Positions 1 through 59,944 of a stretch of DNA of 59,944 nt are shown one piece after another. The notes beneath the pieces were generated by a model that was not told where the DNA came from, ran no database searches, and saw nothing but the letters and a program-made list of their open reading frames with translations. The stretch comes from an uncultured Bacteroidales bacterium (GTDB lineage: Bacteria > Bacteroidota > Bacteroidia > Bacteroidales > Muribaculaceae): positions 1-59,944 of the forward strand of contig CAMWLW010000006.1 in NCBI GenBank assembly GCA_947175245.1. The letters are read 5' to 3'. A program made the position numbers and the translations under genes. The number at the start of each line of letters is the position of its first letter. Position 1 is the first letter of the stretch.

Positions 1-115
1 TATTTTGCTTATATTGTTTCTCGCTATGTTGTGTTATTTTCGCTTTTATTTGGTGTTTTGTGTGGTTTATTGAGAGGTGGGGTGGAGAGGGAGGTGGTCG
101 GTGGGTCGCGCGGGC
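1..115. other. Intergenic, downstream of nusA
   Basis: No gene is seen here. The stretch lies just after the nusA stop codon. In most bacteria infB follows nusA, so the infB start probably lies beyond the left edge; that is inference, not visible. No convincing terminator hairpin is seen. Confidence 0.4.
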
Positions 116-1372
116 TTAGTCCTCAAACTCGGCCTTGAGTATGTCGATAACCTGGTCGACGGTCGATTCCTCCAGGTCGGCCTTCTCGATGAGCTGCTCG
201 CGGGGAGTGTTCAGTACACTCTTGGCGGTTACACAGCCTATGTTCTTGAGGGCGTCGATTACCCAGCCGTCGATCTCGTCCTTGAACTCGTCGAGGTAGA
301 TATCCTCCTCAAACGCCTCCTCGGTGTCACGGTAAACGTCGATGACATAGCCTGTGAGCATCGATGCGAGCTTGATGTTGAGGCCGCCTTTACCGATGGC
401 GAGCGATACCTCGTCGGGACGCAGGAACACCTCGGCCTTCTTCTCCTCCTCGTCGAGGCGTATCGACGATACGCGGGCCGGGCTAAGCGCGCGCTGTATG
501 AGCAGCGACGGGTTGGCCGTGTAGTTGATGACGTCGATGTTCTCGTTGCGCAGTTCGCGCACGATGCCGTGGATGCGCGAGCCCTTGACGCCTACACAGG
601 CGCCCACGGGGTCGATGCGGTCGTCATAGCTCTCGACGGCAATCTTGGCACGCTCGCCCGGGATGCGGGCCACGGCGCGTATGTTGATGAGGCCGTCGTG
701 AATCTCGGGCACCTCGAGCTCGAAGAGGCGGCGCAGGAAAGCCTCGCTCGTGCGTGATACGTATATGCGGGGGTTGTTGTTGGTGTTGTCGACCTTAGAG
801 ATGACAGCGCGCACGGTCTCGCCCTTGCGGAAGAAGTCGCCGGGAATTGACTCGCTCTTGGGCAGGTGCAGCTCATTTTTCTCCACGTCCATGAGCAGCG
901 TCTCCTTGCTCCATGTCTGGTAAACCTCGCCCGATATGAGCTCGCCCTCGAGGTCTTTGAACTTGTTGTACAGGGCGTCCTTCTGCAGGTCAAGAATCTT
1001 TGACTGCAGGGTCTGGCGCAGGTTGAGGATGGCGCGGCGACCGAAGTTGGCAAAGATAATCTCCTTGGTGTGCTCCTCGCCAATCTCGACCTCGGGGTCA
1101 TCGTCGGCGCGGGCGTCGGTGAGCGAAATCTGACGGTAGGGGTCCTCGACCTCGCCGTCGGGCACTACCTGGAGGTTCTGGAATATCTGGACGTCGCCCT
1201 TGTCGGGGTTCATGATGACATCGAGATTCTCGTCGGTGCCGAACATCTTGGCGAGCACGTTACGGAACGACTCTTCCAGGACGCTTATCATTGTAGTCTT
1301 GTCGATGTTTTTGAGCTCCTTGAACTCGGCAAAACGCTCGACCATGTTGGGGGTTTCCTCTTTCTTAGCCAT
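116..1372 (-). CDS. nusA: Transcription termination/antitermination factor NusA
   Basis: NusA binds RNA polymerase and nascent RNA and modulates pausing, termination and antitermination. The 418-aa product begins MAKKEETPN, has the N-terminal polymerase-binding region (with VLEESFRNVLAKMFGT, about residues 30-45), an S1 segment around residues 155-225, and KH domains with GVKGSRIHGI and, further on, AIGKGGLNIKLAS. A longer reading frame begins 57 bp upstream, but its extra residues look like translated leader; Bacteroidetes NusA proteins start MAKKEE, which fixes the start. The C-terminus is short and acidic (ends AEFED), without the proteobacterial acidic repeats. It follows rimP with a 43-bp gap, the usual rimP-nusA arrangement, so the two are presumably cotranscribed. 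Confidence 0.96.
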   Translation of the reverse strand: MAKKEETPNMVERFAEFKELKNIDKTTMISVLEESFRNVLAKMFGTDENLDVIMNPDKGDVQIFQNLQVVPDGEVEDPYRQISLTDARADDDPEVEIGEEHTKEIIFANFGRRAILNLRQTLQSKILDLQKDALYNKFKDLEGELISGEVYQTWSKETLLMDVEKNELHLPKSESIPGDFFRKGETVRAVISKVDNTNNNPRIYVSRTSEAFLRRLFELEVPEIHDGLINIRAVARIPGERAKIAVESYDDRIDPVGACVGVKGSRIHGIVRELRNENIDVINYTANPSLLIQRALSPARVSSIRLDEEEKKAEVFLRPDEVSLAIGKGGLNIKLASMLTGYVIDVYRDTEEAFEEDIYLDEFKDEIDGWVIDALKNIGCVTAKSVLNTPREQLIEKADLEESTVDQVIDILKAEFED

Positions 1373-1415
1373 AGGTGGGGATGATAGGGGTGTGATGTAT
1401 TGTTGGTTATACTTT

Positions 1416-1883
1416 TTATTTAAAATCAATTAGATAGGTGGCCTTCTTCACGTTGTCCATCGTCAGCGTCAGGGGCTCGGTCTTGACGACGGGGCGCTTG
1501 GCGCCGGGTTCCTTGACCTTGCGGCTCACCTCGATGGTGAACTCGGGGGCGTTGACCTCGACGAGACGGCCCGTGTACTTGTGGCCGTCGCGCGTGAGCA
1601 CCTCGATATCATTGCCGATGTTCTTGACATACTGCTGAGGCACCTTGAACGGAGCCGTCAGTCCGGCCGAGCCTACCTCGAGCTGGAAATCCTCGGCATC
1701 GCGGTCCAGGTGACCCTCGATCTCACGCGAGATGCGCGAGCACGTGTCGATGTCGAGACCCGCCACAGAGTCGAGCTCCACGGTGATATCGTTATCGGGA
1801 GTGACGCGAATATCCACGACAAATATGTCGCTGTCCTTGATAGCGTCAGTAACGATGTTATTGATTAATTGCTTGTCGATCAT
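1416..1883 (-). CDS. rimP: Ribosome maturation factor RimP
   Basis: RimP is needed for maturation of the 30S ribosomal subunit. The 155-aa product has the typical two-part layout: an N-terminal alpha/beta domain with the conserved VELDSVAGLDIDTCSRISREIE segment type (residues about 33-56) and LEVGSAGLTAPF, then a C-terminal SH3-like barrel with a K-rich end (KKATYLIDFK). It is the first gene of the rimP-nusA unit. A promoter candidate and a strong hairpin lie in the roughly 70-bp leader upstream of its ATG. Confidence 0.93.
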   Translation of the reverse strand: MIDKQLINNIVTDAIKDSDIFVVDIRVTPDNDITVELDSVAGLDIDTCSRISREIEGHLDRDAEDFQLEVGSAGLTAPFKVPQQYVKNIGNDIEVLTRDGHKYTGRLVEVNAPEFTIEVSRKVKEPGAKRPVVKTEPLTLTMDNVKKATYLIDFK

Positions 1884-1912
1884 TGCTTCAATATATATTT
1901 CAATATATAAAG

Positions 1913-1936
1913 GGAGGAAGCCCGCGGGCCTCCTCC
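1913..1936 (-). promoter_or_regulatory. Leader hairpin of the rimP-nusA operon
   Basis: A 24-nt palindrome centred at 1924/1925 can form a 10-bp stem (one G-U pair in the RNA) with a CGCG loop in the transcript. In transcript direction it is followed by CTTTATATATTG, a weak U-run, and then the rimP start 30 nt later. It could be an attenuator or an RNA-stability element. Autoregulation of nusA operons through leader terminators is known in E. coli; applying it here is inference. Confidence 0.55.
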
Positions 1937-1950
1937 TCTTGATTCACTTA

Positions 1951-1981
1951 CAAAGGTAGTGATTTTGAGCCGACATGTCAA
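1951..1981 (-). promoter_or_regulatory. Candidate promoter of rimP-nusA
   Basis: On the minus strand TACCTTTG (1951-1958) matches the Bacteroidetes -7 element TAnnTTTG, with TTGA (1978-1981) 19 bp upstream standing in for the -33 TTTG. Transcription would start around 1945 and give a leader that includes the 1913-1936 hairpin. Confidence 0.6.
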
Positions 1982-2124
1982 CCTCTATGAATACCATTCT
2001 ATTCCGCAATCTATTATTTTAACTTTATTTAAATATATCAGGGTTAGTTTTAATTATATTTAAACATAATAACTGTGATGATATGGCCATACGGACAAAA
2101 ATGGATTACACACTCCTATTAAAC

Positions 2125-2155
2125 TTTTACCGCACATCATTTATTACTAACTTTG
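2125..2155 (+). promoter_or_regulatory. Candidate promoter of vsr
   Basis: TAACTTTG (2148-2155) is a good -7 element; TTTT (2125-2128) sits 19 bp upstream in the -33 position. The vsr ATG is only 10 bp beyond the -7 box, so the transcript would be almost leaderless. Confidence 0.5.
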
Positions 2156-2165
2156 TTATTAGATT

Positions 2166-2666
2166 ATGACAGACATAAAGACACCCGAAGAGCGAAGTCG
2201 GAATATGGCGGCTATAAAGGGGAAAGATACGAAGCCCGAGCTGATTGTGCGGAAGTATCTTTTTTCTAAAGGCTTGCGCTATAGAGTCAACAACCAAAAA
2301 CTTCCCGGGTCTCCAGATATTGTTCTGAGAAAATATAAGACTGTTGTGTTCATAGACGGATGTTTTTGGCACGGACATGAGGACTGTAAGTATTTCCGAT
2401 TACCGAAATCGAATGTTAACTTCTGGCGGCATAAAATAGCAATGAACATTGCCCGTGATTATTCCAATAATGTTGATCTTAAACTTGCCGGATGGATAGT
2501 AATACGGATTTGGGAGTGTGAGATCAGGACAAAGTCAAATAGAGAAAACACACTTTTAAATCTTTATAGACGGATAATTGGAATGCCAAATTATGAAAAA
2601 TCGTATGCAGGTAATATTGATATTGGACTTATAGCTGCAGATTCTGATTTACCTTATGGAAAATAA
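2166..2666 (+). CDS. vsr: Very short patch repair endonuclease Vsr
   Basis: Vsr nicks DNA next to the T of T:G mismatches that arise when 5-methylcytosine deaminates, starting very short patch repair. The 166-aa product has family hallmarks: TPEERSRNMAAIKGKDTKPE near the start, the catalytic Asp in LPGSPDIV (D51), and FIDGCFWHGHEDCKYFRLPKSN (about residues 62-83), with the metal-binding Cys/His set. It lies directly upstream of a C5-cytosine methyltransferase gene, the expected partner. The DNA is much more AT-rich than the flanking operons, which suggests horizontal acquisition together with the next two genes. Confidence 0.95.
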   Translation: MTDIKTPEERSRNMAAIKGKDTKPELIVRKYLFSKGLRYRVNNQKLPGSPDIVLRKYKTVVFIDGCFWHGHEDCKYFRLPKSNVNFWRHKIAMNIARDYSNNVDLKLAGWIVIRIWECEIRTKSNRENTLLNLYRRIIGMPNYEKSYAGNIDIGLIAADSDLPYGK

Positions 2667-2889
2667 AAAACATCACAGTTATCAGCATATAATGTATCAT
2701 ATAATTGTCTGAATTAGCACTATCTTTGTCGACGATAGTTAATATTTCAAGGAATTTTCGTAACTTTACACTCGGACAAGCGCAGACAAAAGACCACTCC
2801 TAACTTAAATTAAGCACAAAGGAACTTCCTTGTAGTCGCAAAAGGTTTGGTCATCGGTCGGCCTACTTGGAAGTTATTTTTTCTTTATT
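2667..2889 (+). promoter_or_regulatory. vsr-methyltransferase intergenic with possible operator
   Basis: No gene. TATCTTTG at 2721-2728 is a perfect -7 element, but no TTTG lies at the right distance upstream. A 13-nt dyad AAGGAACTTCCTT (2819-2831) lies in the leader of the methyltransferase. Restriction systems often regulate the methylase here, but no controller (C) protein gene is visible, so an operator role is only a guess. Confidence 0.35.
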
Positions 2890-4080
2890 ATGGCAAATCG
2901 GAAGTTCACACATGTTGATTGCTTTGCAGGTCCCGGTGGTATCTGCACCGGTCTTCATGCGAGCGGGTTTGAAACTCTCATAGCCATCGAATATATTAAA
3001 AGCTGTTGCGAAACCTATTCAATAAATCATCCCGAAGTGCACGTGATCTGCTCGGACATTCGTAATGTCACATCTGAACAAGTGCTCCCATATATTCCTT
3101 CAGAAGGTGTAGATCTTGTTACATCTGGAATGCCATGTGAAACATTTTCTACTGCCGGCAATTCGTCTCGTTCATTCTATGATGACAGGCAAGTTTTATA
3201 TCGAGAAGGTATAAGAATAGCCAAGTTATGTAATGCCAAAATGCTTTTATTTGAAAATGTTCCGGCTATTACAAGTAAACGTATTACAAAAGATTCCCCC
3301 AAGTTAGTCGTCGATATGATTAAGGAGGAACTTTCTGAAGCAGGATATGGTAATTTTATTCAAGTGGTGTTGGATTCAGCTGATTTTGGTGTTCCTCAAA
3401 AACGTAAACGCTTCTTCATTCTTGCAACCCGTTTTGATAGTTGGAATCTCAGATTTCCAATTATGCCAAATGTCGAGAGGGTTACTGTTGGAGACGCCAT
3501 TATTGATTTGCCAGATGTAATTCCTAATTCCGGGATAGAGGGTAAAGAGTATAACATTCAATCGTCAGCATATTCCCGGTTAATGAGAAATGATGAATTC
3601 TGGAAGCGAACGCAATTATCATCTTCTGAGATTATGAACCATTTGCCGATGAAGCATCGTGAATGTACATTAAAACGATTCGCACTCTTAAGGCCAGGAG
3701 AAAGTTTAAAAAGTCTTTTTGATCGATATGATGGAGAGGAACGCAAAAAATTGCAGTCGCAACGCATTCTTCCGACAAAGATGTTTATAAAGCGAAATTA
3801 TAGACTACCTCTCAATGAATTAGCTCCGACAGTTACAAGCCATTGTCTTGACGAATTTGTTCATCCAACTTCTAATCGAGCACTTACTGTTAGAGAATGT
3901 GCGCGTTTGCAATCTTTCCCTGATTCATATAATTTTGCTGGCGGCCCATATATAGTGCCTCATATTAATCGCTCTATTCAAGATAAATACGAACAAATAG
4001 GAGATGCTGTGCCACCATTATTAGCATATGCGTGGGGTAAAATTATTATATCAATTCTCAACGATTATGTCAACAACTGA
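2890..4080 (+). CDS. DNA (cytosine-5-)-methyltransferase
   Basis: The 396-aa enzyme transfers a methyl group from SAM to C5 of cytosine and presumably protects DNA from the nuclease encoded next. Motifs in order: motif I DCFAGPGG (residues 10-17), motif IV GMPCETFS with catalytic C83 (PCE instead of the usual PCQ), motif VI FENVP, motif VIII QKRKRFFI, then after a target-recognition region motif IX RECARLQSFPD and motif X GDAVPP near the C-terminus. It follows vsr and overlaps the restriction gene by 14 bp, so expression is probably coupled. The recognition sequence cannot be read from the protein by eye. Confidence 0.95.
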   Translation: MANRKFTHVDCFAGPGGICTGLHASGFETLIAIEYIKSCCETYSINHPEVHVICSDIRNVTSEQVLPYIPSEGVDLVTSGMPCETFSTAGNSSRSFYDDRQVLYREGIRIAKLCNAKMLLFENVPAITSKRITKDSPKLVVDMIKEELSEAGYGNFIQVVLDSADFGVPQKRKRFFILATRFDSWNLRFPIMPNVERVTVGDAIIDLPDVIPNSGIEGKEYNIQSSAYSRLMRNDEFWKRTQLSSSEIMNHLPMKHRECTLKRFALLRPGESLKSLFDRYDGEERKKLQSQRILPTKMFIKRNYRLPLNELAPTVTSHCLDEFVHPTSNRALTVRECARLQSFPDSYNFAGGPYIVPHINRSIQDKYEQIGDAVPPLLAYAWGKIIISILNDYVNN

Positions 4081-4951
4081 ATATAAAGAATATTGTCGCA
4101 CAGTATATACCTCTGTCTTTGATAAGCTGATGGAGGAGCAAACGAGTGCAACTAAAAATCCTTATCCGATTTCAGACAAGAAATTGAATGAATTTGAAAT
4201 AGCCGCGCAAAAGGAGGCTATCAAACAGGCAATTATTAAAGGCTTAGAGTCTTTTCCAAATGTGAATGCCGCCCTTATTTGGAGGGCAATTTACGAAACC
4301 CATGTTCACCATAAGAGTGGAATTGATAACTCAGACATTATACACAAAGTCATTAGCGCAGATCAGAGCTGGAAGAAATCAAGCGGGCATGCCTTTGAGG
4401 AAATGGTGAAGTTGCTTGCCTCAGTTGCACTCGCTGATAATAATATTGAGATTATTCTTCAACGTGACCTAAGTACTTTGATTAAAGCTGATGAAATCAG
4501 CAATGAGCCAAGAGATATAAGTTGGCTAAAAGAACAAATCGCAGGTGACGTTTTTGATCTATATGCCATTGTAAATGTAAATGACAAAAAATACTGTTTT
4601 GGCTGCATTCAATGCAAAACGAGTATCCGTGATAGAGTGACACGCGACCGGGAACCATCACTACGAGCCATGCAATCTTATTTCTGGAGTGTCGCAATCG
4701 TTCTTGATGGCGACTTCCTGAAGCTCAAAAAATTTAAAGAAATGGTTAATGGCGGTACTTCCACTCAACAGGCGAATGGTTGGCACGGAATGTATGTTTT
4801 TACGAAAGAAGAAATGGGGGAACGTATATTCCACACAAATGTTAACTTTGAAATCTTTAAACACCATGCGGTAGAAGCAGCAAATATGTGGTTACGTCAG
4901 CGTCAGTGGTTTAATGAAGATTGGAAACCGTCCGTCTTTGAAGTAGATTGA
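4067..4951 (+). CDS. Probable type II restriction endonuclease, BsaWI-like
   Basis: The 294-aa protein has a plausible PD-(D/E)XK-type active site: E111 in GHAFEEM, Asp residues in AGDVFDLYA (D161/D164) and K184 in CIQCKTSIRDR. This E...D...(Q)CKTS arrangement recalls the CCGG-family enzymes such as BsaWI (from memory). The start ATGTCAACA at 4067 overlaps the methyltransferase stop by 14 bp, the normal arrangement of a restriction partner; a start 39 bp further upstream is possible but would lie deep in the methylase. Together with vsr and the methylase it forms a complete type II system. Function is supported mostly by context. Confidence 0.72.
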   Translation: MSTTEYKEYCRTVYTSVFDKLMEEQTSATKNPYPISDKKLNEFEIAAQKEAIKQAIIKGLESFPNVNAALIWRAIYETHVHHKSGIDNSDIIHKVISADQSWKKSSGHAFEEMVKLLASVALADNNIEIILQRDLSTLIKADEISNEPRDISWLKEQIAGDVFDLYAIVNVNDKKYCFGCIQCKTSIRDRVTRDREPSLRAMQSYFWSVAIVLDGDFLKLKKFKEMVNGGTSTQQANGWHGMYVFTKEEMGERIFHTNVNFEIFKHHAVEAANMWLRQRQWFNEDWKPSVFEVD

Positions 4952-5062
4952 TATATCCTGCTTTTAACCTCTATCCATCAGTACAAAGCTATCGGCAATG
5001 CGGTACCACCTGTCATGATGTGGCACATTGCCAATTCGTTGCAACGCGATTTTGAAATTTGA
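4952..5062 (+). pseudogene. C-terminal remnant of a second C5 methyltransferase
   Basis: Downstream of the restriction gene an open frame reads HQYKAIGNAVPPVMMWHIAN before a TGA at 5060-5062. This is motif X, the conserved C-terminal helix region of C5-cytosine methyltransferases, with nothing of motifs I-IX in front of it. It differs from the end of the intact enzyme (YEQIGDAVPPLLAYAWG), so it is not a simple duplication of it. It probably marks replacement of an older restriction-modification system at this site. Confidence 0.8.
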
Positions 5063-5083
5063 TGACGGCGAGGCCGCCGCGGG
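5057..5083 (+). repeat. 27-bp direct repeat of the sdaA 3' end
   Basis: Positions 5057-5083 are identical to 5335-5361, the last codons and stop region of sdaA. The copies are 278 bp apart in the same orientation. The repeat begins inside the stop region of the methyltransferase remnant. It may mark the edge of an insertion at the sdaA 3' end or a local duplication followed by deletion. Confidence 0.85.
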
Positions 5084-5112
5084 GCGGTGATAATCTCGCC
5101 GTTCGAGGGGTT
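5061..5112 (-). pseudogene. Rearranged fragment of sdaA
   Basis: After the 27-bp repeat, 5081-5112 matches sdaA positions 5832-5863 at 28 of 32 bases. On the minus strand it reads NPSNGEIITAP, compared with NASGGEIVTAP in the intact gene, then jumps to the sdaA 3' end in a shifted frame. It is therefore a deleted, diverged scrap of an sdaA gene, joined at a short shared GGGCGGT-type sequence. It is not functional. Confidence 0.7.
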
Positions 5113-5332
5113 AAATTTCACGTATATTTACGGCTGACGTTGAGATGGTGTCGCCATCATAGATAATAGTGATACTCATGGTCTGAGAGATTATATACTG
5201 ATGGTTTAAATTATTTAAAGTCGTACTTTAATAGCTGATTTTGAAAAAATTAAACGAAGCGATAACCTCGTTTAATTTATATGAGTGCCTTGAATACCGG
5301 TTAGATAATATTCAAGAGCGTCCTTGCCGGGG
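5113..5332. other. Intergenic with no recognised gene
   Basis: AT-rich sequence between the sdaA scrap and sdaA. On the minus strand a 22-codon frame (5111-5179) starts MSITIIYDGDTISTSAVNIREI is too short to assess. I see no hairpin with a T-run that would clearly terminate sdaA. Confidence 0.3.
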
Positions 5333-6529
5333 TTATTTGATGACGGCGAGGCCGCCGCGGGCGGTTTCTTTGTAGAGGCTGGGGAGGTCGTGGCCAGTCT
5401 GCTTCATGACTTCGACTATGCGGTCGAACGAGACTGAGTGGCGGCCGTCTGAGAACGCCGAGTAGAGGTTGGCGTCGAGGGCGCGGGCGGCGGCGTATGC
5501 GTTGCGCTCGATGCAGGGTATCTGTACGAGGCCGCACACGGGGTCGCACGTGAGGCCCAGGTGGTGCTCGAGGCCCATCTCGGCCGAGTATTCAATCTGG
5601 GCCGGTGTGCCGCCGAATAGCTGGCTGGCGGCCGCGGCGGCCATAGCACACGCCACGCCTACCTCGCCCTGGCAGCCAACCTCGGCGCCCGACACCGAGG
5701 CGTTGTGCTTGACGATGTTGCCGAACAGGCCGGCGGTGGCGAGGGCGCGCAGTATGCGCTGCTCGCTGAAGCCCTTTGACGTGTGCAGGTGGTAGAGCAC
5801 AGCCGGCAGGACGCCGCACGAGCCGCATGTCGGGGCGGTGACAATCTCGCCGCCCGAGGCGTTCTCCTCGCTCACGGCCAGGGCGTAGGCATAGACGAGT
5901 CCGCGGCTCTTGAGCGAGCTGTTGTAGCCGGCGGCGTGGACGTAGTAGCTGACGGCCTTGCGGCGCACGCCGAGTCCGCCGGGTAGCACTCCCTCGGCCT
6001 CGATGCCGCGCTCGACGGCACTCTTCATCACGTTCCACACGCGGGCGAGATAGTCCCAGACGTCAGAGTTCTCATAGAGGTCGACATACTCCCAGTAGGA
6101 GCGGCCTGTCTCGTCACACCACTTGAGGATGTCGGCAATCTTGGTGAGCGGGTATATCGACTCGGCCTGTTTAAGCTCCTGGCCTTCACGCACTATGTCG
6201 CCGCCGCCTATTGAGTAGACAGTGTCGGCGGCCGTGACGTTGCCGGCGTCGTCAAGCGCTTCGAGCTTCATGCCGTTGGGGTGGAAGGGCAGGAACGTGT
6301 CGGGCTCCCAGTTGATGTGGGTGGGGGCTATGGGCTGCATCACGTCGAGAATTGCCTTGTCGGTGAGGTGGCCGGCACCGGTCGCGGCGAGCGAGCCATA
6401 CAGGGTGACGGTGTAACGGGCGGCATCGTGGTGGGCGCCGACAAATTGCTGGGCTGCCAGTCGCGGGCCCATGGTGTGGCTGCTCGAGGGGCCGAGGCCT
6501 ATTTTGTAGAGTTGAGTTATTGAGTCCAT
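5333..6529 (-). CDS. sdaA: L-serine ammonia-lyase (iron-sulfur type)
   Basis: The enzyme deaminates L-serine to pyruvate and ammonia with a 4Fe-4S cluster. The 398-aa product holds the beta-type region first (GLGPSSSHTMGP, residues about 11-22) and the alpha-type catalytic region second, with TAPTCGSCGVLPAV and CDPVCGLVQIPC, which supply the cluster cysteines. The start MDSITQLYKIG at 6529 is chosen because the frame upstream of it is low-complexity and lies inside wbqC; it overlaps the wbqC stop by one base (TAATG). It is the last gene of the transporter-to-sdaA operon. Its 3' end is duplicated at 5057-5083. Confidence 0.95.
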   Translation of the reverse strand: MDSITQLYKIGLGPSSSHTMGPRLAAQQFVGAHHDAARYTVTLYGSLAATGAGHLTDKAILDVMQPIAPTHINWEPDTFLPFHPNGMKLEALDDAGNVTAADTVYSIGGGDIVREGQELKQAESIYPLTKIADILKWCDETGRSYWEYVDLYENSDVWDYLARVWNVMKSAVERGIEAEGVLPGGLGVRRKAVSYYVHAAGYNSSLKSRGLVYAYALAVSEENASGGEIVTAPTCGSCGVLPAVLYHLHTSKGFSEQRILRALATAGLFGNIVKHNASVSGAEVGCQGEVGVACAMAAAAASQLFGGTPAQIEYSAEMGLEHHLGLTCDPVCGLVQIPCIERNAYAAARALDANLYSAFSDGRHSVSFDRIVEVMKQTGHDLPSLYKETARGGLAVIK

Positions 6530-7206
6530 TATTGTGGGTTGAGGGTGAGGCGGTTGTGTTGCAGCTGACGGCGCAGCCACAGGCAGGCTTCGGGGCCGAG
6601 GTTGAACAGCAGGTCGAGGATGCTGAGGCCCGGGATGAAGCCGAGACGGGCGGCGCGCAGCTGGTAGTAGGGCTCGGCCGGGGCGTCAAACCGGGGCTCG
6701 GTGCGTGACAGGTCGATGACAGTGCCCGAGGGGCTGTCGGTGAGGGCCGGGGGCAGGCCGAGGAGTTCGCGCACGCGGCCGTCGATATAGGCGTCTATGT
6801 CGCGCAGCGTGGCAAAGCGGTCGATGACGCCGGGGGTGAGCGCCGGCATGAAACGGTCGATGTAGTATTCAAAGTAGGGTGTGCGGCCGTAGGCGCTCTC
6901 GAGGGCGACGCGGTGCACGTTCCACCACTCGCCGTGGGGCGACAGGGTCATGTCGGCCCATGTGAGATGGCGCCCCGGGTCGCCGGCCACGCGCGGTGCC
7001 GAGGTGAGGGGCATCGTCAGGTCGAGGGGGCCGTTGACGTCGGCTATGGTGGCGCGGTGGGTGAGCTTGCGGCGCTTGTCATAGCGCGCGCCGTAGTTCA
7101 CGAGCGAGTGCTCGCAGGCCGCGGCCGCGGCATACCAGGCTATGGAGCCGTAGTAGCGCGGTTCCATGACGACGGTAGTGCCCGGGTGTAGGGTATAGGG
7201 GGTCAC
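6529..7206 (-). CDS. WbqC-like family protein
   Basis: The 225-aa product matches the WbqC-like family (PF08889), whose biochemical role is not firmly known; family members occur in polysaccharide clusters and, in Bacteroidetes, beside dapB and lepB. Visible features are YYGSIAWYAAAA near the start, the central HGEWWNVHRVALESAYGRTPYFEYY region and a hydrophobic ILDLLFNLGPEA near the end. The start is taken as GTG at 7206, overlapping the lepB stop (GTGA); an ATG at 7167 (MEPRYYGS) is the alternative and would fit shorter family members. Confidence 0.8.
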   Translation of the reverse strand: MTPYTLHPGTTVVMEPRYYGSIAWYAAAAACEHSLVNYGARYDKRRKLTHRATIADVNGPLDLTMPLTSAPRVAGDPGRHLTWADMTLSPHGEWWNVHRVALESAYGRTPYFEYYIDRFMPALTPGVIDRFATLRDIDAYIDGRVRELLGLPPALTDSPSGTVIDLSRTEPRFDAPAEPYYQLRAARLGFIPGLSILDLLFNLGPEACLWLRRQLQHNRLTLNPQ

Positions 7207-8684
7207 TCCTTGTCGGGGTTAGCGTCCTTGAAGATGCGATCCCAGCGTACGCCGCCCTTCTCGCCGTCGAACGATATGAGCACACGCCAGGGGGTGCCGA
7301 CGATGTGGTCTTCGGGCACGAAGCCCCAGTAACGCGAGTCGAGCGAGTTGTCGCGGTTGTCGCCCATCATGAAGTAGTAGTCCATCTTGAACGTGTAGGT
7401 GTCCTGAGGCTTGCCGTCGATGTAGAGTTTGCCGTCCTTGAACGTGGCTGTGGGGTTGTTCTCATACACGCGTATGGGGCGCTCGTAGATGGCCCAGGCT
7501 GTCTGGTCGATGGGGATGGTGAGGCCTTTCTTGGGAATGAGGATGCCGTCCTCGCCGCCATAGTTGGCACGATCCCAGCCGTCAGAGATATCAAACGGGT
7601 AGAGGTTGCCCAACATCTCGACGGGCGACGCGAGCTGTAGCGTGGTGACGTAGGGCAGTGTGCCGAGGCTGTCGACCATCGCCCGGGTGAGCGGCACCAC
7701 ATAGTAGGGCCGGCGGGCTATCATCTCGGGGGCTATACCGCTGTTGACGAGCGTGTAGTAGAGCATCGAGCGGTCGGTGGTGACGGGGTTGCCGGCGAGG
7801 TCTGAGCGGCTCACGCCCAGGGCGTCCCACTCGGCCTCGGGAATGAGGCGGCCGTCGGTGCCGACGATGTAGTTGAACTGCACGTTCTCAGGCTGTTTCA
7901 TGGGCTCGCCGTCGAGGTAGATGGTGCCGTCGGCAATCCTGATGCGCTGGCCGGGCAGGCCGACACAGCGCTTGACGTAGTTCTCGCGGCGGTCGACGGG
8001 ATAGTAGTCTTTCTCGGCCTTCGAGGGGTCGCCGCCCTGTATGTTGTAGCCCTTACTGTAGAGCTCGTTGAGCTTGTAGTAGTCGAATGTCGAGGGGTTG
8101 TTGACCAGCACGGTGTCGCCGGCCGGGAAGTTGAACACGACGATGTCGCCGAGCTCGACATCACGCAGGCCCTTGAGGCGCCTGTAGCCCAGGGTGGGCG
8201 ACTCAGAGTAGCTCTTGCCGCCGCCGAGCCACTCGGGCAGGCGGTTGTGTACCAGCGGGAAGTGGATGGGCGTCATAGGCACGCGGGGGCCGTAGACGGT
8301 CTTGTTGACAAAGAGGTAGTCGCCCGTGAGCAGCGTTTTCTCGAGCGACGACGAGGGTATCTGGTAGTTCTGGCCTATGAAGCCGAACACGAAGTAGACC
8401 AGGATGAGGGCATAGACGATGGCGTCGACCCAGCTCATGACCGAGCGGACGACCTTGTTCTTGCTGTTCTTCCACCAGGTGAAGGGGATGTAGCCTGTGA
8501 TGTAGATGTCAAACAGCAGCAGGAGGAAGATGGCGAGCCACCAGGTCTTCATCCACGCTACCCAGGCTATGAACAGCAGGGCGACGAGGGCGAAGCGCAC
8601 CCAGCGGGTGGGCTTGACCTGACTGATGCGGCGGCGGAAGTCGTCGGCGCGTGACGGGGCGGGGGTGGTGTTATCGTTGTTCAT
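7203..8684 (-). CDS. lepB: Signal peptidase I
   Basis: Membrane serine protease that removes signal peptides from exported proteins. The 493-aa form is much longer than the E. coli enzyme, as usual in Bacteroidetes. Two to three membrane helices lie at about residues 28-60 and 84-104. The catalytic Ser is in IPSSSLEKTLLTGDY (S113) and the general-base Lys in YVKRCVGLPGQ (K238); the C-terminal box MMGDNRDNSLDSRYWGFVP is intact. A long insertion lies between the Lys box and the GDNR box. The ATG at 8684 overlaps the dapB stop (ATGA); the frame is open far upstream but only inside dapB. Confidence 0.96.
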   Translation of the reverse strand: MNNDNTTPAPSRADDFRRRISQVKPTRWVRFALVALLFIAWVAWMKTWWLAIFLLLLFDIYITGYIPFTWWKNSKNKVVRSVMSWVDAIVYALILVYFVFGFIGQNYQIPSSSLEKTLLTGDYLFVNKTVYGPRVPMTPIHFPLVHNRLPEWLGGGKSYSESPTLGYRRLKGLRDVELGDIVVFNFPAGDTVLVNNPSTFDYYKLNELYSKGYNIQGGDPSKAEKDYYPVDRRENYVKRCVGLPGQRIRIADGTIYLDGEPMKQPENVQFNYIVGTDGRLIPEAEWDALGVSRSDLAGNPVTTDRSMLYYTLVNSGIAPEMIARRPYYVVPLTRAMVDSLGTLPYVTTLQLASPVEMLGNLYPFDISDGWDRANYGGEDGILIPKKGLTIPIDQTAWAIYERPIRVYENNPTATFKDGKLYIDGKPQDTYTFKMDYYFMMGDNRDNSLDSRYWGFVPEDHIVGTPWRVLISFDGEKGGVRWDRIFKDANPDKE

Positions 8685-9409
8685 TGTGCTATGAGTTCTT
8701 GAATGAATTGATCGATAGTGTGATAGCCTGTCTTGCCGGCAAGCCACTCGGCGGCCATGACGGCTCCGAGCGCAAAGCCGTCGCGGCTCTTGGCATCGTG
8801 GGTGATGGTGATTGAGTCGACGGGCGACTCCCACGTGATGGTGTGTATGCCGGGCACCTCGCCGCGGCGCTCGTGGGTTATGGGCAGGGTGTCGTCGGCG
8901 TGGGCGGCCTCCTCGGTCCAGCCTGTGAGGGCGGGATGGGCGGCGATGATGTCACCGGCGAGGGTGAGAGCCGTGCCGCTGGGGTGGTCGAGCTTGTGGA
9001 TGTGGTGCACCTCGTTCATGGCGGGGCGGTACTGGGGGAACGGGGCCATGAGCCGGGTGAGATAGCGGTTGAGGGCCAGGAACAGGTTGACGCCGATCGA
9101 GTAGTTGGAGCTCCACAGCAGTGTGCCACGGCCGCTGTCACACAGGGCCTTGAGCTCGGGCAGACGGTCGGCCCAGCCGGTGGTGCCCGACACGACGGGT
9201 ACGCCGCGTGTGATGGCCCTCAGGCAGTTGTCATAGCCGGCATCGGGGCGCGTGAACTCGATGGCCACGTCGGCCGACGCGAACTCGGGGCTGTCGATGT
9301 CGGCCATGTTGTCGGCGTCGATGCGGCACACGACGGTGTGGCCGCGCCCCGTGGCGTGACGCTCGATGGCGTGACCCATCTTGCCATATCCTATAAGTGC
9401 AATTTTCAT
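8681..9409 (-). CDS. dapB: 4-hydroxy-tetrahydrodipicolinate reductase
   Basis: DapB reduces hydroxy-tetrahydrodipicolinate with NAD(P)H in the lysine/diaminopimelate pathway, which supplies lysine and peptidoglycan. The 242-aa product has the N-terminal nucleotide-binding loop GYGKMG (residues 7-12), SGTTGW, and the substrate-binding signature HKLDHPSGTA. It lacks part of the longer proteobacterial sequence, as other Bacteroidetes enzymes do. The gene follows pfkB by 39 bp and overlaps lepB by 4 bp. Confidence 0.96.
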   Translation of the reverse strand: MKIALIGYGKMGHAIERHATGRGHTVVCRIDADNMADIDSPEFASADVAIEFTRPDAGYDNCLRAITRGVPVVSGTTGWADRLPELKALCDSGRGTLLWSSNYSIGVNLFLALNRYLTRLMAPFPQYRPAMNEVHHIHKLDHPSGTALTLAGDIIAAHPALTGWTEEAAHADDTLPITHERRGEVPGIHTITWESPVDSITITHDAKSRDGFALGAVMAAEWLAGKTGYHTIDQFIQELIAQ

Positions 9410-9448
9410 GAGTGTCTATTATATAATTAATGTGTACGCCGCCGCGTG

Positions 9449-10324
9449 TCAGGCCGGGGCGTTGATTATGGCGTCGATATCGGCCTGGGTGCCGTTGAAC
9501 GGGCCGGTGTGGCCGAGCTTGATGGTGCACATGGCGGCGGCAAAGCGTCCGGCATCGACATAGCCCGCACCGCGGCTGCGGCTGTACAGGTAGCCGGCCA
9601 TGTAGGTGTCGCCACAGCCGGTGGCGTCGACCACATGGGGCGTGGGGAAGGCCTGTATCTCGTGGAACTGACCGTCGGCATAGATGAGCGAGCCGCGGTC
9701 GCCGAGGGTCAGGAGCACTTCGCGGCAGCCGAGGGCGGCGAGCTCGCGTGCGGCGAGGCGTGGGTCGGTGTGGCCGGTGAGGGTCTCCATCTCTTTCTCG
9801 TTGGCCTTGAGGATGTCGATATACTTCAGGGCCTCGGCCTTGTCAGTCCAGTCGACGGGATAGACCTGCTCGCCGCGCACTTCGCGCAGGTAGCCCTGGG
9901 CGTCGACCGAGACTATACCGCGGGTCGACAGGTACTTGATGGCGTCGAGCGAGAAGTCGTCGGCCAGGAGCGTGCCCAGGTGGAACACCTCTGAGGAGAC
10001 GCCCGTGAGATTGTCGACGGTGAAGGGGTCGGCCTTGGCGAGCACGCGCTGGGTGCGGTCGTTGAGGTTCTTGCCATACTTGTTCTCGAAGAATACCGAG
10101 CGGCGGCTCGGTATGACGTCGACATCGATGCCGAGGGCGCGGATGTCGTCGACGGCCTTCATCTCGTCGGGGCCCACCGAGGTGAGCAGCTTGAAGTCAG
10201 AGTGGTCGAGGTTGGAGAGGGCGTGGGCAAAGTAGTAGGCCGTGCCTCCGGGCATGTAGGTCTCGAGGCTGGGGGTGATTATCTTGTCAAGGGTGATGTG
10301 CCCTATGCAGCATATACGGGTCAT
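9449..10324 (-). CDS. PfkB-family carbohydrate kinase
   Basis: A ribokinase-fold enzyme that phosphorylates a sugar or nucleoside with ATP. The 291-aa product begins MTRICCIGHITLDK, has PGGTAYYFAHAL at the substrate-binding N-terminal region and the family signature VDATGCGDTYMAGYLYSR with the catalytic Asp (DATGCGD) near the C-terminus. The substrate cannot be named; cotranscription with a FucP/GluP-type transporter (4-bp overlap) suggests a sugar imported by it. The start is fixed by the ATGA overlap; the frame is open upstream only as a shadow of the transporter gene. Confidence 0.88.
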   Translation of the reverse strand: MTRICCIGHITLDKIITPSLETYMPGGTAYYFAHALSNLDHSDFKLLTSVGPDEMKAVDDIRALGIDVDVIPSRRSVFFENKYGKNLNDRTQRVLAKADPFTVDNLTGVSSEVFHLGTLLADDFSLDAIKYLSTRGIVSVDAQGYLREVRGEQVYPVDWTDKAEALKYIDILKANEKEMETLTGHTDPRLAARELAALGCREVLLTLGDRGSLIYADGQFHEIQAFPTPHVVDATGCGDTYMAGYLYSRSRGAGYVDAGRFAAAMCTIKLGHTGPFNGTQADIDAIINAPA

Positions 10325-11535
10325 TTGGTCTTTTTTAATAACAGTGAATATACAAGAACGACGCAGTAAGCGAGCGTCGGTACGATGAACGATGTTGACA
10401 TGTCGGCTATGTCGCCCACCCAGCCCATGAGGGCCGTGCCGACGGCGCCGCCCAGCGGGGTCATCATCAGGAATGACGAGCCTATCTTGGTCGACGGGCC
10501 ACAGCCGCTGATGGTGATGGCAAAGATGGTGGGGAACATGATGGCCTCGAAGGCATAGCACATGAACAGGCCCACGCGCGAGGCGATGCCGAGGTTGAGG
10601 GTGACGAGGCCGGCACCGATGACGGTCATGACGGCACACACCAGCAGCACTTTCTCGGCCCTGACCACACGCATGACGCCGCTGCCTATGACGCGGGCGA
10701 GCAGGAAGAGACCGAGGGCGCCGAACGACAGCACCCAGGTGGCGGTGAGTTTGGTCATCCAGCCGTCGGCGGTGACATAGTTGATGAAGAGGCTGTTGAT
10801 GGCTATCTCGGCTATCTCGTAGAAGAAGAGGGCGATGACGCCGAGCATGAACGGGCGCGAGCTCCACAGGCTCCTGATGGTGGCCTTCAGGCCGGCGGGC
10901 TTGTCGCCAGTCTCAGCCCCGGGGGCGTCGCTCTTGATCTCGGGCAGGGTGACGCGGGTGAACATGAAGGCGACGGCCAGGACGATGATGCCCATTATCA
11001 TGTAGGGAGTCGAGACGACGCTGTCGCTGTCCGAGAACAGGAAGCCGCCCACCAGGACGGGGCCCAGTATGCAGCCCAGACCGTTGAACGACTGGGCGAG
11101 GTTGAGGCGGCTGGCAGCTGTATCGCGTGAGCCGAGCTCGGCGGCATAGGGGTTGGCGGCTGTCTCGAGCACGGCGAGGCCGCAGCCTATGACAAACAGC
11201 GCCGACAGGAAGATGGCAAACGAGCCAATCATGTCGCCGGGTATGAACGCGAGGGCGCCGAGACCGAAGAGCAGCAGGCCCAGCACCACGCCGCGACGGT
11301 AGCCGTATCGGGTGATGATGATGCCGGCCGGCAGGGCCATCAGGGCGTATGCCACATAGGTGGTGGCCTGTATCATGGTCGACTGGAAGATGGAGATATC
11401 GAGCGACTCCTGGAAGTGCTTGTTGAGCACGTCGAGGATGGCGCGGGCAAAACCCCACATGAAGAACAGCGAGGTGATGAGAATGAACGGCAACAGGTAT
11501 CGGCGTTCAACCAGCGAGCGGGTTGTCTTAGGCAT
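10321..11535 (-). CDS. MFS sugar transporter, FucP/GluP (FHS) family
   Basis: A 404-aa, 12-helix major facilitator that probably imports a monosaccharide with protons. The family signature FFMWGFARAILDVLNKHFQ is at residues about 24-42; a hydrophilic loop around residues 205-225 separates the two six-helix halves. The family includes L-fucose and glucose/galactose permeases; the exact sugar is unknown. It is the first gene of a six-gene operon and is divergent from the GH51-GH43 enzyme, which suggests that it takes up arabinose or another product of that enzyme (inference). Confidence 0.88.
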   Translation of the reverse strand: MPKTTRSLVERRYLLPFILITSLFFMWGFARAILDVLNKHFQESLDISIFQSTMIQATTYVAYALMALPAGIIITRYGYRRGVVLGLLLFGLGALAFIPGDMIGSFAIFLSALFVIGCGLAVLETAANPYAAELGSRDTAASRLNLAQSFNGLGCILGPVLVGGFLFSDSDSVVSTPYMIMGIIVLAVAFMFTRVTLPEIKSDAPGAETGDKPAGLKATIRSLWSSRPFMLGVIALFFYEIAEIAINSLFINYVTADGWMTKLTATWVLSFGALGLFLLARVIGSGVMRVVRAEKVLLVCAVMTVIGAGLVTLNLGIASRVGLFMCYAFEAIMFPTIFAITISGCGPSTKIGSSFLMMTPLGGAVGTALMGWVGDIADMSTSFIVPTLAYCVVLVYSLLLKKTK

Positions 11536-11603
11536 AGGTATAATGACGGTTTAAATGTTCGCGTCCGTGCACGCATGCAAGGGCGTACAATGTTATTAAC
11601 ATG

Positions 11604-11635
11604 CAAATGTAGTCAAAAATGTTTATGACGCCAAA
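11604..11635 (-). promoter_or_regulatory. Promoter of the MFS-pfkB-dapB-lepB-wbqC-sdaA operon
   Basis: On the minus strand TTTG (11632-11635), 20 bp, then TACATTTG (11604-11611): an excellent match to the Bacteroidetes -33/-7 promoter. Transcription would start near 11597, giving a leader of about 60 nt before the transporter ATG. Confidence 0.8.
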
Positions 11636-11715
11636 TCGGCCGGCCGTTGATGTGAGAATTGAGCCCGATATGTATTAAATAATGTTAAATAGTCGATTGT
11701 TAGGCGAAATGTTTA

Positions 11716-11723
11716 TAAATTTG
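11716..11723 (+). promoter_or_regulatory. Candidate -7 element for the GH51-GH43 gene
   Basis: TAAATTTG fits TAnnTTTG and lies 44 bp upstream of the ATG. The only upstream ATTG (11696-11699) is 16 bp away, shorter than the preferred 19-21, so the promoter may depend on an activator. Confidence 0.45.
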
Positions 11724-11767
11724 CCGCCTACCTAACATATCTGATTACCTTAACTCTATTTATTTTA

Positions 11768-14700
11768 ATGAAAAAATTCTCAACCAAGGGGACTGTCGTG
11801 GGTGCTTTGCTCGCGCTGTCAGTTCCGGCGATGTCGGCTCAGGTGACGCTGAACATTGATGCTGCTGACCGAGGAGCACACATCGGCGACTTGCAGTATG
11901 GCATTTTCTATGAAGAGATCAACAATGCGGGCGACGGCGGCCTATATGGCGAGCTGATACGCAACCGTGCGTTCGAGGACGGCAATGGCGGTGACTACTG
12001 GACAGGCATCGGCTCGTGCAGCCGCTCTTACATCACCACCGGGCTGCTCAACGAGAACCGCTCGCGCGCTCTCGACCTGACGCTGACGGGTGCCGACCAG
12101 GGCCTCATCAACACGGGCTACTGGGGCATAAACTGTGTCGAGGGCGACACCTACTCGCTGTCGTTCTGGCTCAAGAGCACCGCGGGCTACAAAGGCGTGG
12201 CCACGGCATCACTGACTGATACTCAAGGCAATGTGGGCGCCACGACAACGGTCGATATCGACGCCGACGGCGAGTGGCACAAGTACACTGCCAAGATGAC
12301 GGCTACAAAGACAATATCCAAGAGCCAGTTCCGACTCGTATTCAACAAGGCGGGCCGCGTACAGCTCGACATGGTGAGCCTGTTCCCGCCCACCTACAAA
12401 GACCGTGAGAACGGCTGCCGCCGCGACCTGGCCGAGATGCTCGCGGCTATGAAGCCGGCGTTCGTGCGTTTCCCCGGCGGATGCTACATCGAGGGCGACG
12501 GCACGGTCGACGACAACCGCCGCTTTGAGTGGAAAAAGACCATCGGCCCCATCGAGGAGCGCCCCGGCCACTACAACTTCAACTGGGGCTACCCGTCGAC
12601 CGACGGCCTCGGCTTCCATGAGTTCCTGCAGCTCACCGAGGATCTCGGCGCCGAGCCGCTGTTTGTTGTCAACATAGGCATAGGCCACGGCTGGTACACC
12701 GACTACACCAAGATCGACGACTACATCCAGGAGGCTCTCGACGCCCTCGAGTACTGCAACGGCGACGTCAACACCACCTGGGGCGCCAAGCGTGCCGCCA
12801 ACGGCCACCCCGAGCCCTTCAACATGCGCCTGCTCGAGATTGGCAACGAGAACTATAACTTTGACGATGACCGCTCTGACCACTATGCCGAGCGCTACAA
12901 GGCGTTCTATGACGCCATCAAGGCCCGCTTCCCCGAGGTGACCCTGATAGGCAACGTCGAGGCATGGGGCACCGACACCCCCTCGTGGCGCAACTCGTTC
13001 CCGTGTGAGATTGTCGACGAGCACTATTACCGCTGGCCGTCATGGTTTGCACAGTGCTACAACAAATACGACTCTTATGACCGCTCGGGGCCCAAGGTCT
13101 ATGTGGGCGAGTATGCCGTGACCAACGACTTCGGCACCGTCGGCAACCTCAACGCCGCTCTCGGCGAGGCCGTGTACATGCTGGGCATGGAGCGCAACAG
13201 CGACCATGTCATCATGTCGTCTTACGCGCCGATTTTCATGAACGAGGAGCGCGACGGCGGCTGGATGCCCGACATGATACGCTTCAGCCACGACCAGTCG
13301 TACGGCACACCCTCCTACTGGGTGCAGCAGCTGTTGCCCAACAACCACGGCAAGCAGAATGTGAACTGGACTGAGGCCGGCAACCTCAACGGCGGCACAC
13401 GCGTGGCGCTGTCATCGTGGTCGACCCGCGTAAAATATGACAACGTGAAGATAACCGACGCCAACGGCAACGTGCTGTTCAGCGACGACTTCAGCACGGC
13501 CGACAGCCAGTCGTGGAAGGCTCCCAACAGCAACTGGACGCGCACCGGCGGCGCCCTGGTGCAGAACAGCGCCAGTGAGCAGGGCAAGCTCTATGCCGGC
13601 ACGTTCGACCTGCCCGGCAGCTACACATTCGAGCTTGACGCCGTGAAGGTGTCGGGCGCCGAGGGCTTCCTGGTAGCGTTCAACTATGGCGACGACAACA
13701 ACTACTGCTGGTGGAACATCGGCGGCTGGAACAACGGCCAGCATGGCCTCCAGGTGTGCACCAACGGCGCCAAGTCAGACTATGACCTCAAGAGCGGCAG
13801 CATCGAGACCGGCCGCACCTATCACCTGCGCCTCGTTGTCAACGGCAGCCACGTGCAGTGCTATCTCGACGATGCCCTCATACACGACATGCAGCTGCCC
13901 GTCGACCGCCGCGTCTACACCGCCGCCTCGATCGACGACGAGACCGGCACGATGTATGTCAAGATCGTCAACACCGGCTCGGAGGCCTATGACGTGACCC
14001 TCAACATGGCCAACGCCTCGATCAACGGCGCCACCGTGACCGTGCTGACATCGGCCTCGGCCACCGACGAGAACACCAAGGATAACCCCACCAACGTGGT
14101 TCCGGCCGACGGCTCGATGAAGAGCGTCGAGGCCCACAAGGCGGTCTATAACGCCCCCGCCTACTCGCTGTCGATTATCAAGCTGTCGCTCAGCGACGTG
14201 AAATATGACGGCGACTCGGCACTGCCTCCCACCGACGAGCAGGTCGAGGCTCTCAAAGAGGAACTCTACCCCACCATCTGCAAGCTCAGCTGGCTGCACG
14301 CGTCGACCACGCTGCCCATGAACACCTCGTCGGGCGCCACCATCGAGTGGAACTTCAAGGAGCCCGCCGCCGGCGCCACCATCAGCAGCTCGCGCTACAT
14401 GACCCAGCTGGAGCTCACCCGCCCCAACAACAGTAACACCAAGCAGCTCATAGCCACCCTGACGGCCACCGTGACCTATCCCGACGGCCACCGCGGCGAC
14501 ATCGACTTCGAGGTATGGCAGGCCCCGGCCGACGGCATGTACGGCTACCTGTATGCGTTCATGAACCCGGCCTCTGAGATAACCAACTATGCGCTGGGCG
14601 AGAAAGAGACCTTCGGCAAGCGCTTCGAGGTGCTTATCGACGGCGGCGAGGTGTTTGACACCAACGCCATGGCACCCGTTGAGGGCGGCACCCGCGACGC

Positions 14701-16366
14701 CTTCCTGGGCCGCGGACAGCGCCCCGACGAGTACTTCATGACCGTCACCGACATGAGCAACATCAAGACCGGCAAATGGAACAACCACGCCCTGGCACTC
14801 TTGCGCTCGACCGACCTCATTCACTGGGAGACAGCATCGTTTGACTTCAACCTCGGCAAGTCCATCTTCAGCGACCCGACAGCCACCACCGACGGCTACA
14901 AGACCGATGCCGAGTATGCCAAGATCGACCGCGTGTGGGCACCCCAGTTCATCTGGGTACCCGACGGCGGCCTTGACGGCGCGGGCGCCTACTTCGTGTA
15001 CTACTCGCTCCTGTCGTCAAACCCCGGCGACAACCACGACCGCATGTTCTACTCATGGGCCGACAAGGACTTCAAGACCCTCACCCAGCCCCGCCTGTTC
15101 TATGACCCCGGCTATGCCGTCATTGACGCCGACATCACCTACAGCGAGCACGACCACCTGTATCACATGATGATAAAGAAAGAGGGCGCCAAGCCCGAGG
15201 ATACCGGCATCTACGGCTACACATCGCCCACACTGCTCGGTAGCCCGTGGACCGAGATACTGCACATGTCGTCAGAAGGCACCGCCGCCGTCGAAGGCCC
15301 CACCCTGCTGCGCCGCATCGACGAGGACGTCTACAACCTCTACTTCATGCGCTATGACGCCGAGTACACCTACAAGGTTGTCGACCTCGACCACCTGACG
15401 ACCAAATACAGCTCGTCGACCCGCCTGGCCGGCTCGGGCAACTTCCAGCACGGCTCGGTGATACCCGTCGACGAGACCGAGTACAACATGCTCTCGACCT
15501 GGAGCGACCTCGTCAAGATGCTCGCCAAGTGCAAACGCATCCAGGCCGGCAGCGACACCCACGTGTTCGACCGGCCGATAGCCGACGCCGAGACCGCCCT
15601 GGAGTCCAACCTCACCGTCCAGTCGCTCGCCGAGGCACTGCCCGTGGCCCTGAAAGCACTCCTTGAGGCTCACGGCGAGTATCTCGCGTCAGAAAGCAAC
15701 GACTTCAACGACATCACCAGCCAGCTCACCAACCCCGACTTCAACGGCAACAACGGTACCGGCTGGACCGGCTCATCGTTCACAGCCACAGCAAGCGGCG
15801 TGGCCGAGCAGTGGAACAAAATCTTTGACACCTACCAGGTGCTCAAGAACATGCCCGCCGGCACCTACCGCCTCGAGTTGCAGGGCTTCTACCGCTACGG
15901 CTACCAGGCCGAGTCGCGTGCCGCCCACAACAACGGCACCGAGGAGCTGCTTGCCCACTACTATATGAACGACAGCGAGGGCACATTCATGTCACTCTAT
16001 GCCGAGACACTGTCAACCACCCCCGACAACGTGTCACAGTCAAACGCCGCGTTCAACACCCTCGACAAGTATCACAACGACCCCATCACATGTGTCCTTG
16101 ACGAGATGGGCGACCTGCGCATAGGCGTACGCAAGACCAAGGCCATCAACGGCGACTGGACCTGCTTCGACAACTTCAAGCTCTACTTCAAGCCCGCCTC
16201 GGCCGGCGTTGACAACGTGCTCGCTGACGGCGAGAACGACGGCCCCGTCGACGTCTACAACATCGCCGGCATGCTGCTCAAGAGCGGCGTCGACCGCTCA
16301 GAGGCAACCCGCGGCCTCGCCCCCGGCGTCTACCTCGTGGGCAACGAGAAAGTCACCGTGCGCTGA
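11768..16366 (+). CDS. Secreted GH51 alpha-L-arabinofuranosidase fused to a GH43-like domain
   Basis: The 1532-aa protein probably releases arabinose from plant arabinan or arabinoxylan. Residues 1-24 are a signal peptide (cleavage likely after MSA). Residues about 25-530 are GH51-like, with RFPGGCY (R234), acid/base E361 in EIGNEN and nucleophile E448 in VGEYAV. Residues about 545-720 resemble a LamG/DUF1080-type lectin fold. Residues about 940-1310 look like a GH43 five-blade propeller: D977 in TRDAFLGRG, VWAPQ (1056-1060), D1122 in IDADI, E1176 in VEGP. Then comes a region with WTGSSFTATASG and FDNFKLYF typical of carbohydrate-binding modules, and a tail with VYNIAGMLLKSG and GLAPGVYLVG that resembles a type IX sorting domain. 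It has its own terminator and is transcribed away from the sugar transporter. Confidence 0.85.
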   Translation: MKKFSTKGTVVGALLALSVPAMSAQVTLNIDAADRGAHIGDLQYGIFYEEINNAGDGGLYGELIRNRAFEDGNGGDYWTGIGSCSRSYITTGLLNENRSRALDLTLTGADQGLINTGYWGINCVEGDTYSLSFWLKSTAGYKGVATASLTDTQGNVGATTTVDIDADGEWHKYTAKMTATKTISKSQFRLVFNKAGRVQLDMVSLFPPTYKDRENGCRRDLAEMLAAMKPAFVRFPGGCYIEGDGTVDDNRRFEWKKTIGPIEERPGHYNFNWGYPSTDGLGFHEFLQLTEDLGAEPLFVVNIGIGHGWYTDYTKIDDYIQEALDALEYCNGDVNTTWGAKRAANGHPEPFNMRLLEIGNENYNFDDDRSDHYAERYKAFYDAIKARFPEVTLIGNVEAWGTDTPSWRNSFPCEIVDEHYYRWPSWFAQCYNKYDSYDRSGPKVYVGEYAVTNDFGTVGNLNAALGEAVYMLGMERNSDHVIMSSYAPIFMNEERDGGWMPDMIRFSHDQSYGTPSYWVQQLLPNNHGKQNVNWTEAGNLNGGTRVALSSWSTRVKYDNVKITDANGNVLFSDDFSTADSQSWKAPNSNWTRTGGALVQNSASEQGKLYAGTFDLPGSYTFELDAVKVSGAEGFLVAFNYGDDNNYCWWNIGGWNNGQHGLQVCTNGAKSDYDLKSGSIETGRTYHLRLVVNGSHVQCYLDDALIHDMQLPVDRRVYTAASIDDETGTMYVKIVNTGSEAYDVTLNMANASINGATVTVLTSASATDENTKDNPTNVVPADGSMKSVEAHKAVYNAPAYSLSIIKLSLSDVKYDGDSALPPTDEQVEALKEELYPTICKLSWLHASTTLPMNTSSGATIEWNFKEPAAGATISSSRYMTQLELTRPNNSNTKQLIATLTATVTYPDGHRGDIDFEVWQAPADGMYGYLYAFMNPASEITNYALGEKETFGKRFEVLIDGGEVFDTNAMAPVEGGTRDAFLGRGQRPDEYFMTVTDMSNIKTGKWNNHALALLRSTDLIHWETASFDFNLGKSIFSDPTATTDGYKTDAEYAKIDRVWAPQFIWVPDGGLDGAGAYFVYYSLLSSNPGDNHDRMFYSWADKDFKTLTQPRLFYDPGYAVIDADITYSEHDHLYHMMIKKEGAKPEDTGIYGYTSPTLLGSPWTEILHMSSEGTAAVEGPTLLRRIDEDVYNLYFMRYDAEYTYKVVDLDHLTTKYSSSTRLAGSGNFQHGSVIPVDETEYNMLSTWSDLVKMLAKCKRIQAGSDTHVFDRPIADAETALESNLTVQSLAEALPVALKALLEAHGEYLASESNDFNDITSQLTNPDFNGNNGTGWTGSSFTATASGVAEQWNKIFDTYQVLKNMPAGTYRLELQGFYRYGYQAESRAAHNNGTEELLAHYYMNDSEGTFMSLYAETLSTTPDNVSQSNAAFNTLDKYHNDPITCVLDEMGDLRIGVRKTKAINGDWTCFDNFKLYFKPASAGVDNVLADGENDGPVDVYNIAGMLLKSGVDRSEATRGLAPGVYLVGNEKVTVR

Positions 16367-16392
16367 AACTGAACCATACTGTAATAATGTCC

Positions 16393-16427
16393 GAAAGGAG
16401 AGCGGGTCTCACATCCGCTCTCCTTTC
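16393..16427 (+). terminator. Terminator of the GH51-GH43 gene
   Basis: A perfect 13-bp stem (GAAAGGAGAGCGG with CCGCTCTCCTTTC) and 9-nt loop starts 26 bp after the stop codon. A short AT-rich stretch, without a long T-run, follows. Confidence 0.8.
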
Positions 16428-16681
16428 AACTTAAATAAAAGTGTGTTTTTCATAGTATGATAATATCAATCTTTCACTCTCAGAGGTGGCAAGTGTCGCT
16501 TCCAACACTTATCGTAGACTTCATGGCAGGGATTTCAATCCCGCCACCCCGATCTATCAGGTCAATATCCTCATCTGTACTTATAGAACGCCCCACGGGG
16601 GCCTGAAGTTCACTGTCCCCCTCAGGGCTGACCCCTATAATGCTGTTTTTTTGTGTTTTAGTGATAGATTTTTACAAAAAG
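16428..16681. other. Gene-free stretch with several small hairpins
   Basis: About 250 bp with no credible coding frame. It contains the branched structure listed separately (16485-16548), a GC-rich hairpin GCCCC-ACG-GGGGC around 16590-16602, and one copy of TTATCGTAG at about 16509-16517 that recalls the repeats upstream of the ATPase gene. Confidence 0.35.
16485..16548. ncRNA. Possible three-way-junction RNA element
   Basis: A 64-nt stretch can fold as GGTGGC/GCCACC (16485-16490 with 16543-16548) closing two hairpins: AAGTGT/ACACTT (16491-16510) and GGGAT-TTCA-ATCCC (16529-16542). It lies between the terminator and the tRNA promoter. No known RNA family is recognised; a small RNA, a cis element or chance folding are all possible. 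Confidence 0.3.
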
Positions 16682-16713
16682 TTTGTGAGAATAAAAAAAA
16701 GTGCCTATATTTG
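16682..16713 (+). promoter_or_regulatory. Promoter of tRNA-Glu and rpsT
   Basis: TTTG (16682-16685), 20 bp, TATATTTG (16706-16713): a textbook Bacteroidetes promoter. It lies 44 bp upstream of the first tRNA-Glu and probably drives tRNA-rpsT-tRNA transcription. Confidence 0.82.
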
Positions 16714-16757
16714 CAGTCGCTTTTAGGGGCACGCGTGCCCTTGAAGCAATAAGGTAG

Positions 16758-16829
16758 GGCCCATTCGTCTATCGGCTAGGACGCAAGATTTTCATTCTTG
16801 AAAGAGGAGTTCGATTCTCCTATGGGCTA
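16758..16829 (+). tRNA. tRNA-Glu (TTC)
   Basis: A 72-nt cloverleaf. The acceptor stem GGCCCAT pairs with ATGGGCT (G1-U72), the anticodon arm is CAAGA-TTTTCAT-TCTTG with anticodon TTC, and the T arm holds GAGGAGTTCGATTCTCC. Discriminator A; the CCA end is not encoded. An identical copy lies at 17241-17312. Confidence 0.96.
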
Positions 16830-16874
16830 CAAATAAACAAATTACGCAAACTAAGCTTTTTATTAATTAAAGTA

Positions 16875-17129
16875 ATGGCAAACCATAAATCATCAATCAA
16901 GAGAATCCGCCAGACCGAGGCACGCCGTCTCCGCAACCGTTATTACGAGAAGAGTGCCCGTACCGCAGTACGTCGTCTTCGTCGCATGACCAACAAGGCC
17001 GAGGCCGAGGCAACCCTCGTTAAAGTATCAGCTATGCTTGATAAACTCGCCGCTAAGAAAACCATCTCAAAGAATAAGGCATCTAACCTCAAGAGCAAGC
17101 TGGCCAAGCACATCAACAAGCTGGCATAA
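16875..17129 (+). CDS. rpsT: 30S ribosomal protein S20
   Basis: The 84-aa, strongly basic protein binds 16S rRNA in the small ribosomal subunit. It has the S20 pattern [21 protein letters not shown] at the start, an alanine/lysine-rich helical body and [17 protein letters not shown] at the end. It sits between two identical tRNA-Glu genes, 46 bp after the first, and is probably cotranscribed with them. Confidence 0.97.
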
Positions 17130-17240
17130 CAAGCCCCGAGGGTAAGAACCGTACAAGGAAAAAAGATAACACGAGTCGCGCGAGAGTCACATCGGGCACA
17201 TAGCCAAGGTGTGTCGACAAGAGACTGTGTTATTACTGAT

Positions 17241-17312
17241 GGCCCATTCGTCTATCGGCTAGGACGCAAGATTTTCATTCTTGAAAGAGGAGTTCGATTC
17301 TCCTATGGGCTA
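17241..17312 (+). tRNA. tRNA-Glu (TTC), second copy
   Basis: Identical over all 72 nt to the copy at 16758-16829, with anticodon TTC and no encoded CCA. It lies 111 bp after rpsT, and that intervening stretch shows no recognised feature. Confidence 0.96.
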
Positions 17313-17318
17313 CCCCGA

Positions 17319-17352
17319 CGCTCCCGTCAGTGACCACGTCACGGCGGGAGCG
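17319..17352 (+). terminator. Hairpin after the second tRNA-Glu
   Basis: CGCTCCCG pairs with CGGGAGCG (17319-17326 with 17345-17352), and inside it GTGAC pairs with GTCAC (17330-17342). It starts 7 bp after the tRNA. There is no T-run, so it could be a terminator or a processing structure. Confidence 0.5.
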
Positions 17353-17394
17353 CTGCGTTATCCCCCCACCCTATCCCAAAAGAAATCCATTCAG

Positions 17395-17471
17395 TTTATC
17401 GTAGTACACCCAACCCAAATATCCCTATTTATCGTAGTTTGGTATATATGATTTTGGGTATTTATCGTAGT
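17395..17471 (+). repeat. Three TTTATCGTAGT repeats with exact 33-bp period
   Basis: The 11-mer occurs at 17395-17405, 17428-17438 and 17461-17471, each start exactly 33 bp from the next. The sequences between them are unrelated. The third copy lies in the spacer between the -33 and -7 boxes of the ATPase promoter, so a DNA-binding protein on these sites would be expected to control it. Confidence 0.85.
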
Positions 17472-17484
17472 TTTATTATCTTTG
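17453..17484 (+). promoter_or_regulatory. Promoter of the AAA ATPase gene
   Basis: TTTG (17453-17456), 20 bp, TATCTTTG (17477-17484). It shows that the upstream TTG at 17482 cannot be the translation start and supports ATG 17506, 22 bp after the -7 box. Confidence 0.82.
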
Positions 17485-17505
17485 CGTCATAAATACAGGA
17501 AATCA

Positions 17506-18771
17506 ATGGATACTTCAGTATTGCTTGAAATATTACGTGACCAGCGAGAAGAACTGGACTCGCTTCGTTCCCAACAGTTTTGCGAACGAAGGGAAGAAGA
17601 TATGATTAAACTTGAGAGCAAAAAGGCTCAAGTGGTAATCGGTGTACGCCGCAGTGGAAAATCAACATTGTGTTTCAACGTACTGAATAAGGCTCAGGTA
17701 AAATTCGCTTATGTGAATTTTGACGATGAGCGTTTAGTTCGTTTATCAGCTGATAATCTGAACGATGTATTAAAAGGACTCTACCAGATTTATGGTGACT
17801 TCACGCACCTGTTTCTTGACGAGGCGCAGAATGTGGAAGGATGGCATCTCTTCGTCAACAGATTGCTCAGGCACGGAATGAAGGTGATTTTAACCGGAAG
17901 CAATGCAAAGCTACTAAGCAGCGAGCTTTCCACGTATCTCACCGGCCGATATAATGAAATCGAATTGCTTCCTTTCTCATTCAGTGAATTTTGTGAAATG
18001 GAGAAAGTGGAAACAACGAATCTTTCTACCAAAACTGACGCTTTACTGCGCAGGGCATTTGACAAGTATATGGAGACAGGCGGTTTCCCCGAAATAATCA
18101 ATGGAGAAGAGACTGCTGAGCAATATATAGACACACTGGTATCAAATATTCTGGAAAGAGACATAGCGCAACGTTTTAAAGTAAGATATAGAGATGCCTT
18201 TAAGTCACTTTCCAATCATCTCATGAATAATGCCCCATGCGAAATCGTATATACGGCTCTGCAGAAGACCTTTAATTTCAAAAATGACAAAACGGTTGAG
18301 AATTATGTCGGATACCTTTATCAGGCATATCTGATGAAGCAGTTGCGCAAATACTCTACCAAAAGTAGCGAGCGTATTCGTAATGCCAAATGCTATCCCA
18401 TAGATGTATCGCTTATGAACGCCAGGAAGAATGCATTTGCCAAAGACAACTTTGGATGGAGGCTTGAATCTTTGGTCTATTTGGCATTATGCAGGAAATA
18501 TGGAACCGGTTACGATATATATTATCACAAAACCGAATCTTATGAAGTGGATTTCGTAGTTTGTCATCGTGCAACTGTTGTTGAACTTGTGCAGGTCGCT
18601 TATGATATATCCTCTGAAAAAACTCTCAATCGAGAAACTTCGGCTTTAGTGAAGTCTGGGACATCGCTCAAATGTGACAAACTAACTCTTGTCACTGCCT
18701 ACGAAGAACGTGTGTTGGATGTTCACGGACAAGTAATTAATGTCTGCGCTGCTTACAAATGGCTTCTTTAA
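17506..18771 (+). CDS. AAA+ ATPase with C-terminal DUF4143-type domain
   Basis: The 421-aa protein has a Walker A motif GVRRSGKST (residues 46-54), a Walker B motif HLFLDEAQNVEGW and a sensor-like VILTGSNAKLLSSE, followed by ETGGFPEI. The C-terminal half matches the DUF4143 type with VDFVV, a nuclease-like Asp/Glu arrangement. Such proteins are common and often horizontally mobile in Bacteroidales; their role is not established, although toxin-antitoxin or defence roles have been proposed. The gene is monocistronic and more AT-rich than its neighbours. The start follows from the promoter at 17453-17484. No partner gene lies next to it. Confidence 0.85.
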   Translation: MDTSVLLEILRDQREELDSLRSQQFCERREEDMIKLESKKAQVVIGVRRSGKSTLCFNVLNKAQVKFAYVNFDDERLVRLSADNLNDVLKGLYQIYGDFTHLFLDEAQNVEGWHLFVNRLLRHGMKVILTGSNAKLLSSELSTYLTGRYNEIELLPFSFSEFCEMEKVETTNLSTKTDALLRRAFDKYMETGGFPEIINGEETAEQYIDTLVSNILERDIAQRFKVRYRDAFKSLSNHLMNNAPCEIVYTALQKTFNFKNDKTVENYVGYLYQAYLMKQLRKYSTKSSERIRNAKCYPIDVSLMNARKNAFAKDNFGWRLESLVYLALCRKYGTGYDIYYHKTESYEVDFVVCHRATVVELVQVAYDISSEKTLNRETSALVKSGTSLKCDKLTLVTAYEERVLDVHGQVINVCAAYKWLL

Positions 18772-18959
18772 CTCATCGCCATCTCTACGCCCTCCAATCT
18801 CAGCTTCAACAGCATAGAATTGCAAAAGGGGAGCGGAGGGGAGGGATAGCTCGATTGTGCACTGGGTGGCGATGTAATTTTTTTGGGGGGAACGTGGGAA
18901 TTTTGCATGGTTTGGGGCGCGGGAGGTATTATCTTTGCAGCTGAAAAAACAAATAAACC
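18772..18959. other. Intergenic with a lone -7 element
   Basis: No gene. TATCTTTG at 18930-18937 fits the -7 consensus, but TTTG occurs only 15 or 24 bp upstream, so the promoter for the 19046 gene is not fully supported. A T7-G6 run lies near 18877-18890. Confidence 0.4.
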
Positions 18960-19036
18960 TCGGCGGCAGCCGAACTAAACTTTTAAACCTCGGCCTTTAG
19001 GCCGAAATAAACCTCTAAACCTCGACCACAGGTCGA
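18960..19036 (+). repeat. Three tandem AAACCTCG-type hairpins in the leader of the 823-aa gene
   Basis: Stems TCGGC/GCCGA (18960-18973), TCGGCC/GGCCGA (18990-19005) and TCGACC/GGTCGA (19022-19036) each follow AAACC and have 3-4-nt loops. The third stem has compensating changes relative to the first two (GGC to GAC, GCC to GTC), which favours selection for pairing. The last stem ends 9 bp before the ATG at 19046, so it could hide or protect the ribosome binding region. Confidence 0.75.
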
Positions 19037-19045
19037 ATTAATGCT

Positions 19046-21517
19046 ATGAAAAATTCTCTTTTGCCTTCTTTGCCTGAGCTTGCTCACACGTGTCTCAATC
19101 TGCGCCCCGATTTCTCGCTCGGGGCCGACCGTCTGGTACCTGTCATGCCGCCGGCTATGGTGGGGTTGCGGCCGTGGCGCGTGATCGGTATCTTTCAGAC
19201 GCCTGACGATAATGTGATGGAGCTGATGGTCGACGGGCGGGTGCTCGGCGCTTCGGTGCACGCTGACTCGGCGCCTGTGTCTCAGCCTTATGTCATCACC
19301 GGCCGGCTCGAGGGCCGGGCCACGTGTGCCTATCGGGTGGCTGACGGTTTCGTGGTGCTGACCGACAGGTGTATGTATCACGTCGTTTATGACGCGAACG
19401 GTATTCTCAGGGCCGAGACGCCGGTCGACGCGTCGGCCTATCCGACTCTGGTGACACTGGTGACGTCCGAGACTACGGCTCAGGCTGCCGTGGAGGGCTT
19501 CAGGCTGTCGGGCAGCTATGGCCCGACGGTGGTGACGCTCGCGCCCGATGATGCGTCGCGGCTCGACAAGGCCGTTATCGGCGCCTACAGCCGGGCCTCG
19601 GCGACGGCTGTTGCCGACGGTGGGTTTGTGGCGCCGGTGTTTGTGCGTTACAGGCTGATTGACAGCCATAACCGCCTGCTAATGGAGTCGGTGCCCAAGC
19701 TACATGTCCCCACGGGGCGCCATGACTATGGTGCCACGGTGTCGCTGTCGGCCGACCTTACCGGCGGCCGTGTGATGCCGGGTGCCATACCGTTGCCGCT
19801 CTACAGGCTGTCGATGCAGCTGCCGGCGGCCGACGGGTCGGTGGCTCAGCGGCGCATTGCACGCATCGAGGTGCAGCTCACGCCTCAGATTCACCGCGTT
19901 GACCCGTCGCTCGGGGTCATTAACAGGCTCGGTTACGCGGCCTCGGGCGACAGCCTGACGGTCACGCTGCCGGGCAGTGACGCCGCCCTCGCCGACAGGG
20001 TGAGGCGTGCTATGGGGCGGCTCGACTCGTTGTTTGAGACGGTGACTGTCATCGACAATCCGTTTGACGGCTCGCAGGAGGCTCGCACGGTGGCGATACC
20101 GGCTCGCGTCATGACGCTCGACCGCGAGATTGCCGCGCTCGGGCGCGTAGTCAGCGCCGACGATGCCACGTGGCTCTCGCGCTGTCGTCCGCCCCACTCG
20201 GTCACGGCGGCGGTGGGGATGGGGCAGGGTGATGCAACCCTGCTGGGCAACCTCAGTGTCTCGCTCTATGACGGCGCGCCGGTGGCCCACTACCTCAACA
20301 GCGGCTCGGGTGCCGGCGCGGTCGAGACCGTGGCCACGGTGAGCTTCGGCACCGAGCGGCGCGCGGTGGCGGCCTCCCTGTGGACGTCGGGCTACCGGCA
20401 GGCGGCGTTCTCGCCCGTCATCGCCTATCCCGACCCCGAGGCCACATCGATTGAGCTCACCATGCGCGACAGCGAGGGTACTGTCAGCTCGGCCACCTTT
20501 CAGCTCACGCGCTGCGGCCGCTATGCCTGTTACATTGACCCCGGGGTGAAGCCCGTGACGCTCGGGCAGGCCGATGACTATGAGGTGCCACAGGCGTTCG
20601 GTCAGACCGTTCGTTATCCCGGCCACCTCATCAGCTACAGCAGCTCGGCGCCGCTGGCCGACATAGCCGGGCTGAGGGCGGGCCACGGCCGCATCAACGC
20701 CATACACCCCGTGGCGCGCCCGTCGTCGAGCGCATGGCAGTCGTCGCGCTCGCGGTTCCTCATCATGGGCGACGACGGCATCTTCAGCATGGCCATGAAC
20801 GGCCACACCCCGGTCACCCCCGTGCTGCTCGACCCGCGTCCTGTAGCCGGCCCCGGGTCGGTAGCCACGGCCACCGGCCATGAGCGCCGAGTCTTTGTGC
20901 TGGCCGGCCGTGACCTCGTGGCTGTCGACGGCAACAGCGTGCGCACGCTCGCCTCGCGTACAGGCGCATCGATGCTCGCCTGGGTAGCCGCTCACGGCGA
21001 GCTGCTCGCCATCTCGGCCCCTATGGACGGCGTGTCGCCGGCTCTCGTCTACAGGCCCGACTGTGGCGGCTGGTCGATGCGTCAGCTGCCGCCCGTCTCG
21101 GCCGTGTATTCTCACCCCGCCATGTCGCGTGTAACGTCTGAGGCCGAGAACGCCGTCTATGACCTGTGTACCGACGTCGGCAGCCCCACGCGCTGCTGCT
21201 ACACGACCCGGCTGCCGCTGGCGGTGAAACACCCCGTGAGCGGCGTGCCGTTCATCAGCGAGGTTGTGCTTGACCTCACGGCCGCCAACGCGAGCGGCAC
21301 GCTGACCGTGGCCGGCCACAACGGACGCCGCCCGGCCACACCCCTCTCAACGGCCGTCGTGAGCGGTGAGCTGCAGCGCCCGGTCACCCACCGCCTGCTC
21401 ATGCCGCGTCGCACCGACGTCGAGGTCTCGCTCGACGCCATGCTGTCGCCCGATGCCGTTCTCGGCCCGGTCACCTTCACCCCGTCAAACAATCTTAACC
21501 TACCTTCGATACTATGA
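19046..21517 (+). CDS. Unrecognised 823-aa protein upstream of terminase
   Basis: I do not recognise this protein. It has no signal peptide and no membrane helix; the sequence is rich in short beta-type stretches (many V, T, G, S), with no obvious repeats or catalytic motif. Its last 4 bp overlap the terminase start (ATGA), implying translational coupling and a joint function. A phage structural role (for example a head, neck or tail component) is a reasonable guess by neighbourhood only. Codon use and GC content match the GC-rich housekeeping genes rather than a recent prophage. The leader carries three hairpins. Confidence 0.7.
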   Translation: MKNSLLPSLPELAHTCLNLRPDFSLGADRLVPVMPPAMVGLRPWRVIGIFQTPDDNVMELMVDGRVLGASVHADSAPVSQPYVITGRLEGRATCAYRVADGFVVLTDRCMYHVVYDANGILRAETPVDASAYPTLVTLVTSETTAQAAVEGFRLSGSYGPTVVTLAPDDASRLDKAVIGAYSRASATAVADGGFVAPVFVRYRLIDSHNRLLMESVPKLHVPTGRHDYGATVSLSADLTGGRVMPGAIPLPLYRLSMQLPAADGSVAQRRIARIEVQLTPQIHRVDPSLGVINRLGYAASGDSLTVTLPGSDAALADRVRRAMGRLDSLFETVTVIDNPFDGSQEARTVAIPARVMTLDREIAALGRVVSADDATWLSRCRPPHSVTAAVGMGQGDATLLGNLSVSLYDGAPVAHYLNSGSGAGAVETVATVSFGTERRAVAASLWTSGYRQAAFSPVIAYPDPEATSIELTMRDSEGTVSSATFQLTRCGRYACYIDPGVKPVTLGQADDYEVPQAFGQTVRYPGHLISYSSSAPLADIAGLRAGHGRINAIHPVARPSSSAWQSSRSRFLIMGDDGIFSMAMNGHTPVTPVLLDPRPVAGPGSVATATGHERRVFVLAGRDLVAVDGNSVRTLASRTGASMLAWVAAHGELLAISAPMDGVSPALVYRPDCGGWSMRQLPPVSAVYSHPAMSRVTSEAENAVYDLCTDVGSPTRCCYTTRLPLAVKHPVSGVPFISEVVLDLTAANASGTLTVAGHNGRRPATPLSTAVVSGELQRPVTHRLLMPRRTDVEVSLDAMLSPDAVLGPVTFTPSNNLNLPSIL

Positions 21518-23454
21518 CCAACAACCTGAATATAAATACCCAGCTGAGCCGCGACGAGATGTTTCGCCGCATCACAGTACTGAACTATGACCCCGTGACG
21601 GGCGAGGGGTGTATCGGCGCCCGTCAGTGTGTCTCTCACCCCTCGGGCAGCGGCATTGTCAGTATTCCCGACACGATGCTCGCCGACCCCGACTATGGCA
21701 GCGCACAGAACGACCCCACGGCGTTCAACCGACTGCGCACGCGCCACGACTTCGAGTACTGGTGTGTCAAGTGCTGCAAGATACGCGACAAGTCGACCGG
21801 CAAGATTAAGCCCTTCAAGCTCAACGCCCCTCAGCGCTATGTGGCCACGTTGTTTGAGCAGGATCGCGCCGCCGGGCGCCCCATACGCTTCATCATGCTC
21901 AAGGCGCGCCAGTGGGGCGGCTCGACCCTGGTGCAGATGTACATGGCCTGGATACAGTGTACCCAGCAGCAGAACTGGAACTCGCTCATCTGTGCCCACG
22001 TCAAGGACGCGGCCGGCACCATACGCGGCATGTATGCCAACCTGCTGGCCGGTTATCCGTCTGAGATGTGGCTCGGCGACGATAACTCGCGCCCCGAGTT
22101 CAGGCCGTTCGAGCGGTCGACCAACGTGCGCGAGATACCGGGCCGCGGCTGCCGTGTGACCATCGCCTCGAGCGAGAACTACGATGCCGTGCGCGGTGCC
22201 GACTATGCGATGGCCCACCTGTCGGAGGTAGCGTTCTGGTCTGACACCGCGATGCGCTCGCCGGCCGACGTGATGCGCGCCGTGAGCGGTTCGATCAACA
22301 TCAATCCGCTCACCGTGGTGGTGATGGAGAGCACCGCCAACGGCGTCGGCAACTTCTTTCACAAGGAGTGGCTGCGGGCCAGTGCCGGCGAGAGTGACAA
22401 GCGCCCCGTGTTCATACCCTGGTACTACATCGACATCTACTCGACGCCGGTCGACGACCGCGAGAAACTGCTCGGCGAGATCGACGACTACGAGCGCGAA
22501 CTCATGAGCGTCTACGGCTGCACCATCGAGCAGGTGAACTGGTATCACAAGCGTCGCAAGGAGATGGTCGACCACTCGTGCATGAAGGCCGAGTATCCCA
22601 CCAACGACATCGAGGCCTTCACCAACACAGGCAGCACCGTCTTTGCCCCCGAGCATGTGAGTCATGCGGCCACCCACTGCCGTCCGGCCCTCGAGACGGG
22701 CGACATGACCGGGCCCGTGCTGACGGGCTACGAGAGTCTCACCGACATGCGGTTCACCCCACAGTCAAACGGCAATCTGAGCGTGTGGGCGCGCCCCGAG
22801 CCCGATGCCGGCCACTACACGTCGCGCTACATCGTGGCGGTCGACATAGGCGGCCGCTCGGCCAAGTCTGACTACTCGGTCATAGCTGTCTTTGACCGCT
22901 TCTCACAGCCCGGATGTCTCGAACTCGTGGCCCAGTGGCGCGGACACTGTGACCACGACATCCTGGCCTGGAAGGCAGCGGCGATAGCGCGGTGGTATGG
23001 CAAGGCCCTGCTGGTGTATGAGAGCAACACGCTCGAGACCGACAACACCGAGGGCGACCCGTCGATGTTCATACTCAACGACATATCATACCATTATGAC
23101 AACCTATACTACCGCACGCACAGTGACAGCGGCGACCTGCTGGCCCGACGGCGCCCCGGCTTCCACACCAACCGCTCGACCAAGACCACTGCCATCACCT
23201 TGCTCAATGCCGCCCTGCGCGAGCATCGTCTCATAGAGCGCGACAGCGAGTGCTGCAACGAGCTGTCGACCTACCGCAGCCTGCCGGGCGGCGGTTACGG
23301 CGCCATAGCCGGCTGTCACGACGACCTTGTGATAACGCGGGCGCTCGCCTTTGCGGTCGCAGACAGCGAGAGGCTGCTTGAGCCCGGCTGCCCGGGCGAG
23401 TCGGGCGATACGCCCCACTATGGCTCGCCGCCGCGGCTTAAACGTTGCTGGTAA
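21514..23454 (+). CDS. Phage-type terminase large subunit (TerL)
   Basis: TerL is the motor and nuclease that packages phage DNA. The 646-aa product appears intact: a Walker A variant KARQWGGST (130-138), a Walker B-like AMAHLSEVAFW (E238), a coupling-type motif MESTANGVGN (271-280), and an RNase H-fold nuclease with VAVDIGGRSAKSDYSV (D444, D453), YESN (E503) and GCHDDLVI (D603/D604). It overlaps the 823-aa gene and is followed, after its own promoter, by an unknown gene. No small terminase, portal, capsid, tail, integrase or lysis gene is visible nearby, so it is not part of an ordinary prophage. GC content is host-like. Confidence 0.88.
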   Translation: MTNNLNINTQLSRDEMFRRITVLNYDPVTGEGCIGARQCVSHPSGSGIVSIPDTMLADPDYGSAQNDPTAFNRLRTRHDFEYWCVKCCKIRDKSTGKIKPFKLNAPQRYVATLFEQDRAAGRPIRFIMLKARQWGGSTLVQMYMAWIQCTQQQNWNSLICAHVKDAAGTIRGMYANLLAGYPSEMWLGDDNSRPEFRPFERSTNVREIPGRGCRVTIASSENYDAVRGADYAMAHLSEVAFWSDTAMRSPADVMRAVSGSININPLTVVVMESTANGVGNFFHKEWLRASAGESDKRPVFIPWYYIDIYSTPVDDREKLLGEIDDYERELMSVYGCTIEQVNWYHKRRKEMVDHSCMKAEYPTNDIEAFTNTGSTVFAPEHVSHAATHCRPALETGDMTGPVLTGYESLTDMRFTPQSNGNLSVWARPEPDAGHYTSRYIVAVDIGGRSAKSDYSVIAVFDRFSQPGCLELVAQWRGHCDHDILAWKAAAIARWYGKALLVYESNTLETDNTEGDPSMFILNDISYHYDNLYYRTHSDSGDLLARRRPGFHTNRSTKTTAITLLNAALREHRLIERDSECCNELSTYRSLPGGGYGAIAGCHDDLVITRALAFAVADSERLLEPGCPGESGDTPHYGSPPRLKRCW

Positions 23455-23464
23455 AGCACATAAA

Positions 23465-23496
23465 TTTGGGTAACTTGTCAAAACTTACTACCTTTG
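23465..23496 (+). promoter_or_regulatory. Promoter of the 228-aa gene and yfhO-like operon
   Basis: TTTG (23465-23468), 20 bp, TACCTTTG (23489-23496). The ATG follows 19 bp after the -7 box. It separates the terminase pair from the genes downstream as a transcription unit. Confidence 0.82.
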
Positions 23497-23515
23497 TGTA
23501 CGATAAACTTAACTT

Positions 23516-24202
23516 ATGGATAATCTGCTTGATTACGAATCGATTGAAATATACCTCGGTGACCGTCTGAGACGTGCCGACAATCTTGACATACACGCCG
23601 ACCACTTCTTCCCCGTGACGCTGCTCGACAAGCTGTTTCACTACAGCGAGGAGACCCGCGGTACCGAGCGCGACGGCAGCAACCGCTCGCTTCACCGCAA
23701 CTTCCACGGCCACGACTTTGACCGCTGGATCGATAACCTCGTGGCCCGCACTCAGCTGCAGCTGCTCGACGACGATGACAACCGCGACCAGGTGAGCCTG
23801 CTCGACATCGACGCCATGAGCATAGGTGGCACCGACGGCCGTGTCACCGTCATGCTGCCCGACGAGACATCGTACACCCTGCTGGCACCCGACGGCCGCC
23901 CGTTAGCCGCCACGTCGCTCCACGACCTGTCGATACGCCTCGACCTGAGCACGATGTTCAGCCGTCCGCCGGTCGACAGCGACTCGGAGCCCTATCTGGG
24001 ATTCGGACAGCTCGCCCACATCGTCAGGGTGGTGTGTGACAAGAGCGGCATCGACGTCGCCAAGGTCAATCAGCACGACCTGTCGGCGCGCATCTTCGAA
24101 CACTTCAAGCACGAGATGCTGCCCCTTATACCCTCGCTGTGGAACGACATGGAACACATCATGCACTATGCCGAGCCACTGCTCATTCCCGCTAACAAAT
24201 AA
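23516..24202 (+). CDS. Conserved-looking hypothetical protein, 228 aa
   Basis: No family recognised. The protein is acidic, without signal peptide or membrane helices, and has an uncommon DDDDNRDQ stretch near residue 84. It starts MDNLLDYESIEIYLGDRL and ends with a helical region around HIMHYAEPL. It is the first gene of a run with the YfhO-like gene 13 bp downstream, then the eroded methyltransferase and xerD, so it may be cotranscribed with them. No role can be assigned. Confidence 0.75.
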   Translation: MDNLLDYESIEIYLGDRLRRADNLDIHADHFFPVTLLDKLFHYSEETRGTERDGSNRSLHRNFHGHDFDRWIDNLVARTQLQLLDDDDNRDQVSLLDIDAMSIGGTDGRVTVMLPDETSYTLLAPDGRPLAATSLHDLSIRLDLSTMFSRPPVDSDSEPYLGFGQLAHIVRVVCDKSGIDVAKVNQHDLSARIFEHFKHEMLPLIPSLWNDMEHIMHYAEPLLIPANK

Positions 24203-24215
24203 TCACTGACCCGAT

Positions 24216-26777
24216 ATGAAATTTGACTTCAGACGCATCATCAGCAACCCACAGGTGTGGGGCTCGCTCGTGGCCATCGCCGTGATGGCCGTTATCTCGC
24301 TGGCATTCTTCTACCCCGACTCGATCGAGGGCAACACCCTGCAGCAGCACGATGTGCAGCAGGGCATAGCCAACGGCGAGGAGGCCCGTGCCTTCCACGA
24401 GGCCACAGGCGAGACGACACGATGGACCAACTCGCTGTTCGGCGGCATGCCCACGTTCCAGATAGCCCCTTCCTACCCGAGCAACTCGCTGTTTGAGTGG
24501 ATAGGCAAGGCCTACTCGCTGTGGCTCCCGTCGACATCAGGGCTCATGATGATGATGATGATGGGCATGTACTGGCTGCTCATGGCCCTGCGCCGCCGCT
24601 GGTACTACGCTCTCATCGGTGCCATTGCCTGGGGCCTGTCGAGCTACTTCGTCATCATCATCGGCGCCGGTCACATCTGGAAGTTCATCACGCTGGCCTA
24701 TGTGCCGCCGACGCTTGCCGGCGTCATACTCGCCTACCGCCGTCACCCGCTCGCGGGTGGCGCCATAACGGCCGTGGCCATGATGATGCAGATAGCCGCC
24801 AACCATATCCAGATGACCTACTACTTCGGGTTCATGATCGTCATTCTGGCCGTGGCCTACCTCGTGAGCGCCCTGCGCCACAAGGAGGGGATAGCCGCGT
24901 GGCTCAAAGGCAGCGCGTCGCTCGTGGTGGCGGCCGCCCTGGCCGTGGCTGCCAACGCGCCGTCGCTCTACAACACCTACCGCTACACGGCCGAGACCAT
25001 ACGCGGCGGCCACTCGGAGCTCACCGACCCGCGCGCGGCTGCCGCTGCCACCGACGGCGGCCTTGACCGCGACTACATCACACAGTACAGCTATGGCCGC
25101 TCGGAGACTTTCTCGCTGCTCATACCCGACGTGAAGGGCGGCGCGAGCGCCAAGCCCGTGGCCGGCAAGATGCAGATGATGTCGCTGGCCGACATCGACG
25201 GCGCCCGGGAGGCAATAGCCAAGAGCGGCCTGCAACCCCACGAGCAGCAGTACATCTCGCAGTTCGCCTCACAGTATTTCGGCGAGCCCGAGGGCACCAA
25301 CGGCCCTGTCTATGTGGGCGCCGTGATATGCGCGCTGTTCATTCTGGGTCTCGTCGTGGTGCGCGGCCCCCTGAAGTGGGCCATGCTCGCCGCCACCCTC
25401 CTGTCGATAGCCCTCGCGTGGGGCCGCAATTTCATGTCGCTGACCGACCTGTTCATCGATATCGTCCCGATGTACAACAAGTTCCGCACTCCCGAGTCGA
25501 TTCTCGTGGTGGCCCAGCTCGCGATGCCTCTGCTGGGCATCATGGGCCTGCAGAAGGTGCTCACGGCCGATGTCGCCGACCGTCGCCGCTACATGAAAAC
25601 GGTGGTGGGGTGCTTTGGCGGCGTGGCGTTCGTCTGCCTGCTGGGCTGGATATTCCCCGGCATCTTCGGCAGCGCCATCAGCCAGGGCGACCGCGACATA
25701 GCCGTGATGATAAGCGAGAGCCTGCAGCAGCAGGGCTATGGCGCCGATGTGGTCAATGCCTACTCGATTGCCAATCCGCGCATAGCCGCCGTCGTCACCG
25801 AGCTGCGTCACTCGATGGTGAGCGCCGACTCGGGCCGCAGCCTGCTGCTGATACTGCTGGCCGGCAGTGCCATCATGTGGGGCATAGCTATGGGCCGCGA
25901 CAAGATTGCCGCCGCGGCGGTGGGCGTCCTGGTGTTGTTCGACCTGTATGACGTCGACAAGCGCTATGTCAGCCACGAGAGCTTCACCGAGCCGGCTCCG
26001 GCTACCGAGCGAGTGGCCATGACTCAGGCCGACCGCGTCATTCTCGAAGACCGTGGCTACTATCGCGTCATGCCTATGGGGGCGCTGTTCCAGTCGGCCG
26101 ACCCGAGCTACTACCACAAGTCGCTCGGCGGCTATCACGCTGCCAAGCTCACACGCTATCAGGACATGCTCGAGCGTCACCTGCTGCCGGCCGCGTCGGG
26201 CAACTTTGACGAGGCCAATCTCAATGTCATCAACATGCTCAACGGCAAGTACATAATCGACCCTCAGGGCCGTGTCATTCCCAACGAGGCCGCCCTGGGC
26301 AACGCCTGGCTTGTGGACACGCTCACCGTGGTCGACGGTGCCGACGCCGAGATGGCCGCCCTCGACCATATAGACCCGGCCACCACGGCCGTGACCGACC
26401 GCCGCTTTACCGACATACTGGGCACCTCGGCTCCCGCCGTCGCCCCGGGCGACACGATCGCGCTCACCGACTATGCCCCCAACGAGCTGACCTACAGCTT
26501 TAACACCGCGGGCGGAGCGCTGGCCGTGTTCTCGGAGGTCTACTTCCCGTGGGGCTGGCGCGCGACGCTCGATAACGGCGACGAGCTGCCCATAGGCCGC
26601 GTCGACTACCTGCTGCGCGCCATCAGGCTGCCCGAGGGCGAGCACACGCTCACGATGACGTTTGACCCCCGCTCGCTCCACGTCACCGGCAATATCGCCG
26701 TCGTGGCCATCATCCTAATATACCTTTGGGTCATCGCCGCGCTGGGCGCCGCGGCCCGCAAGGAGGGGTGGATATGA
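24216..26777 (+). CDS. YfhO-family multi-spanning membrane protein
   Basis: The 853-aa protein has about a dozen hydrophobic segments between residues 15 and 580, interrupted by a periplasmic-type loop, and a soluble beta-rich C-terminal part with VFSEVYFPWGWRATLDNG, which is typical of the YfhO family (PF09586), followed by a last membrane helix. YfhO proteins resemble GT-C glycosyltransferases and are implicated in glycosylating cell-wall polymers in Firmicutes; the substrate in Bacteroidetes is unknown. N-terminal markers include NTLQQHDVQQG and TNSLFGGMPTFQI. It overlaps the next gene by 3 bp. Confidence 0.85.
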   Translation: MKFDFRRIISNPQVWGSLVAIAVMAVISLAFFYPDSIEGNTLQQHDVQQGIANGEEARAFHEATGETTRWTNSLFGGMPTFQIAPSYPSNSLFEWIGKAYSLWLPSTSGLMMMMMMGMYWLLMALRRRWYYALIGAIAWGLSSYFVIIIGAGHIWKFITLAYVPPTLAGVILAYRRHPLAGGAITAVAMMMQIAANHIQMTYYFGFMIVILAVAYLVSALRHKEGIAAWLKGSASLVVAAALAVAANAPSLYNTYRYTAETIRGGHSELTDPRAAAAATDGGLDRDYITQYSYGRSETFSLLIPDVKGGASAKPVAGKMQMMSLADIDGAREAIAKSGLQPHEQQYISQFASQYFGEPEGTNGPVYVGAVICALFILGLVVVRGPLKWAMLAATLLSIALAWGRNFMSLTDLFIDIVPMYNKFRTPESILVVAQLAMPLLGIMGLQKVLTADVADRRRYMKTVVGCFGGVAFVCLLGWIFPGIFGSAISQGDRDIAVMISESLQQQGYGADVVNAYSIANPRIAAVVTELRHSMVSADSGRSLLLILLAGSAIMWGIAMGRDKIAAAAVGVLVLFDLYDVDKRYVSHESFTEPAPATERVAMTQADRVILEDRGYYRVMPMGALFQSADPSYYHKSLGGYHAAKLTRYQDMLERHLLPAASGNFDEANLNVINMLNGKYIIDPQGRVIPNEAALGNAWLVDTLTVVDGADAEMAALDHIDPATTAVTDRRFTDILGTSAPAVAPGDTIALTDYAPNELTYSFNTAGGALAVFSEVYFPWGWRATLDNGDELPIGRVDYLLRAIRLPEGEHTLTMTFDPRSLHVTGNIAVVAIILIYLWVIAALGAAARKEGWI

Positions 26778-27298
26778 GCCGGTCGTGGCTTAAAGTTCCC
26801 GCCCGCTGGCGCCGCAGCCGCGGGTTCGGCATCCACTCGCCGTTTGCCTACGACCTGATAGTCAACACGCTGAGAGAGCGACGGTGTCGCTACTACCTGT
26901 ATGCCGGTATCGAGTCGCAGTATAAGGCCGACAGCAAGATACTGAAACTGATACTGAGGCTCGTGAGCCGCCTGCGCCCGGCGTCGGTCAGTGCCGTCGG
27001 TTCGCTTGCCGACGTCGTGACCGCCATTGCGCGCCATGCCGACAGCGCGGTCATCACCGACAGCCCCGGGTGCCCCGACATGCTCGTCGTCACCCCCGGT
27101 GCCGCCGACCCGTCGATGCCGTCACTTGTCGGTGAGACCCTGGCGGCAGGAGGTACGGTAATCCTGACCGACCGCCGCCTGTATGCTGACCTCTCGGCGA
27201 TTGCACTCGGGCAGTCGATGACGTTCAGTAACGGCAGGGTGCTCATCGCCGCCGGCCGCCGCGACCTGCCCCGCCAGCACTTCGACCTATACTTCTGA
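26774..27298 (+). CDS. Eroded methyltransferase-like protein
   Basis: The 174-aa product has the opening RSRGFGIHSPFAYDLI and the ending RRDLPRQHFDLYF, both typical (from memory) of a Bacteroidetes class I methyltransferase family of about 240-260 aa. The middle is shortened and the glycine-rich SAM-binding loop is not recognisable (SVSAVGSLADVV stands there instead). It is open and in frame, so it is either a non-catalytic derivative or a decaying gene. It begins within the yfhO stop (ATGA) and ends 8 bp before xerD. Confidence 0.65.
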   Translation: MSRSWLKVPARWRRSRGFGIHSPFAYDLIVNTLRERRCRYYLYAGIESQYKADSKILKLILRLVSRLRPASVSAVGSLADVVTAIARHADSAVITDSPGCPDMLVVTPGAADPSMPSLVGETLAAGGTVILTDRRLYADLSAIALGQSMTFSNGRVLIAAGRRDLPRQHFDLYF

Positions 27299-27306
27299 CC
27301 CTCACG

Positions 27307-28218
27307 ATGCGACCCGTTCACGATATACTGAAACTTCAGCGCGAGTTTGCCGCCCATCTCGTGCTCGAACGCGGCCTTAGCGACAACACCCGCGAGGCTT
27401 ATCTCAACGACGTCAACAAATTCCTGAACTGGCTGCCCGGACGTGGCAAGCTGCTGAGGCATGTCGAGCTGACCGACCTCACCGAGTTCATGGCCGGACT
27501 GCACGACCTTGGCATCGCGCCCCGTTCACAGGCCCGTATCGTGTCGGGGCTGAGGTCATTTTTCAGGTTTATGAGGCTCGAGGGGTACATTGAGAAAGAC
27601 CCCACCGAGCTGCTCGAAGCGCCACTGACGGGACTGCACCTGCCCGAGGTGCTCACCGTCGAGGAAATCGACGCCATGATCGACTCCATCGACCCCGACA
27701 GCGAAGAGGCCGTGCGCAACCGCACGATAATCGAGGTGCTCTATGGCTGCGGACTGCGCGTCAGCGAGCTGTGTGACCTCGAGATAGGCCGCCTGTTCCT
27801 CAACGACGGCTACATCGTGGTGCGCGGCAAGGGCAGCAAGGAGCGCCTTGTGCCGTTGGCCGAGGTCACCGCCCGCGCCATCGCCGACTACCTCGAGGTG
27901 CGCGACACCATCCCGGCCAAAACCGGCGAGGAGCACATACTCTTTGTCAGCGCCCGCCGTGGCACACGCCTGTGCCGCAGCATGGTATTCCGCATCGTCC
28001 GGCAGCTCGCCGAGCGCGCCGGCATCAGGCGCACCATCTCGCCCCACACCCTGCGCCACTCATTCGCCACCCACCTGCTCGAAGGCGGGGCCAACCTGCG
28101 CGCCATCCAGCAGATGTTGGGCCACGAATCCATCGCCGCCACCGAAATCTACCTCCACCTCGACCGCACCCACCTCCGCACCGAAATCCTCACCTTCCAC
28201 CCCCGCAACCACCCCTAA
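27307..28218 (+). CDS. xerD: Site-specific tyrosine recombinase XerD
   Basis: The 303-aa protein resolves chromosome dimers at dif together with XerC. The N-terminal SAM-like domain spans about residues 5-95 and the catalytic domain holds R151 (GCGLRVSEL), K175 (GKGSKER), H247 and R250 (PHTLRHSFATHLLEGG), H273 (LGHESIAATEIY) and nucleophile Y282. Length and lack of extra domains fit XerD rather than a phage integrase. It lies 8 bp after the preceding gene. Confidence 0.93.
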   Translation: MRPVHDILKLQREFAAHLVLERGLSDNTREAYLNDVNKFLNWLPGRGKLLRHVELTDLTEFMAGLHDLGIAPRSQARIVSGLRSFFRFMRLEGYIEKDPTELLEAPLTGLHLPEVLTVEEIDAMIDSIDPDSEEAVRNRTIIEVLYGCGLRVSELCDLEIGRLFLNDGYIVVRGKGSKERLVPLAEVTARAIADYLEVRDTIPAKTGEEHILFVSARRGTRLCRSMVFRIVRQLAERAGIRRTISPHTLRHSFATHLLEGGANLRAIQQMLGHESIAATEIYLHLDRTHLRTEILTFHPRNHP

Positions 28219-28235
28219 AATCCGTGAATTTTGAT

Positions 28236-28243
28236 TAACTTTG
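28236..28243 (+). promoter_or_regulatory. Candidate -7 element upstream of the 28268 gene
   Basis: TAACTTTG fits the -7 consensus, but no TTTG is found 19-21 bp upstream. It lies 24 bp before the ATG at 28268 and argues against starting at 28241. Confidence 0.5.
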
Positions 28244-28267
28244 CAGATTTATCAAAACTTAAAAAGG

Positions 28268-28861
28268 ATGAATCAGAATGAAATTTTGGAGCGGGCGGCG
28301 GTCGGTGAGGCGGCGGCCCGCAAGGTGCTTGAAAAGTCCCGGATTGCTGATGCGTGGCAGGCGGCGGGGTGCAGGGTCAGCCTGGTGGGCTCGCTGCGCA
28401 TGGGGTTGCTGGCCTCGCACCGCGACATTGACCTGCATGTGTATTCAAAGGGTGTCACGACCGAGGGCAGCTTCGCGATCGTGGCCGGTATTGCCGGGAA
28501 CCCCGATGTGGTCGAAATCAAATGTATCAACGGCCTTCACACCGACGAGCATTGCATTGCGTGGCACCTGTCATATCGCGCCGATGACGGGGAGATATGG
28601 CAGATTGACGTCATCCACATCGAGGAGGGCACGGAGTTTGACGGCTACTTCGAGCAGATGGCCGACCGTATAAAGGAGGTGATGACGCCCGAGCAGCGTG
28701 AGACCATACTAAGGTTGAAGTTCGGGACTCCGGCGGGATGTGATTTTCATGGAGTCGAATACTACGAGGCCGTCATAGCCGACGGGGTCACGACTCTCGA
28801 CGAGCTCGGGTCGTGGGTGGCAGCCCACCGCCTGAAGCCCCAATACTACTGGCTCCCGTAA
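28268..28861 (+). CDS. Nucleotidyltransferase-fold protein
   Basis: The 197-aa product carries a pol-beta-type nucleotidyltransferase signature: GSLRMGLLASHRDIDLHVY (about residues 42-60), with Asp residues in DIDL, and a possible third acidic residue in WQIDVIHIEE. Substrate unknown; toxins, tRNA-modifying and nucleotide-transferring enzymes share this fold. An AAGGATG context gives a Shine-Dalgarno-like AAGG unusually close to the ATG. It is the last plus-strand gene before the convergent polysaccharide locus. Confidence 0.72.
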   Translation: MNQNEILERAAVGEAAARKVLEKSRIADAWQAAGCRVSLVGSLRMGLLASHRDIDLHVYSKGVTTEGSFAIVAGIAGNPDVVEIKCINGLHTDEHCIAWHLSYRADDGEIWQIDVIHIEEGTEFDGYFEQMADRIKEVMTPEQRETILRLKFGTPAGCDFHGVEYYEAVIADGVTTLDELGSWVAAHRLKPQYYWLP

Positions 28862-28879
28862 AACCGGCAATAAAAACAA

Positions 28880-28915
28880 CATCGGCTGTAACCGTCTGAG
28901 AGGCTACAGCCGATG
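28880..28915 (-). terminator. Terminator at the end of the polysaccharide locus
   Basis: An 11-bp stem CATCGGCTGTA/TACAGCCGATG with a 14-nt loop. Read on the minus strand it is followed by TTGTTTTTA, a proper U-run, so it ends the leftward locus; it may also stop the rightward 28268 gene. Confidence 0.8.
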
Positions 28916-28944
28916 CTGTGAATGGTTTCAGTTGATTATCTGCC

Positions 28945-30204
28945 TTATAGAATAGCTGATTTTATGGCGTCGACGATGTAACGGACGTGGTCGTCGGTGA
29001 CCCAGGGGCCGGCGGGGAGGCAAATGCCGGTGGCAAAGAGGGCTTCGCTGACGCCGTTGGTGTAGGCGGGGGCGTTGCGGTAGACGGGCTGCCGGTGCAT
29101 AGGCTTCCACAAGGGACGTGACTCGACGTTGGCGGCATCGAGGGCCATGCGCAGTGCCTCGACGTTGTCGTTGGGCTGGCAGTCGGTAACGGCAGTGGCG
29201 GTTGCGTGTGTAACGCCGGCTGCACCGCCTACGGCACCGGTTATCACCTGTTTGTAGGCGTTCTCCTGGCCTTTGATTCGCAGGTCGGGGTCGAGGGTGG
29301 CGGTGCAGAGCCAGTAGTTGGAGTCGTACTCGGGGCCGGGATTGCAGTGCATCGTGATGCCCTTGACGTCCTTGAGCAGCTCTTCATAGAGGGCCTGGAC
29401 ATGCTTGTGGTGGGCTATGTGTTCGTCGACGATGGTCATCTGACCGCGGCCTATGCCGGCGCAGATGTTGGACATGCGGTAGTTGTAGCCGATGGCCTCG
29501 TGCTGATAATAGGGATAGCTCTCGCGGGCCTGGGTGGCGTACCAGAGTATCTCACGGGCCTTGTCGGCATCGGGGCAGACGAGTGCGCCGCCGCCCGATG
29601 TGGTGATCATCTTATTGCCGTTGAATGACAGCACACCGTACTCGCCGAATGTGCCGAGTGCCTGACCGTTGAAGTTGGAGCCGAAGCCCTCGGCGCCGTC
29701 CTCGATGACAGGTATTCCGTAACGGTCGGCAATCTCCATGATGCGGTCTATGCGGTAGGGCATGCCGTAGAGGGCTACGGGAATGATGGCCTTGGGTTTG
29801 CGCCCGGTCTTGGCGATACGGTCCTTGATGGCTTCCTCGAGCAGGTCGGGGTCCATGTTCCATGAATCCTTTTCGGAGTCGATGAACACGGGGGTGGCAC
29901 CGAGATAGGTGATGGGGTGGCTCGAGGCGCAGAATGTGAATGACTGTACCAGCACCTCGTCGCCGGCCTTCACACCGCACGCGATGAGGGCGAGATGCAC
30001 GGCAGCCGTACCGGCACTCAGGGCCACGACCCGCTTATGAAGCGGCTCGGCCCCCTCGCGACGGTTGACAAAATCCTCAAGATCCTTTTCAAAGCCATTG
30101 ACATTGGGCCCCAGAGGCACGACCCAGTTCTGGTCAAACGCCTCCTTTATAAAATCCATCTCCCTGCCGCTCATATGCGCCAGGCATAGCAATATCCGTT
30201 CCAT
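28945..30204 (-). CDS. DegT/DnrJ/EryC1/StrS sugar aminotransferase
   Basis: A PLP-dependent aminotransferase that adds an amino group to a nucleotide-linked keto sugar. The 419-aa product opens with LAHMSGREMDFIKEAFDQNWVVPLGPNV, characteristic of the family, has SAGTAAVHLALIACGVKAGDEV and a SFNGNKMITTSGGGAL region with the PLP Lys (NGNKMIT). It is more GC-rich than the upstream genes of the locus, so it may be an older, conserved end of the operon. It probably makes an amino sugar for the glycan. Last gene before the terminator. Confidence 0.92.
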   Translation of the reverse strand: MERILLCLAHMSGREMDFIKEAFDQNWVVPLGPNVNGFEKDLEDFVNRREGAEPLHKRVVALSAGTAAVHLALIACGVKAGDEVLVQSFTFCASSHPITYLGATPVFIDSEKDSWNMDPDLLEEAIKDRIAKTGRKPKAIIPVALYGMPYRIDRIMEIADRYGIPVIEDGAEGFGSNFNGQALGTFGEYGVLSFNGNKMITTSGGGALVCPDADKAREILWYATQARESYPYYQHEAIGYNYRMSNICAGIGRGQMTIVDEHIAHHKHVQALYEELLKDVKGITMHCNPGPEYDSNYWLCTATLDPDLRIKGQENAYKQVITGAVGGAAGVTHATATAVTDCQPNDNVEALRMALDAANVESRPLWKPMHRQPVYRNAPAYTNGVSEALFATGICLPAGPWVTDDHVRYIVDAIKSAIL

Positions 30205-30210
30205 ATTCTA

Positions 30211-31215
30211 TTATTTTATATTTACAAGATAATCACATTTAGCATACGTCTCACCAAATCGGGGCTGAAGTATGCTGTCATCAATATCATTTCCTTTCAG
30301 CCATTCAATGATAGCTCCAGGGAAATTGACGCCAGCCTCGTAACTAAATGGAAAGCCGCCTCCGAAACGTGGGTTTAATTCCAATACATAATACTTTCCG
30401 TCTTTTTCAAATACATCCACGTCCAGATTACCTATGTGATGAAGACTTTGACCGAGTTTTCGACCTATAGCCCTTAATTCAGGGCTATCGACTGTACAGG
30501 CTTTATCAGTCTCTCCTGCACGCATAGCAAGTTTCATTTTGACTGAAACCGCACGATTGTTACCATCAAGATCATTCATCACATCCAGCCCATATTCCTG
30601 ACCTTCTATCTTTTGCTGAATGAGAATATACTCATCTCCTTGAGATGCTGTGGCAAGTATAGATTTCTTGACCTTTTTAAGCAACATTGTATAAACTTCC
30701 TCTAATTCATCCATAGAGTTAACAAACTCTATTCCTATTGAGCCGGAGCCCCAGCGAGGCTTCAACACAAGTGGAAACTGTAGCGTGCCTGCTTCAAGAG
30801 CTTCCACGGCCTCCTTATAGTTTACATAAGTTGTAGGGGTATCAAGGCCATGACTTTCTACATATTTTGCTGTACGGTATTTATCAAAGCAGATATCAAT
30901 GACCTCAGGAGCCGATACAATGACTTTCACACCGATAGATTCAAATCGTTCGCGATTATCTGCCAAAATCGGCAGCTCAAGATCATTCAGGCATATAATG
31001 GCTTTAATATTATGACGACGGCAAATATCAATGGTTCGATCAATATAATCCACGGCATAGACAGCCGGCACCTGCTCTTTTATATCGGCCGCCGTAAGGG
31101 CCGGAGCCGTCAGCTGCATATCCGTGCCGACTATAAGACCATCATTACCAAGTTGTTCCTTGAAATATTTCAGCAAATATGTGCGACGGCCTGCACATGT
31201 GAAAAGTATATTCAT
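30211..31215 (-). CDS. ATP-grasp ligase
   Basis: The 334-aa protein belongs to the ATP-grasp type related to the carbamoyl-phosphate synthase large subunit: an N-terminal Rossmann-like part (MNILFTCAGRRTYLL), the ATP clamp LVLKPRWGSGSIGI (about residues 150-163) and the Mg-binding YVLELNPRFGGGFP (about 272-285). These enzymes join a carboxylate to an amine via acyl phosphate. In this locus it may attach an amino acid to a sugar (inference). It overlaps the LysA-like gene by one base (TAATG). Confidence 0.85.
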   Translation of the reverse strand: MNILFTCAGRRTYLLKYFKEQLGNDGLIVGTDMQLTAPALTAADIKEQVPAVYAVDYIDRTIDICRRHNIKAIICLNDLELPILADNRERFESIGVKVIVSAPEVIDICFDKYRTAKYVESHGLDTPTTYVNYKEAVEALEAGTLQFPLVLKPRWGSGSIGIEFVNSMDELEEVYTMLLKKVKKSILATASQGDEYILIQQKIEGQEYGLDVMNDLDGNNRAVSVKMKLAMRAGETDKACTVDSPELRAIGRKLGQSLHHIGNLDVDVFEKDGKYYVLELNPRFGGGFPFSYEAGVNFPGAIIEWLKGNDIDDSILQPRFGETYAKCDYLVNIK

Positions 31216-32444
31216 TATCTAAGACTATAAAGAGAGATTATATCATTAATGTTTTGACGTTTTCTCACTTCAAACACGTTTCCGTCCTTAATTTCTACTA
31301 TAGGGGAAATATAATTAATGAATGTGGGAGTAAGAGAGATTGTATATGACCCTACGCCATCAATTTTAACAAAATCACCATAATCAATTGAAGATGGAAC
31401 TTCAACATCTTTTAGAATAATATCTTTTTCCATGCAGGTAGATCCTACAAGATCAGCAATATATGTATCGTTACTTTTTTTATGTGTATAAAAAGTATGT
31501 GGAAGGTTATTGCTATGAAGAGTAGGCTTTACATCAAATACGGTTCCATCTGTTGTAATAAAATTCTTATCTGCAATATATTTTTTTTGAAATATCTTTG
31601 AAATATAGCTGAAGACATTTGCCGTTACAGAAACGCCGGGTTCGATTACTATAGACGGAGAAATGCGATTGAACCAATCGCTTGAACCGCATTCTCCAAG
31701 AATACAATCAGCGTAATCTTTATATTTGGGTTTCCCCTCGATATTTACACCGTCGGCAGCAGCTCCAAAGAATCCTCCGCCTACATTAAAGTACTGTATA
31801 TCATTCAATTTGAATTGGTCACATACATTAAGCATTTGTCTAACTATAATCCTGTAGTTTTCTACCGCACGATCAGATGATGATGTATGCCCATGAATAG
31901 ATACTATCTTTATATTATGAGAATTCAATATCGGAATTATCTCTTTTAACATTTGAGGGGTAAAGCCAAAACGTCCTACTCTAAGACCACACTGAACTTT
32001 AGACATACCATCTTCTCCTACAAGATCTATATTCAATCGTATTCCAATAGAAACCGATTTGTCGGGATTTAACTCTCTATACCGTATAATACTATCTACC
32101 TCATATTGAGAGTCAAGATTTATAATTGCATGGTCATCCAACGCCAATATCAAAGTATCTTCTTTTTTTATAGGGCCATTAAAGATAATTTTGTCAAAGC
32201 CAATTTTTTTAGCAAGAGCATATTCCATTTCTGAAACAACCTCGGCATAACAGCCGGCATCTTTTGCGATACTACATAATGCCGGAACATAATTGGTTTT
32301 GAAAGAATAACCCATAATCAGATTATATTTAGATCGAAAAGCCGATTTAAATGCATTTATATTCTTCAGATATTGGTCTCCGTTCATGATGTAAAACGGT
32401 GTACCAAATCTTTGTGATAAATTATCTATTTGACTTATGGTCAT
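31215..32444 (-). CDS. LysA-like fold-III PLP decarboxylase
   Basis: The 409-aa enzyme resembles diaminopimelate/ornithine decarboxylases. The PLP Lys is in GYSFKTNYVPAL (about residue 49), with HGHTSS, NVGGGFFG, IEPGVSV, and the second active-site loop LVGSTCMEKDI (Cys and Asp of the partner subunit). The genuine lysA is normally with housekeeping genes; location here argues for a role in making or modifying an amino-acid substituent of the polysaccharide. The next gene, an ATP-grasp, overlaps it by one base. Confidence 0.85.
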   Translation of the reverse strand: MTISQIDNLSQRFGTPFYIMNGDQYLKNINAFKSAFRSKYNLIMGYSFKTNYVPALCSIAKDAGCYAEVVSEMEYALAKKIGFDKIIFNGPIKKEDTLILALDDHAIINLDSQYEVDSIIRYRELNPDKSVSIGIRLNIDLVGEDGMSKVQCGLRVGRFGFTPQMLKEIIPILNSHNIKIVSIHGHTSSSDRAVENYRIIVRQMLNVCDQFKLNDIQYFNVGGGFFGAAADGVNIEGKPKYKDYADCILGECGSSDWFNRISPSIVIEPGVSVTANVFSYISKIFQKKYIADKNFITTDGTVFDVKPTLHSNNLPHTFYTHKKSNDTYIADLVGSTCMEKDIILKDVEVPSSIDYGDFVKIDGVGSYTISLTPTFINYISPIVEIKDGNVFEVRKRQNINDIISLYSLR

Positions 32445-32457
32445 AAAAATCTAAATA

Positions 32458-33465
32458 CTATTTTATATGGTCTTCTGAATCTATGGCACCCCACATCAAC
32501 TCTATCGGATTTGTCATTAACTCGTGCTTCATATCTTCACAAGCCATACGCCAAGTCCACTGAGGTTTCCAACCGAGAATCTCTTCGCTTTTTTTCCCGG
32601 ATAATAAAATTTGGGGGGTATCCGGCATCTCAGGTCTATAATTTTTAGGCGCTCCTTCTGACGCAAAAACTTCCATAATACCATCTACCATCTCATCTAA
32701 TGAATATGGTTTATATCCCGGGAGATTAAAAATTCCACATATATTTGTCTGTGCAGCTCTAACAACAGCAGCAGCGAAATCCTTGATATATAAGAGTTCT
32801 TTAAGACGTGTCGGATCTCCATATACATCAATGCCATTACCGTTAATACATCTACGTATCATGTAACGCCATGGCAACATTCTTTTTTCTCCATTTAAAT
32901 AATAATATGCATCTGGATGCCAACCGTACACCATAAAGTGACGAAAGACACACGGCTCGAAACCTGCTGCAATTTTCATGTGTTCAAGAATATCCGTCGC
33001 AGCTCTTTTGCATATTGCATAGACGGCATGATCATTGCCATTTTTAGGGAATGATCTTATCGCATCGTCGTCAATTGGATCGGTAGACCCCCAGTAATCG
33101 ACTACATCGCTTGGCGTTGTATTGAATATGATTCGTTTGGTACCATTTCCTTTCATCCAATTGCACAAATTAACTGTTCCGACAACAATACTTTGTACAT
33201 AGGGCATCATATTCATATCGGCATGAGCAGGCATAGTACCGGCCATATTAACTACCACATCAAAATATTCATTGGGTAATAAATCAAAACACTCGGTCTT
33301 TGAAATATCGAAACCTCCAATGAATTTTATATCTCTTGAAATAAAGAACCCTCCATCTGAGGACCTTCTACCAACGGCAATAACATCAAAACCAGCCTCT
33401 TTTAGTGCTAATGCGCTGTAACATCCAAGTTGCCCTGTAGCGCCAAAAACGATTGCTTTTTTCAT
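32458..33465 (-). CDS. NAD-dependent sugar epimerase/dehydratase
   Basis: An extended SDR of 335 aa with the NAD-binding loop GATGQLG (residues 8-14) near the N-terminus, a Thr/Ser in FNTTPSD, and a catalytic YAICK motif (VYAICKRAATDIL). Probably an epimerase or reductase for a nucleotide sugar of the repeat unit; the substrate is not clear. It lies 11 bp after the initiating sugar transferase gene. Confidence 0.88.
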   Translation of the reverse strand: MKKAIVFGATGQLGCYSALALKEAGFDVIAVGRRSSDGGFFISRDIKFIGGFDISKTECFDLLPNEYFDVVVNMAGTMPAHADMNMMPYVQSIVVGTVNLCNWMKGNGTKRIIFNTTPSDVVDYWGSTDPIDDDAIRSFPKNGNDHAVYAICKRAATDILEHMKIAAGFEPCVFRHFMVYGWHPDAYYYLNGEKRMLPWRYMIRRCINGNGIDVYGDPTRLKELLYIKDFAAAVVRAAQTNICGIFNLPGYKPYSLDEMVDGIMEVFASEGAPKNYRPEMPDTPQILLSGKKSEEILGWKPQWTWRMACEDMKHELMTNPIELMWGAIDSEDHIK

Positions 33466-33476
33466 GAGTGATACTA

Positions 33477-34109
33477 TTAGTTTATTTTGATTTTATTATT
33501 TCTATTACGGTATACATCTAAGGCTTCTACACCGGCAACCTCAACAGACTCCCTCTTTAGTACTGCCAAAATGGTAGTCCATAATATATTTAGATCAATC
33601 TTTAATGATATGTTATTTACGTACCATACATCCATTGCCAATTTTTCATCCCAGGAGACATCATTTCTTCCATGACATTGTGCCCAACCTGTAATTCCAG
33701 GTCTAACATCATGGCGGTGTAACTCTTGTTCAGTGTAATAGGGTATGTAGCGGGGTAATAAAGGGCGGGGGCCTATGAGCGACATGTCGCCCTTGAGTAC
33801 ATTCCATAGCTGGGGGAGCTCATCAATTGATGTTGAGCGTACGAATTTTCCGACTTTGGTCAAACGGTCGGCATCGGGTAACAACTTCCCGTTTGCATCC
33901 CGTTCGTCGGTCATTGTCTTATATTTTACAACCTTAAATATCTTGCCATTTTTGCCGGGACGTTCCTGGAAAAAGAATGCGCCGGCTCCCTTGTTGGCAA
34001 AATGAAGCCATACCGTAACGGCCGCCAACGGAACAAACAGCACAATCAGTGCGCCTCCCGAGGCCACGATGTCTATAGCTCGTTTGAAAAAATTCTTATA
34101 TGGTTTCAT
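33477..34109 (-). CDS. Initiating sugar-phosphate transferase (undecaprenyl-phosphate)
   Basis: The 210-aa protein is a monotopic phosphoglycosyltransferase that loads the first sugar phosphate on undecaprenyl phosphate. It has an N-terminal membrane-anchoring helix (residues about 10-33), FKVVKYKTMTDERD, the catalytic Asp-Glu in TSIDELPQLWNVLKGDMSLIGPRP and RPGITGWAQ. It overlaps the preceding GT4 gene by 4 bp. This starter enzyme is unusually far down the operon. Confidence 0.94.
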   Translation of the reverse strand: MKPYKNFFKRAIDIVASGGALIVLFVPLAAVTVWLHFANKGAGAFFFQERPGKNGKIFKVVKYKTMTDERDANGKLLPDADRLTKVGKFVRSTSIDELPQLWNVLKGDMSLIGPRPLLPRYIPYYTEQELHRHDVRPGITGWAQCHGRNDVSWDEKLAMDVWYVNNISLKIDLNILWTTILAVLKRESVEVAGVEALDVYRNRNNKIKIN

Positions 34110-35242
34110 TTCGGCATTATTTCTTTATAAAATTCCTTGAGACAGTTACGGACGTAGCTTTGCTCATAGCGGCTGGCGATCTTAGGCCGGGCGTTAACGG
34201 CAAGTGACTCTCTCCACTCGGCGTCGGTTACCATACGTTTCATTGCATCATACAGCGCTTCTGAGTTGCGCGGAGGTATGATTGTACCGTTCTTGCCTTC
34301 AATTATAATTTCATTGGCGCCATTTATATCGGTAACCACTTGAGGCAAACCCATTGCGCCCGCCTCAATGACTACGTTGGGAAAGCCTTCGCGGTAACTT
34401 GCAAGGACTGCGCAGTCAGCGGCAACCAACCACGGGCGTACATCACTCTGCTTGCCAACAGCCTCTATAGCCGGATTGGTTTCAATTTCCTTTACAGTCG
34501 CCGTAGATACAGGGTCTAAATCCGGCTCATAAGGGCCTATCAATATCAGTCGAGTGTCAGGATATTCATTATTAAGCCGCTTGAAAGCAGAAACTAATTC
34601 ATTGATACCCTTGTCAGCTACAAGACGGCCGATAGTGATAAAGGTGAATTTATCCTCACGACGTAGACTTTTTGCCGCTGACAGCACTTCAGGACTGCGG
34701 TCAAATCGATTCAAATCTATGCCGCGGCAATTGCCATATCCAAGCACTTTGAGTGGCTTTTTCGTAATACCGTTATTTAACAAGTCTCGTTTTACACCTT
34801 CGCCTTCAGGGTTGATGTGAGTAGCACAGGCGCATGTAAGCCAATCGGTAGCCATCAAAATGCGTCGCTTCAGGCCGGTGGAGGTAGGGAAAACGAGGCC
34901 GGTGAAAGTATGCAACCTTACAGGAACCCCCGTTATCTTACCAGCGATCATGCACAGCAAACCGGCCTTTGGCGTCATCGAATGAACCATTTGCGGTTTT
35001 TCCTTGCGGAAAACCTTAATCATCTGCCAAAGGCTCTTAATGTCCTTAAACGGTGATATATGGCGTTGCATTTCAACCGTCACGACACGACCACCGGCAT
35101 CCTCGACCCTCTTCAGCTCAGGGCCATCAGACGATACCGCCACCACCTCATAGCCCATCTCCTTCAGCTCAGGAATCAGCCCTGTAAAGAAGCCGACCGA
35201 CATCGACACCGTGCATCCCCTAATAATTTTTAGTTGAGTCAT
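34106..35242 (-). CDS. Glycosyltransferase family 4
   Basis: A 378-aa GT-B retaining glycosyltransferase. Marks: TVSMSVGFFTGLIPELKEMGYEVVAV at the N-terminus, and the C-terminal FITIGRLVADKGINELVSAFK plus SYREGFPNVVIEAGAMGLPQVVTDINGANE with the donor-binding Glu residues. It probably adds the second sugar to the lipid-linked primer made by the overlapping transferase gene downstream. Confidence 0.92.
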   Translation of the reverse strand: MTQLKIIRGCTVSMSVGFFTGLIPELKEMGYEVVAVSSDGPELKRVEDAGGRVVTVEMQRHISPFKDIKSLWQMIKVFRKEKPQMVHSMTPKAGLLCMIAGKITGVPVRLHTFTGLVFPTSTGLKRRILMATDWLTCACATHINPEGEGVKRDLLNNGITKKPLKVLGYGNCRGIDLNRFDRSPEVLSAAKSLRREDKFTFITIGRLVADKGINELVSAFKRLNNEYPDTRLILIGPYEPDLDPVSTATVKEIETNPAIEAVGKQSDVRPWLVAADCAVLASYREGFPNVVIEAGAMGLPQVVTDINGANEIIIEGKNGTIIPPRNSEALYDAMKRMVTDAEWRESLAVNARPKIASRYEQSYVRNCLKEFYKEIMPK

Positions 35243-35291
35243 TTATTGTAATCAGACTATAAATTCAAATTAATGTCAACAATCAAAATAA

Positions 35292-36299
35292 TTACATGAT
35301 CTTTGACAATCCCCAATCATAGACTTTATCAATAATAGGGGTATTTATATCATACTTAATAGCTAAATCTTTAATAAATCTCAATCCATATGGAAAATCT
35401 TCTATGAAATATCTGCTGTCGAAATCAGGAATATATCCGCGCTCAGTAAGTTTTACAGGAGATTTTATAGATTGAAATGCTGGAATCGATTTTATTTTTT
35501 TTGTGAGCGTTACGGAGTCTTTTGATTGGTAATAATTCAATATAGAAGGTATCACGTGCTCACAAATCCCAAGTTTTCTAAGGAGGGCCTGGAACTCGTT
35601 ATCCATTTGGATTAAGTACTCTGAAGACTCATCAGTCCAGTCTGCATAAAATAACGGAGGATTTTCGATTATTTCACCATTATAATCTTTCCAAAGAGAA
35701 TATAGCCGCCCGGTATGTAATATTGGGTTACTATTAGTTAGAGAAGCTTCATAGAAATTATTCAATAAGTTTATAGGTGTTCCGAATAATTTCTCAAACT
35801 CATTCTTCAATAATAAAGAATTATTTGAATTCTCGATTGCTATATTTAAACTTGGTTTATACCCTAATATTTGACCGACTTCACCATATTTTTGTTGTCG
35901 AGCGATATATGGAACCCGTTGAAATCCGAATAGACAATATTTTTCTCTTAAAATTTCATGGGCGGCAAAGAAAAACCCCGTACTTGAAACCACTGAGCCG
36001 ATTATAGTCTCAGATGCCAGAAAAGCTGTTATATCTCTCAGGATTTTCTCAATCAAAAATCCGGGAACGGTAAGAAAAACCAAATCTGAACCAGGAATTA
36101 CTTCTTCGGGATTTGACGAGATATTTGTTAGTCTACCTTTATATTCGTTCCCTAATGGGTCATATACTTTAATATTTTTATTCCAGTTATCAGGATGACC
36201 AGTAAGGATATTAACTTTAATTCCTTTAGACAAAAATACTCCAGCACACACTAATCCCAAACTTCCACCTCCACAAATACAAATTGAGTTTATTTCCAT
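35292..36299 (-). CDS. Opine (octopine/nopaline)-dehydrogenase-like oxidoreductase
   Basis: The 335-aa protein has an N-terminal Rossmann fold with CGGGSLGLVCAGVFL (residues about 9-23), the SDLVFLTVPGFL segment, and a C-terminal helical domain starting near residue 185 (LTNSNPILHTGRL) with the His and Asn pattern of opine dehydrogenases. Such enzymes condense an amino acid with a 2-keto acid by reduction. It begins one base after the ornithine-cyclodeaminase-like stop codon, implying coupling. The product could be an opine-type ornament on the glycan (inference). Confidence 0.8.
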   Translation of the reverse strand: MEINSICICGGGSLGLVCAGVFLSKGIKVNILTGHPDNWNKNIKVYDPLGNEYKGRLTNISSNPEEVIPGSDLVFLTVPGFLIEKILRDITAFLASETIIGSVVSSTGFFFAAHEILREKYCLFGFQRVPYIARQQKYGEVGQILGYKPSLNIAIENSNNSLLLKNEFEKLFGTPINLLNNFYEASLTNSNPILHTGRLYSLWKDYNGEIIENPPLFYADWTDESSEYLIQMDNEFQALLRKLGICEHVIPSILNYYQSKDSVTLTKKIKSIPAFQSIKSPVKLTERGYIPDFDSRYFIEDFPYGLRFIKDLAIKYDINTPIIDKVYDWGLSKIM

Positions 36300-36300
36300 T

Positions 36301-37260
36301 TTATGCGATGTGTTTGCCTGGTAAGTTGTTGTATGTTAATAAATTATTGGGGGGGGTAGTAATTTCTGCCATAGATTTAAATATTTTGTAGGCATAATAT
36401 ATATCATGCAGACCGAGACCGATATTATATGATAAAATACGTTCTGTATCTGACTCACGGCCTGGGATCTCTCCAGAAATAATCCTCCCAAGTTCGCCAA
36501 ATCTGCGGAAGGAGTTGAAATATTTGAATCCTCTCACATGACCTTCGTCATCGGCAAATACTTTGTCGAATATAGTATCACAGTTTTGAAAACCTCGAGT
36601 ATGTACGGGAACTACCAACACACCCGGTTTAAATAGTGTAGTATCTTCTACCAATAGGCCTTCAGCATCTGTAATACAGGATACCACAACATCTGCTCCA
36701 GATATCAGGTCTTCCATTGTATCCGAGATTTCAAATGTGACGTTTTTAATATGCTGGTATCGTTCAATAGTCTTTTCAGCCTGATCCTTATATCGCTTAA
36801 CTCTCACCACGATCTCTTTATTACTATTTGTGGCGAAGAAACAGTCGAGCGTAGCATATGCCATAGCACCAAGACCTACAAACGAATAAATCTTTGATTG
36901 AGAAGAACGAAGAGTATTTATAGCCAATGTTGCGACTGCTCCGGTACGGCGTGCTGTAATCCAATCGCAATTTACTAGGGCTGTAATTCCTCCAGTCAAT
37001 GTATCAAAAACCATCATCTCACTTTTTAGTGCCGGATGGTTCCCTTTTACCCGGCTTACAACTTTACACCCAAAAGTATGATATTCCTCAGGGAGGAGAC
37101 ATGGCATGGTATTAAAAAAATCATTACCTCTTGGATGCAAAGATATTTTTGGCGGCAGCTGACATCTATCTTTTATCAGAAAGGCCTCCTGTACCCATTC
37201 CACACTGGCTGTGGGGGGGATACCAAGCTGTTCTATATCTTCAGATGTTATTATCCTCAT
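36301..37260 (-). CDS. Ornithine cyclodeaminase/mu-crystallin-family protein
   Basis: The 319-aa NAD(P)-binding enzyme has the family marks KVVSRVKGNHPALKSEM, CDWITARRTGAVATLAI (substrate carboxylate Arg) and the Rossmann loop VGLGAMA. Members are cyclodeaminases, ketimine reductases or amino-acid dehydrogenases. C7 and C8 tracts lie at residues 14-16 and near the C-terminus (TTPPNN). Changing the C8 tract by one base would cut about 12-14 residues from the C-terminus. The following opine-dehydrogenase-like gene begins one base after this stop. Confidence 0.85.
   Translation of the reverse strand: MRIITSEDIEQLGIPPTASVEWVQEAFLIKDRCQLPPKISLHPRGNDFFNTMPCLLPEEYHTFGCKVVSRVKGNHPALKSEMMVFDTLTGGITALVNCDWITARRTGAVATLAINTLRSSQSKIYSFVGLGAMAYATLDCFFATNSNKEIVVRVKRYKDQAEKTIERYQHIKNVTFEISDTMEDLISGADVVVSCITDAEGLLVEDTTLFKPGVLVVPVHTRGFQNCDTIFDKVFADDEGHVRGFKYFNSFRRFGELGRIISGEIPGRESDTERILSYNIGLGLHDIYYAYKIFKSMAEITTPPNNLLTYNNLPGKHIA
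36349..36356 (-). repeat. C8 homopolymer tract near the 3' end of the cyclodeaminase-like gene
   Basis: Eight C on the coding strand (G8 on plus). In C8 the gene reads TTPPNNLLTYNN to the stop at 36301; with C9 it would stop after TPPQ, and with C7 after TPPIIY. The next gene starts just beyond the normal stop, so length changes would also move the terminating ribosome away from that start. Confidence 0.8.
37213..37219 (-). repeat. C7 tract near the 5' end of the cyclodeaminase-like gene
   Basis: Seven C on the coding strand within GIPPTAS. A slip here would truncate almost the whole protein. Seven is at the low end for slippage, but C runs are rare in this AT-rich DNA. Confidence 0.6.
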
Positions 37261-37263
37261 TTA

Positions 37264-39075
37264 TTAGAATGATTTTAAAATTTTGTACAGTCTATGATTG
37301 TCTTTACGATCGCGGATTGCAATCCTTATATATTGTCGATCACATGGAAACCCTTTTTTTGTTGAGCAATCTTTGATTAATACATTATGCTCAGTTAGTA
37401 GTTTTAATGTCAGCTGATATGATGTGAAATTTTCTATAATTTCACAAAGGAAATAGTTTGCCTGTGATGGTATTACTCGTAAGAAGGATATCGAATTCAA
37501 CTCATCTTGAAACGTTTTACGTTCTTGGCGGAATTTATTACATGACAGGGTGTAATCTTTTTCGTATTTCCCGTAAATCTGCATATAGAATTCTGCAAAA
37601 GAGTTTATATTCCAAATTCCGACATCTTTTCTTATTATGTTGATCATATCTTTATCTGATGACGCGAGTACTCCCAGTCGGAGACCTGGCACTCCATAAC
37701 TTTTTGATATTGATTTCATCACATAAAGCTGCGGAAAAGCCTCAAGCAATTTGTTGTGCATCAAGGTTGTCTCAGACGCTTGGTCTGCAAAATCTACAAA
37801 CGATTCATCAATTATAAGCCGGATATTATTTTGATTACTCCATTCCAATAATTTAGTCAGGCCATCTTTATTAATGAAATTTCCTGATGGGTTGTCAGGA
37901 TTAACAATCAAAAGATTATTAACAGTATGAATAGAGTAATAATCGATCAATTCTTCAGCAGTATATGAGAATGTTTCATTATTTGGTTTAAATGCAACGA
38001 TTCTATTTGCAGACAGTCGATTAGGATATTCCTCAAACGTAGGATATATTACTCCTACTTTTCCGTCAATATTCTCCATTAGGCTTTTAATAAGTTCTGC
38101 AGCTCCGTTTCCAACAACTGCATACTCATGTCGGATTCCAAAATATTTTGATGCCAGTAAGGAATTGACGTTCATACCTGATGGATAGTCGCGCAATAGT
38201 GACTCAAAGTTTGCCTTCATTTCATCGATCATCCTCTGTTGTGGGAAGTATGGGTTCACAAGATAGCAAAAATCGACAAGTGCAGGATAACGCCAATATC
38301 CGCCATAGGATTGTTGAATTTTTTTTAGTTTTTCTTCAGGCGTAGCAAATATTGTTTCGGCAATCCGTAAATCTTGTACGTCATCAATCTCGTACCAGTG
38401 TTTCCCTGTGATGGAAAGAGCTTTAAGGCCTGTATTATCTATTAATGTAAGCACTCTCAATACCTGTTCATAGTATTCATTCTCCCCCAAAACGCGTATA
38501 TACGCGTCAAGGAATGGAAGATAATGGCTATTAATGAATTCTTGCGAGAATTTATAGATATTAACCGTCTTATAGTAAGATTCTGTATCGGAGTATTTAA
38601 ATGCCTTTTTGGGTATGAAGTTGACAATATTATTATCATCGTCAATTTTTACCATAGTGCCATCCATCCATGTCTCGTATTTGGCGATTAAAGCACAATC
38701 CTTATACTCGCTGTCAACAGCAGCCTGAAGTACACTATCATCAAAAATCAGATCTGATTCCAACAGTAGTGTATCATCTTCGGCCATATAGTTCCTTGCA
38801 AGCCATAAGGAATAAATATTATTTGTTTTGTCATATACCTCATTTTCTACAAATATGATCTTCCTCAATAAATTCTTACTTGAGATATATTCTTTTAGAT
38901 TTTGCCCTTCATATCCAATAACTATTACTATACGTGAAAGAGCCAGCTTAGATAATTGTTCAAGCATTCGATCAATCAACCGTATACCATTAACTTCCAG
39001 CATACATTTGGTATTGTTTGCTGTAAATTCACCTAGCCGGCGACCCATACCGGCTGCTAATATTATTGCCTGCAT
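37264..39075 (-). CDS. PntC-like cytidylyltransferase-aminotransferase fusion
   Basis: A 603-aa fusion. Residues 1-240 are a LicC-type nucleotidyltransferase (LAAGMGRRLG, 6-15; K23; D108 in ESD; D231). Residues about 260-603 are a fold-I aminotransferase (NPDNPSG 392-398; D423; PLP Lys K458 in SISKSYGVPGLRLG). This architecture matches PntC-type proteins, such as that of Treponema denticola, which activate 2-aminoethylphosphonate as CMP derivative with a linked transaminase (known). LicD, the likely transferase, is adjacent. No phosphonate synthesis genes (PEP mutase, phosphonopyruvate decarboxylase) are visible in the window, so phosphocholine- or phosphoethanolamine-type substrates remain possible. 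Gene starts 24 bp after the licD stop. Confidence 0.85.
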   Translation of the reverse strand: MQAIILAAGMGRRLGEFTANNTKCMLEVNGIRLIDRMLEQLSKLALSRIVIVIGYEGQNLKEYISSKNLLRKIIFVENEVYDKTNNIYSLWLARNYMAEDDTLLLESDLIFDDSVLQAAVDSEYKDCALIAKYETWMDGTMVKIDDDNNIVNFIPKKAFKYSDTESYYKTVNIYKFSQEFINSHYLPFLDAYIRVLGENEYYEQVLRVLTLIDNTGLKALSITGKHWYEIDDVQDLRIAETIFATPEEKLKKIQQSYGGYWRYPALVDFCYLVNPYFPQQRMIDEMKANFESLLRDYPSGMNVNSLLASKYFGIRHEYAVVGNGAAELIKSLMENIDGKVGVIYPTFEEYPNRLSANRIVAFKPNNETFSYTAEELIDYYSIHTVNNLLIVNPDNPSGNFINKDGLTKLLEWSNQNNIRLIIDESFVDFADQASETTLMHNKLLEAFPQLYVMKSISKSYGVPGLRLGVLASSDKDMINIIRKDVGIWNINSFAEFYMQIYGKYEKDYTLSCNKFRQERKTFQDELNSISFLRVIPSQANYFLCEIIENFTSYQLTLKLLTEHNVLIKDCSTKKGFPCDRQYIRIAIRDRKDNHRLYKILKSF

Positions 39076-39099
39076 ATATATGTTAAAGAATTAATCAAG

Positions 39100-40011
39100 T
39101 TAATTATTATAGTTATCGTCCGGAATATGCATTTCTGATACATAATGGTGCCACTTATCAGCATCATCAGGCACTTTACGCCAGTCTCCATACCAAAGGC
39201 TCAGATAATCGTCAGATTTATTGGGGACATGAACTTTACCTATATCGGGCAGCTCAATTTCACGGAATGGGTAAAAATAGTCCTCAGGAATTATTCGGTA
39301 GCAAGCAAATAAGGATGCCATGATGTGAACATATCCGGTGTGCTTTGAATTCTTACCGTATTGCTCGATCCACTTATTCCAGGTGCGATAAGAGGCAAAA
39401 GAGAAAAGTTTACCCCATGCTTGTCGGAATCGCCAGTTTGCACGGCCGGCCTTTGTAGTAAACATCAGTTGTTTATAGGCTTTTGAGTTTGCCTGAACCT
39501 GTTGTACTGATGTCGCCGTGTACATAAGGAAGAAAGCCCAATATCTTCTTAGTTTGTTTAACAGCGGTTGCTTCTTGACATTATCGATAGGAAAAATATC
39601 AATGAAAACACCTGATTCTTCAGTTTTTTCTCCCGTGAGCGGAACATATGCCGTGGATGTATCAATGATTTTGGCAAATCGAGCGTATGAACCATCTTGA
39701 GAAAGATACGAAGAGACTTTATACTGAGGTGGCAGCTCAGAAGCAAATTTTGATAGGAAAAGGTCATAATCTTCACGTGACATATGTACATCCAGATCAT
39801 CATCCCATGGTATCCACCCATTGTGACGCATTGCCCCGATAACATTGCCGTATGCAATGCAAATACCCAATCCGTGACGGCGGCAGACCGCCTCAATATC
39901 ACGGTACATCCTGATTAGGTGCCGCTGAAGTTTCTGCAGTTCCTCTCGCGACAACTCCTTTCCCTTACCGGAATTGGTAATTGATTGTAATATTCTTTTT
40001 GTATGTATCAT
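39100..40011 (-). CDS. LicD-family phosphotransferase
   Basis: LicD proteins move phosphocholine, or a similar phospho-substituent, from a CMP carrier onto glycans. The 303-aa protein has YGNVIGAMRHNGWIPWDDDLDV with metal-binding Asp70-72 and 74, then IDIFPIDNV. Its product is the natural user of the CMP-activated compound made by the fusion protein encoded next. It overlaps the upstream GT2 gene by 4 bp. Confidence 0.92.
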   Translation of the reverse strand: MIHTKRILQSITNSGKGKELSREELQKLQRHLIRMYRDIEAVCRRHGLGICIAYGNVIGAMRHNGWIPWDDDLDVHMSREDYDLFLSKFASELPPQYKVSSYLSQDGSYARFAKIIDTSTAYVPLTGEKTEESGVFIDIFPIDNVKKQPLLNKLRRYWAFFLMYTATSVQQVQANSKAYKQLMFTTKAGRANWRFRQAWGKLFSFASYRTWNKWIEQYGKNSKHTGYVHIMASLFACYRIIPEDYFYPFREIELPDIGKVHVPNKSDDYLSLWYGDWRKVPDDADKWHHYVSEMHIPDDNYNN

Positions 40012-40817
40012 TTCCTTAAGAACTGATATAATTTGTACGGAATCAGTGGGATTATAATTTTAAGAAGCGATTTGGACGCGTAAAAGTGAACATGTTTTAA
40101 CTTCAAACCTTTCCCGATTTCTACTGTACACCTATATGCATTAATTCGAGATTTAATACTATTTCTTCTCGCTTTTGCATTTCTATCATCACGCATTTTA
40201 TAAAGAGGCTCGGAAAGATTATATCCTCGATAACCAGCTTTATAAATTTTATACCAAAGATAATAATCCTCTCTTCGTTCCGTAGTAGTTTTAACCGTAT
40301 ATCCCCCCACTGCTTTATATACTTTTGTCCGAACCATTACTGGAGCGTGGCAAAATGGAGTTTTTATTAGAAAAACCTCTTTGGACGGTTCACCATAGCA
40401 TTTACCGACTTTGAAATCTCCTTGTTCATCAAAGTGGATCATAGGACAAGAAACCAATGCGTATTCCGGATGAGAATCTAAAAAATTAATTTCCTTTTCA
40501 AATCGTGTCGGTAATGAGATATCATCACCATCCATACGAGCAACATATTCAGTATCGACATATTCCAAACAATGATTCAATGTTGCGGCGAGTTTTAGAT
40601 TTTTTTCATTTCTAATCAGAATGAACTTATCAGGGTAACGATCGACATATGATTGCGCAACCTCTATCGTATTGTCTGTCGAACCGTCATCGCACATTAT
40701 CACTTTAAAACCCTGATAAGTCTGCGCAAGAAGCGAATCAAGAGCTTCCGAAAGGGTCGGAGCACAATTATATATGCCCATTATCACACTTATACGTGGA
40801 GTCTCCATATCTTGCAT
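40008..40817 (-). CDS. Glycosyltransferase family 2
   Basis: An inverting GT-A transferase of 269 aa with ISVIMGIYNCAPTLSEALDSLLAQTY, CDDGSTDNT, the metal-binding ARMDGDD, and HAPVMVRTKVYKAVGGY with TERREDYYLW. The C-terminal KLLKIIIPLIPYKLYQFL-type stretch is basic and hydrophobic, suggesting membrane association. A second start at METPRISV (40808) is equally likely. Confidence 0.93.
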   Translation of the reverse strand: MQDMETPRISVIMGIYNCAPTLSEALDSLLAQTYQGFKVIMCDDGSTDNTIEVAQSYVDRYPDKFILIRNEKNLKLAATLNHCLEYVDTEYVARMDGDDISLPTRFEKEINFLDSHPEYALVSCPMIHFDEQGDFKVGKCYGEPSKEVFLIKTPFCHAPVMVRTKVYKAVGGYTVKTTTERREDYYLWYKIYKAGYRGYNLSEPLYKMRDDRNAKARRNSIKSRINAYRCTVEIGKGLKLKHVHFYASKSLLKIIIPLIPYKLYQFLRK

Positions 40818-40841
40818 GGTTACATACTTAATTAGACTTAT

Positions 40842-41960
40842 TTATATATATACTGTAAATATGAACATTCCCCAAAATAAAGTCTTGAAATATCTGTTTT
40901 GCTGGGGATCAGACCACATTTCGAATTTCAGAAAAGGATAGCACGCTACGTAGGGGTAAATACACCACGATAACATTGCGAAGCGATTGGTAAACGCTGC
41001 ATACATAAACACAATCCATACAGCATTTGCCAATATATATGTATTCAGCAATATTTGGTAATATCGATCCTTTATCTGTAGCTTAACGGTAGCAAACCAT
41101 CCGATTAAAATAGGTAGAGCAGAAAATAATAGAAAATCCCACCGGAATCTAATTACATCTTCTGTTTTTTCTGCAAGTTTCATGCCGTACTCCAAATAGC
41201 TTGATGCACGTTCATCATCTAACCATCCAGATGCATAAATTGCTAATGAATTTCCTGCTATTAAGCTAATTATAATCGCAATAAACCAAATTGTCAAGGC
41301 TACGCGCGTTTCCTTAATTATGAATATTGATAGGATGAAAGACGTGATTAAAATTATTACTGAGGTATGGATATAGTAGCCCATGAGACATAATATTGCC
41401 ATCCATACATATTTCAGTTTTATCTTTGTGTTATAAAGGGCAATTGCTAAAAATACAAGTGAATACGCATCTGCATTTCGAATTCCATTTGTGCCACCTG
41501 AATAAAATAGAAAGAATGAGGCATAAAATAAAAAGACTGTAAATGTATGCTTCGGGAATAATAGCCTTATTCCAATAATATTGAGACCAACATAAAGAAA
41601 TGCCACCACAGAAAGCCACACTCCTACAGGAAAATCCAATAAAGCCATTTCATTAAGTATGATCATCCATAAGATTTCTGATGGATTCTCCCAATTATAG
41701 CTGATTTTAGCATAGCCTAATCGAATCGATTCATAACCATTAACATAATTAGCTGTGTCTGTCATATAAATTCCCGAGGTGGGGCGCGTGCCGAAAAATA
41801 TTATAAAGAATATTCCTAAAATCCAAGTATATTTAATATATACCGATGAATCTTCGCTGTCTAAGAGATTGTTTTTACTGCCCATTAGTATACATATGAG
41901 CAGGAATACTAAAATTAAATATACAGTAGAATATAAATAATCGGGTATTATATTTCCCAT
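40842..41960 (-). CDS. EpsG-family O-antigen/capsule polymerase (Wzy)
   Basis: The 372-aa protein has about ten hydrophobic segments and the EpsG-type opening, IIFFGTRPTSGIYMTDTANYVNGYE, with TRP...DT..Y as in related polymerases; a later RNADAYSLVFLAIALY and HTSVIIL are typical too. It would join repeat units exported by the Wzx flippase encoded at the start of the locus. Confidence 0.88.
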   Translation of the reverse strand: MGNIIPDYLYSTVYLILVFLLICILMGSKNNLLDSEDSSVYIKYTWILGIFFIIFFGTRPTSGIYMTDTANYVNGYESIRLGYAKISYNWENPSEILWMIILNEMALLDFPVGVWLSVVAFLYVGLNIIGIRLLFPKHTFTVFLFYASFFLFYSGGTNGIRNADAYSLVFLAIALYNTKIKLKYVWMAILCLMGYYIHTSVIILITSFILSIFIIKETRVALTIWFIAIIISLIAGNSLAIYASGWLDDERASSYLEYGMKLAEKTEDVIRFRWDFLLFSALPILIGWFATVKLQIKDRYYQILLNTYILANAVWIVFMYAAFTNRFAMLSWCIYPYVACYPFLKFEMWSDPQQNRYFKTLFWGMFIFTVYI

Positions 41961-41970
41961 GCTATTTAGT

Positions 41971-43173
41971 TTATTCCTTTTTTACAAAATTTGATAATGA
42001 TGCGATAAGATCGGCCGCTACTTTATAACCGTTAAAATTTTCTTTGACAAATTCATATCCGGCATTGGCAATCTCTTCAAGTTTTTCTTGATTTTCGGAA
42101 CGTTGCCAATATTCGATAGTTTTCTTCAGGCCTTCCTTAGTGCCATCATAAGAGATATAATGAACTCCAGGAATAAGGCCCAGATTGCGATACATGGGGG
42201 AGTCGAGTCCAATATAAGCACTGCCGCAAGCCATCCCCTCTACATAACCTATTCCGGGAATACCTAATATTTCTTCTCCGACAATATGCATTTTGTAATC
42301 ATTGAATTTTTCTACCATGTCGAAAGAGAAATAATTTTTTTGTCTACCATTATGAAGTCTGTTATAAACCTTTTTGTATAGAGCAAACAGCTTATTATCA
42401 TTTTTTTTGACTATCTTAACATCGTCATCTTCATTATAATCGCTGCTATAACAGTCTGCTGTGTCTTTAAAAAAGCCGGGATTATCTTTTACAGCTTTGC
42501 GTATTGGTTGGTCACACGGATCTTTGTATACATCTAAAAACTCCTTATGCGTTTTATATGTAATAGTTCCTACAGAGAATGCCTTATTCTTTCTCTCGGA
42601 GAAAGGTTTTATACGTTTAAATCGGGATTCTGGAATGAACGGTATTATTATCCAAGGTAAATCCAAAGAATAGTATTTTTTATACAAATCACAAGTCTTA
42701 GAGAGATCTACCTCATTAAATATAACTTGAGCACCGGCATTTTTAATTTTTTGAGAATCTGAATCGTTCCCATGAAAATGAAGAAACGACACGACTTTGA
42801 GTGCGTCAATGTTTTCGGCCCCTCTGAAAGTATCGGACAATAGATTATATAGAATGACGATATCATCCTTACGAATATCTTTTATCGATTTAAGTAGAGT
42901 GACTTTCTTTTTGTCAATTCCATTCTTTTTCAGAATCCAGTAATATTCTGATTTTGCAAAAAGATTAAGGAAACGCTGAAACCATTTCCCTCCATGAGTA
43001 TATATTGAGAATGCTCGGTCGTTTAGCAGCGTTGCTACCTCATAATCCGGATGCTGAAGAAGAAAATCCAAAAGATATTTATGCTTAAGTGCGGCCGAGT
43101 TCTTAAAAATTAAAACTGCCGAATTCTTAAGTAGCATCCAGGAAGAATGAAGATTGATAAATACAACTCTCAT
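41971..43173 (-). CDS. Glycosyltransferase, GT4-like
   Basis: The 400-aa protein has a GT-B shape: MRVVFINLHSSW at the N-terminus and a donor-binding half with HIVGEEILGIPGIGYVEGMACGSAYIGLD, in which the Glu of EGMACG matches the GT4 motif. No better family assignment by eye. It contains an A8 run (coding strand) around 42396. It overlaps the GT32 gene by 4 bp. Confidence 0.75.
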   Translation of the reverse strand: MRVVFINLHSSWMLLKNSAVLIFKNSAALKHKYLLDFLLQHPDYEVATLLNDRAFSIYTHGGKWFQRFLNLFAKSEYYWILKKNGIDKKKVTLLKSIKDIRKDDIVILYNLLSDTFRGAENIDALKVVSFLHFHGNDSDSQKIKNAGAQVIFNEVDLSKTCDLYKKYYSLDLPWIIIPFIPESRFKRIKPFSERKNKAFSVGTITYKTHKEFLDVYKDPCDQPIRKAVKDNPGFFKDTADCYSSDYNEDDDVKIVKKNDNKLFALYKKVYNRLHNGRQKNYFSFDMVEKFNDYKMHIVGEEILGIPGIGYVEGMACGSAYIGLDSPMYRNLGLIPGVHYISYDGTKEGLKKTIEYWQRSENQEKLEEIANAGYEFVKENFNGYKVAADLIASLSNFVKKE

Positions 43174-43907
43174 TTTTTTAATATCTTTCTAATTAAATAA
43201 AACAATTTTAAGGCGTTGTGTCGACCGATAATATTTCCGAGTATCTTTACTCGAATAAATCTTGATACATGGGTTGATGTGTCGCACCAGGTTAGAGTAT
43301 GCCAATGTATAGTATGAGTATTCTCGGTTATATTCAGAATTCCGCTCATATGATCGGCCGCATGAAACCAATCGTCAGGATAAATGACGATTCCTTCGTT
43401 GATATATTGTTTTTTATTTTGTATTTTATACCCATACTTGGCCAATTCATTTTCTATATATGAATTATTGACGGCCATATTGAATGATCCATCAGGATTG
43501 ATAAACTGCATAGAATTATATTTATTCAGAATGATCTCCCATAGAGGGTGATTTGGTTCCGATGCCATAAATGCTGTAAGATTACCATGCTCGTCGGTTC
43601 CCAGTACCATCCGATTATAGAGAAGGTGATCTAAAGTCTTCCTGACTTCAACATCAGTGTCTAGATATATGCCTCCATATTTGTTTAGAGCCCAAACCCT
43701 TACATAATCTGATACGAAAGCCCATTTCTTATTAGCATATGCCTGTCTGACAAAGTCACAACTATTTTCGACATCGAACGTTTTCTCATTCCACAGCATA
43801 AATTTATAGTCGGGAAGTAAATTTTGCCAAGAATCGATACATTTTTGAATTTTATCGGAATAGGGATTCCCTCCGAACCAAATATAATGAACTATCTTAG
43901 GAATCAT
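43170..43907 (-). CDS. Glycosyltransferase family 32 (DXD type)
   Basis: The 245-aa protein opens with IPKIVHYIWFGGNPYSDKIQKCIDSWQ and has KWAFVSDYVRVWALNKYGGIYLDTDVEV, including the DXD sugar-nucleotide site (YLDTDV). Typical of the capsular GT32 family. Overlaps the genes on both sides by 4 bp. Confidence 0.9.
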   Translation of the reverse strand: MIPKIVHYIWFGGNPYSDKIQKCIDSWQNLLPDYKFMLWNEKTFDVENSCDFVRQAYANKKWAFVSDYVRVWALNKYGGIYLDTDVEVRKTLDHLLYNRMVLGTDEHGNLTAFMASEPNHPLWEIILNKYNSMQFINPDGSFNMAVNNSYIENELAKYGYKIQNKKQYINEGIVIYPDDWFHAADHMSGILNITENTHTIHWHTLTWCDTSTHVSRFIRVKILGNIIGRHNALKLFYLIRKILKK

Positions 43908-45067
43908 ATTTTATTATCCATGAAGAAATTAACAATTCGGTTGCAAGCTTTTCCGTCTCCATAAGGATTTATGGCATGGCTCATTTGTTCATATTTTTGG
44001 GGCTCAGATAGAAGTGTTGATACTTCGTTGACTATTCGGTCGTAATCAGTACCTACAAGCTTGACTGTGCCGGCTTCTAATGCTTCAGGTCGCTCGGTAG
44101 TATCGCGCATTACCAACACAGGTTTACCAAGTCCCGGGGCCTCCTCTTGGATACCACCACTGTCTGTCAGCACAATTGATGCTTTTTCCATCAAGAATAC
44201 AAAGCTTAGATATTCAAGCGGTTCTATAAAAAACATATTGCCCAAGTCATTCAACGATTCTCCAAAAACCTCATGTATAGGTTTCCTGACATTGGGATTA
44301 AGGTGCATGGGATATATGAAATCTACATCCGCAAATTTCTCTGTCAAGGTTTTGATAGCTTTACAAATAAACATAAAACCCTCTCCGAAATTTTCTCTGC
44401 GATGTCCTGTAATAAGTACTAATTTCTTACCATTCTCAAGTCTGGAAACATCATAACCGGCTACCTTAAGTTTGTTCGTGAGATCACTTTGTAGAGTAGG
44501 AGTATTTTTTATCTTTTCGACCACCCAGTATAATGCATCAATTACCGTATTGCCAGTAATAGCAATCGCGCTGTCCATTACGTTCTCTTTCAATAGATTT
44601 TCTCTGCTTAGTTTGGTTGGAGCAAAGTTGTATGTGGCAATTCTTCCGGTGATTTGTCTATTCATTTCCTCCGGCCAAGGAGAATATATATTATGGGTTC
44701 GAAGTCCGGCCTCTATGTGGCCTACTGGAATTTGATCATAAAAGGCCGCTAATGCTGCAACCGTAGAAGTCGTGGTGTCTCCGTGTACAAGTATAACATC
44801 TGGTCGTGAGATTTTAAGAACATCCCTCATTCCTAATAGTACGCGCGTTGTGACATCATAAAGATCCTGTCCATGTTTCATTATATCGAGGTCGTAATCC
44901 GGCTTTATATTAAAAAGAGATAAAACCTGATCTAGCATTTCCCGATGTTGAGCCGTTACACAAACCTCTACTGAAAACTCGTTCGGATATTTCTGAAATT
45001 CTTTAACTAAGGGAGCCATTTTAATAGCCTCCGGACGGGTACCGAAGACCAACATTATCTTTTTCAT
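43904..45067 (-). CDS. wecB: UDP-N-acetylglucosamine 2-epimerase (non-hydrolysing)
   Basis: Interconverts UDP-GlcNAc and UDP-ManNAc, supplying ManNAc-derived sugars. The 387-aa product has FGTRPEAIKMAPLV, TAQHREMLDQVL, VHGDTTTSTVAALAAF, HIEAGLRT, EMNRQITGRIA, ITGHRRENFG, and LTDSGGIQEEAPGLGKPVLVMRDTTERPEA. All active-site segments are present. No ManNAc dehydrogenase (wecC) is seen in the window, so the ManNAc form is probably used directly or modified by genes elsewhere. Confidence 0.95.
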   Translation of the reverse strand: MKKIMLVFGTRPEAIKMAPLVKEFQKYPNEFSVEVCVTAQHREMLDQVLSLFNIKPDYDLDIMKHGQDLYDVTTRVLLGMRDVLKISRPDVILVHGDTTTSTVAALAAFYDQIPVGHIEAGLRTHNIYSPWPEEMNRQITGRIATYNFAPTKLSRENLLKENVMDSAIAITGNTVIDALYWVVEKIKNTPTLQSDLTNKLKVAGYDVSRLENGKKLVLITGHRRENFGEGFMFICKAIKTLTEKFADVDFIYPMHLNPNVRKPIHEVFGESLNDLGNMFFIEPLEYLSFVFLMEKASIVLTDSGGIQEEAPGLGKPVLVMRDTTERPEALEAGTVKLVGTDYDRIVNEVSTLLSEPQKYEQMSHAINPYGDGKACNRIVNFFMDNKI

Positions 45068-45108
45068 ATACTATTACTCGTTGAAAGCTAAACTATTATT
45101 ATTTAGAA

Positions 45109-46083
45109 TTATAAGAATCTGCTTGTAGATCTCAGTAAATATTTTGTCAATCTATAGTTTAAAATAAAGCAGTATGCCACAATAATTTTTGAGTAAGAAA
45201 GGAGGTGGAGCTTATATATTAACTTCATTTGCGATTTTAGATTATCACGAAACTGTCGTATATTTTTATCCTCGTGATAATTATCTCTCGCTGCATACAC
45301 AAGAAGCCAAAAATCGGATACCGCATAATTTGCCTTTGCAAGACTGTTAAATTCTTTCCAATTCTTGGTAGTATCTTCAGCAAATTTTTTCCATACTTTG
45401 TGACCGGATAATTTTTTCGAACCGAACGGTTGATGCGAGATGCTTTGATAATTTACCTGATAATGATAAAGCTGAGATTTTATAATTGCAATGGTGTTAA
45501 TTCTTTTAAGACATTCCCATATAAAAAGTGCATCTTCTCCATACGATACGCTTGAATCAAATTCCACTTCGTTCACAATCGATGTCTTTATAAGTTTGTT
45601 CCACAAAGAGCCGTTTAGTTTACGGTGATATAGAAATAATTCGATTGCTTTCTTCTGATCATATATTTCAGCCGGACTTGAATCATTAATCACATTAGAT
45701 CCATGATTATTTCTTTCAGTAACATTACCACATACGGCTATATCAACATCATTAGATTCAATAACATTAACCAGAATCTCAATTGTGTCAGGTTCGATCC
45801 AGTCATCCGAATCCACAAATAGGAAATAGGCGCCCTTGATTTTAGATAAAAGAATATTTCGAGCGTTAGCTACACCTCCATTTGGAATATGGTAGATTTC
45901 AAACCGTTGGTCTTTCTTAGCATACTCATGGCAGATCTTTTCGGTATTATCTTTCGAGCCATCATCCACGATTACTATTTGGAGATTACAATAAGTCTGA
46001 TTAACGATGCTGTCTAAACATTGAGAAATGTATTTTTCAGCATTATAAGCCGGAATCAATATACTGACCAATGGATTATCCAT
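45109..46083 (-). CDS. Glycosyltransferase family 2
   Basis: A 324-aa GT-A transferase with VSILIPAYNAEKYISQCLDSIVNQTY, VDDGSKDNT, GGVANARN, FVDSDDW (metal-binding DXD), and SYGEDALFIWECL in the acceptor half. It overlaps the pyruvyltransferase gene by 8 bp and is followed by a 41-bp gap. Confidence 0.93.
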   Translation of the reverse strand: MDNPLVSILIPAYNAEKYISQCLDSIVNQTYCNLQIVIVDDGSKDNTEKICHEYAKKDQRFEIYHIPNGGVANARNILLSKIKGAYFLFVDSDDWIEPDTIEILVNVIESNDVDIAVCGNVTERNNHGSNVINDSSPAEIYDQKKAIELFLYHRKLNGSLWNKLIKTSIVNEVEFDSSVSYGEDALFIWECLKRINTIAIIKSQLYHYQVNYQSISHQPFGSKKLSGHKVWKKFAEDTTKNWKEFNSLAKANYAVSDFWLLVYAARDNYHEDKNIRQFRDNLKSQMKLIYKLHLLSYSKIIVAYCFILNYRLTKYLLRSTSRFL

Positions 46084-47152
46084 ATATATGATTTCTTAAA
46101 AAATTAAGTGACTTTTCTCTCGAACGCTCCAGTATATCTATACTTCCGTTTTCTAAATGAATAAATCCTTCTGGATCGGGTATAAGATGGAGCAAATCAA
46201 AAAGTGAATGCAATCTGGAATTGCCTCTAAGATTATTGCCAAGCACTTTTACCGGGCGGTTGAAAAGGAGGGAGAAAACGGTGCCGTGGAAGGAGTCGGT
46301 AACAACGAATCGGGCATGGGCTATTGTGGATAGCCATGACTCTATAGAATCAAATCTATCTTTGTGCATCCGTCCTATGTGGTGAATCTTAAGTCCTTTT
46401 TCTTTCGAAATCTGTTTAAGTGCCTTTGTCTTTTCAGGATTTACGTCGAGTATATATGCGGCAATATATTCTCCTTGTGGATGGTCGGTTTCTTTCGTAA
46501 GCTTGAGATAGTCTTCAGCTTTCAGTAGCATTGTGGGGTCGAGTACATGGTCTGCCTCTATGTCAAGATACTCCTTGCAAAGTTTCACACCTGACTTCTC
46601 TCTTACCGAGATCGCTTTAAACTTTTTTGCGAGGTCTTTAATTTGGGGTGTCTTATCTTCAGGAATCTCCCATTGGTCAGTACCGAATGAGGCGGCGTAG
46701 GCGATACGGGGGGAATGGTTGTCTAAAAAATCAAAAAATTCGTTTTCAATACAAGGGTTGCACCACGGACGCCAAACTTGATCGCTTCCTACTATCCACA
46801 GGTCTGCCGGACATTCAACTGCTGTGTCGGGAGTAAAGGGGGCCGGAACATCCTTTTTATTTATATATTTCTTCACAAATTCTCTTTGTGGAAACGATAA
46901 TTCTCTCTCTTTGACTGCGAATGTATGAGGATTGAGGAATGGTGCTGAATAATTACCACGGGCCTTCGAAACCATATTAAGTATTGTCTTAATGTATGCT
47001 TTCCAATCAGCTCTTTTGCTAATCTCTCTAACAGGGACATTGATTGTTAATGGTTCATGTCCGAGTCGGCGGAGTACTTCCTGAATGGCGTAGTTTTGCA
47101 GTATTCCTCCGTAATTTGTAAAAAGTGGCTGTGTTATGATATTAATTCTCAT
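46076..47152 (-). CDS. Polysaccharide pyruvyl transferase
   Basis: Adds ketal-linked pyruvate from PEP to a sugar residue, giving a negative charge. The 358-aa product has INIITQPLFTNYGGILQNYAIQ, IVGSDQVWRPWCNP, ISVREKSGVKLC and FVVTDSFHGTVFSLLFNRP, all standard for PF04230. It overlaps the acyltransferase gene by 4 bp. Confidence 0.93.
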   Translation of the reverse strand: MRINIITQPLFTNYGGILQNYAIQEVLRRLGHEPLTINVPVREISKRADWKAYIKTILNMVSKARGNYSAPFLNPHTFAVKERELSFPQREFVKKYINKKDVPAPFTPDTAVECPADLWIVGSDQVWRPWCNPCIENEFFDFLDNHSPRIAYAASFGTDQWEIPEDKTPQIKDLAKKFKAISVREKSGVKLCKEYLDIEADHVLDPTMLLKAEDYLKLTKETDHPQGEYIAAYILDVNPEKTKALKQISKEKGLKIHHIGRMHKDRFDSIESWLSTIAHARFVVTDSFHGTVFSLLFNRPVKVLGNNLRGNSRLHSLFDLLHLIPDPEGFIHLENGSIDILERSREKSLNFLRNHIYG

Positions 47153-48102
47153 AATTTATTGTAGACTGCGGTACAAATTCGTGCCATGAAGTATGACACT
47201 ATAATCATTATCACAATCCTGAGACTCAATGGAGTAATCCAGTCGATTGTCGGTGAAAATAGCGGTGCTGTGACTGCCGTTGCGAATAATGCGTGTATGA
47301 ACCACATATTCATCGATTCCTTACCAAGAGCAATCAACAATATATTTAAAGGTTCCCATGTCAAAATATTGAATAGGGACACTGCCGCAATGCAGAAAAT
47401 CGGGACTATTATCCAATCAATAAATTCTGTATAAGGTAAGAGCCTAAGAGCGAAAGTGGCGACCATAACCGCTAAGCAAAGCAATATTCCAATAATACCA
47501 TTGGGCAGTTTGATTTTTGTAACGCCCCACCCCTCAGCAAGATAGAAGCCTGCAAACATGACTGGAGAACATAAAACGCAGTCATGTATGGCCTGAATCC
47601 AAATATTGTCAGACCAGTTTGGTATCTGATGGAACACAAAAACAAGTCCGAAACAGCAACATACTAAAACTAGTATCGCAGGAATTTTATATCTCTTGAT
47701 AATACGCGACAATGGTATCATCACTATCATCGCGTAGATATAGAAATAGATATACCAGCTGTACCAGTTGAGATTACTCTCCAGACCGAACATATTCTCA
47801 ATAACATTACTGAGAGTAGGCTGATAGTTCCCGCAAAGAATGGCTATTGGAAGAAAAATTCCGAGCAAGATCAACCAAAAGTGGCTTAAAAGGTGCCAAA
47901 TTCTCTTCAGGCCATGTTTCAGATTCTTATTAGCCGCAAAGGCGTAACCATATCCTACTAAAAATGTAAAGATAGGAACACAAATTTTAAAACCTGGAAT
48001 TGGACAATTATTATGGAGAATAATCATAAAAATTATCGCCAAACCCCGTAAAATTTGTGACTTATCTGGGCCAAACTGTATCTTATCTATTATCGGGTTC
48101 AT
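47149..48102 (-). CDS. Acyltransferase family 3 membrane protein
   Basis: The 317-aa integral membrane protein has about ten helices and the N-terminal QILRGLAIIFMIILHN with the family His, plus NMWFIHALF near the end. Members O-acetylate or otherwise acylate surface polysaccharides. Overlaps its neighbours by 4 bp each. Confidence 0.87.
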   Translation of the reverse strand: MNPIIDKIQFGPDKSQILRGLAIIFMIILHNNCPIPGFKICVPIFTFLVGYGYAFAANKNLKHGLKRIWHLLSHFWLILLGIFLPIAILCGNYQPTLSNVIENMFGLESNLNWYSWYIYFYIYAMIVMIPLSRIIKRYKIPAILVLVCCCFGLVFVFHQIPNWSDNIWIQAIHDCVLCSPVMFAGFYLAEGWGVTKIKLPNGIIGILLCLAVMVATFALRLLPYTEFIDWIIVPIFCIAAVSLFNILTWEPLNILLIALGKESMNMWFIHALFATAVTAPLFSPTIDWITPLSLRIVIMIIVSYFMARICTAVYNKL

Positions 48103-48779
48103 ATGTTCCAGTCGTTGTAGTCGCTTACTCTTATCGGGCGGAAGAGGTTGCCGTTAAGCAGCATGGAGTATATTAGATGTGACAGGTATATGCTGCCTAA
48201 ATCTTTATGTCGGTGATATACTTCAAGGAAGTCGTTGACGTTCTCGAAGCTGTAACCGCCGACGTTGAACAGGTTGCTCACGACCCGTTTCTCGATGATA
48301 TTGGTTATGTGCTGCATATCGTCGACCGAGACGTAGCTTTTATTCCGGGGATCGACTAGCTCGAGTTTCTCAAGGGGATATACGGCCACTCCGTTTTCGG
48401 GGAGAATTTCGGCTCTGAAAAAGCTGTCGGCGTCTTTGATAAAGATTGATCCGGTAATTTTTTCTTGCTCAATGGTTTTTGCGACGGTCTCGGCCTGTGT
48501 GGTGGTGGGGGTGTCGAGAATTACAATCTTTGCTTTGTCGAGTCCCAAACGGCGCAATTGCAGATCAAGCAGAACGTCAATGTCGTAGCGCTCGGTATGT
48601 TTGCGAAGGATTGTGAAGTATATGTTGTCGAATTTATCGAGATTGAGTCCGAGTATGGATTTAACACATATCATCACGCCCTCTTTATCGGGGGAGAAGA
48701 TGCGCGGCAATAAATTGGCATACTCCGCTTTGTCAGCTGCCGCAGGGATTATAAGGCTAAAATTCTTGGAGTTGCTCAT
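48099..48779 (-). CDS. Nucleotidyltransferase-like protein of the sugar activation module
   Basis: The 226-aa protein looks like a divergent NTP-transferase-fold enzyme: FSLIIPAAADKAEY at the N-terminus where GxGxRM would be, TPTTTQAETVAKTI, and GSIFIKDADSFF with a likely metal Asp. The glycine-rich nucleotide loop is not conserved, so it may bind a different ligand or act with the orthodox enzyme at 50179-50910. It overlaps the kinase gene by 23 bp. Confidence 0.65.
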   Translation of the reverse strand: MSNSKNFSLIIPAAADKAEYANLLPRIFSPDKEGVMICVKSILGLNLDKFDNIYFTILRKHTERYDIDVLLDLQLRRLGLDKAKIVILDTPTTTQAETVAKTIEQEKITGSIFIKDADSFFRAEILPENGVAVYPLEKLELVDPRNKSYVSVDDMQHITNIIEKRVVSNLFNVGGYSFENVNDFLEVYHRHKDLGSIYLSHLIYSMLLNGNLFRPIRVSDYNDWNI

Positions 48780-49623
48780 TGAGGGTTCGCTTTAAGTAGT
48801 CAATGACTGCGGGTTCGTGGGCATACTGAAGTATCCTCAGGAAGTTCATCAGCTGGAGCGGTTTATAGTAACGGTTATACCATTCGTAACGTGATGAGAA
48901 GTAGGTGTCCAGTTCGTTGTCGATTTTGCCGAATGCTATGTGCAGTCGTATAGTATCGCATGGATTGACATACATCAGCTGGCTCCAGAGCCATGCTGTG
49001 TCTTGTCGTATCTTTACGATGTCGAGCAGCGGGGATTCGATAAATGAATCAAGGAAGTCGATCAGATAATAGTTATTGCCGTTGAAAAGGATGTTGGAGA
49101 ATGTCAGGTCGCCGTGACATTTGCCTACGGGGATCACCATGTCGGGGAGGTGGTCAAACACTGCCTGTGACCTCTCGATTATCGCCTCAATCTCTGTGTC
49201 ATTTTGCAGATGCTTATTGTCAAGTGTCTTTTTCTTGACGTCCTCAAACTTTTCGGTAACAATATTGCGGCTCACGGTGGTGATGAGTGACTGTTCGATC
49301 TCTTTTTCGAGATACATTTTGAGTGCGTCAATCAGATAGCCTACCTGTTCAAATCCGGCCTGTTCAAAGAACTCCACAAAGTTACGTGAGTAGACATAAT
49401 CCATTCTCACGTTGACCATTTCGTCAGTGCGGTCGATTTTGTGGATTTTGGGTATACGTATATGCTGATATTCAGGCAGAGATGCTTCCAGCTGTTTTTC
49501 GGCCTGACGCACCAGTCGGTCAAGATATTTAGGATCGCGCGAGGATTTATCGACAAACAGCTGACCGTCCTCTCTCACGACTTCAATCTGGCAACCTGAA
49601 TGACCTTTAACTTCGATTTCCAT
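48757..49623 (-). CDS. Aminoglycoside/choline phosphotransferase-like kinase
   Basis: The 288-aa protein has the APH/choline-kinase catalytic loop KCHGDLTFSNILF (Asp and Asn) and the metal motif YLIDFLDSFIESP. The N-terminal half includes an ATP-binding-type FVDKSSRDPKYLDRL. It could phosphorylate a sugar at the anomeric position, as AmgK does, or an alcohol such as choline. Start taken as ATG 49623, which overlaps the HAD gene by 17 bp; an earlier ATG (49638) is possible. Confidence 0.75.
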   Translation of the reverse strand: MEIEVKGHSGCQIEVVREDGQLFVDKSSRDPKYLDRLVRQAEKQLEASLPEYQHIRIPKIHKIDRTDEMVNVRMDYVYSRNFVEFFEQAGFEQVGYLIDALKMYLEKEIEQSLITTVSRNIVTEKFEDVKKKTLDNKHLQNDTEIEAIIERSQAVFDHLPDMVIPVGKCHGDLTFSNILFNGNNYYLIDFLDSFIESPLLDIVKIRQDTAWLWSQLMYVNPCDTIRLHIAFGKIDNELDTYFSSRYEWYNRYYKPLQLMNFLRILQYAHEPAVIDYLKRTLNEQLQEF

Positions 49624-50188
49624 TGTCGAAAAAATCATGTGTTACTTTTATATACCTCACTCCGGCGGCTTCGGCGGCTTTAAAACCTACCTCCGAATCT
49701 TCAAATATTAATGTATCTTGGGGCCTCATATCCAGGCGTGCCATTACAGTCCGGTATATTTCAGGATCAGGTTTGCCTTTTGAAACACTTTCACCGGCCA
49801 GAATCAAATCAAAATCCTCCTCTGCTCCGATATATCGTAGTGCGTTGCGCAGGTTCTTCTCCCGGGCTGTCGATGCAATGGCAGTCTTTCTACCCGAGTG
49901 ATGGAATGCCCGGATAAATTCAATCAGTGGGGCGTTAACTTTCAGATACTCGAAATACTTGGGATAAAACTCTCCTTTGAGCTCTTTAATGCGTTGTCTG
50001 ACCTCCGTGTTCTCAATCCCCATTGACTTCATGAAATTATCATACCGCAAGCCAAAGCATTCTTTATACTGCTCACGGGTCAGCACTAAGCCGGATTGCT
50101 CAAAGGCATCACTATAGGCACGGTAATTGGCTTCGAATGTATCGACCAACGTGCCGTCAAAATCAGTGATAATAAGCTTTACATCCAT
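49607..50188 (-). CDS. HAD-family hydrolase (phosphoglucomutase/phosphatase type)
   Basis: The 193-aa protein has the HAD motifs DFDGTLVDT (nucleophile D), IASTAREKNL (Thr/Ser), and KGKPDPEIY with LIFEDSEVGFKAAEAAG (acidic pair). The cap domain lies at residues about 20-85. Beta-phosphoglucomutase-like or a sugar phosphatase. It overlaps both the nucleotidyltransferase and the kinase gene. Confidence 0.87.
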   Translation of the reverse strand: MDVKLIITDFDGTLVDTFEANYRAYSDAFEQSGLVLTREQYKECFGLRYDNFMKSMGIENTEVRQRIKELKGEFYPKYFEYLKVNAPLIEFIRAFHHSGRKTAIASTAREKNLRNALRYIGAEEDFDLILAGESVSKGKPDPEIYRTVMARLDMRPQDTLIFEDSEVGFKAAEAAGVRYIKVTHDFFDNGNRS

Positions 50189-50910
50189 TGCATTAACTCT
50201 TCGGGAGTGCCATATGAACGATACATCTCCATTGGCGCAAGTTCAACAGGCGAACCATCCTTAAGAAGATAATTATAGAGTAGCGACACATAAAACTCAG
50301 GCTTCAGCATAACCGGCTCATTGAGAAGACGATGTGTCGCATTCTTAAATTCCTTGCCTGAACTGAAGAAGTACGCTCCACACAAAGCGTGGTTGGAGAT
50401 TACCTCCTTTTCGGCCGTACGTTTCACTAATCCATCGGCACCTAACTCAGCATAGCTATACTTTGGCAAATCAGATTCAAACGATACCAGAGCTCCGCCA
50501 TTTGCCTTCTCGGCCGGCATTTCGAGTATTTTTTTTATTATGTCGGCATACTTCTTGCTCTTGAATTCAAGATCACAGTCCATAACCACGACTGCGTCAT
50601 CATCGGCGATACCCTCCTCGGCCTTCATACAAGTCTCCACTGCCCCGCGGGTAGTTTTGTTCACCGAATAGATCAATGCGTCAGGTATGATATCTTTAAT
50701 TCCTTGATCAACACCATATTTATCAATATGCTCCTGACGAACGATAAACGAATACTTCATCGGCGCACCTTCCACCTTCACGCTCTCTATAGCGCGAATA
50801 AACAAAGGTTTACTGTCAAGTTCGATCAACGGTTTAGGAGTAGTCCATCCCGCATCCCGAAACCGACTACCCTCACCCGCCATCGGCATTATAATATGTA
50901 GTGCTCGCAT
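50179..50910 (-). CDS. Sugar-phosphate nucleotidyltransferase
   Basis: The 243-aa enzyme has MPMAGEGSRFRDAGWTTPKPLIEL, the Gly-rich NTP loop with the Lys of PKPL, the metal Asp in VVMDCDLEF, and YAELGADG in the sugar-binding part. It activates a phosphorylated sugar or alditol as an NDP derivative. With the HAD enzyme, the APH-like kinase and the second nucleotidyltransferase-like gene it forms a tight overlapping block. Confidence 0.88.
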   Translation of the reverse strand: MRALHIIMPMAGEGSRFRDAGWTTPKPLIELDSKPLFIRAIESVKVEGAPMKYSFIVRQEHIDKYGVDQGIKDIIPDALIYSVNKTTRGAVETCMKAEEGIADDDAVVVMDCDLEFKSKKYADIIKKILEMPAEKANGGALVSFESDLPKYSYAELGADGLVKRTAEKEVISNHALCGAYFFSSGKEFKNATHRLLNEPVMLKPEFYVSLLYNYLLKDGSPVELAPMEMYRSYGTPEELMQWM

Positions 50911-50921
50911 TGATTAGTATA

Positions 50922-51934
50922 TTATTTGCAAATTTTATATTTGGCAGGCAATATTAGATCTATAATATTTGCCATAAATGAATAACAACGTGGTGATAAC
51001 CTATACAGTTGGGCGAAAATAGTTAGATTATTCGATGGAATTTTATGTTGTTCAATCTCTTTACCATATGTTTTTAATAAAAAATTTCTTTCCTGCCAAT
51101 TTAATCTTAAAATACATTTAAAGAAGCTATTTACTGTACCGATAAGTTCACTCTCTATATACTCTTTGATATATATATCTTCAATTTGTTCTCTACTTCT
51201 GATTAATGATTTAATAATTGGTACACAACTAATAATACTTCGCTTATGTACTGAATTAGATAGAGAGTTAGTTGTTGCGTATCGATAAATATATGTTGGA
51301 CTAAATGTATATACACCCCGAAAATCTAGTTTTGCTAGATCTACATTAAATACAAGGTCTTCTCGACAATATATATCTTTTTTGAACAATATATTATTAT
51401 TTTTCAATAGAGTCCTGCTAATTAATCCATTCCAAACCAAAGGATGTTTTAGAATTATCTGAGACATAAATTGGCTTGATGCAATCGGCTGATAGTTAAT
51501 TAGTTGTGGGGGGGGGTAAATTTCGTTATCAATTTTGTGTTGTCAGGCATTAATACATAATGGCATCCTTTTATATACTCAGGCCAGTTAAATTCATTAC
51601 CAGTATCTACAAGGGATTGTAAAGCATAGTTAGGCAGGAGATCATCGGGATCAAGAAAATATAAATAATTTCCAATTGCCGTCCTGATACCGACATTTCT
51701 TGCTTCTGACACTCCACTATTCTTTTGATGAATAACTTTTATTCGAGAATCTAATTCTGCATATTCATCACAAATACCAGGGCATTTGTCCGGAGATCCA
51801 TCGTCTACCAGAATCATCTCCCAATTACAATATGTTTGATTTATGACTGATTCAATACACTCCTTAATATACTTTTCAACTTTGTATACAGGAACAATTA
51901 TTGATATTAATGGTACACTATTTTTCAAAATCAT
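50922..51934 (-). pseudogene. Phase-variable family 2 glycosyltransferase, now out of frame
   Basis: Two adjoining frames form one GT2. The first (51500-51934, 144 aa) has SIIVPVYKVEKYIKECIESV, VDDGSPDK, and FLDPDDL, then stops just after a C9 run. The second (ATG at 51467, to 50922) supplies the other half (HPLVWNGLISRTLLKNNN, CREDLVFNVDLAKL). The second frame stays open upstream through the C9 tract (reading PPPQLINYQPIASSQF). Adding one C, or removing two, would join them into about 337 aa, the length of neighbouring GT2 enzymes. The gene is best read as an OFF state, not as a dead gene. AT-rich sequence throughout. Confidence 0.88.
51508..51516 (-). repeat. C9 phase-variation tract in the split glycosyltransferase
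   Basis: Nine C on the coding strand (G9 on plus) in a region of about 30 percent GC. It lies exactly where the two halves of the glycosyltransferase change frame. Confidence 0.9.
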
Positions 51935-52089
51935 TACTATATATCAGATGTATATACATTCCTATCTATTGTTGAATTAATTTATACCTCCTTAGCTTTA
52001 AAACAATAAAATGCCTTTAGTCAAAACCCATAATTATGCGGCACAACCTAAAGTATTACAGTTATCATATATAGCAGATATATAATTAG
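51935..52089. other. Gap between the two phase-variable-type glycosyltransferases
   Basis: AT-rich, 155 bp, no gene. If the G8 tract at 52093-52100 gained one G, the upstream glycosyltransferase would read about 50 bp further into this gap. Confidence 0.5.
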
Positions 52090-53124
52090 TTACCCCCCCC
52101 TCATGCAACCTGTTGCTCTTTTGCTGTTATATGTGAGCATTCGAATTTTGTAAGCTAAACGGTGATTGAGATTATATAGCAAACCGAAGAGTTTTACCGC
52201 AATCGAACCTGACAGCGGTATTTTGGGGAATTTCTCAGTTAACATTTCAAAGATTTCCATATCGGGATGCAATGCAAGGCTTCCGCCAATAGTGCCGATA
52301 AGATTCTTGCATCTCCGATCATTTAACATAGTATAAACCGAATTTGAGCTATCAATTTCTGACAAAATTTCTGACAAATATTGAGCCGATATTATCAATG
52401 ATGCAAGAAATTTCTTTCTTTTTCTTATCTGGGATTTTGTTTCTAGTTGATTGTCTGTACTCAAACTTCCGGGCCGCATGTAACGATACACATAAGTTGG
52501 CATATTGACTAATACTCCTTTAGCACCATGCCGTAAAATATCTGCTATATATATCAAATCTTCCTGAACTGTTAAATCAGGTCTAAATTCGATATTATTG
52601 TCCCTTAAAAAAGATTTTTTGATAAGACTGTTCCATGGATAAGTGATCGTAAGAGTCATTTTTTCTAAATAATCTAATCCTGTCAGCAGTTTGCCCGCAT
52701 ATTTGTCAAGGACATCAAAACGCTTTGATCTCTCTGTAAATTTTCCTAAAGATATTACAGAAAATGCGCCCTGAATAAAATCAGCCTCGGTTGTTATTTC
52801 AGATTGAGCAAGTAATATTCTGAGCGTATCGGGTAGAATGTAATCATCCGAATCAACAAAATACACCCATTCTCCTTTTGCTGTATCCACTCCAATATTG
52901 CGGGCTATAGACACACATCCCGAGTTGCTGTGAATCAATTTAACACGTTTGTCTTTTTTCACAGCTCTATTTTCAATTTCCAAGCTGTTATCAGTCGAAC
53001 CATCATCAACCAAGATTAATTCAAAATCGGTGTTTGATTGATTCAAAACACTATCTATACACTGATCAAGATAAGCTTCTGTATTATATACTGGTATAAT
53101 AACCGAAACTTTAGGCTCTCTCAT
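52090..53124 (-). CDS. Glycosyltransferase family 2
   Basis: The 344-aa GT-A enzyme has VSVIIPVYNTEAYLDQCIDSVLNQSN, VDDGSTDNS, FVDSDDYILPDTL, and DLTVQEDLIYIADIL. The last codons run through a G8 tract (GCMRGG, then TAA). G9 would extend the protein by about 18 residues (VTNYISAIYD...), and G7 would end it one codon later with a changed residue. The catalytic domain would be unaffected, so any effect is on the C-terminus or on coupling to the next gene. Confidence 0.93.
   Translation of the reverse strand: MREPKVSVIIPVYNTEAYLDQCIDSVLNQSNTDFELILVDDGSTDNSLEIENRAVKKDKRVKLIHSNSGCVSIARNIGVDTAKGEWVYFVDSDDYILPDTLRILLAQSEITTEADFIQGAFSVISLGKFTERSKRFDVLDKYAGKLLTGLDYLEKMTLTITYPWNSLIKKSFLRDNNIEFRPDLTVQEDLIYIADILRHGAKGVLVNMPTYVYRYMRPGSLSTDNQLETKSQIRKRKKFLASLIISAQYLSEILSEIDSSNSVYTMLNDRRCKNLIGTIGGSLALHPDMEIFEMLTEKFPKIPLSGSIAVKLFGLLYNLNHRLAYKIRMLTYNSKRATGCMRGG
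52093..52100 (-). repeat. G8 homopolymer at the 3' end of a glycosyltransferase gene
   Basis: Eight G on the coding strand, immediately before the TAA stop at 52090. Same class of tract as the C9 and C8 runs in the locus. Confidence 0.8.
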
Positions 53125-53151
53125 AATGATCTATAACTTAATAACAATTAA

Positions 53152-53829
53152 TTACCCCTTATTTCGAGAATTTACTGCAGGCAAAATGGAATGGAGAGGA
53201 CCATTCGCGCGTTCGCCCTGTATGCCATTAGGATTCAGGCCTTCAAATCGCTTAACAATAACAGCCTTGGGGGAGCAGACAGTGCAATTATCGGGCACAT
53301 CATTAACCACAATAGCATTGGCGCCTATATTCACATTGTTTCCGATCTTAATATCACCCAAGAGTACCGCACCGGAACCAATTCGGACATTATCACCAAT
53401 CTGAGGATGACCTTTACCTTGGTGTCCAATGGTTACATTTTGGTTTATCCACAAATTCTCACCAACGGTTTCTGCGTCGACGACGCACGTCCAACCGTGT
53501 TGTACGAAAACGCCGCCTCCAACAAATCTCGACGGAGTGGCGAAGCTGAATTCTACCATTTCGGGCATCAACCAGGATATCAGCATTGAGGTGTAACCTA
53601 AACGCATATAGAATACATTTCGGAATTCCCGAATGCCACACATCAGATAATAGAATGCTCTAAAATGACTTTTGGGAGTACTGCCCCTAAGATGTATCCA
53701 AAACCTATTAATGTCCATCTTTAACTTGGTCTTATCGTTGCCCATTAATAAAATATAGGCAATTAATGAAGGGATTGCCACTAGGCAATATGTCCAGACT
53801 TTTACTCTAGCTTTAGTGATGGGTACCAT
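53152..53829 (-). CDS. Serine-acetyltransferase-like hexapeptide acyltransferase
   Basis: The 225-aa protein has a hydrophobic N-terminal segment, a helical middle, and a left-handed beta-helix with repeats such as IGHQGKGHPQIGDNVRIGSGAVLLGDIKIGNNVNIGANAIV, close to CysE/SAT. HGWTCVVDAE precedes the coil. In a polysaccharide locus it likely O- or N-acetylates a sugar or an amino-acid substituent. Four bp separate it from the upstream ThDP gene. Confidence 0.87.
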   Translation of the reverse strand: MVPITKARVKVWTYCLVAIPSLIAYILLMGNDKTKLKMDINRFWIHLRGSTPKSHFRAFYYLMCGIREFRNVFYMRLGYTSMLISWLMPEMVEFSFATPSRFVGGGVFVQHGWTCVVDAETVGENLWINQNVTIGHQGKGHPQIGDNVRIGSGAVLLGDIKIGNNVNIGANAIVVNDVPDNCTVCSPKAVIVKRFEGLNPNGIQGERANGPLHSILPAVNSRNKG

Positions 53830-53833
53830 AATT

Positions 53834-55576
53834 TTATTTTCCTAAAATTTTCTTTACTGTTTCCACTCCTTTTCTCCCGATAGCGTTGCGTATCTTACTT
53901 TCAAGTACACTTTTCCCATCGACTTTTAGGTTTCGAATTATGTGCAGCGCCTCGGTTTCAAGTTTTGAATCAGTGAACACTTCCATCAGCTTAGGACGTG
54001 ACGTGTTCGTTGTATCAGTGAATATTGGAGCCAGTGCCGTGATATCATCTTTAGAAGATGCAGTCATATACTCAAATCCAAGATCTTCAGCATAATGCTT
54101 TACAAGCTCAGACGATTTGTTCCCATAATGACCCGCAGCTGCCATGTAAATGTCGGCATCTTCTCCGAAAGCATAGGCAGGATGGTTATAGTTTGTGAAT
54201 TCAGTTCCGCGGCCGTTGTTTATCAGCAGTATTCTGAGATTTGAAGGAAGATGTCTGTTACCTAATGAATTCAGATCGTAGAAGAATGCGAGGTCTCCTA
54301 CTATAGTAAAATGTATCTTATCGGGTTGTGCCAATGCCCCGCCAATAGCTGTTGACAATGGACCGTCAATACCGAAGCCACCAACATTACAGTATGAATT
54401 CGCAGACAATGGAATTTCAAAAAAGTTCCATGAGCGTAAAGAATTTAGAATGCCGTAATGCATTATGGAATTTTCCGGAATCATCTTTGAAAGCATCATT
54501 GCTACCCATATATTGGAAAAAGGCAGAGATTCAGGAATCAGGTTATATATCGACTGATAAGTTTCGTGGCACGCATTAAGATATGATGCCTTTTCTTTCT
54601 GCAATAAGCCTGCATAATGATTAAAAAAGTCTAGTTCGCGCATCTCAAATACCGCTTCAGGAAGACCATAAACACTTCTGATCAGACCGTCCTCACAGAC
54701 TCTCCATTTTCGGCCAGAATTAGGCTGTGTATATGCTCCGCTCACACCTCCGATATGAATCATGAGGTCTAATTTTCCCAGATTTGATGTCCAGTTGTCC
54801 TGAGAGAGTACTAGAGGATACAGGAATCTATATTTCCCTTTATAGTTGCTTGTATGGTCACAAAAGACAACCGCTCCTGTCTTGGAGCAGAATTTATCGA
54901 TAGCTTCAGTCAATTCTGATGACATTGCCGAATGTGAACCGACGAATATTCCGATTCTACCGTCGGATATAGGTGGCAGTGTGTCGAATATGCGGTAATA
55001 GCCGATTTTCTTCACGGCGGGTAGTTCCTTAACCGAGAAATCCTTATCGTAAGAAGTCTCGAGATTGATATGTACCGGGCCGCCGCCATTCCTCTTAAGA
55101 TAATGGAGCGCTTCGTTTGTCTTCAGTACGGCGAATGTGTAGTCAGCCTTATCTTTTACAATAGGAATGTGGATGCTATAATTAGCGGTATCTTTAGGCA
55201 TAGAACTCCTGTCAATTACCTGTGGTACGAGTTGGCCGATAATTCCCCTTGGTTGAGTGGCTGTTATGGCAAGTACCGGTAGTTTACGATAATATGCTTC
55301 TGTAAGTGCAGGGTAGTAATTGCGGGAAGCGGTAGCGCCAGTACAAGTGATCACAACCGGCTCTCCGCTCTCTTCGGCCATGCCTATAGCCATGTAGGCA
55401 GCTGATCTTTCCTCGGGTGCGGAATACACTTTAAAAAATGGGTCATGCTGCAGGCATGCCACAAATGTCAGATTTGTTGTGCCTGGAGAAGCGATAATTC
55501 TACAGATTCCATACTCTTTCAAAAGAGCTACAACTACTTGAACCTGTTGTTCAACAGAATAATATTTTTGTGCCAT
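53834..55576 (-). CDS. MenD-like thiamine-diphosphate enzyme
   Basis: The 580-aa enzyme has the full MenD/pyruvate-decarboxylase layout: the catalytic Glu in YSAPEERSAAYMAIGMA, the central Rossmann part (IGIFVGSHSAMSSE), and the ThDP/Mg site GDLAFFYDLNSLGNRHL with INNGRG. Related ThDP enzymes sit in Bacteroidales capsule loci and are not needed for menaquinone. It may decarboxylate a 2-keto acid and add the acyl anion to an acceptor that the adjoining SDR then reduces. Start is ATG 55576 (MAQKYY), 2 bp after the SDR stop; the longer upstream frame overlaps the SDR. Confidence 0.82.
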   Translation of the reverse strand: MAQKYYSVEQQVQVVVALLKEYGICRIIASPGTTNLTFVACLQHDPFFKVYSAPEERSAAYMAIGMAEESGEPVVITCTGATASRNYYPALTEAYYRKLPVLAITATQPRGIIGQLVPQVIDRSSMPKDTANYSIHIPIVKDKADYTFAVLKTNEALHYLKRNGGGPVHINLETSYDKDFSVKELPAVKKIGYYRIFDTLPPISDGRIGIFVGSHSAMSSELTEAIDKFCSKTGAVVFCDHTSNYKGKYRFLYPLVLSQDNWTSNLGKLDLMIHIGGVSGAYTQPNSGRKWRVCEDGLIRSVYGLPEAVFEMRELDFFNHYAGLLQKEKASYLNACHETYQSIYNLIPESLPFSNIWVAMMLSKMIPENSIMHYGILNSLRSWNFFEIPLSANSYCNVGGFGIDGPLSTAIGGALAQPDKIHFTIVGDLAFFYDLNSLGNRHLPSNLRILLINNGRGTEFTNYNHPAYAFGEDADIYMAAAGHYGNKSSELVKHYAEDLGFEYMTASSKDDITALAPIFTDTTNTSRPKLMEVFTDSKLETEALHIIRNLKVDGKSVLESKIRNAIGRKGVETVKKILGK

Positions 55577-55578
55577 AA

Positions 55579-56415
55579 TTATTTTTTCCAGCGTGCGTTG
55601 ACTGTTTGCGCATTGTTGCAAGTTATTATCTGGCCAGAAATACAGTCTGATGCATCTGATAAGAGAAATGCTGCAACTTCGGCAATTTCCTCAGGCAGGT
55701 AGAATCGCCCTTGACCGTATGTTCCGGCGTAGAGATTGCCTTCCGAAGATATGCCGGTCATAGCCGAAGCTGTAATTCCTGGTGCAATAGCGTTTACACG
55801 AATACCTTTATTCTTGAGCAAAAAAGCCATACCTTCCACCATACTGTTAGTAGCCGCTTTTGTAAAACCGTAAGGGCGAATGTCGCAAGTATTACCTGTT
55901 TCAGAAGATATGAAAAGTATATTTCCTGACTGATTGTTGCTTACAAGATATTTTATGAATTTTTGTGTTAAAAAAAAAGGTCCTTTCAGATTCGTATCAA
56001 ATTGAGTGTCCCAACTTTTAGGGGTTACATCTAAAACAGTACTTTCATGCAAAGAAATACCGGCATTATTAACAATGCAGTCTATCTTACCGAATTCTTG
56101 AACTATACTATCAATGAACGTCTCAAAAACTTCAATTTCACAAATATCCAAAACCCTGTAGAAACAATTTATCTCTTTCGAAGCTTTTATCAAGGCCGTT
56201 TCATCGCGTCCAGTAATGATAACTTGAGCTCCCTCAGCTGCAACCTTTTTAGCAATCGCTAAACCGATCCCCTTACTTCCACCTGTTACTATAATCGTCC
56301 TACCATTAAGTGATTCATTTGCATCGATTAAATTAATATTCGTAGTCACTATATTGCTAGGAATACCCTTAAACATATAAAGAATACTTCTTTTAAGGAT
56401 TTTCATTAAATTCAT
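55579..56415 (-). CDS. Short-chain dehydrogenase/reductase
   Basis: The 278-aa classical SDR has TGGSKGIGLAIA (NAD(P)-binding), NNAG, and the catalytic S-Y-K set ISSETG / YGFTKAA, plus APGITASAMTGI. Probably reduces or oxidises the product of the MenD-like enzyme encoded next. A T9 run in the coding strand (55970-55978, in GPFFLT) is a possible slippage site. Overlaps the PP-loop gene by 4 bp. Confidence 0.88.
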   Translation of the reverse strand: MNLMKILKRSILYMFKGIPSNIVTTNINLIDANESLNGRTIIVTGGSKGIGLAIAKKVAAEGAQVIITGRDETALIKASKEINCFYRVLDICEIEVFETFIDSIVQEFGKIDCIVNNAGISLHESTVLDVTPKSWDTQFDTNLKGPFFLTQKFIKYLVSNNQSGNILFISSETGNTCDIRPYGFTKAATNSMVEGMAFLLKNKGIRVNAIAPGITASAMTGISSEGNLYAGTYGQGRFYLPEEIAEVAAFLLSDASDCISGQIITCNNAQTVNARWKK

Positions 56416-57596
56416 TTTGTTATCCTTTTTATTAAATTCCGGAACCTATATATAAATAAGGTAATAGTCGCTTGGAATTTATTAGGGACTTTAATCCCAT
56501 GACTCTTAGCATAATCATAATTTTCTTTTGCGAATGGATTCTTGTGATATTGCATCTTTGAGACACTTAAATAAATATCTCTTTGTGCTTTATATTTGTC
56601 TATGTCGAATACATTTGAAAATAAATCCAACTTGCCTGATGCATCTAAGACAATTAATGTACGATTACATTTATGACAAACTGAACAATTTTTCCTATTG
56701 TACTTGTCTAAATTACCAGACACGCATACCTCCAAGTATCGTTGAGCCGGCTCATACTCTACAAGTAACTTCGTTTTTTCATATCGATAATACTGAGAAC
56801 CATCCAAAATAATATCTAAATTTTCAGGACTTAACATGATATATATAAATGGATCCGCAATATCATCTAAATGATGGTATGTTTCAAAATCTTTGATTTG
56901 TTGGTAGTGATAAGATCCTGATACGTAATATCTGCAAAGCTTTCTTTGAAACACCAAAATTGAAGCAATTCGACATAATGGCCCTGCATCATATTCCCAT
57001 TCTGGTCTATAGAACTCAAACATATTAGAGTTCATATAGACATATGGTAACCTCACTTCATCTGCATACCTCTTGGATGATTTATAGTGTTTTAATGCAT
57101 TAGCTTCCGTATTCTTATTATTTATATTGCCATATTGACCGATATGGAAAAAGAAAAGGGTATTAATTTTATATTCAATATCTTCCTCTTTCTCAAATTT
57201 ATTGATTAGAGTGGAAAAAGAATCAACACCACCCGAAAAACCCGTACCAACTTTGTCGCTATTATCTTTATAAGCACACTTAAATCCCTTGACCTTAATA
57301 TCGATACACTCATAATCCGGGCGAAGAGACTTTATTAAGGGTATTACGTAGGAAGTTAAATTTTTATATAATTTTTTTGATACATATCCCTCAATGATTA
57401 TATCTTCTTTATAACACATACATGGCCAGACAGCTGCGATCATAAAGGCGTCATATACATCGTTTGTAAGCCAATTCTTATAATTCTCAGAAACGCTGAA
57501 CCATAGACTTTTACTTGTTGAAAAGCCGCACTCTATATCTACCGTAAGATAGGAATGAGTCTCAGTATCTTCGATTCTAATATTTGACAGTTTCAT
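56412..57596 (-). CDS. QueC-like PP-loop ATP pyrophosphatase
   Basis: The 394-aa protein has the PP-loop SGGVDSFSTL (residues 121-130), which binds ATP and adenylates a carboxylate or amide, and a putative zinc site C291, C304, C307, C310 (CSVCHKC) like the four-Cys site of QueC. The flanking regions do not match QueC, asparagine synthase or tRNA thiolases that I know. In this locus it could adenylate a sugar acid or amino acid for amidation or thiolation. Overlaps genes on both sides by 4 bp. Confidence 0.75.
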   Translation of the reverse strand: MKLSNIRIEDTETHSYLTVDIECGFSTSKSLWFSVSENYKNWLTNDVYDAFMIAAVWPCMCYKEDIIIEGYVSKKLYKNLTSYVIPLIKSLRPDYECIDIKVKGFKCAYKDNSDKVGTGFSGGVDSFSTLINKFEKEEDIEYKINTLFFFHIGQYGNINNKNTEANALKHYKSSKRYADEVRLPYVYMNSNMFEFYRPEWEYDAGPLCRIASILVFQRKLCRYYVSGSYHYQQIKDFETYHHLDDIADPFIYIMLSPENLDIILDGSQYYRYEKTKLLVEYEPAQRYLEVCVSGNLDKYNRKNCSVCHKCNRTLIVLDASGKLDLFSNVFDIDKYKAQRDIYLSVSKMQYHKNPFAKENYDYAKSHGIKVPNKFQATITLFIYRFRNLIKRITK

Positions 57597-59125
57597 AATT
57601 GTTTACCTTTAACTTTTGATGAAATAAAACTAGTTAATTTATTCCGTTCTATCTTAGTCAAGCCTATAAGCCAAATAAGAGTCATACATATTCCCACATA
57701 TAAGGGGACTGCCCATATACATGTAATAAGATTTTCAACGTTAATATTTAATGCTATGCAAATGCCGAACGAACATAACGCGACTATCGTACATGGTAAT
57801 ATAACACTTTTCATCGCTCCTTTAATGGCTTGCGGATAGATGCGTCTTAAAAATACTATTCTCACTCCAATTACTCCGACTTGAAAAATCAAGCTCCCGA
57901 TCAGAACCCATTCCGGTGCATAGCCTAGTTTCATGAATATGAATGCGGCAGGAACTGTCAGTAAACCAAAGAATCCGATCAGACCCTGATAAAGTGCAAT
58001 TTTACCAGTGGCTTGGTTTGCTGAAGCCATAGGCATTGAAATAGAATCTATAAGGGCTTCTAGTAATAGAATCTGACAAAATGGTGCTACATGTCCTGAA
58101 TGATCACCTAACCAGAGTTGAAGAAGAAAGTCTATACATAAGATTATTGGCAACACTACCAGCAACATAAGATAGAATGTCATTTTGCTACCCCTGTGTA
58201 CCAATGATTGCATTCCAGAATAATCATTCACGGCATATTTCTTGACAATTTGTGGTGTTACAGCTGAACTGAATCCATTCGAGAATGTACTGGATGCAGT
58301 TCGAACGGTATTTGCAATTCCTTGAGCTGCGTTAACTATTGGGCCATGGAATATATTAAGGATAACCGACAGGCCTTGATTTTTACCTACCCATGCAAAA
58401 CTACCAAATAGATTCCAAAAGCTAAAAGAAGTGATTTCTTTTATTCTCTTTTTATCCCAACCAAGCTTAGGATGACATTCCTCATACTTTCGTCTTGCAA
58501 AAATGACGTATATGCTCTGTACCAAAAGCGTTCCAATCAAAAGCATGAATACGTATGCAATAAGTTTGTCGAAAGGGAGTATAAATAGCAATATGCATAT
58601 CCCGACCTTTATAATGGCATCCAAGACTGACATTTTGCCAAAAATGTGCATGTCCTCATGCGCCATAATCGCCATCATAAAGGGTGATGATGCCAAGGAA
58701 ATTCCGGTAGAAATAATTACTATCTGAAAAACTATATTTGCCGCAAATCTTCTTCCTTCCGGTATTTGTAATACAGTATTGATAAACCAAACACCTACGG
58801 ATTCTGCTATTGCTATGATTACAAGAATAAGAACCACATTGATAGTATATGTCGCATTAAAATTTGCTTTAATCTCATCTTTGTCACCTTTACCGAGAGC
58901 GTAGGAAAAAAATCTTTGGCTTCCGGTAGATAATGCTCCAGTAATAAAGGTAAGAAAGCCAATTGCTCCACCTACTACTGTGTATAGGCCGTAGTCATCT
59001 TCTCCTAATGCTCTCAGAACATAGCGTACTGTGAATAAGCCTATGAATAGGCTTACCAAACTACGGATGTACAAAGAAGCTGTATTTTTAGCTATACGCT
59101 TATTCTTTTCATTAATGGATTCCAT
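57593..59125 (-). CDS. Wzx-type polysaccharide flippase
   Basis: The 510-aa integral membrane protein has 12-14 hydrophobic segments and the opening NTASLYIRSLVSLFIGLFTVRYVLRALGEDDYGLYTVVGGAIGF, typical of Bacteroidetes MOP-superfamily flippases. It moves lipid-linked repeat units across the inner membrane. It is the first gene of the locus. Start taken as ATG 59125 (MESINEK); a GTG two codons earlier is also open. Confidence 0.92.
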   Translation of the reverse strand: MESINEKNKRIAKNTASLYIRSLVSLFIGLFTVRYVLRALGEDDYGLYTVVGGAIGFLTFITGALSTGSQRFFSYALGKGDKDEIKANFNATYTINVVLILVIIAIAESVGVWFINTVLQIPEGRRFAANIVFQIVIISTGISLASSPFMMAIMAHEDMHIFGKMSVLDAIIKVGICILLFILPFDKLIAYVFMLLIGTLLVQSIYVIFARRKYEECHPKLGWDKKRIKEITSFSFWNLFGSFAWVGKNQGLSVILNIFHGPIVNAAQGIANTVRTASSTFSNGFSSAVTPQIVKKYAVNDYSGMQSLVHRGSKMTFYLMLLVVLPIILCIDFLLQLWLGDHSGHVAPFCQILLLEALIDSISMPMASANQATGKIALYQGLIGFFGLLTVPAAFIFMKLGYAPEWVLIGSLIFQVGVIGVRIVFLRRIYPQAIKGAMKSVILPCTIVALCSFGICIALNINVENLITCIWAVPLYVGICMTLIWLIGLTKIERNKLTSFISSKVKGKQL

Positions 59126-59611
59126 GATCACGTATTATGATTGGAATTCGGATGATTTTCAGGATGTTTTTGCTTTGGCTCCTGATTATTTCAAATTAGC
59201 TGGAAATCTCAATGTTGATTGGAGTTTAACCAGGATTTCTGAAATTTACTAAAAACATATATCGCAGAATTGCGAATCAGGGCTATGCATGTTTACGAAA
59301 AGTCCGTAGTTTTTAGTCTAATCTTTGGTTGGGGCAAAATGGCTAGTCCTGCCTTAACGTGTATGCGATTGTGGTTAAGGAAGTTATACGCTAACTTTGG
59401 TGGGCGTGGCGGTTTGCTGTGTTTGCAAGCCGGGATGAATTCATTCAAGAAATGTCGACTTTTTGATTGGTCTTAAATGCTTTAATGAGCTCCCATGAGA
59501 CACCTTTACTTGTGCAAAGTTACTAATTATATTTGAAAATAAGTGCTTTCGGGTGGTTATTTCTATCGTCTATATTATATAATATGTGTGTTGGGGCGGT
59601 TAGGGGGTCGG
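59126..59611 (-). promoter_or_regulatory. Long leader and promoter region of the polysaccharide locus
   Basis: A 486-bp stretch with no clear gene. On the minus strand TAACTTTG (59515-59522) is a good -7 box with no proper -33 partner, giving a leader of about 380 nt. A 7-bp inverted repeat CCTTAAC/GTTAAGG (59352-59380, 15-nt loop) could form a hairpin in it. No UpxY-type gene or invertible promoter repeat is seen. On the plus strand, 59115-59252 reads as an uninterrupted 45-codon frame (MDSMITYYDWNSDDF) that overlaps the wzx start in antisense; it may be a fragment or chance. Confidence 0.45.
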
Positions 59612-59944
59612 TTATTTGAGGGTTTGGGCGGTTTCGACGAGTCGGACAAATTCGCGGCGGTAGCCTTCGCTGTCGTTTGTTAGGTTTTTCTTTGCGAGTT
59701 CTATTACCTGCCGGTAGGTCGCATCTCCTTTGAAGTCGGTGTCTCGAAGTATCTGGCCGAACATCGCGACGGCTGATGCGAAACGAAAGTCTGCTGATAC
59801 TTTGTCGTTGTCTTTGTCAATAAGGCTTTTTTGGATAAGGTGGCTTGTCTTCACGCCGGGTTTCTTGTAACGGAGTTTTACTGTGAGCATGTATAGTCCA
59901 ACAGCAAATGCAAAATTAAGTAAGAATATCGAAAAACCGTTTAA
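59612..59944 (-). CDS. C-terminal part of a vWA/DUF3520 (YfbK-like) protein, partial
   Basis: The frame is open to the window edge, so the gene is partial or fused. From residue about 19 of the visible part onwards, LTVKLRYKKPGVK, SADFRFASAVAMFGQILRD and GYRREFVRLVETAQTL match the C-terminal domain (DUF3520) of YfbK-type von Willebrand factor A proteins. The upstream visible codons are AT-rich and hydrophobic (NGFSIFLLNFAFAVGLYM), unlike the expected soluble sequence, so the 5' part may have been replaced by recombination at this locus border. Confidence 0.6.
   Translation of the reverse strand, partial: LNGFSIFLLNFAFAVGLYMLTVKLRYKKPGVKTSHLIQKSLIDKDNDKVSADFRFASAVAMFGQILRDTDFKGDATYRQVIELAKKNLTNDSEGYRREFVRLVETAQTLK

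Follow-up and report, generated by a model that had tools for sequence, protein, structure and literature searches.

The window, which is the whole analysed stretch of 59,944 nucleotides from the genome of an uncultured member of the Muribaculaceae (G000), contains on its forward strand two reading frames, at 19046–21517 (823 amino acids) and 21514–23454 (646 amino acids), both of which are open and share an ATGA overlap of 4 bp. The downstream frame encodes TerL, the large terminase subunit, as shown by its match to phrog_2 ('terminase large subunit'; E = 5e-20) in PHROG; no Pfam model matched it. The Walker A and Walker B motifs of the ATPase and the acidic residues of the nuclease are all intact, as had been read originally from Walker A, Glu238, Asp444, Glu503 and Asp603/604, and in the alignment K130, E238, D444 and D603 are invariant across the members of the family, with E503 present in 54 of 55 and lost in genome G013. 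As far as inspected, the surroundings of the pair consist of housekeeping genes (tRNA-Glu, rpsT, a YfhO-like gene and XerD), with neither a portal or capsid nor a small terminase seen among them, in keeping with the description of this TerL as an orphan, and no contiguous phage block with integrase or replication genes is present at the locus. The GC content of the pair is about 66%, compared with 60–64% in the flanks, which is unlike a fresh AT-rich insert and agrees with the earlier view that the pair is not a fresh prophage. Upstream of the pair, also on the forward strand, are a promoter element in the −33 region (GTGGGAATTTTGCATGG, 18894–18910), whose pattern the genome contains ten times, a −7 box of the Bacteroidota TAnnTTTG type (TATCTTTGCA, 18930–18939) recognized by sequence reading and pattern search, and a 5′ leader (18955–19038) that reads as three hairpin-like units of the form CCTCGGC..GCCGAA.

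The AlphaFold2 model of the 823-residue protein (pLDDT 88, pTM 0.81) has a β-propeller nozzle fold, and the best solved match in Foldseek is the tail of SU10 (E = 3e-14). In VIA comparisons the model aligned with the tail proteins of Pa223, Pan3, P22 (gp10) and SU10 and with the crAss001 muzzle with Z scores of 20–23 over 380–506 residues, whereas generic β-propellers ranked lower, with Z scores of 18–19 over about 280 residues. Structure prediction, which had been proposed for this protein, thus identifies it as a predicted podoviral tail nozzle of the P22 gp10, T7 gp12 and crAss001 gp44 class; a homolog is encoded by a prophage, L066. The original prediction had described the two proteins as fused by translation and suggested a two-component unit. 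The 4-bp overlap stands, but there is nothing beyond this overlap, and the nozzle gene, which usually adjoins TerL, is located apart from it in G014, G009, G031, G027, G029 and others. The linkage of the two genes is not obligatory, and the 823-residue protein is predicted to be the nozzle of a tail and not a partner of the motor. A two-component defence or DNA-handling device was rejected because the partner is a nozzle and because the genes are separated in some genomes.

The other genes of such a particle are located elsewhere in the same genome, as had been suggested for a gene-transfer agent (GTA). In genomes G026 and G028 the TerL regions also contain a capsid gene, a gene for a ring/adaptor-like protein of about 180 amino acids and a portal gene, and profiles built from these genes were used to search the genomes of the family. 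The capsid and portal profiles matched nearly every family genome once, mostly on a contig other than that of TerL; the capsid corresponds to Pfam SU10_MCP (E = 1.6e-47) and the portal to phrog_156 (E = 5e-31). In G000 the capsid, portal, ring/adaptor, short scaffold and candidate small terminase (TerS) are each encoded once, on contigs other than that of the window: contig C3 carries scaffold, capsid, ring and portal in this order, contig C109 carries the TerS candidate followed by its partner gene K9, and a lysis cassette is found on contig C20. In 36 of 39 phage contigs the TerS candidate (the K6 family, about 140 amino acids) is found no more than 1.6 kb from TerL; its model is all-helical (pLDDT 90), and a search of PDB structures with this model gave no match. 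At four loci a spanin-like gene encoding a lipoprotein-like protein of 143–162 amino acids with a C-terminal membrane segment is found between the TerS candidate and K9.

In G028 the eight genes are all together in a single same-strand cluster of 10.5 kb (L056, 3137–13644), and the IMG/VR contig L207 contains a similar, near-complete cluster, so the dispersal in the other genomes appears to be secondary. L207 and a further contig, L206, are catalogued as viral and carry this compact cluster with a short portal, but they are probably bacterial chromosome; the TerLs of both group inside the family clade and resemble those of its members. Compared with phage homologs, the portal of the family is shortened (median 472 versus 658 amino acids), as is the scaffold (131 versus about 248 amino acids, with only two phage proteins matched). 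The short scaffold and portal could, judging from their lengths, produce a smaller head. They could also remodel a capsid, as would be expected if the genes belonged to a phage satellite or piracy system exchanging capsid and motor parts with a helper; this is extremely unlikely, since no integrase, excision or replication unit was seen with the particle genes, the loci are unlinked, and G000 has one copy each of TerL, capsid and portal with no helper phage of a matching type seen in the genome.

The search covered 61 genomes around G000, comprising 37 of the Muribaculaceae and 24 of other families of the order. TerL, the capsid and the TerS candidate are each present in 34 of the 37 family genomes and the portal is present in 33; two genomes, G034 and G036, have a TerL solely of a different prophage type, and their exclusion reduces the count for TerL to 32 of 37. 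Outside the family, matches were found in only two of the 24 genomes, G055 (an intact prophage) and G057. TerL is almost always single-copy in the family, and at least 552 relatives exist in public genomes, those with titles being for the most part gut MAGs and isolates of the Muribaculaceae or Bacteroidales and including the cultured Heminiphilus faecis AM35. Recurrence of the same neighbours beside the pair in other Bacteroidales had been proposed as a check; the neighbours vary in nearly every genome, which also rules out the window as the edge of a prophage; nor are the relatives marked by broken copies, the frames being open, mostly single and under purifying selection in 34 of the 37 family genomes.

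The median dN/dS is 0.12 for TerL (25 pairs), 0.24 for the capsid (eight pairs) and 0.18 for the portal (three pairs), and single comparisons for the nozzle, ring and TerS candidate gave 0.18–0.28; these values are well below 1, and the particle genes are under purifying selection. It is very unlikely that the genes are the scattered, decaying and now functionless remnants of an old prophage: the genes are apart and pieces are missing in several genomes (G003 lacks capsid and portal; G008, G019 and G025 are incomplete, several of these being MAGs), the TerL of G013 has the active-site change and the nozzle of G032 is only partial, but the open frames, the low dN/dS and the conserved active sites argue against decay, as do the joint retention of the same gene set and the common promoters of unlinked loci described below.

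In the TerL tree the family forms one clade (support 0.994) apart from 77 TerLs of phage contigs and from the copies in true prophages. The concatenated tree has four of 18 splits in common with that of rpoB, against a random mean of 0.27 and a maximum of 4 in 2000; the Mantel correlation with rpoB is weak. Ubiquity and monophyly suggest vertical descent, with a congruence to rpoB that exceeds chance and is partial. The weak congruence and the varying neighbourhoods would also be expected of a prophage module that had been reacquired recurrently, with an independent phage origin in each lineage. We give this very little credence, because the TerLs of the family form a single clade, because the shortened portal and scaffold are common derived traits and because the true prophages of G009, G034, G036 and G055 differ from the family set in type.

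The window operon is also tied to unlinked genes through its promoter. The pattern TTTTGCA-N22-TATCTTTGCA occurs at ten sites in G000 with 0–1 mismatch, compared with 0 and 1 site for the reversed-pattern control at up to two mismatches, and the sites also have in common a GTGGGAA that precedes the element. They are located upstream of nozzle–TerL, of the C20 lysis cassette and of eight copies of a gene for a small basic protein; five of these copies have similar tandem CCTCGGC..GCCGAA units in their 5′ leaders. The C20 cassette consists of a holin (Phage_holin_4_1, just under the Pfam cut-off), an Amidase_2 endolysin (E = 3e-19) and an Rz-like lipoprotein (spanin). At the scaffold promoter of G000 the element is not clearly at the right spacing.

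Across genomes, the upstream regions of TerL/nozzle and of scaffold/capsid gave a mean best ungapped match of 12.1 within a genome and of 9.5 between genomes (permutation p = 0.0002, n = 26). In a control with regions upstream of other genes from the genome concerned, the capsid locus was the strict best partner in nine of 26 genomes against 1.8 expected (Mann–Whitney p = 7e-6). The promoter elements are therefore common within a genome and different between genomes, i.e. lineage-specific, and where the sharing is clear the element lies about one promoter spacing upstream of a TAnnTTTG −7 box. Many genomes have no clear sharing, so that some lineages show the effect strongly and in others it is either missing or escaped detection, and no promoter shared with the TerS locus was found (p = 0.78 and 0.11). 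In H. faecis (G020) thirteen sites with at most two mismatches precede nozzle–TerL, scaffold–capsid, an M15 peptidase endolysin and DUF6291 genes. G010 has six sites (control zero), including those of two AAA-type ATPases, a holin-like protein and DUF6291, and in G018 three examined DUF6291 copies bear the same element as the nozzle and the scaffold. In G014, where nozzle and TerL are separated, eighteen sites were found (control 0); both of these genes have one, as do the capsid locus, a GH108 endolysin and a DnaD/DUF6291 protein. About ten of these eighteen lie in a repeat of about 480 bp without a clear gene, so not every one is a functional regulon member; the repeat may stem from cassettes that have decayed, encode small RNAs or serve as a packaging site, and the sites before metH and before a gene of the argG region may be due to chance. 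The lysis enzymes vary by lineage (amidase, GH108 or M15); GH108 was considered as a universal endolysin and rejected, being present in only nine of the 61 genomes. Since the loci are conserved and under purifying selection and several have a common lineage-specific element, they appear to form one regulon.

H. faecis has twelve DUF6291 genes. The small basic protein and DUF6291 cassettes are units of about 500–800 bp with fairly sharp ends, and in H. faecis near-identical cassettes of promoter and gene are found at many sites (nine are noted here), as though the cassettes had multiplied as whole units and no transposase had been involved. In hhalign, the alignment of DUF6291 with the small basic proteins of G000 has a probability of 66% (E = 6e-5), so the link between the two is tentative.

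The nozzle–TerL pair is thus probably the operon for the tail nozzle and packaging motor of a domesticated podovirus, which now acts as a dispersed, co-regulated, short-tailed GTA. The original prediction had offered a domesticated packaging motor of a GTA with its other genes elsewhere, and this is supported by the genome searches and by the promoter element common to the lysis cassette and the window operon. GTAs have been defined by Caudoviricete-derived proteins that form phage-like particles packaging mostly random host DNA, by a fully endogenized genome, often in multiple loci, by a small head that prevents full packaging of their own genes, by mostly vertical inheritance and co-diversification with the host, and by delivery of the DNA to other cells (PMC9662315). 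As regards the protein part, Caudoviricete-derived TerL, portal, SU10-type capsid, nozzle, ring and scaffold are all present, and the loci of G000 on C3, C6, C20 and C109 are flanked by host genes; these unlinked loci argue against co-packaging of the system's own genes in one fragment. Particle formation, a DNA cargo and transfer are what we infer from this gene content. Under some condition the regulon would be expressed in a subpopulation of cells; capsid, scaffold and portal would form a small procapsid, which TerL and the TerS-like protein would load with host DNA in a headful manner; the ring and nozzle would seal it into a short-tailed particle; and the lysis cassette would release the particle, the DNA of which would reach related cells. 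The copies of the small basic protein or DUF6291 might, as a speculation, multiply the host DNA or tag it ahead of packaging. Doubtful in our view is a more specific version, in which the scattered virion, motor and lysis genes of a family-wide GTA would be joined only by the promoter element, the eight to twelve replication-initiator-like copies would serve as local origins amplifying host DNA before headful packaging, and the element and its regulator would co-evolve in each lineage.

The same motor, capsid, nozzle and lysis genes would also be present in a domesticated, DNA-filled killing or altruistic-lysis particle of the PBSX type, which would lyse cells and not deliver its DNA. No receptor-binding or DNA-ejection protein was found, as this alternative would have it, and such behaviour has been raised for the related FpGTA (PMC12946183). 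It is nevertheless unlikely, since a tailocin-like killer would not need the conserved nozzle and the complete nuclease and ATPase of TerL, and no sheath or toxin gene was seen. The GTA reading fits better than any of these rivals because a virus-derived, family-wide kit with neither an integrase nor a replication block is distributed over several loci and is tied by promoters to lysis genes.

Among described systems, FpGTA of Faecalibacterium comes closest; it is likewise encoded by podovirus-type genes of a gut bacterium and has TerS, TerL, portal, scaffold and capsid in an operon of 10.5 kb and structural and lysis genes in a second locus (PMC12946183). It was found in all Faecalibacterium genomes examined, and microscopy and proteomics of its particles exist (PMC12946183). 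FpGTA belongs to another phylum and is confined to one genus and two operons, whereas the Muribaculaceae set extends over a whole Bacteroidota family in several loci and, unlike FpGTA, has lineage-specific promoter elements and multi-copy small basic or DUF6291 genes; FpGTA is known from particles and the Muribaculaceae set from genes. RcGTA and the other alphaproteobacterial GTAs have a siphovirus-type tail and one main structural cluster, whereas the Muribaculaceae set has a nozzle-type short tail and its core itself is split. The two are alike in being Caudoviricete-derived, distributed over several loci and conserved in their hosts (PMC9662315). In BaGTA of Bartonella, host DNA packaging has been linked to run-off replication (PMC2697382, PMC6899734), which the replication-initiator-like (DnaD-like/DUF6291) genes under the common promoter recall; the Muribaculaceae set differs in having many dispersed copies, for which a part in replication is hypothetical. 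The closest named phage relatives are the Bacteroides phages BF1-TP2, BKO1-TP3 and BS-TP4 (37–41% identity in TerL and 37–39% in the capsid), which are temperate phages of 64–68 kb with a full gene set and a full-length portal, whereas the Muribaculaceae set is a reduced core. The TerL of BF1-TP2 (PQ571263.1, 40117–42144) is mislabelled as 'tail spike protein', as are those of BKO1-TP3 and BS-TP4.

No GTA of the Bacteroidota was described in the literature searched, the scope of which left out most subscription papers and preprints. The Muribaculaceae rank among the major families in the mouse gut, and a conserved DNA-transfer particle in them would, if true, provide a path by which genes are exchanged there. 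Prophage-finding programs may miss the system because its genes are rarely together, and promoter elements that co-vary between unlinked loci provide a way of finding regulon members from sequence. The idea of a GTA is directly testable, since the cultured H. faecis AM35 carries the set.

In the remainder of the window, a surface-polysaccharide locus of low GC content (36–45%) occupies 30200–59130 on the reverse strand. It includes a nucleotidyltransferase joined to an aminotransferase (37264–39075) and a TPP enzyme (53834–55621), hinting at a phosphonate (aminoethylphosphonate) decoration.
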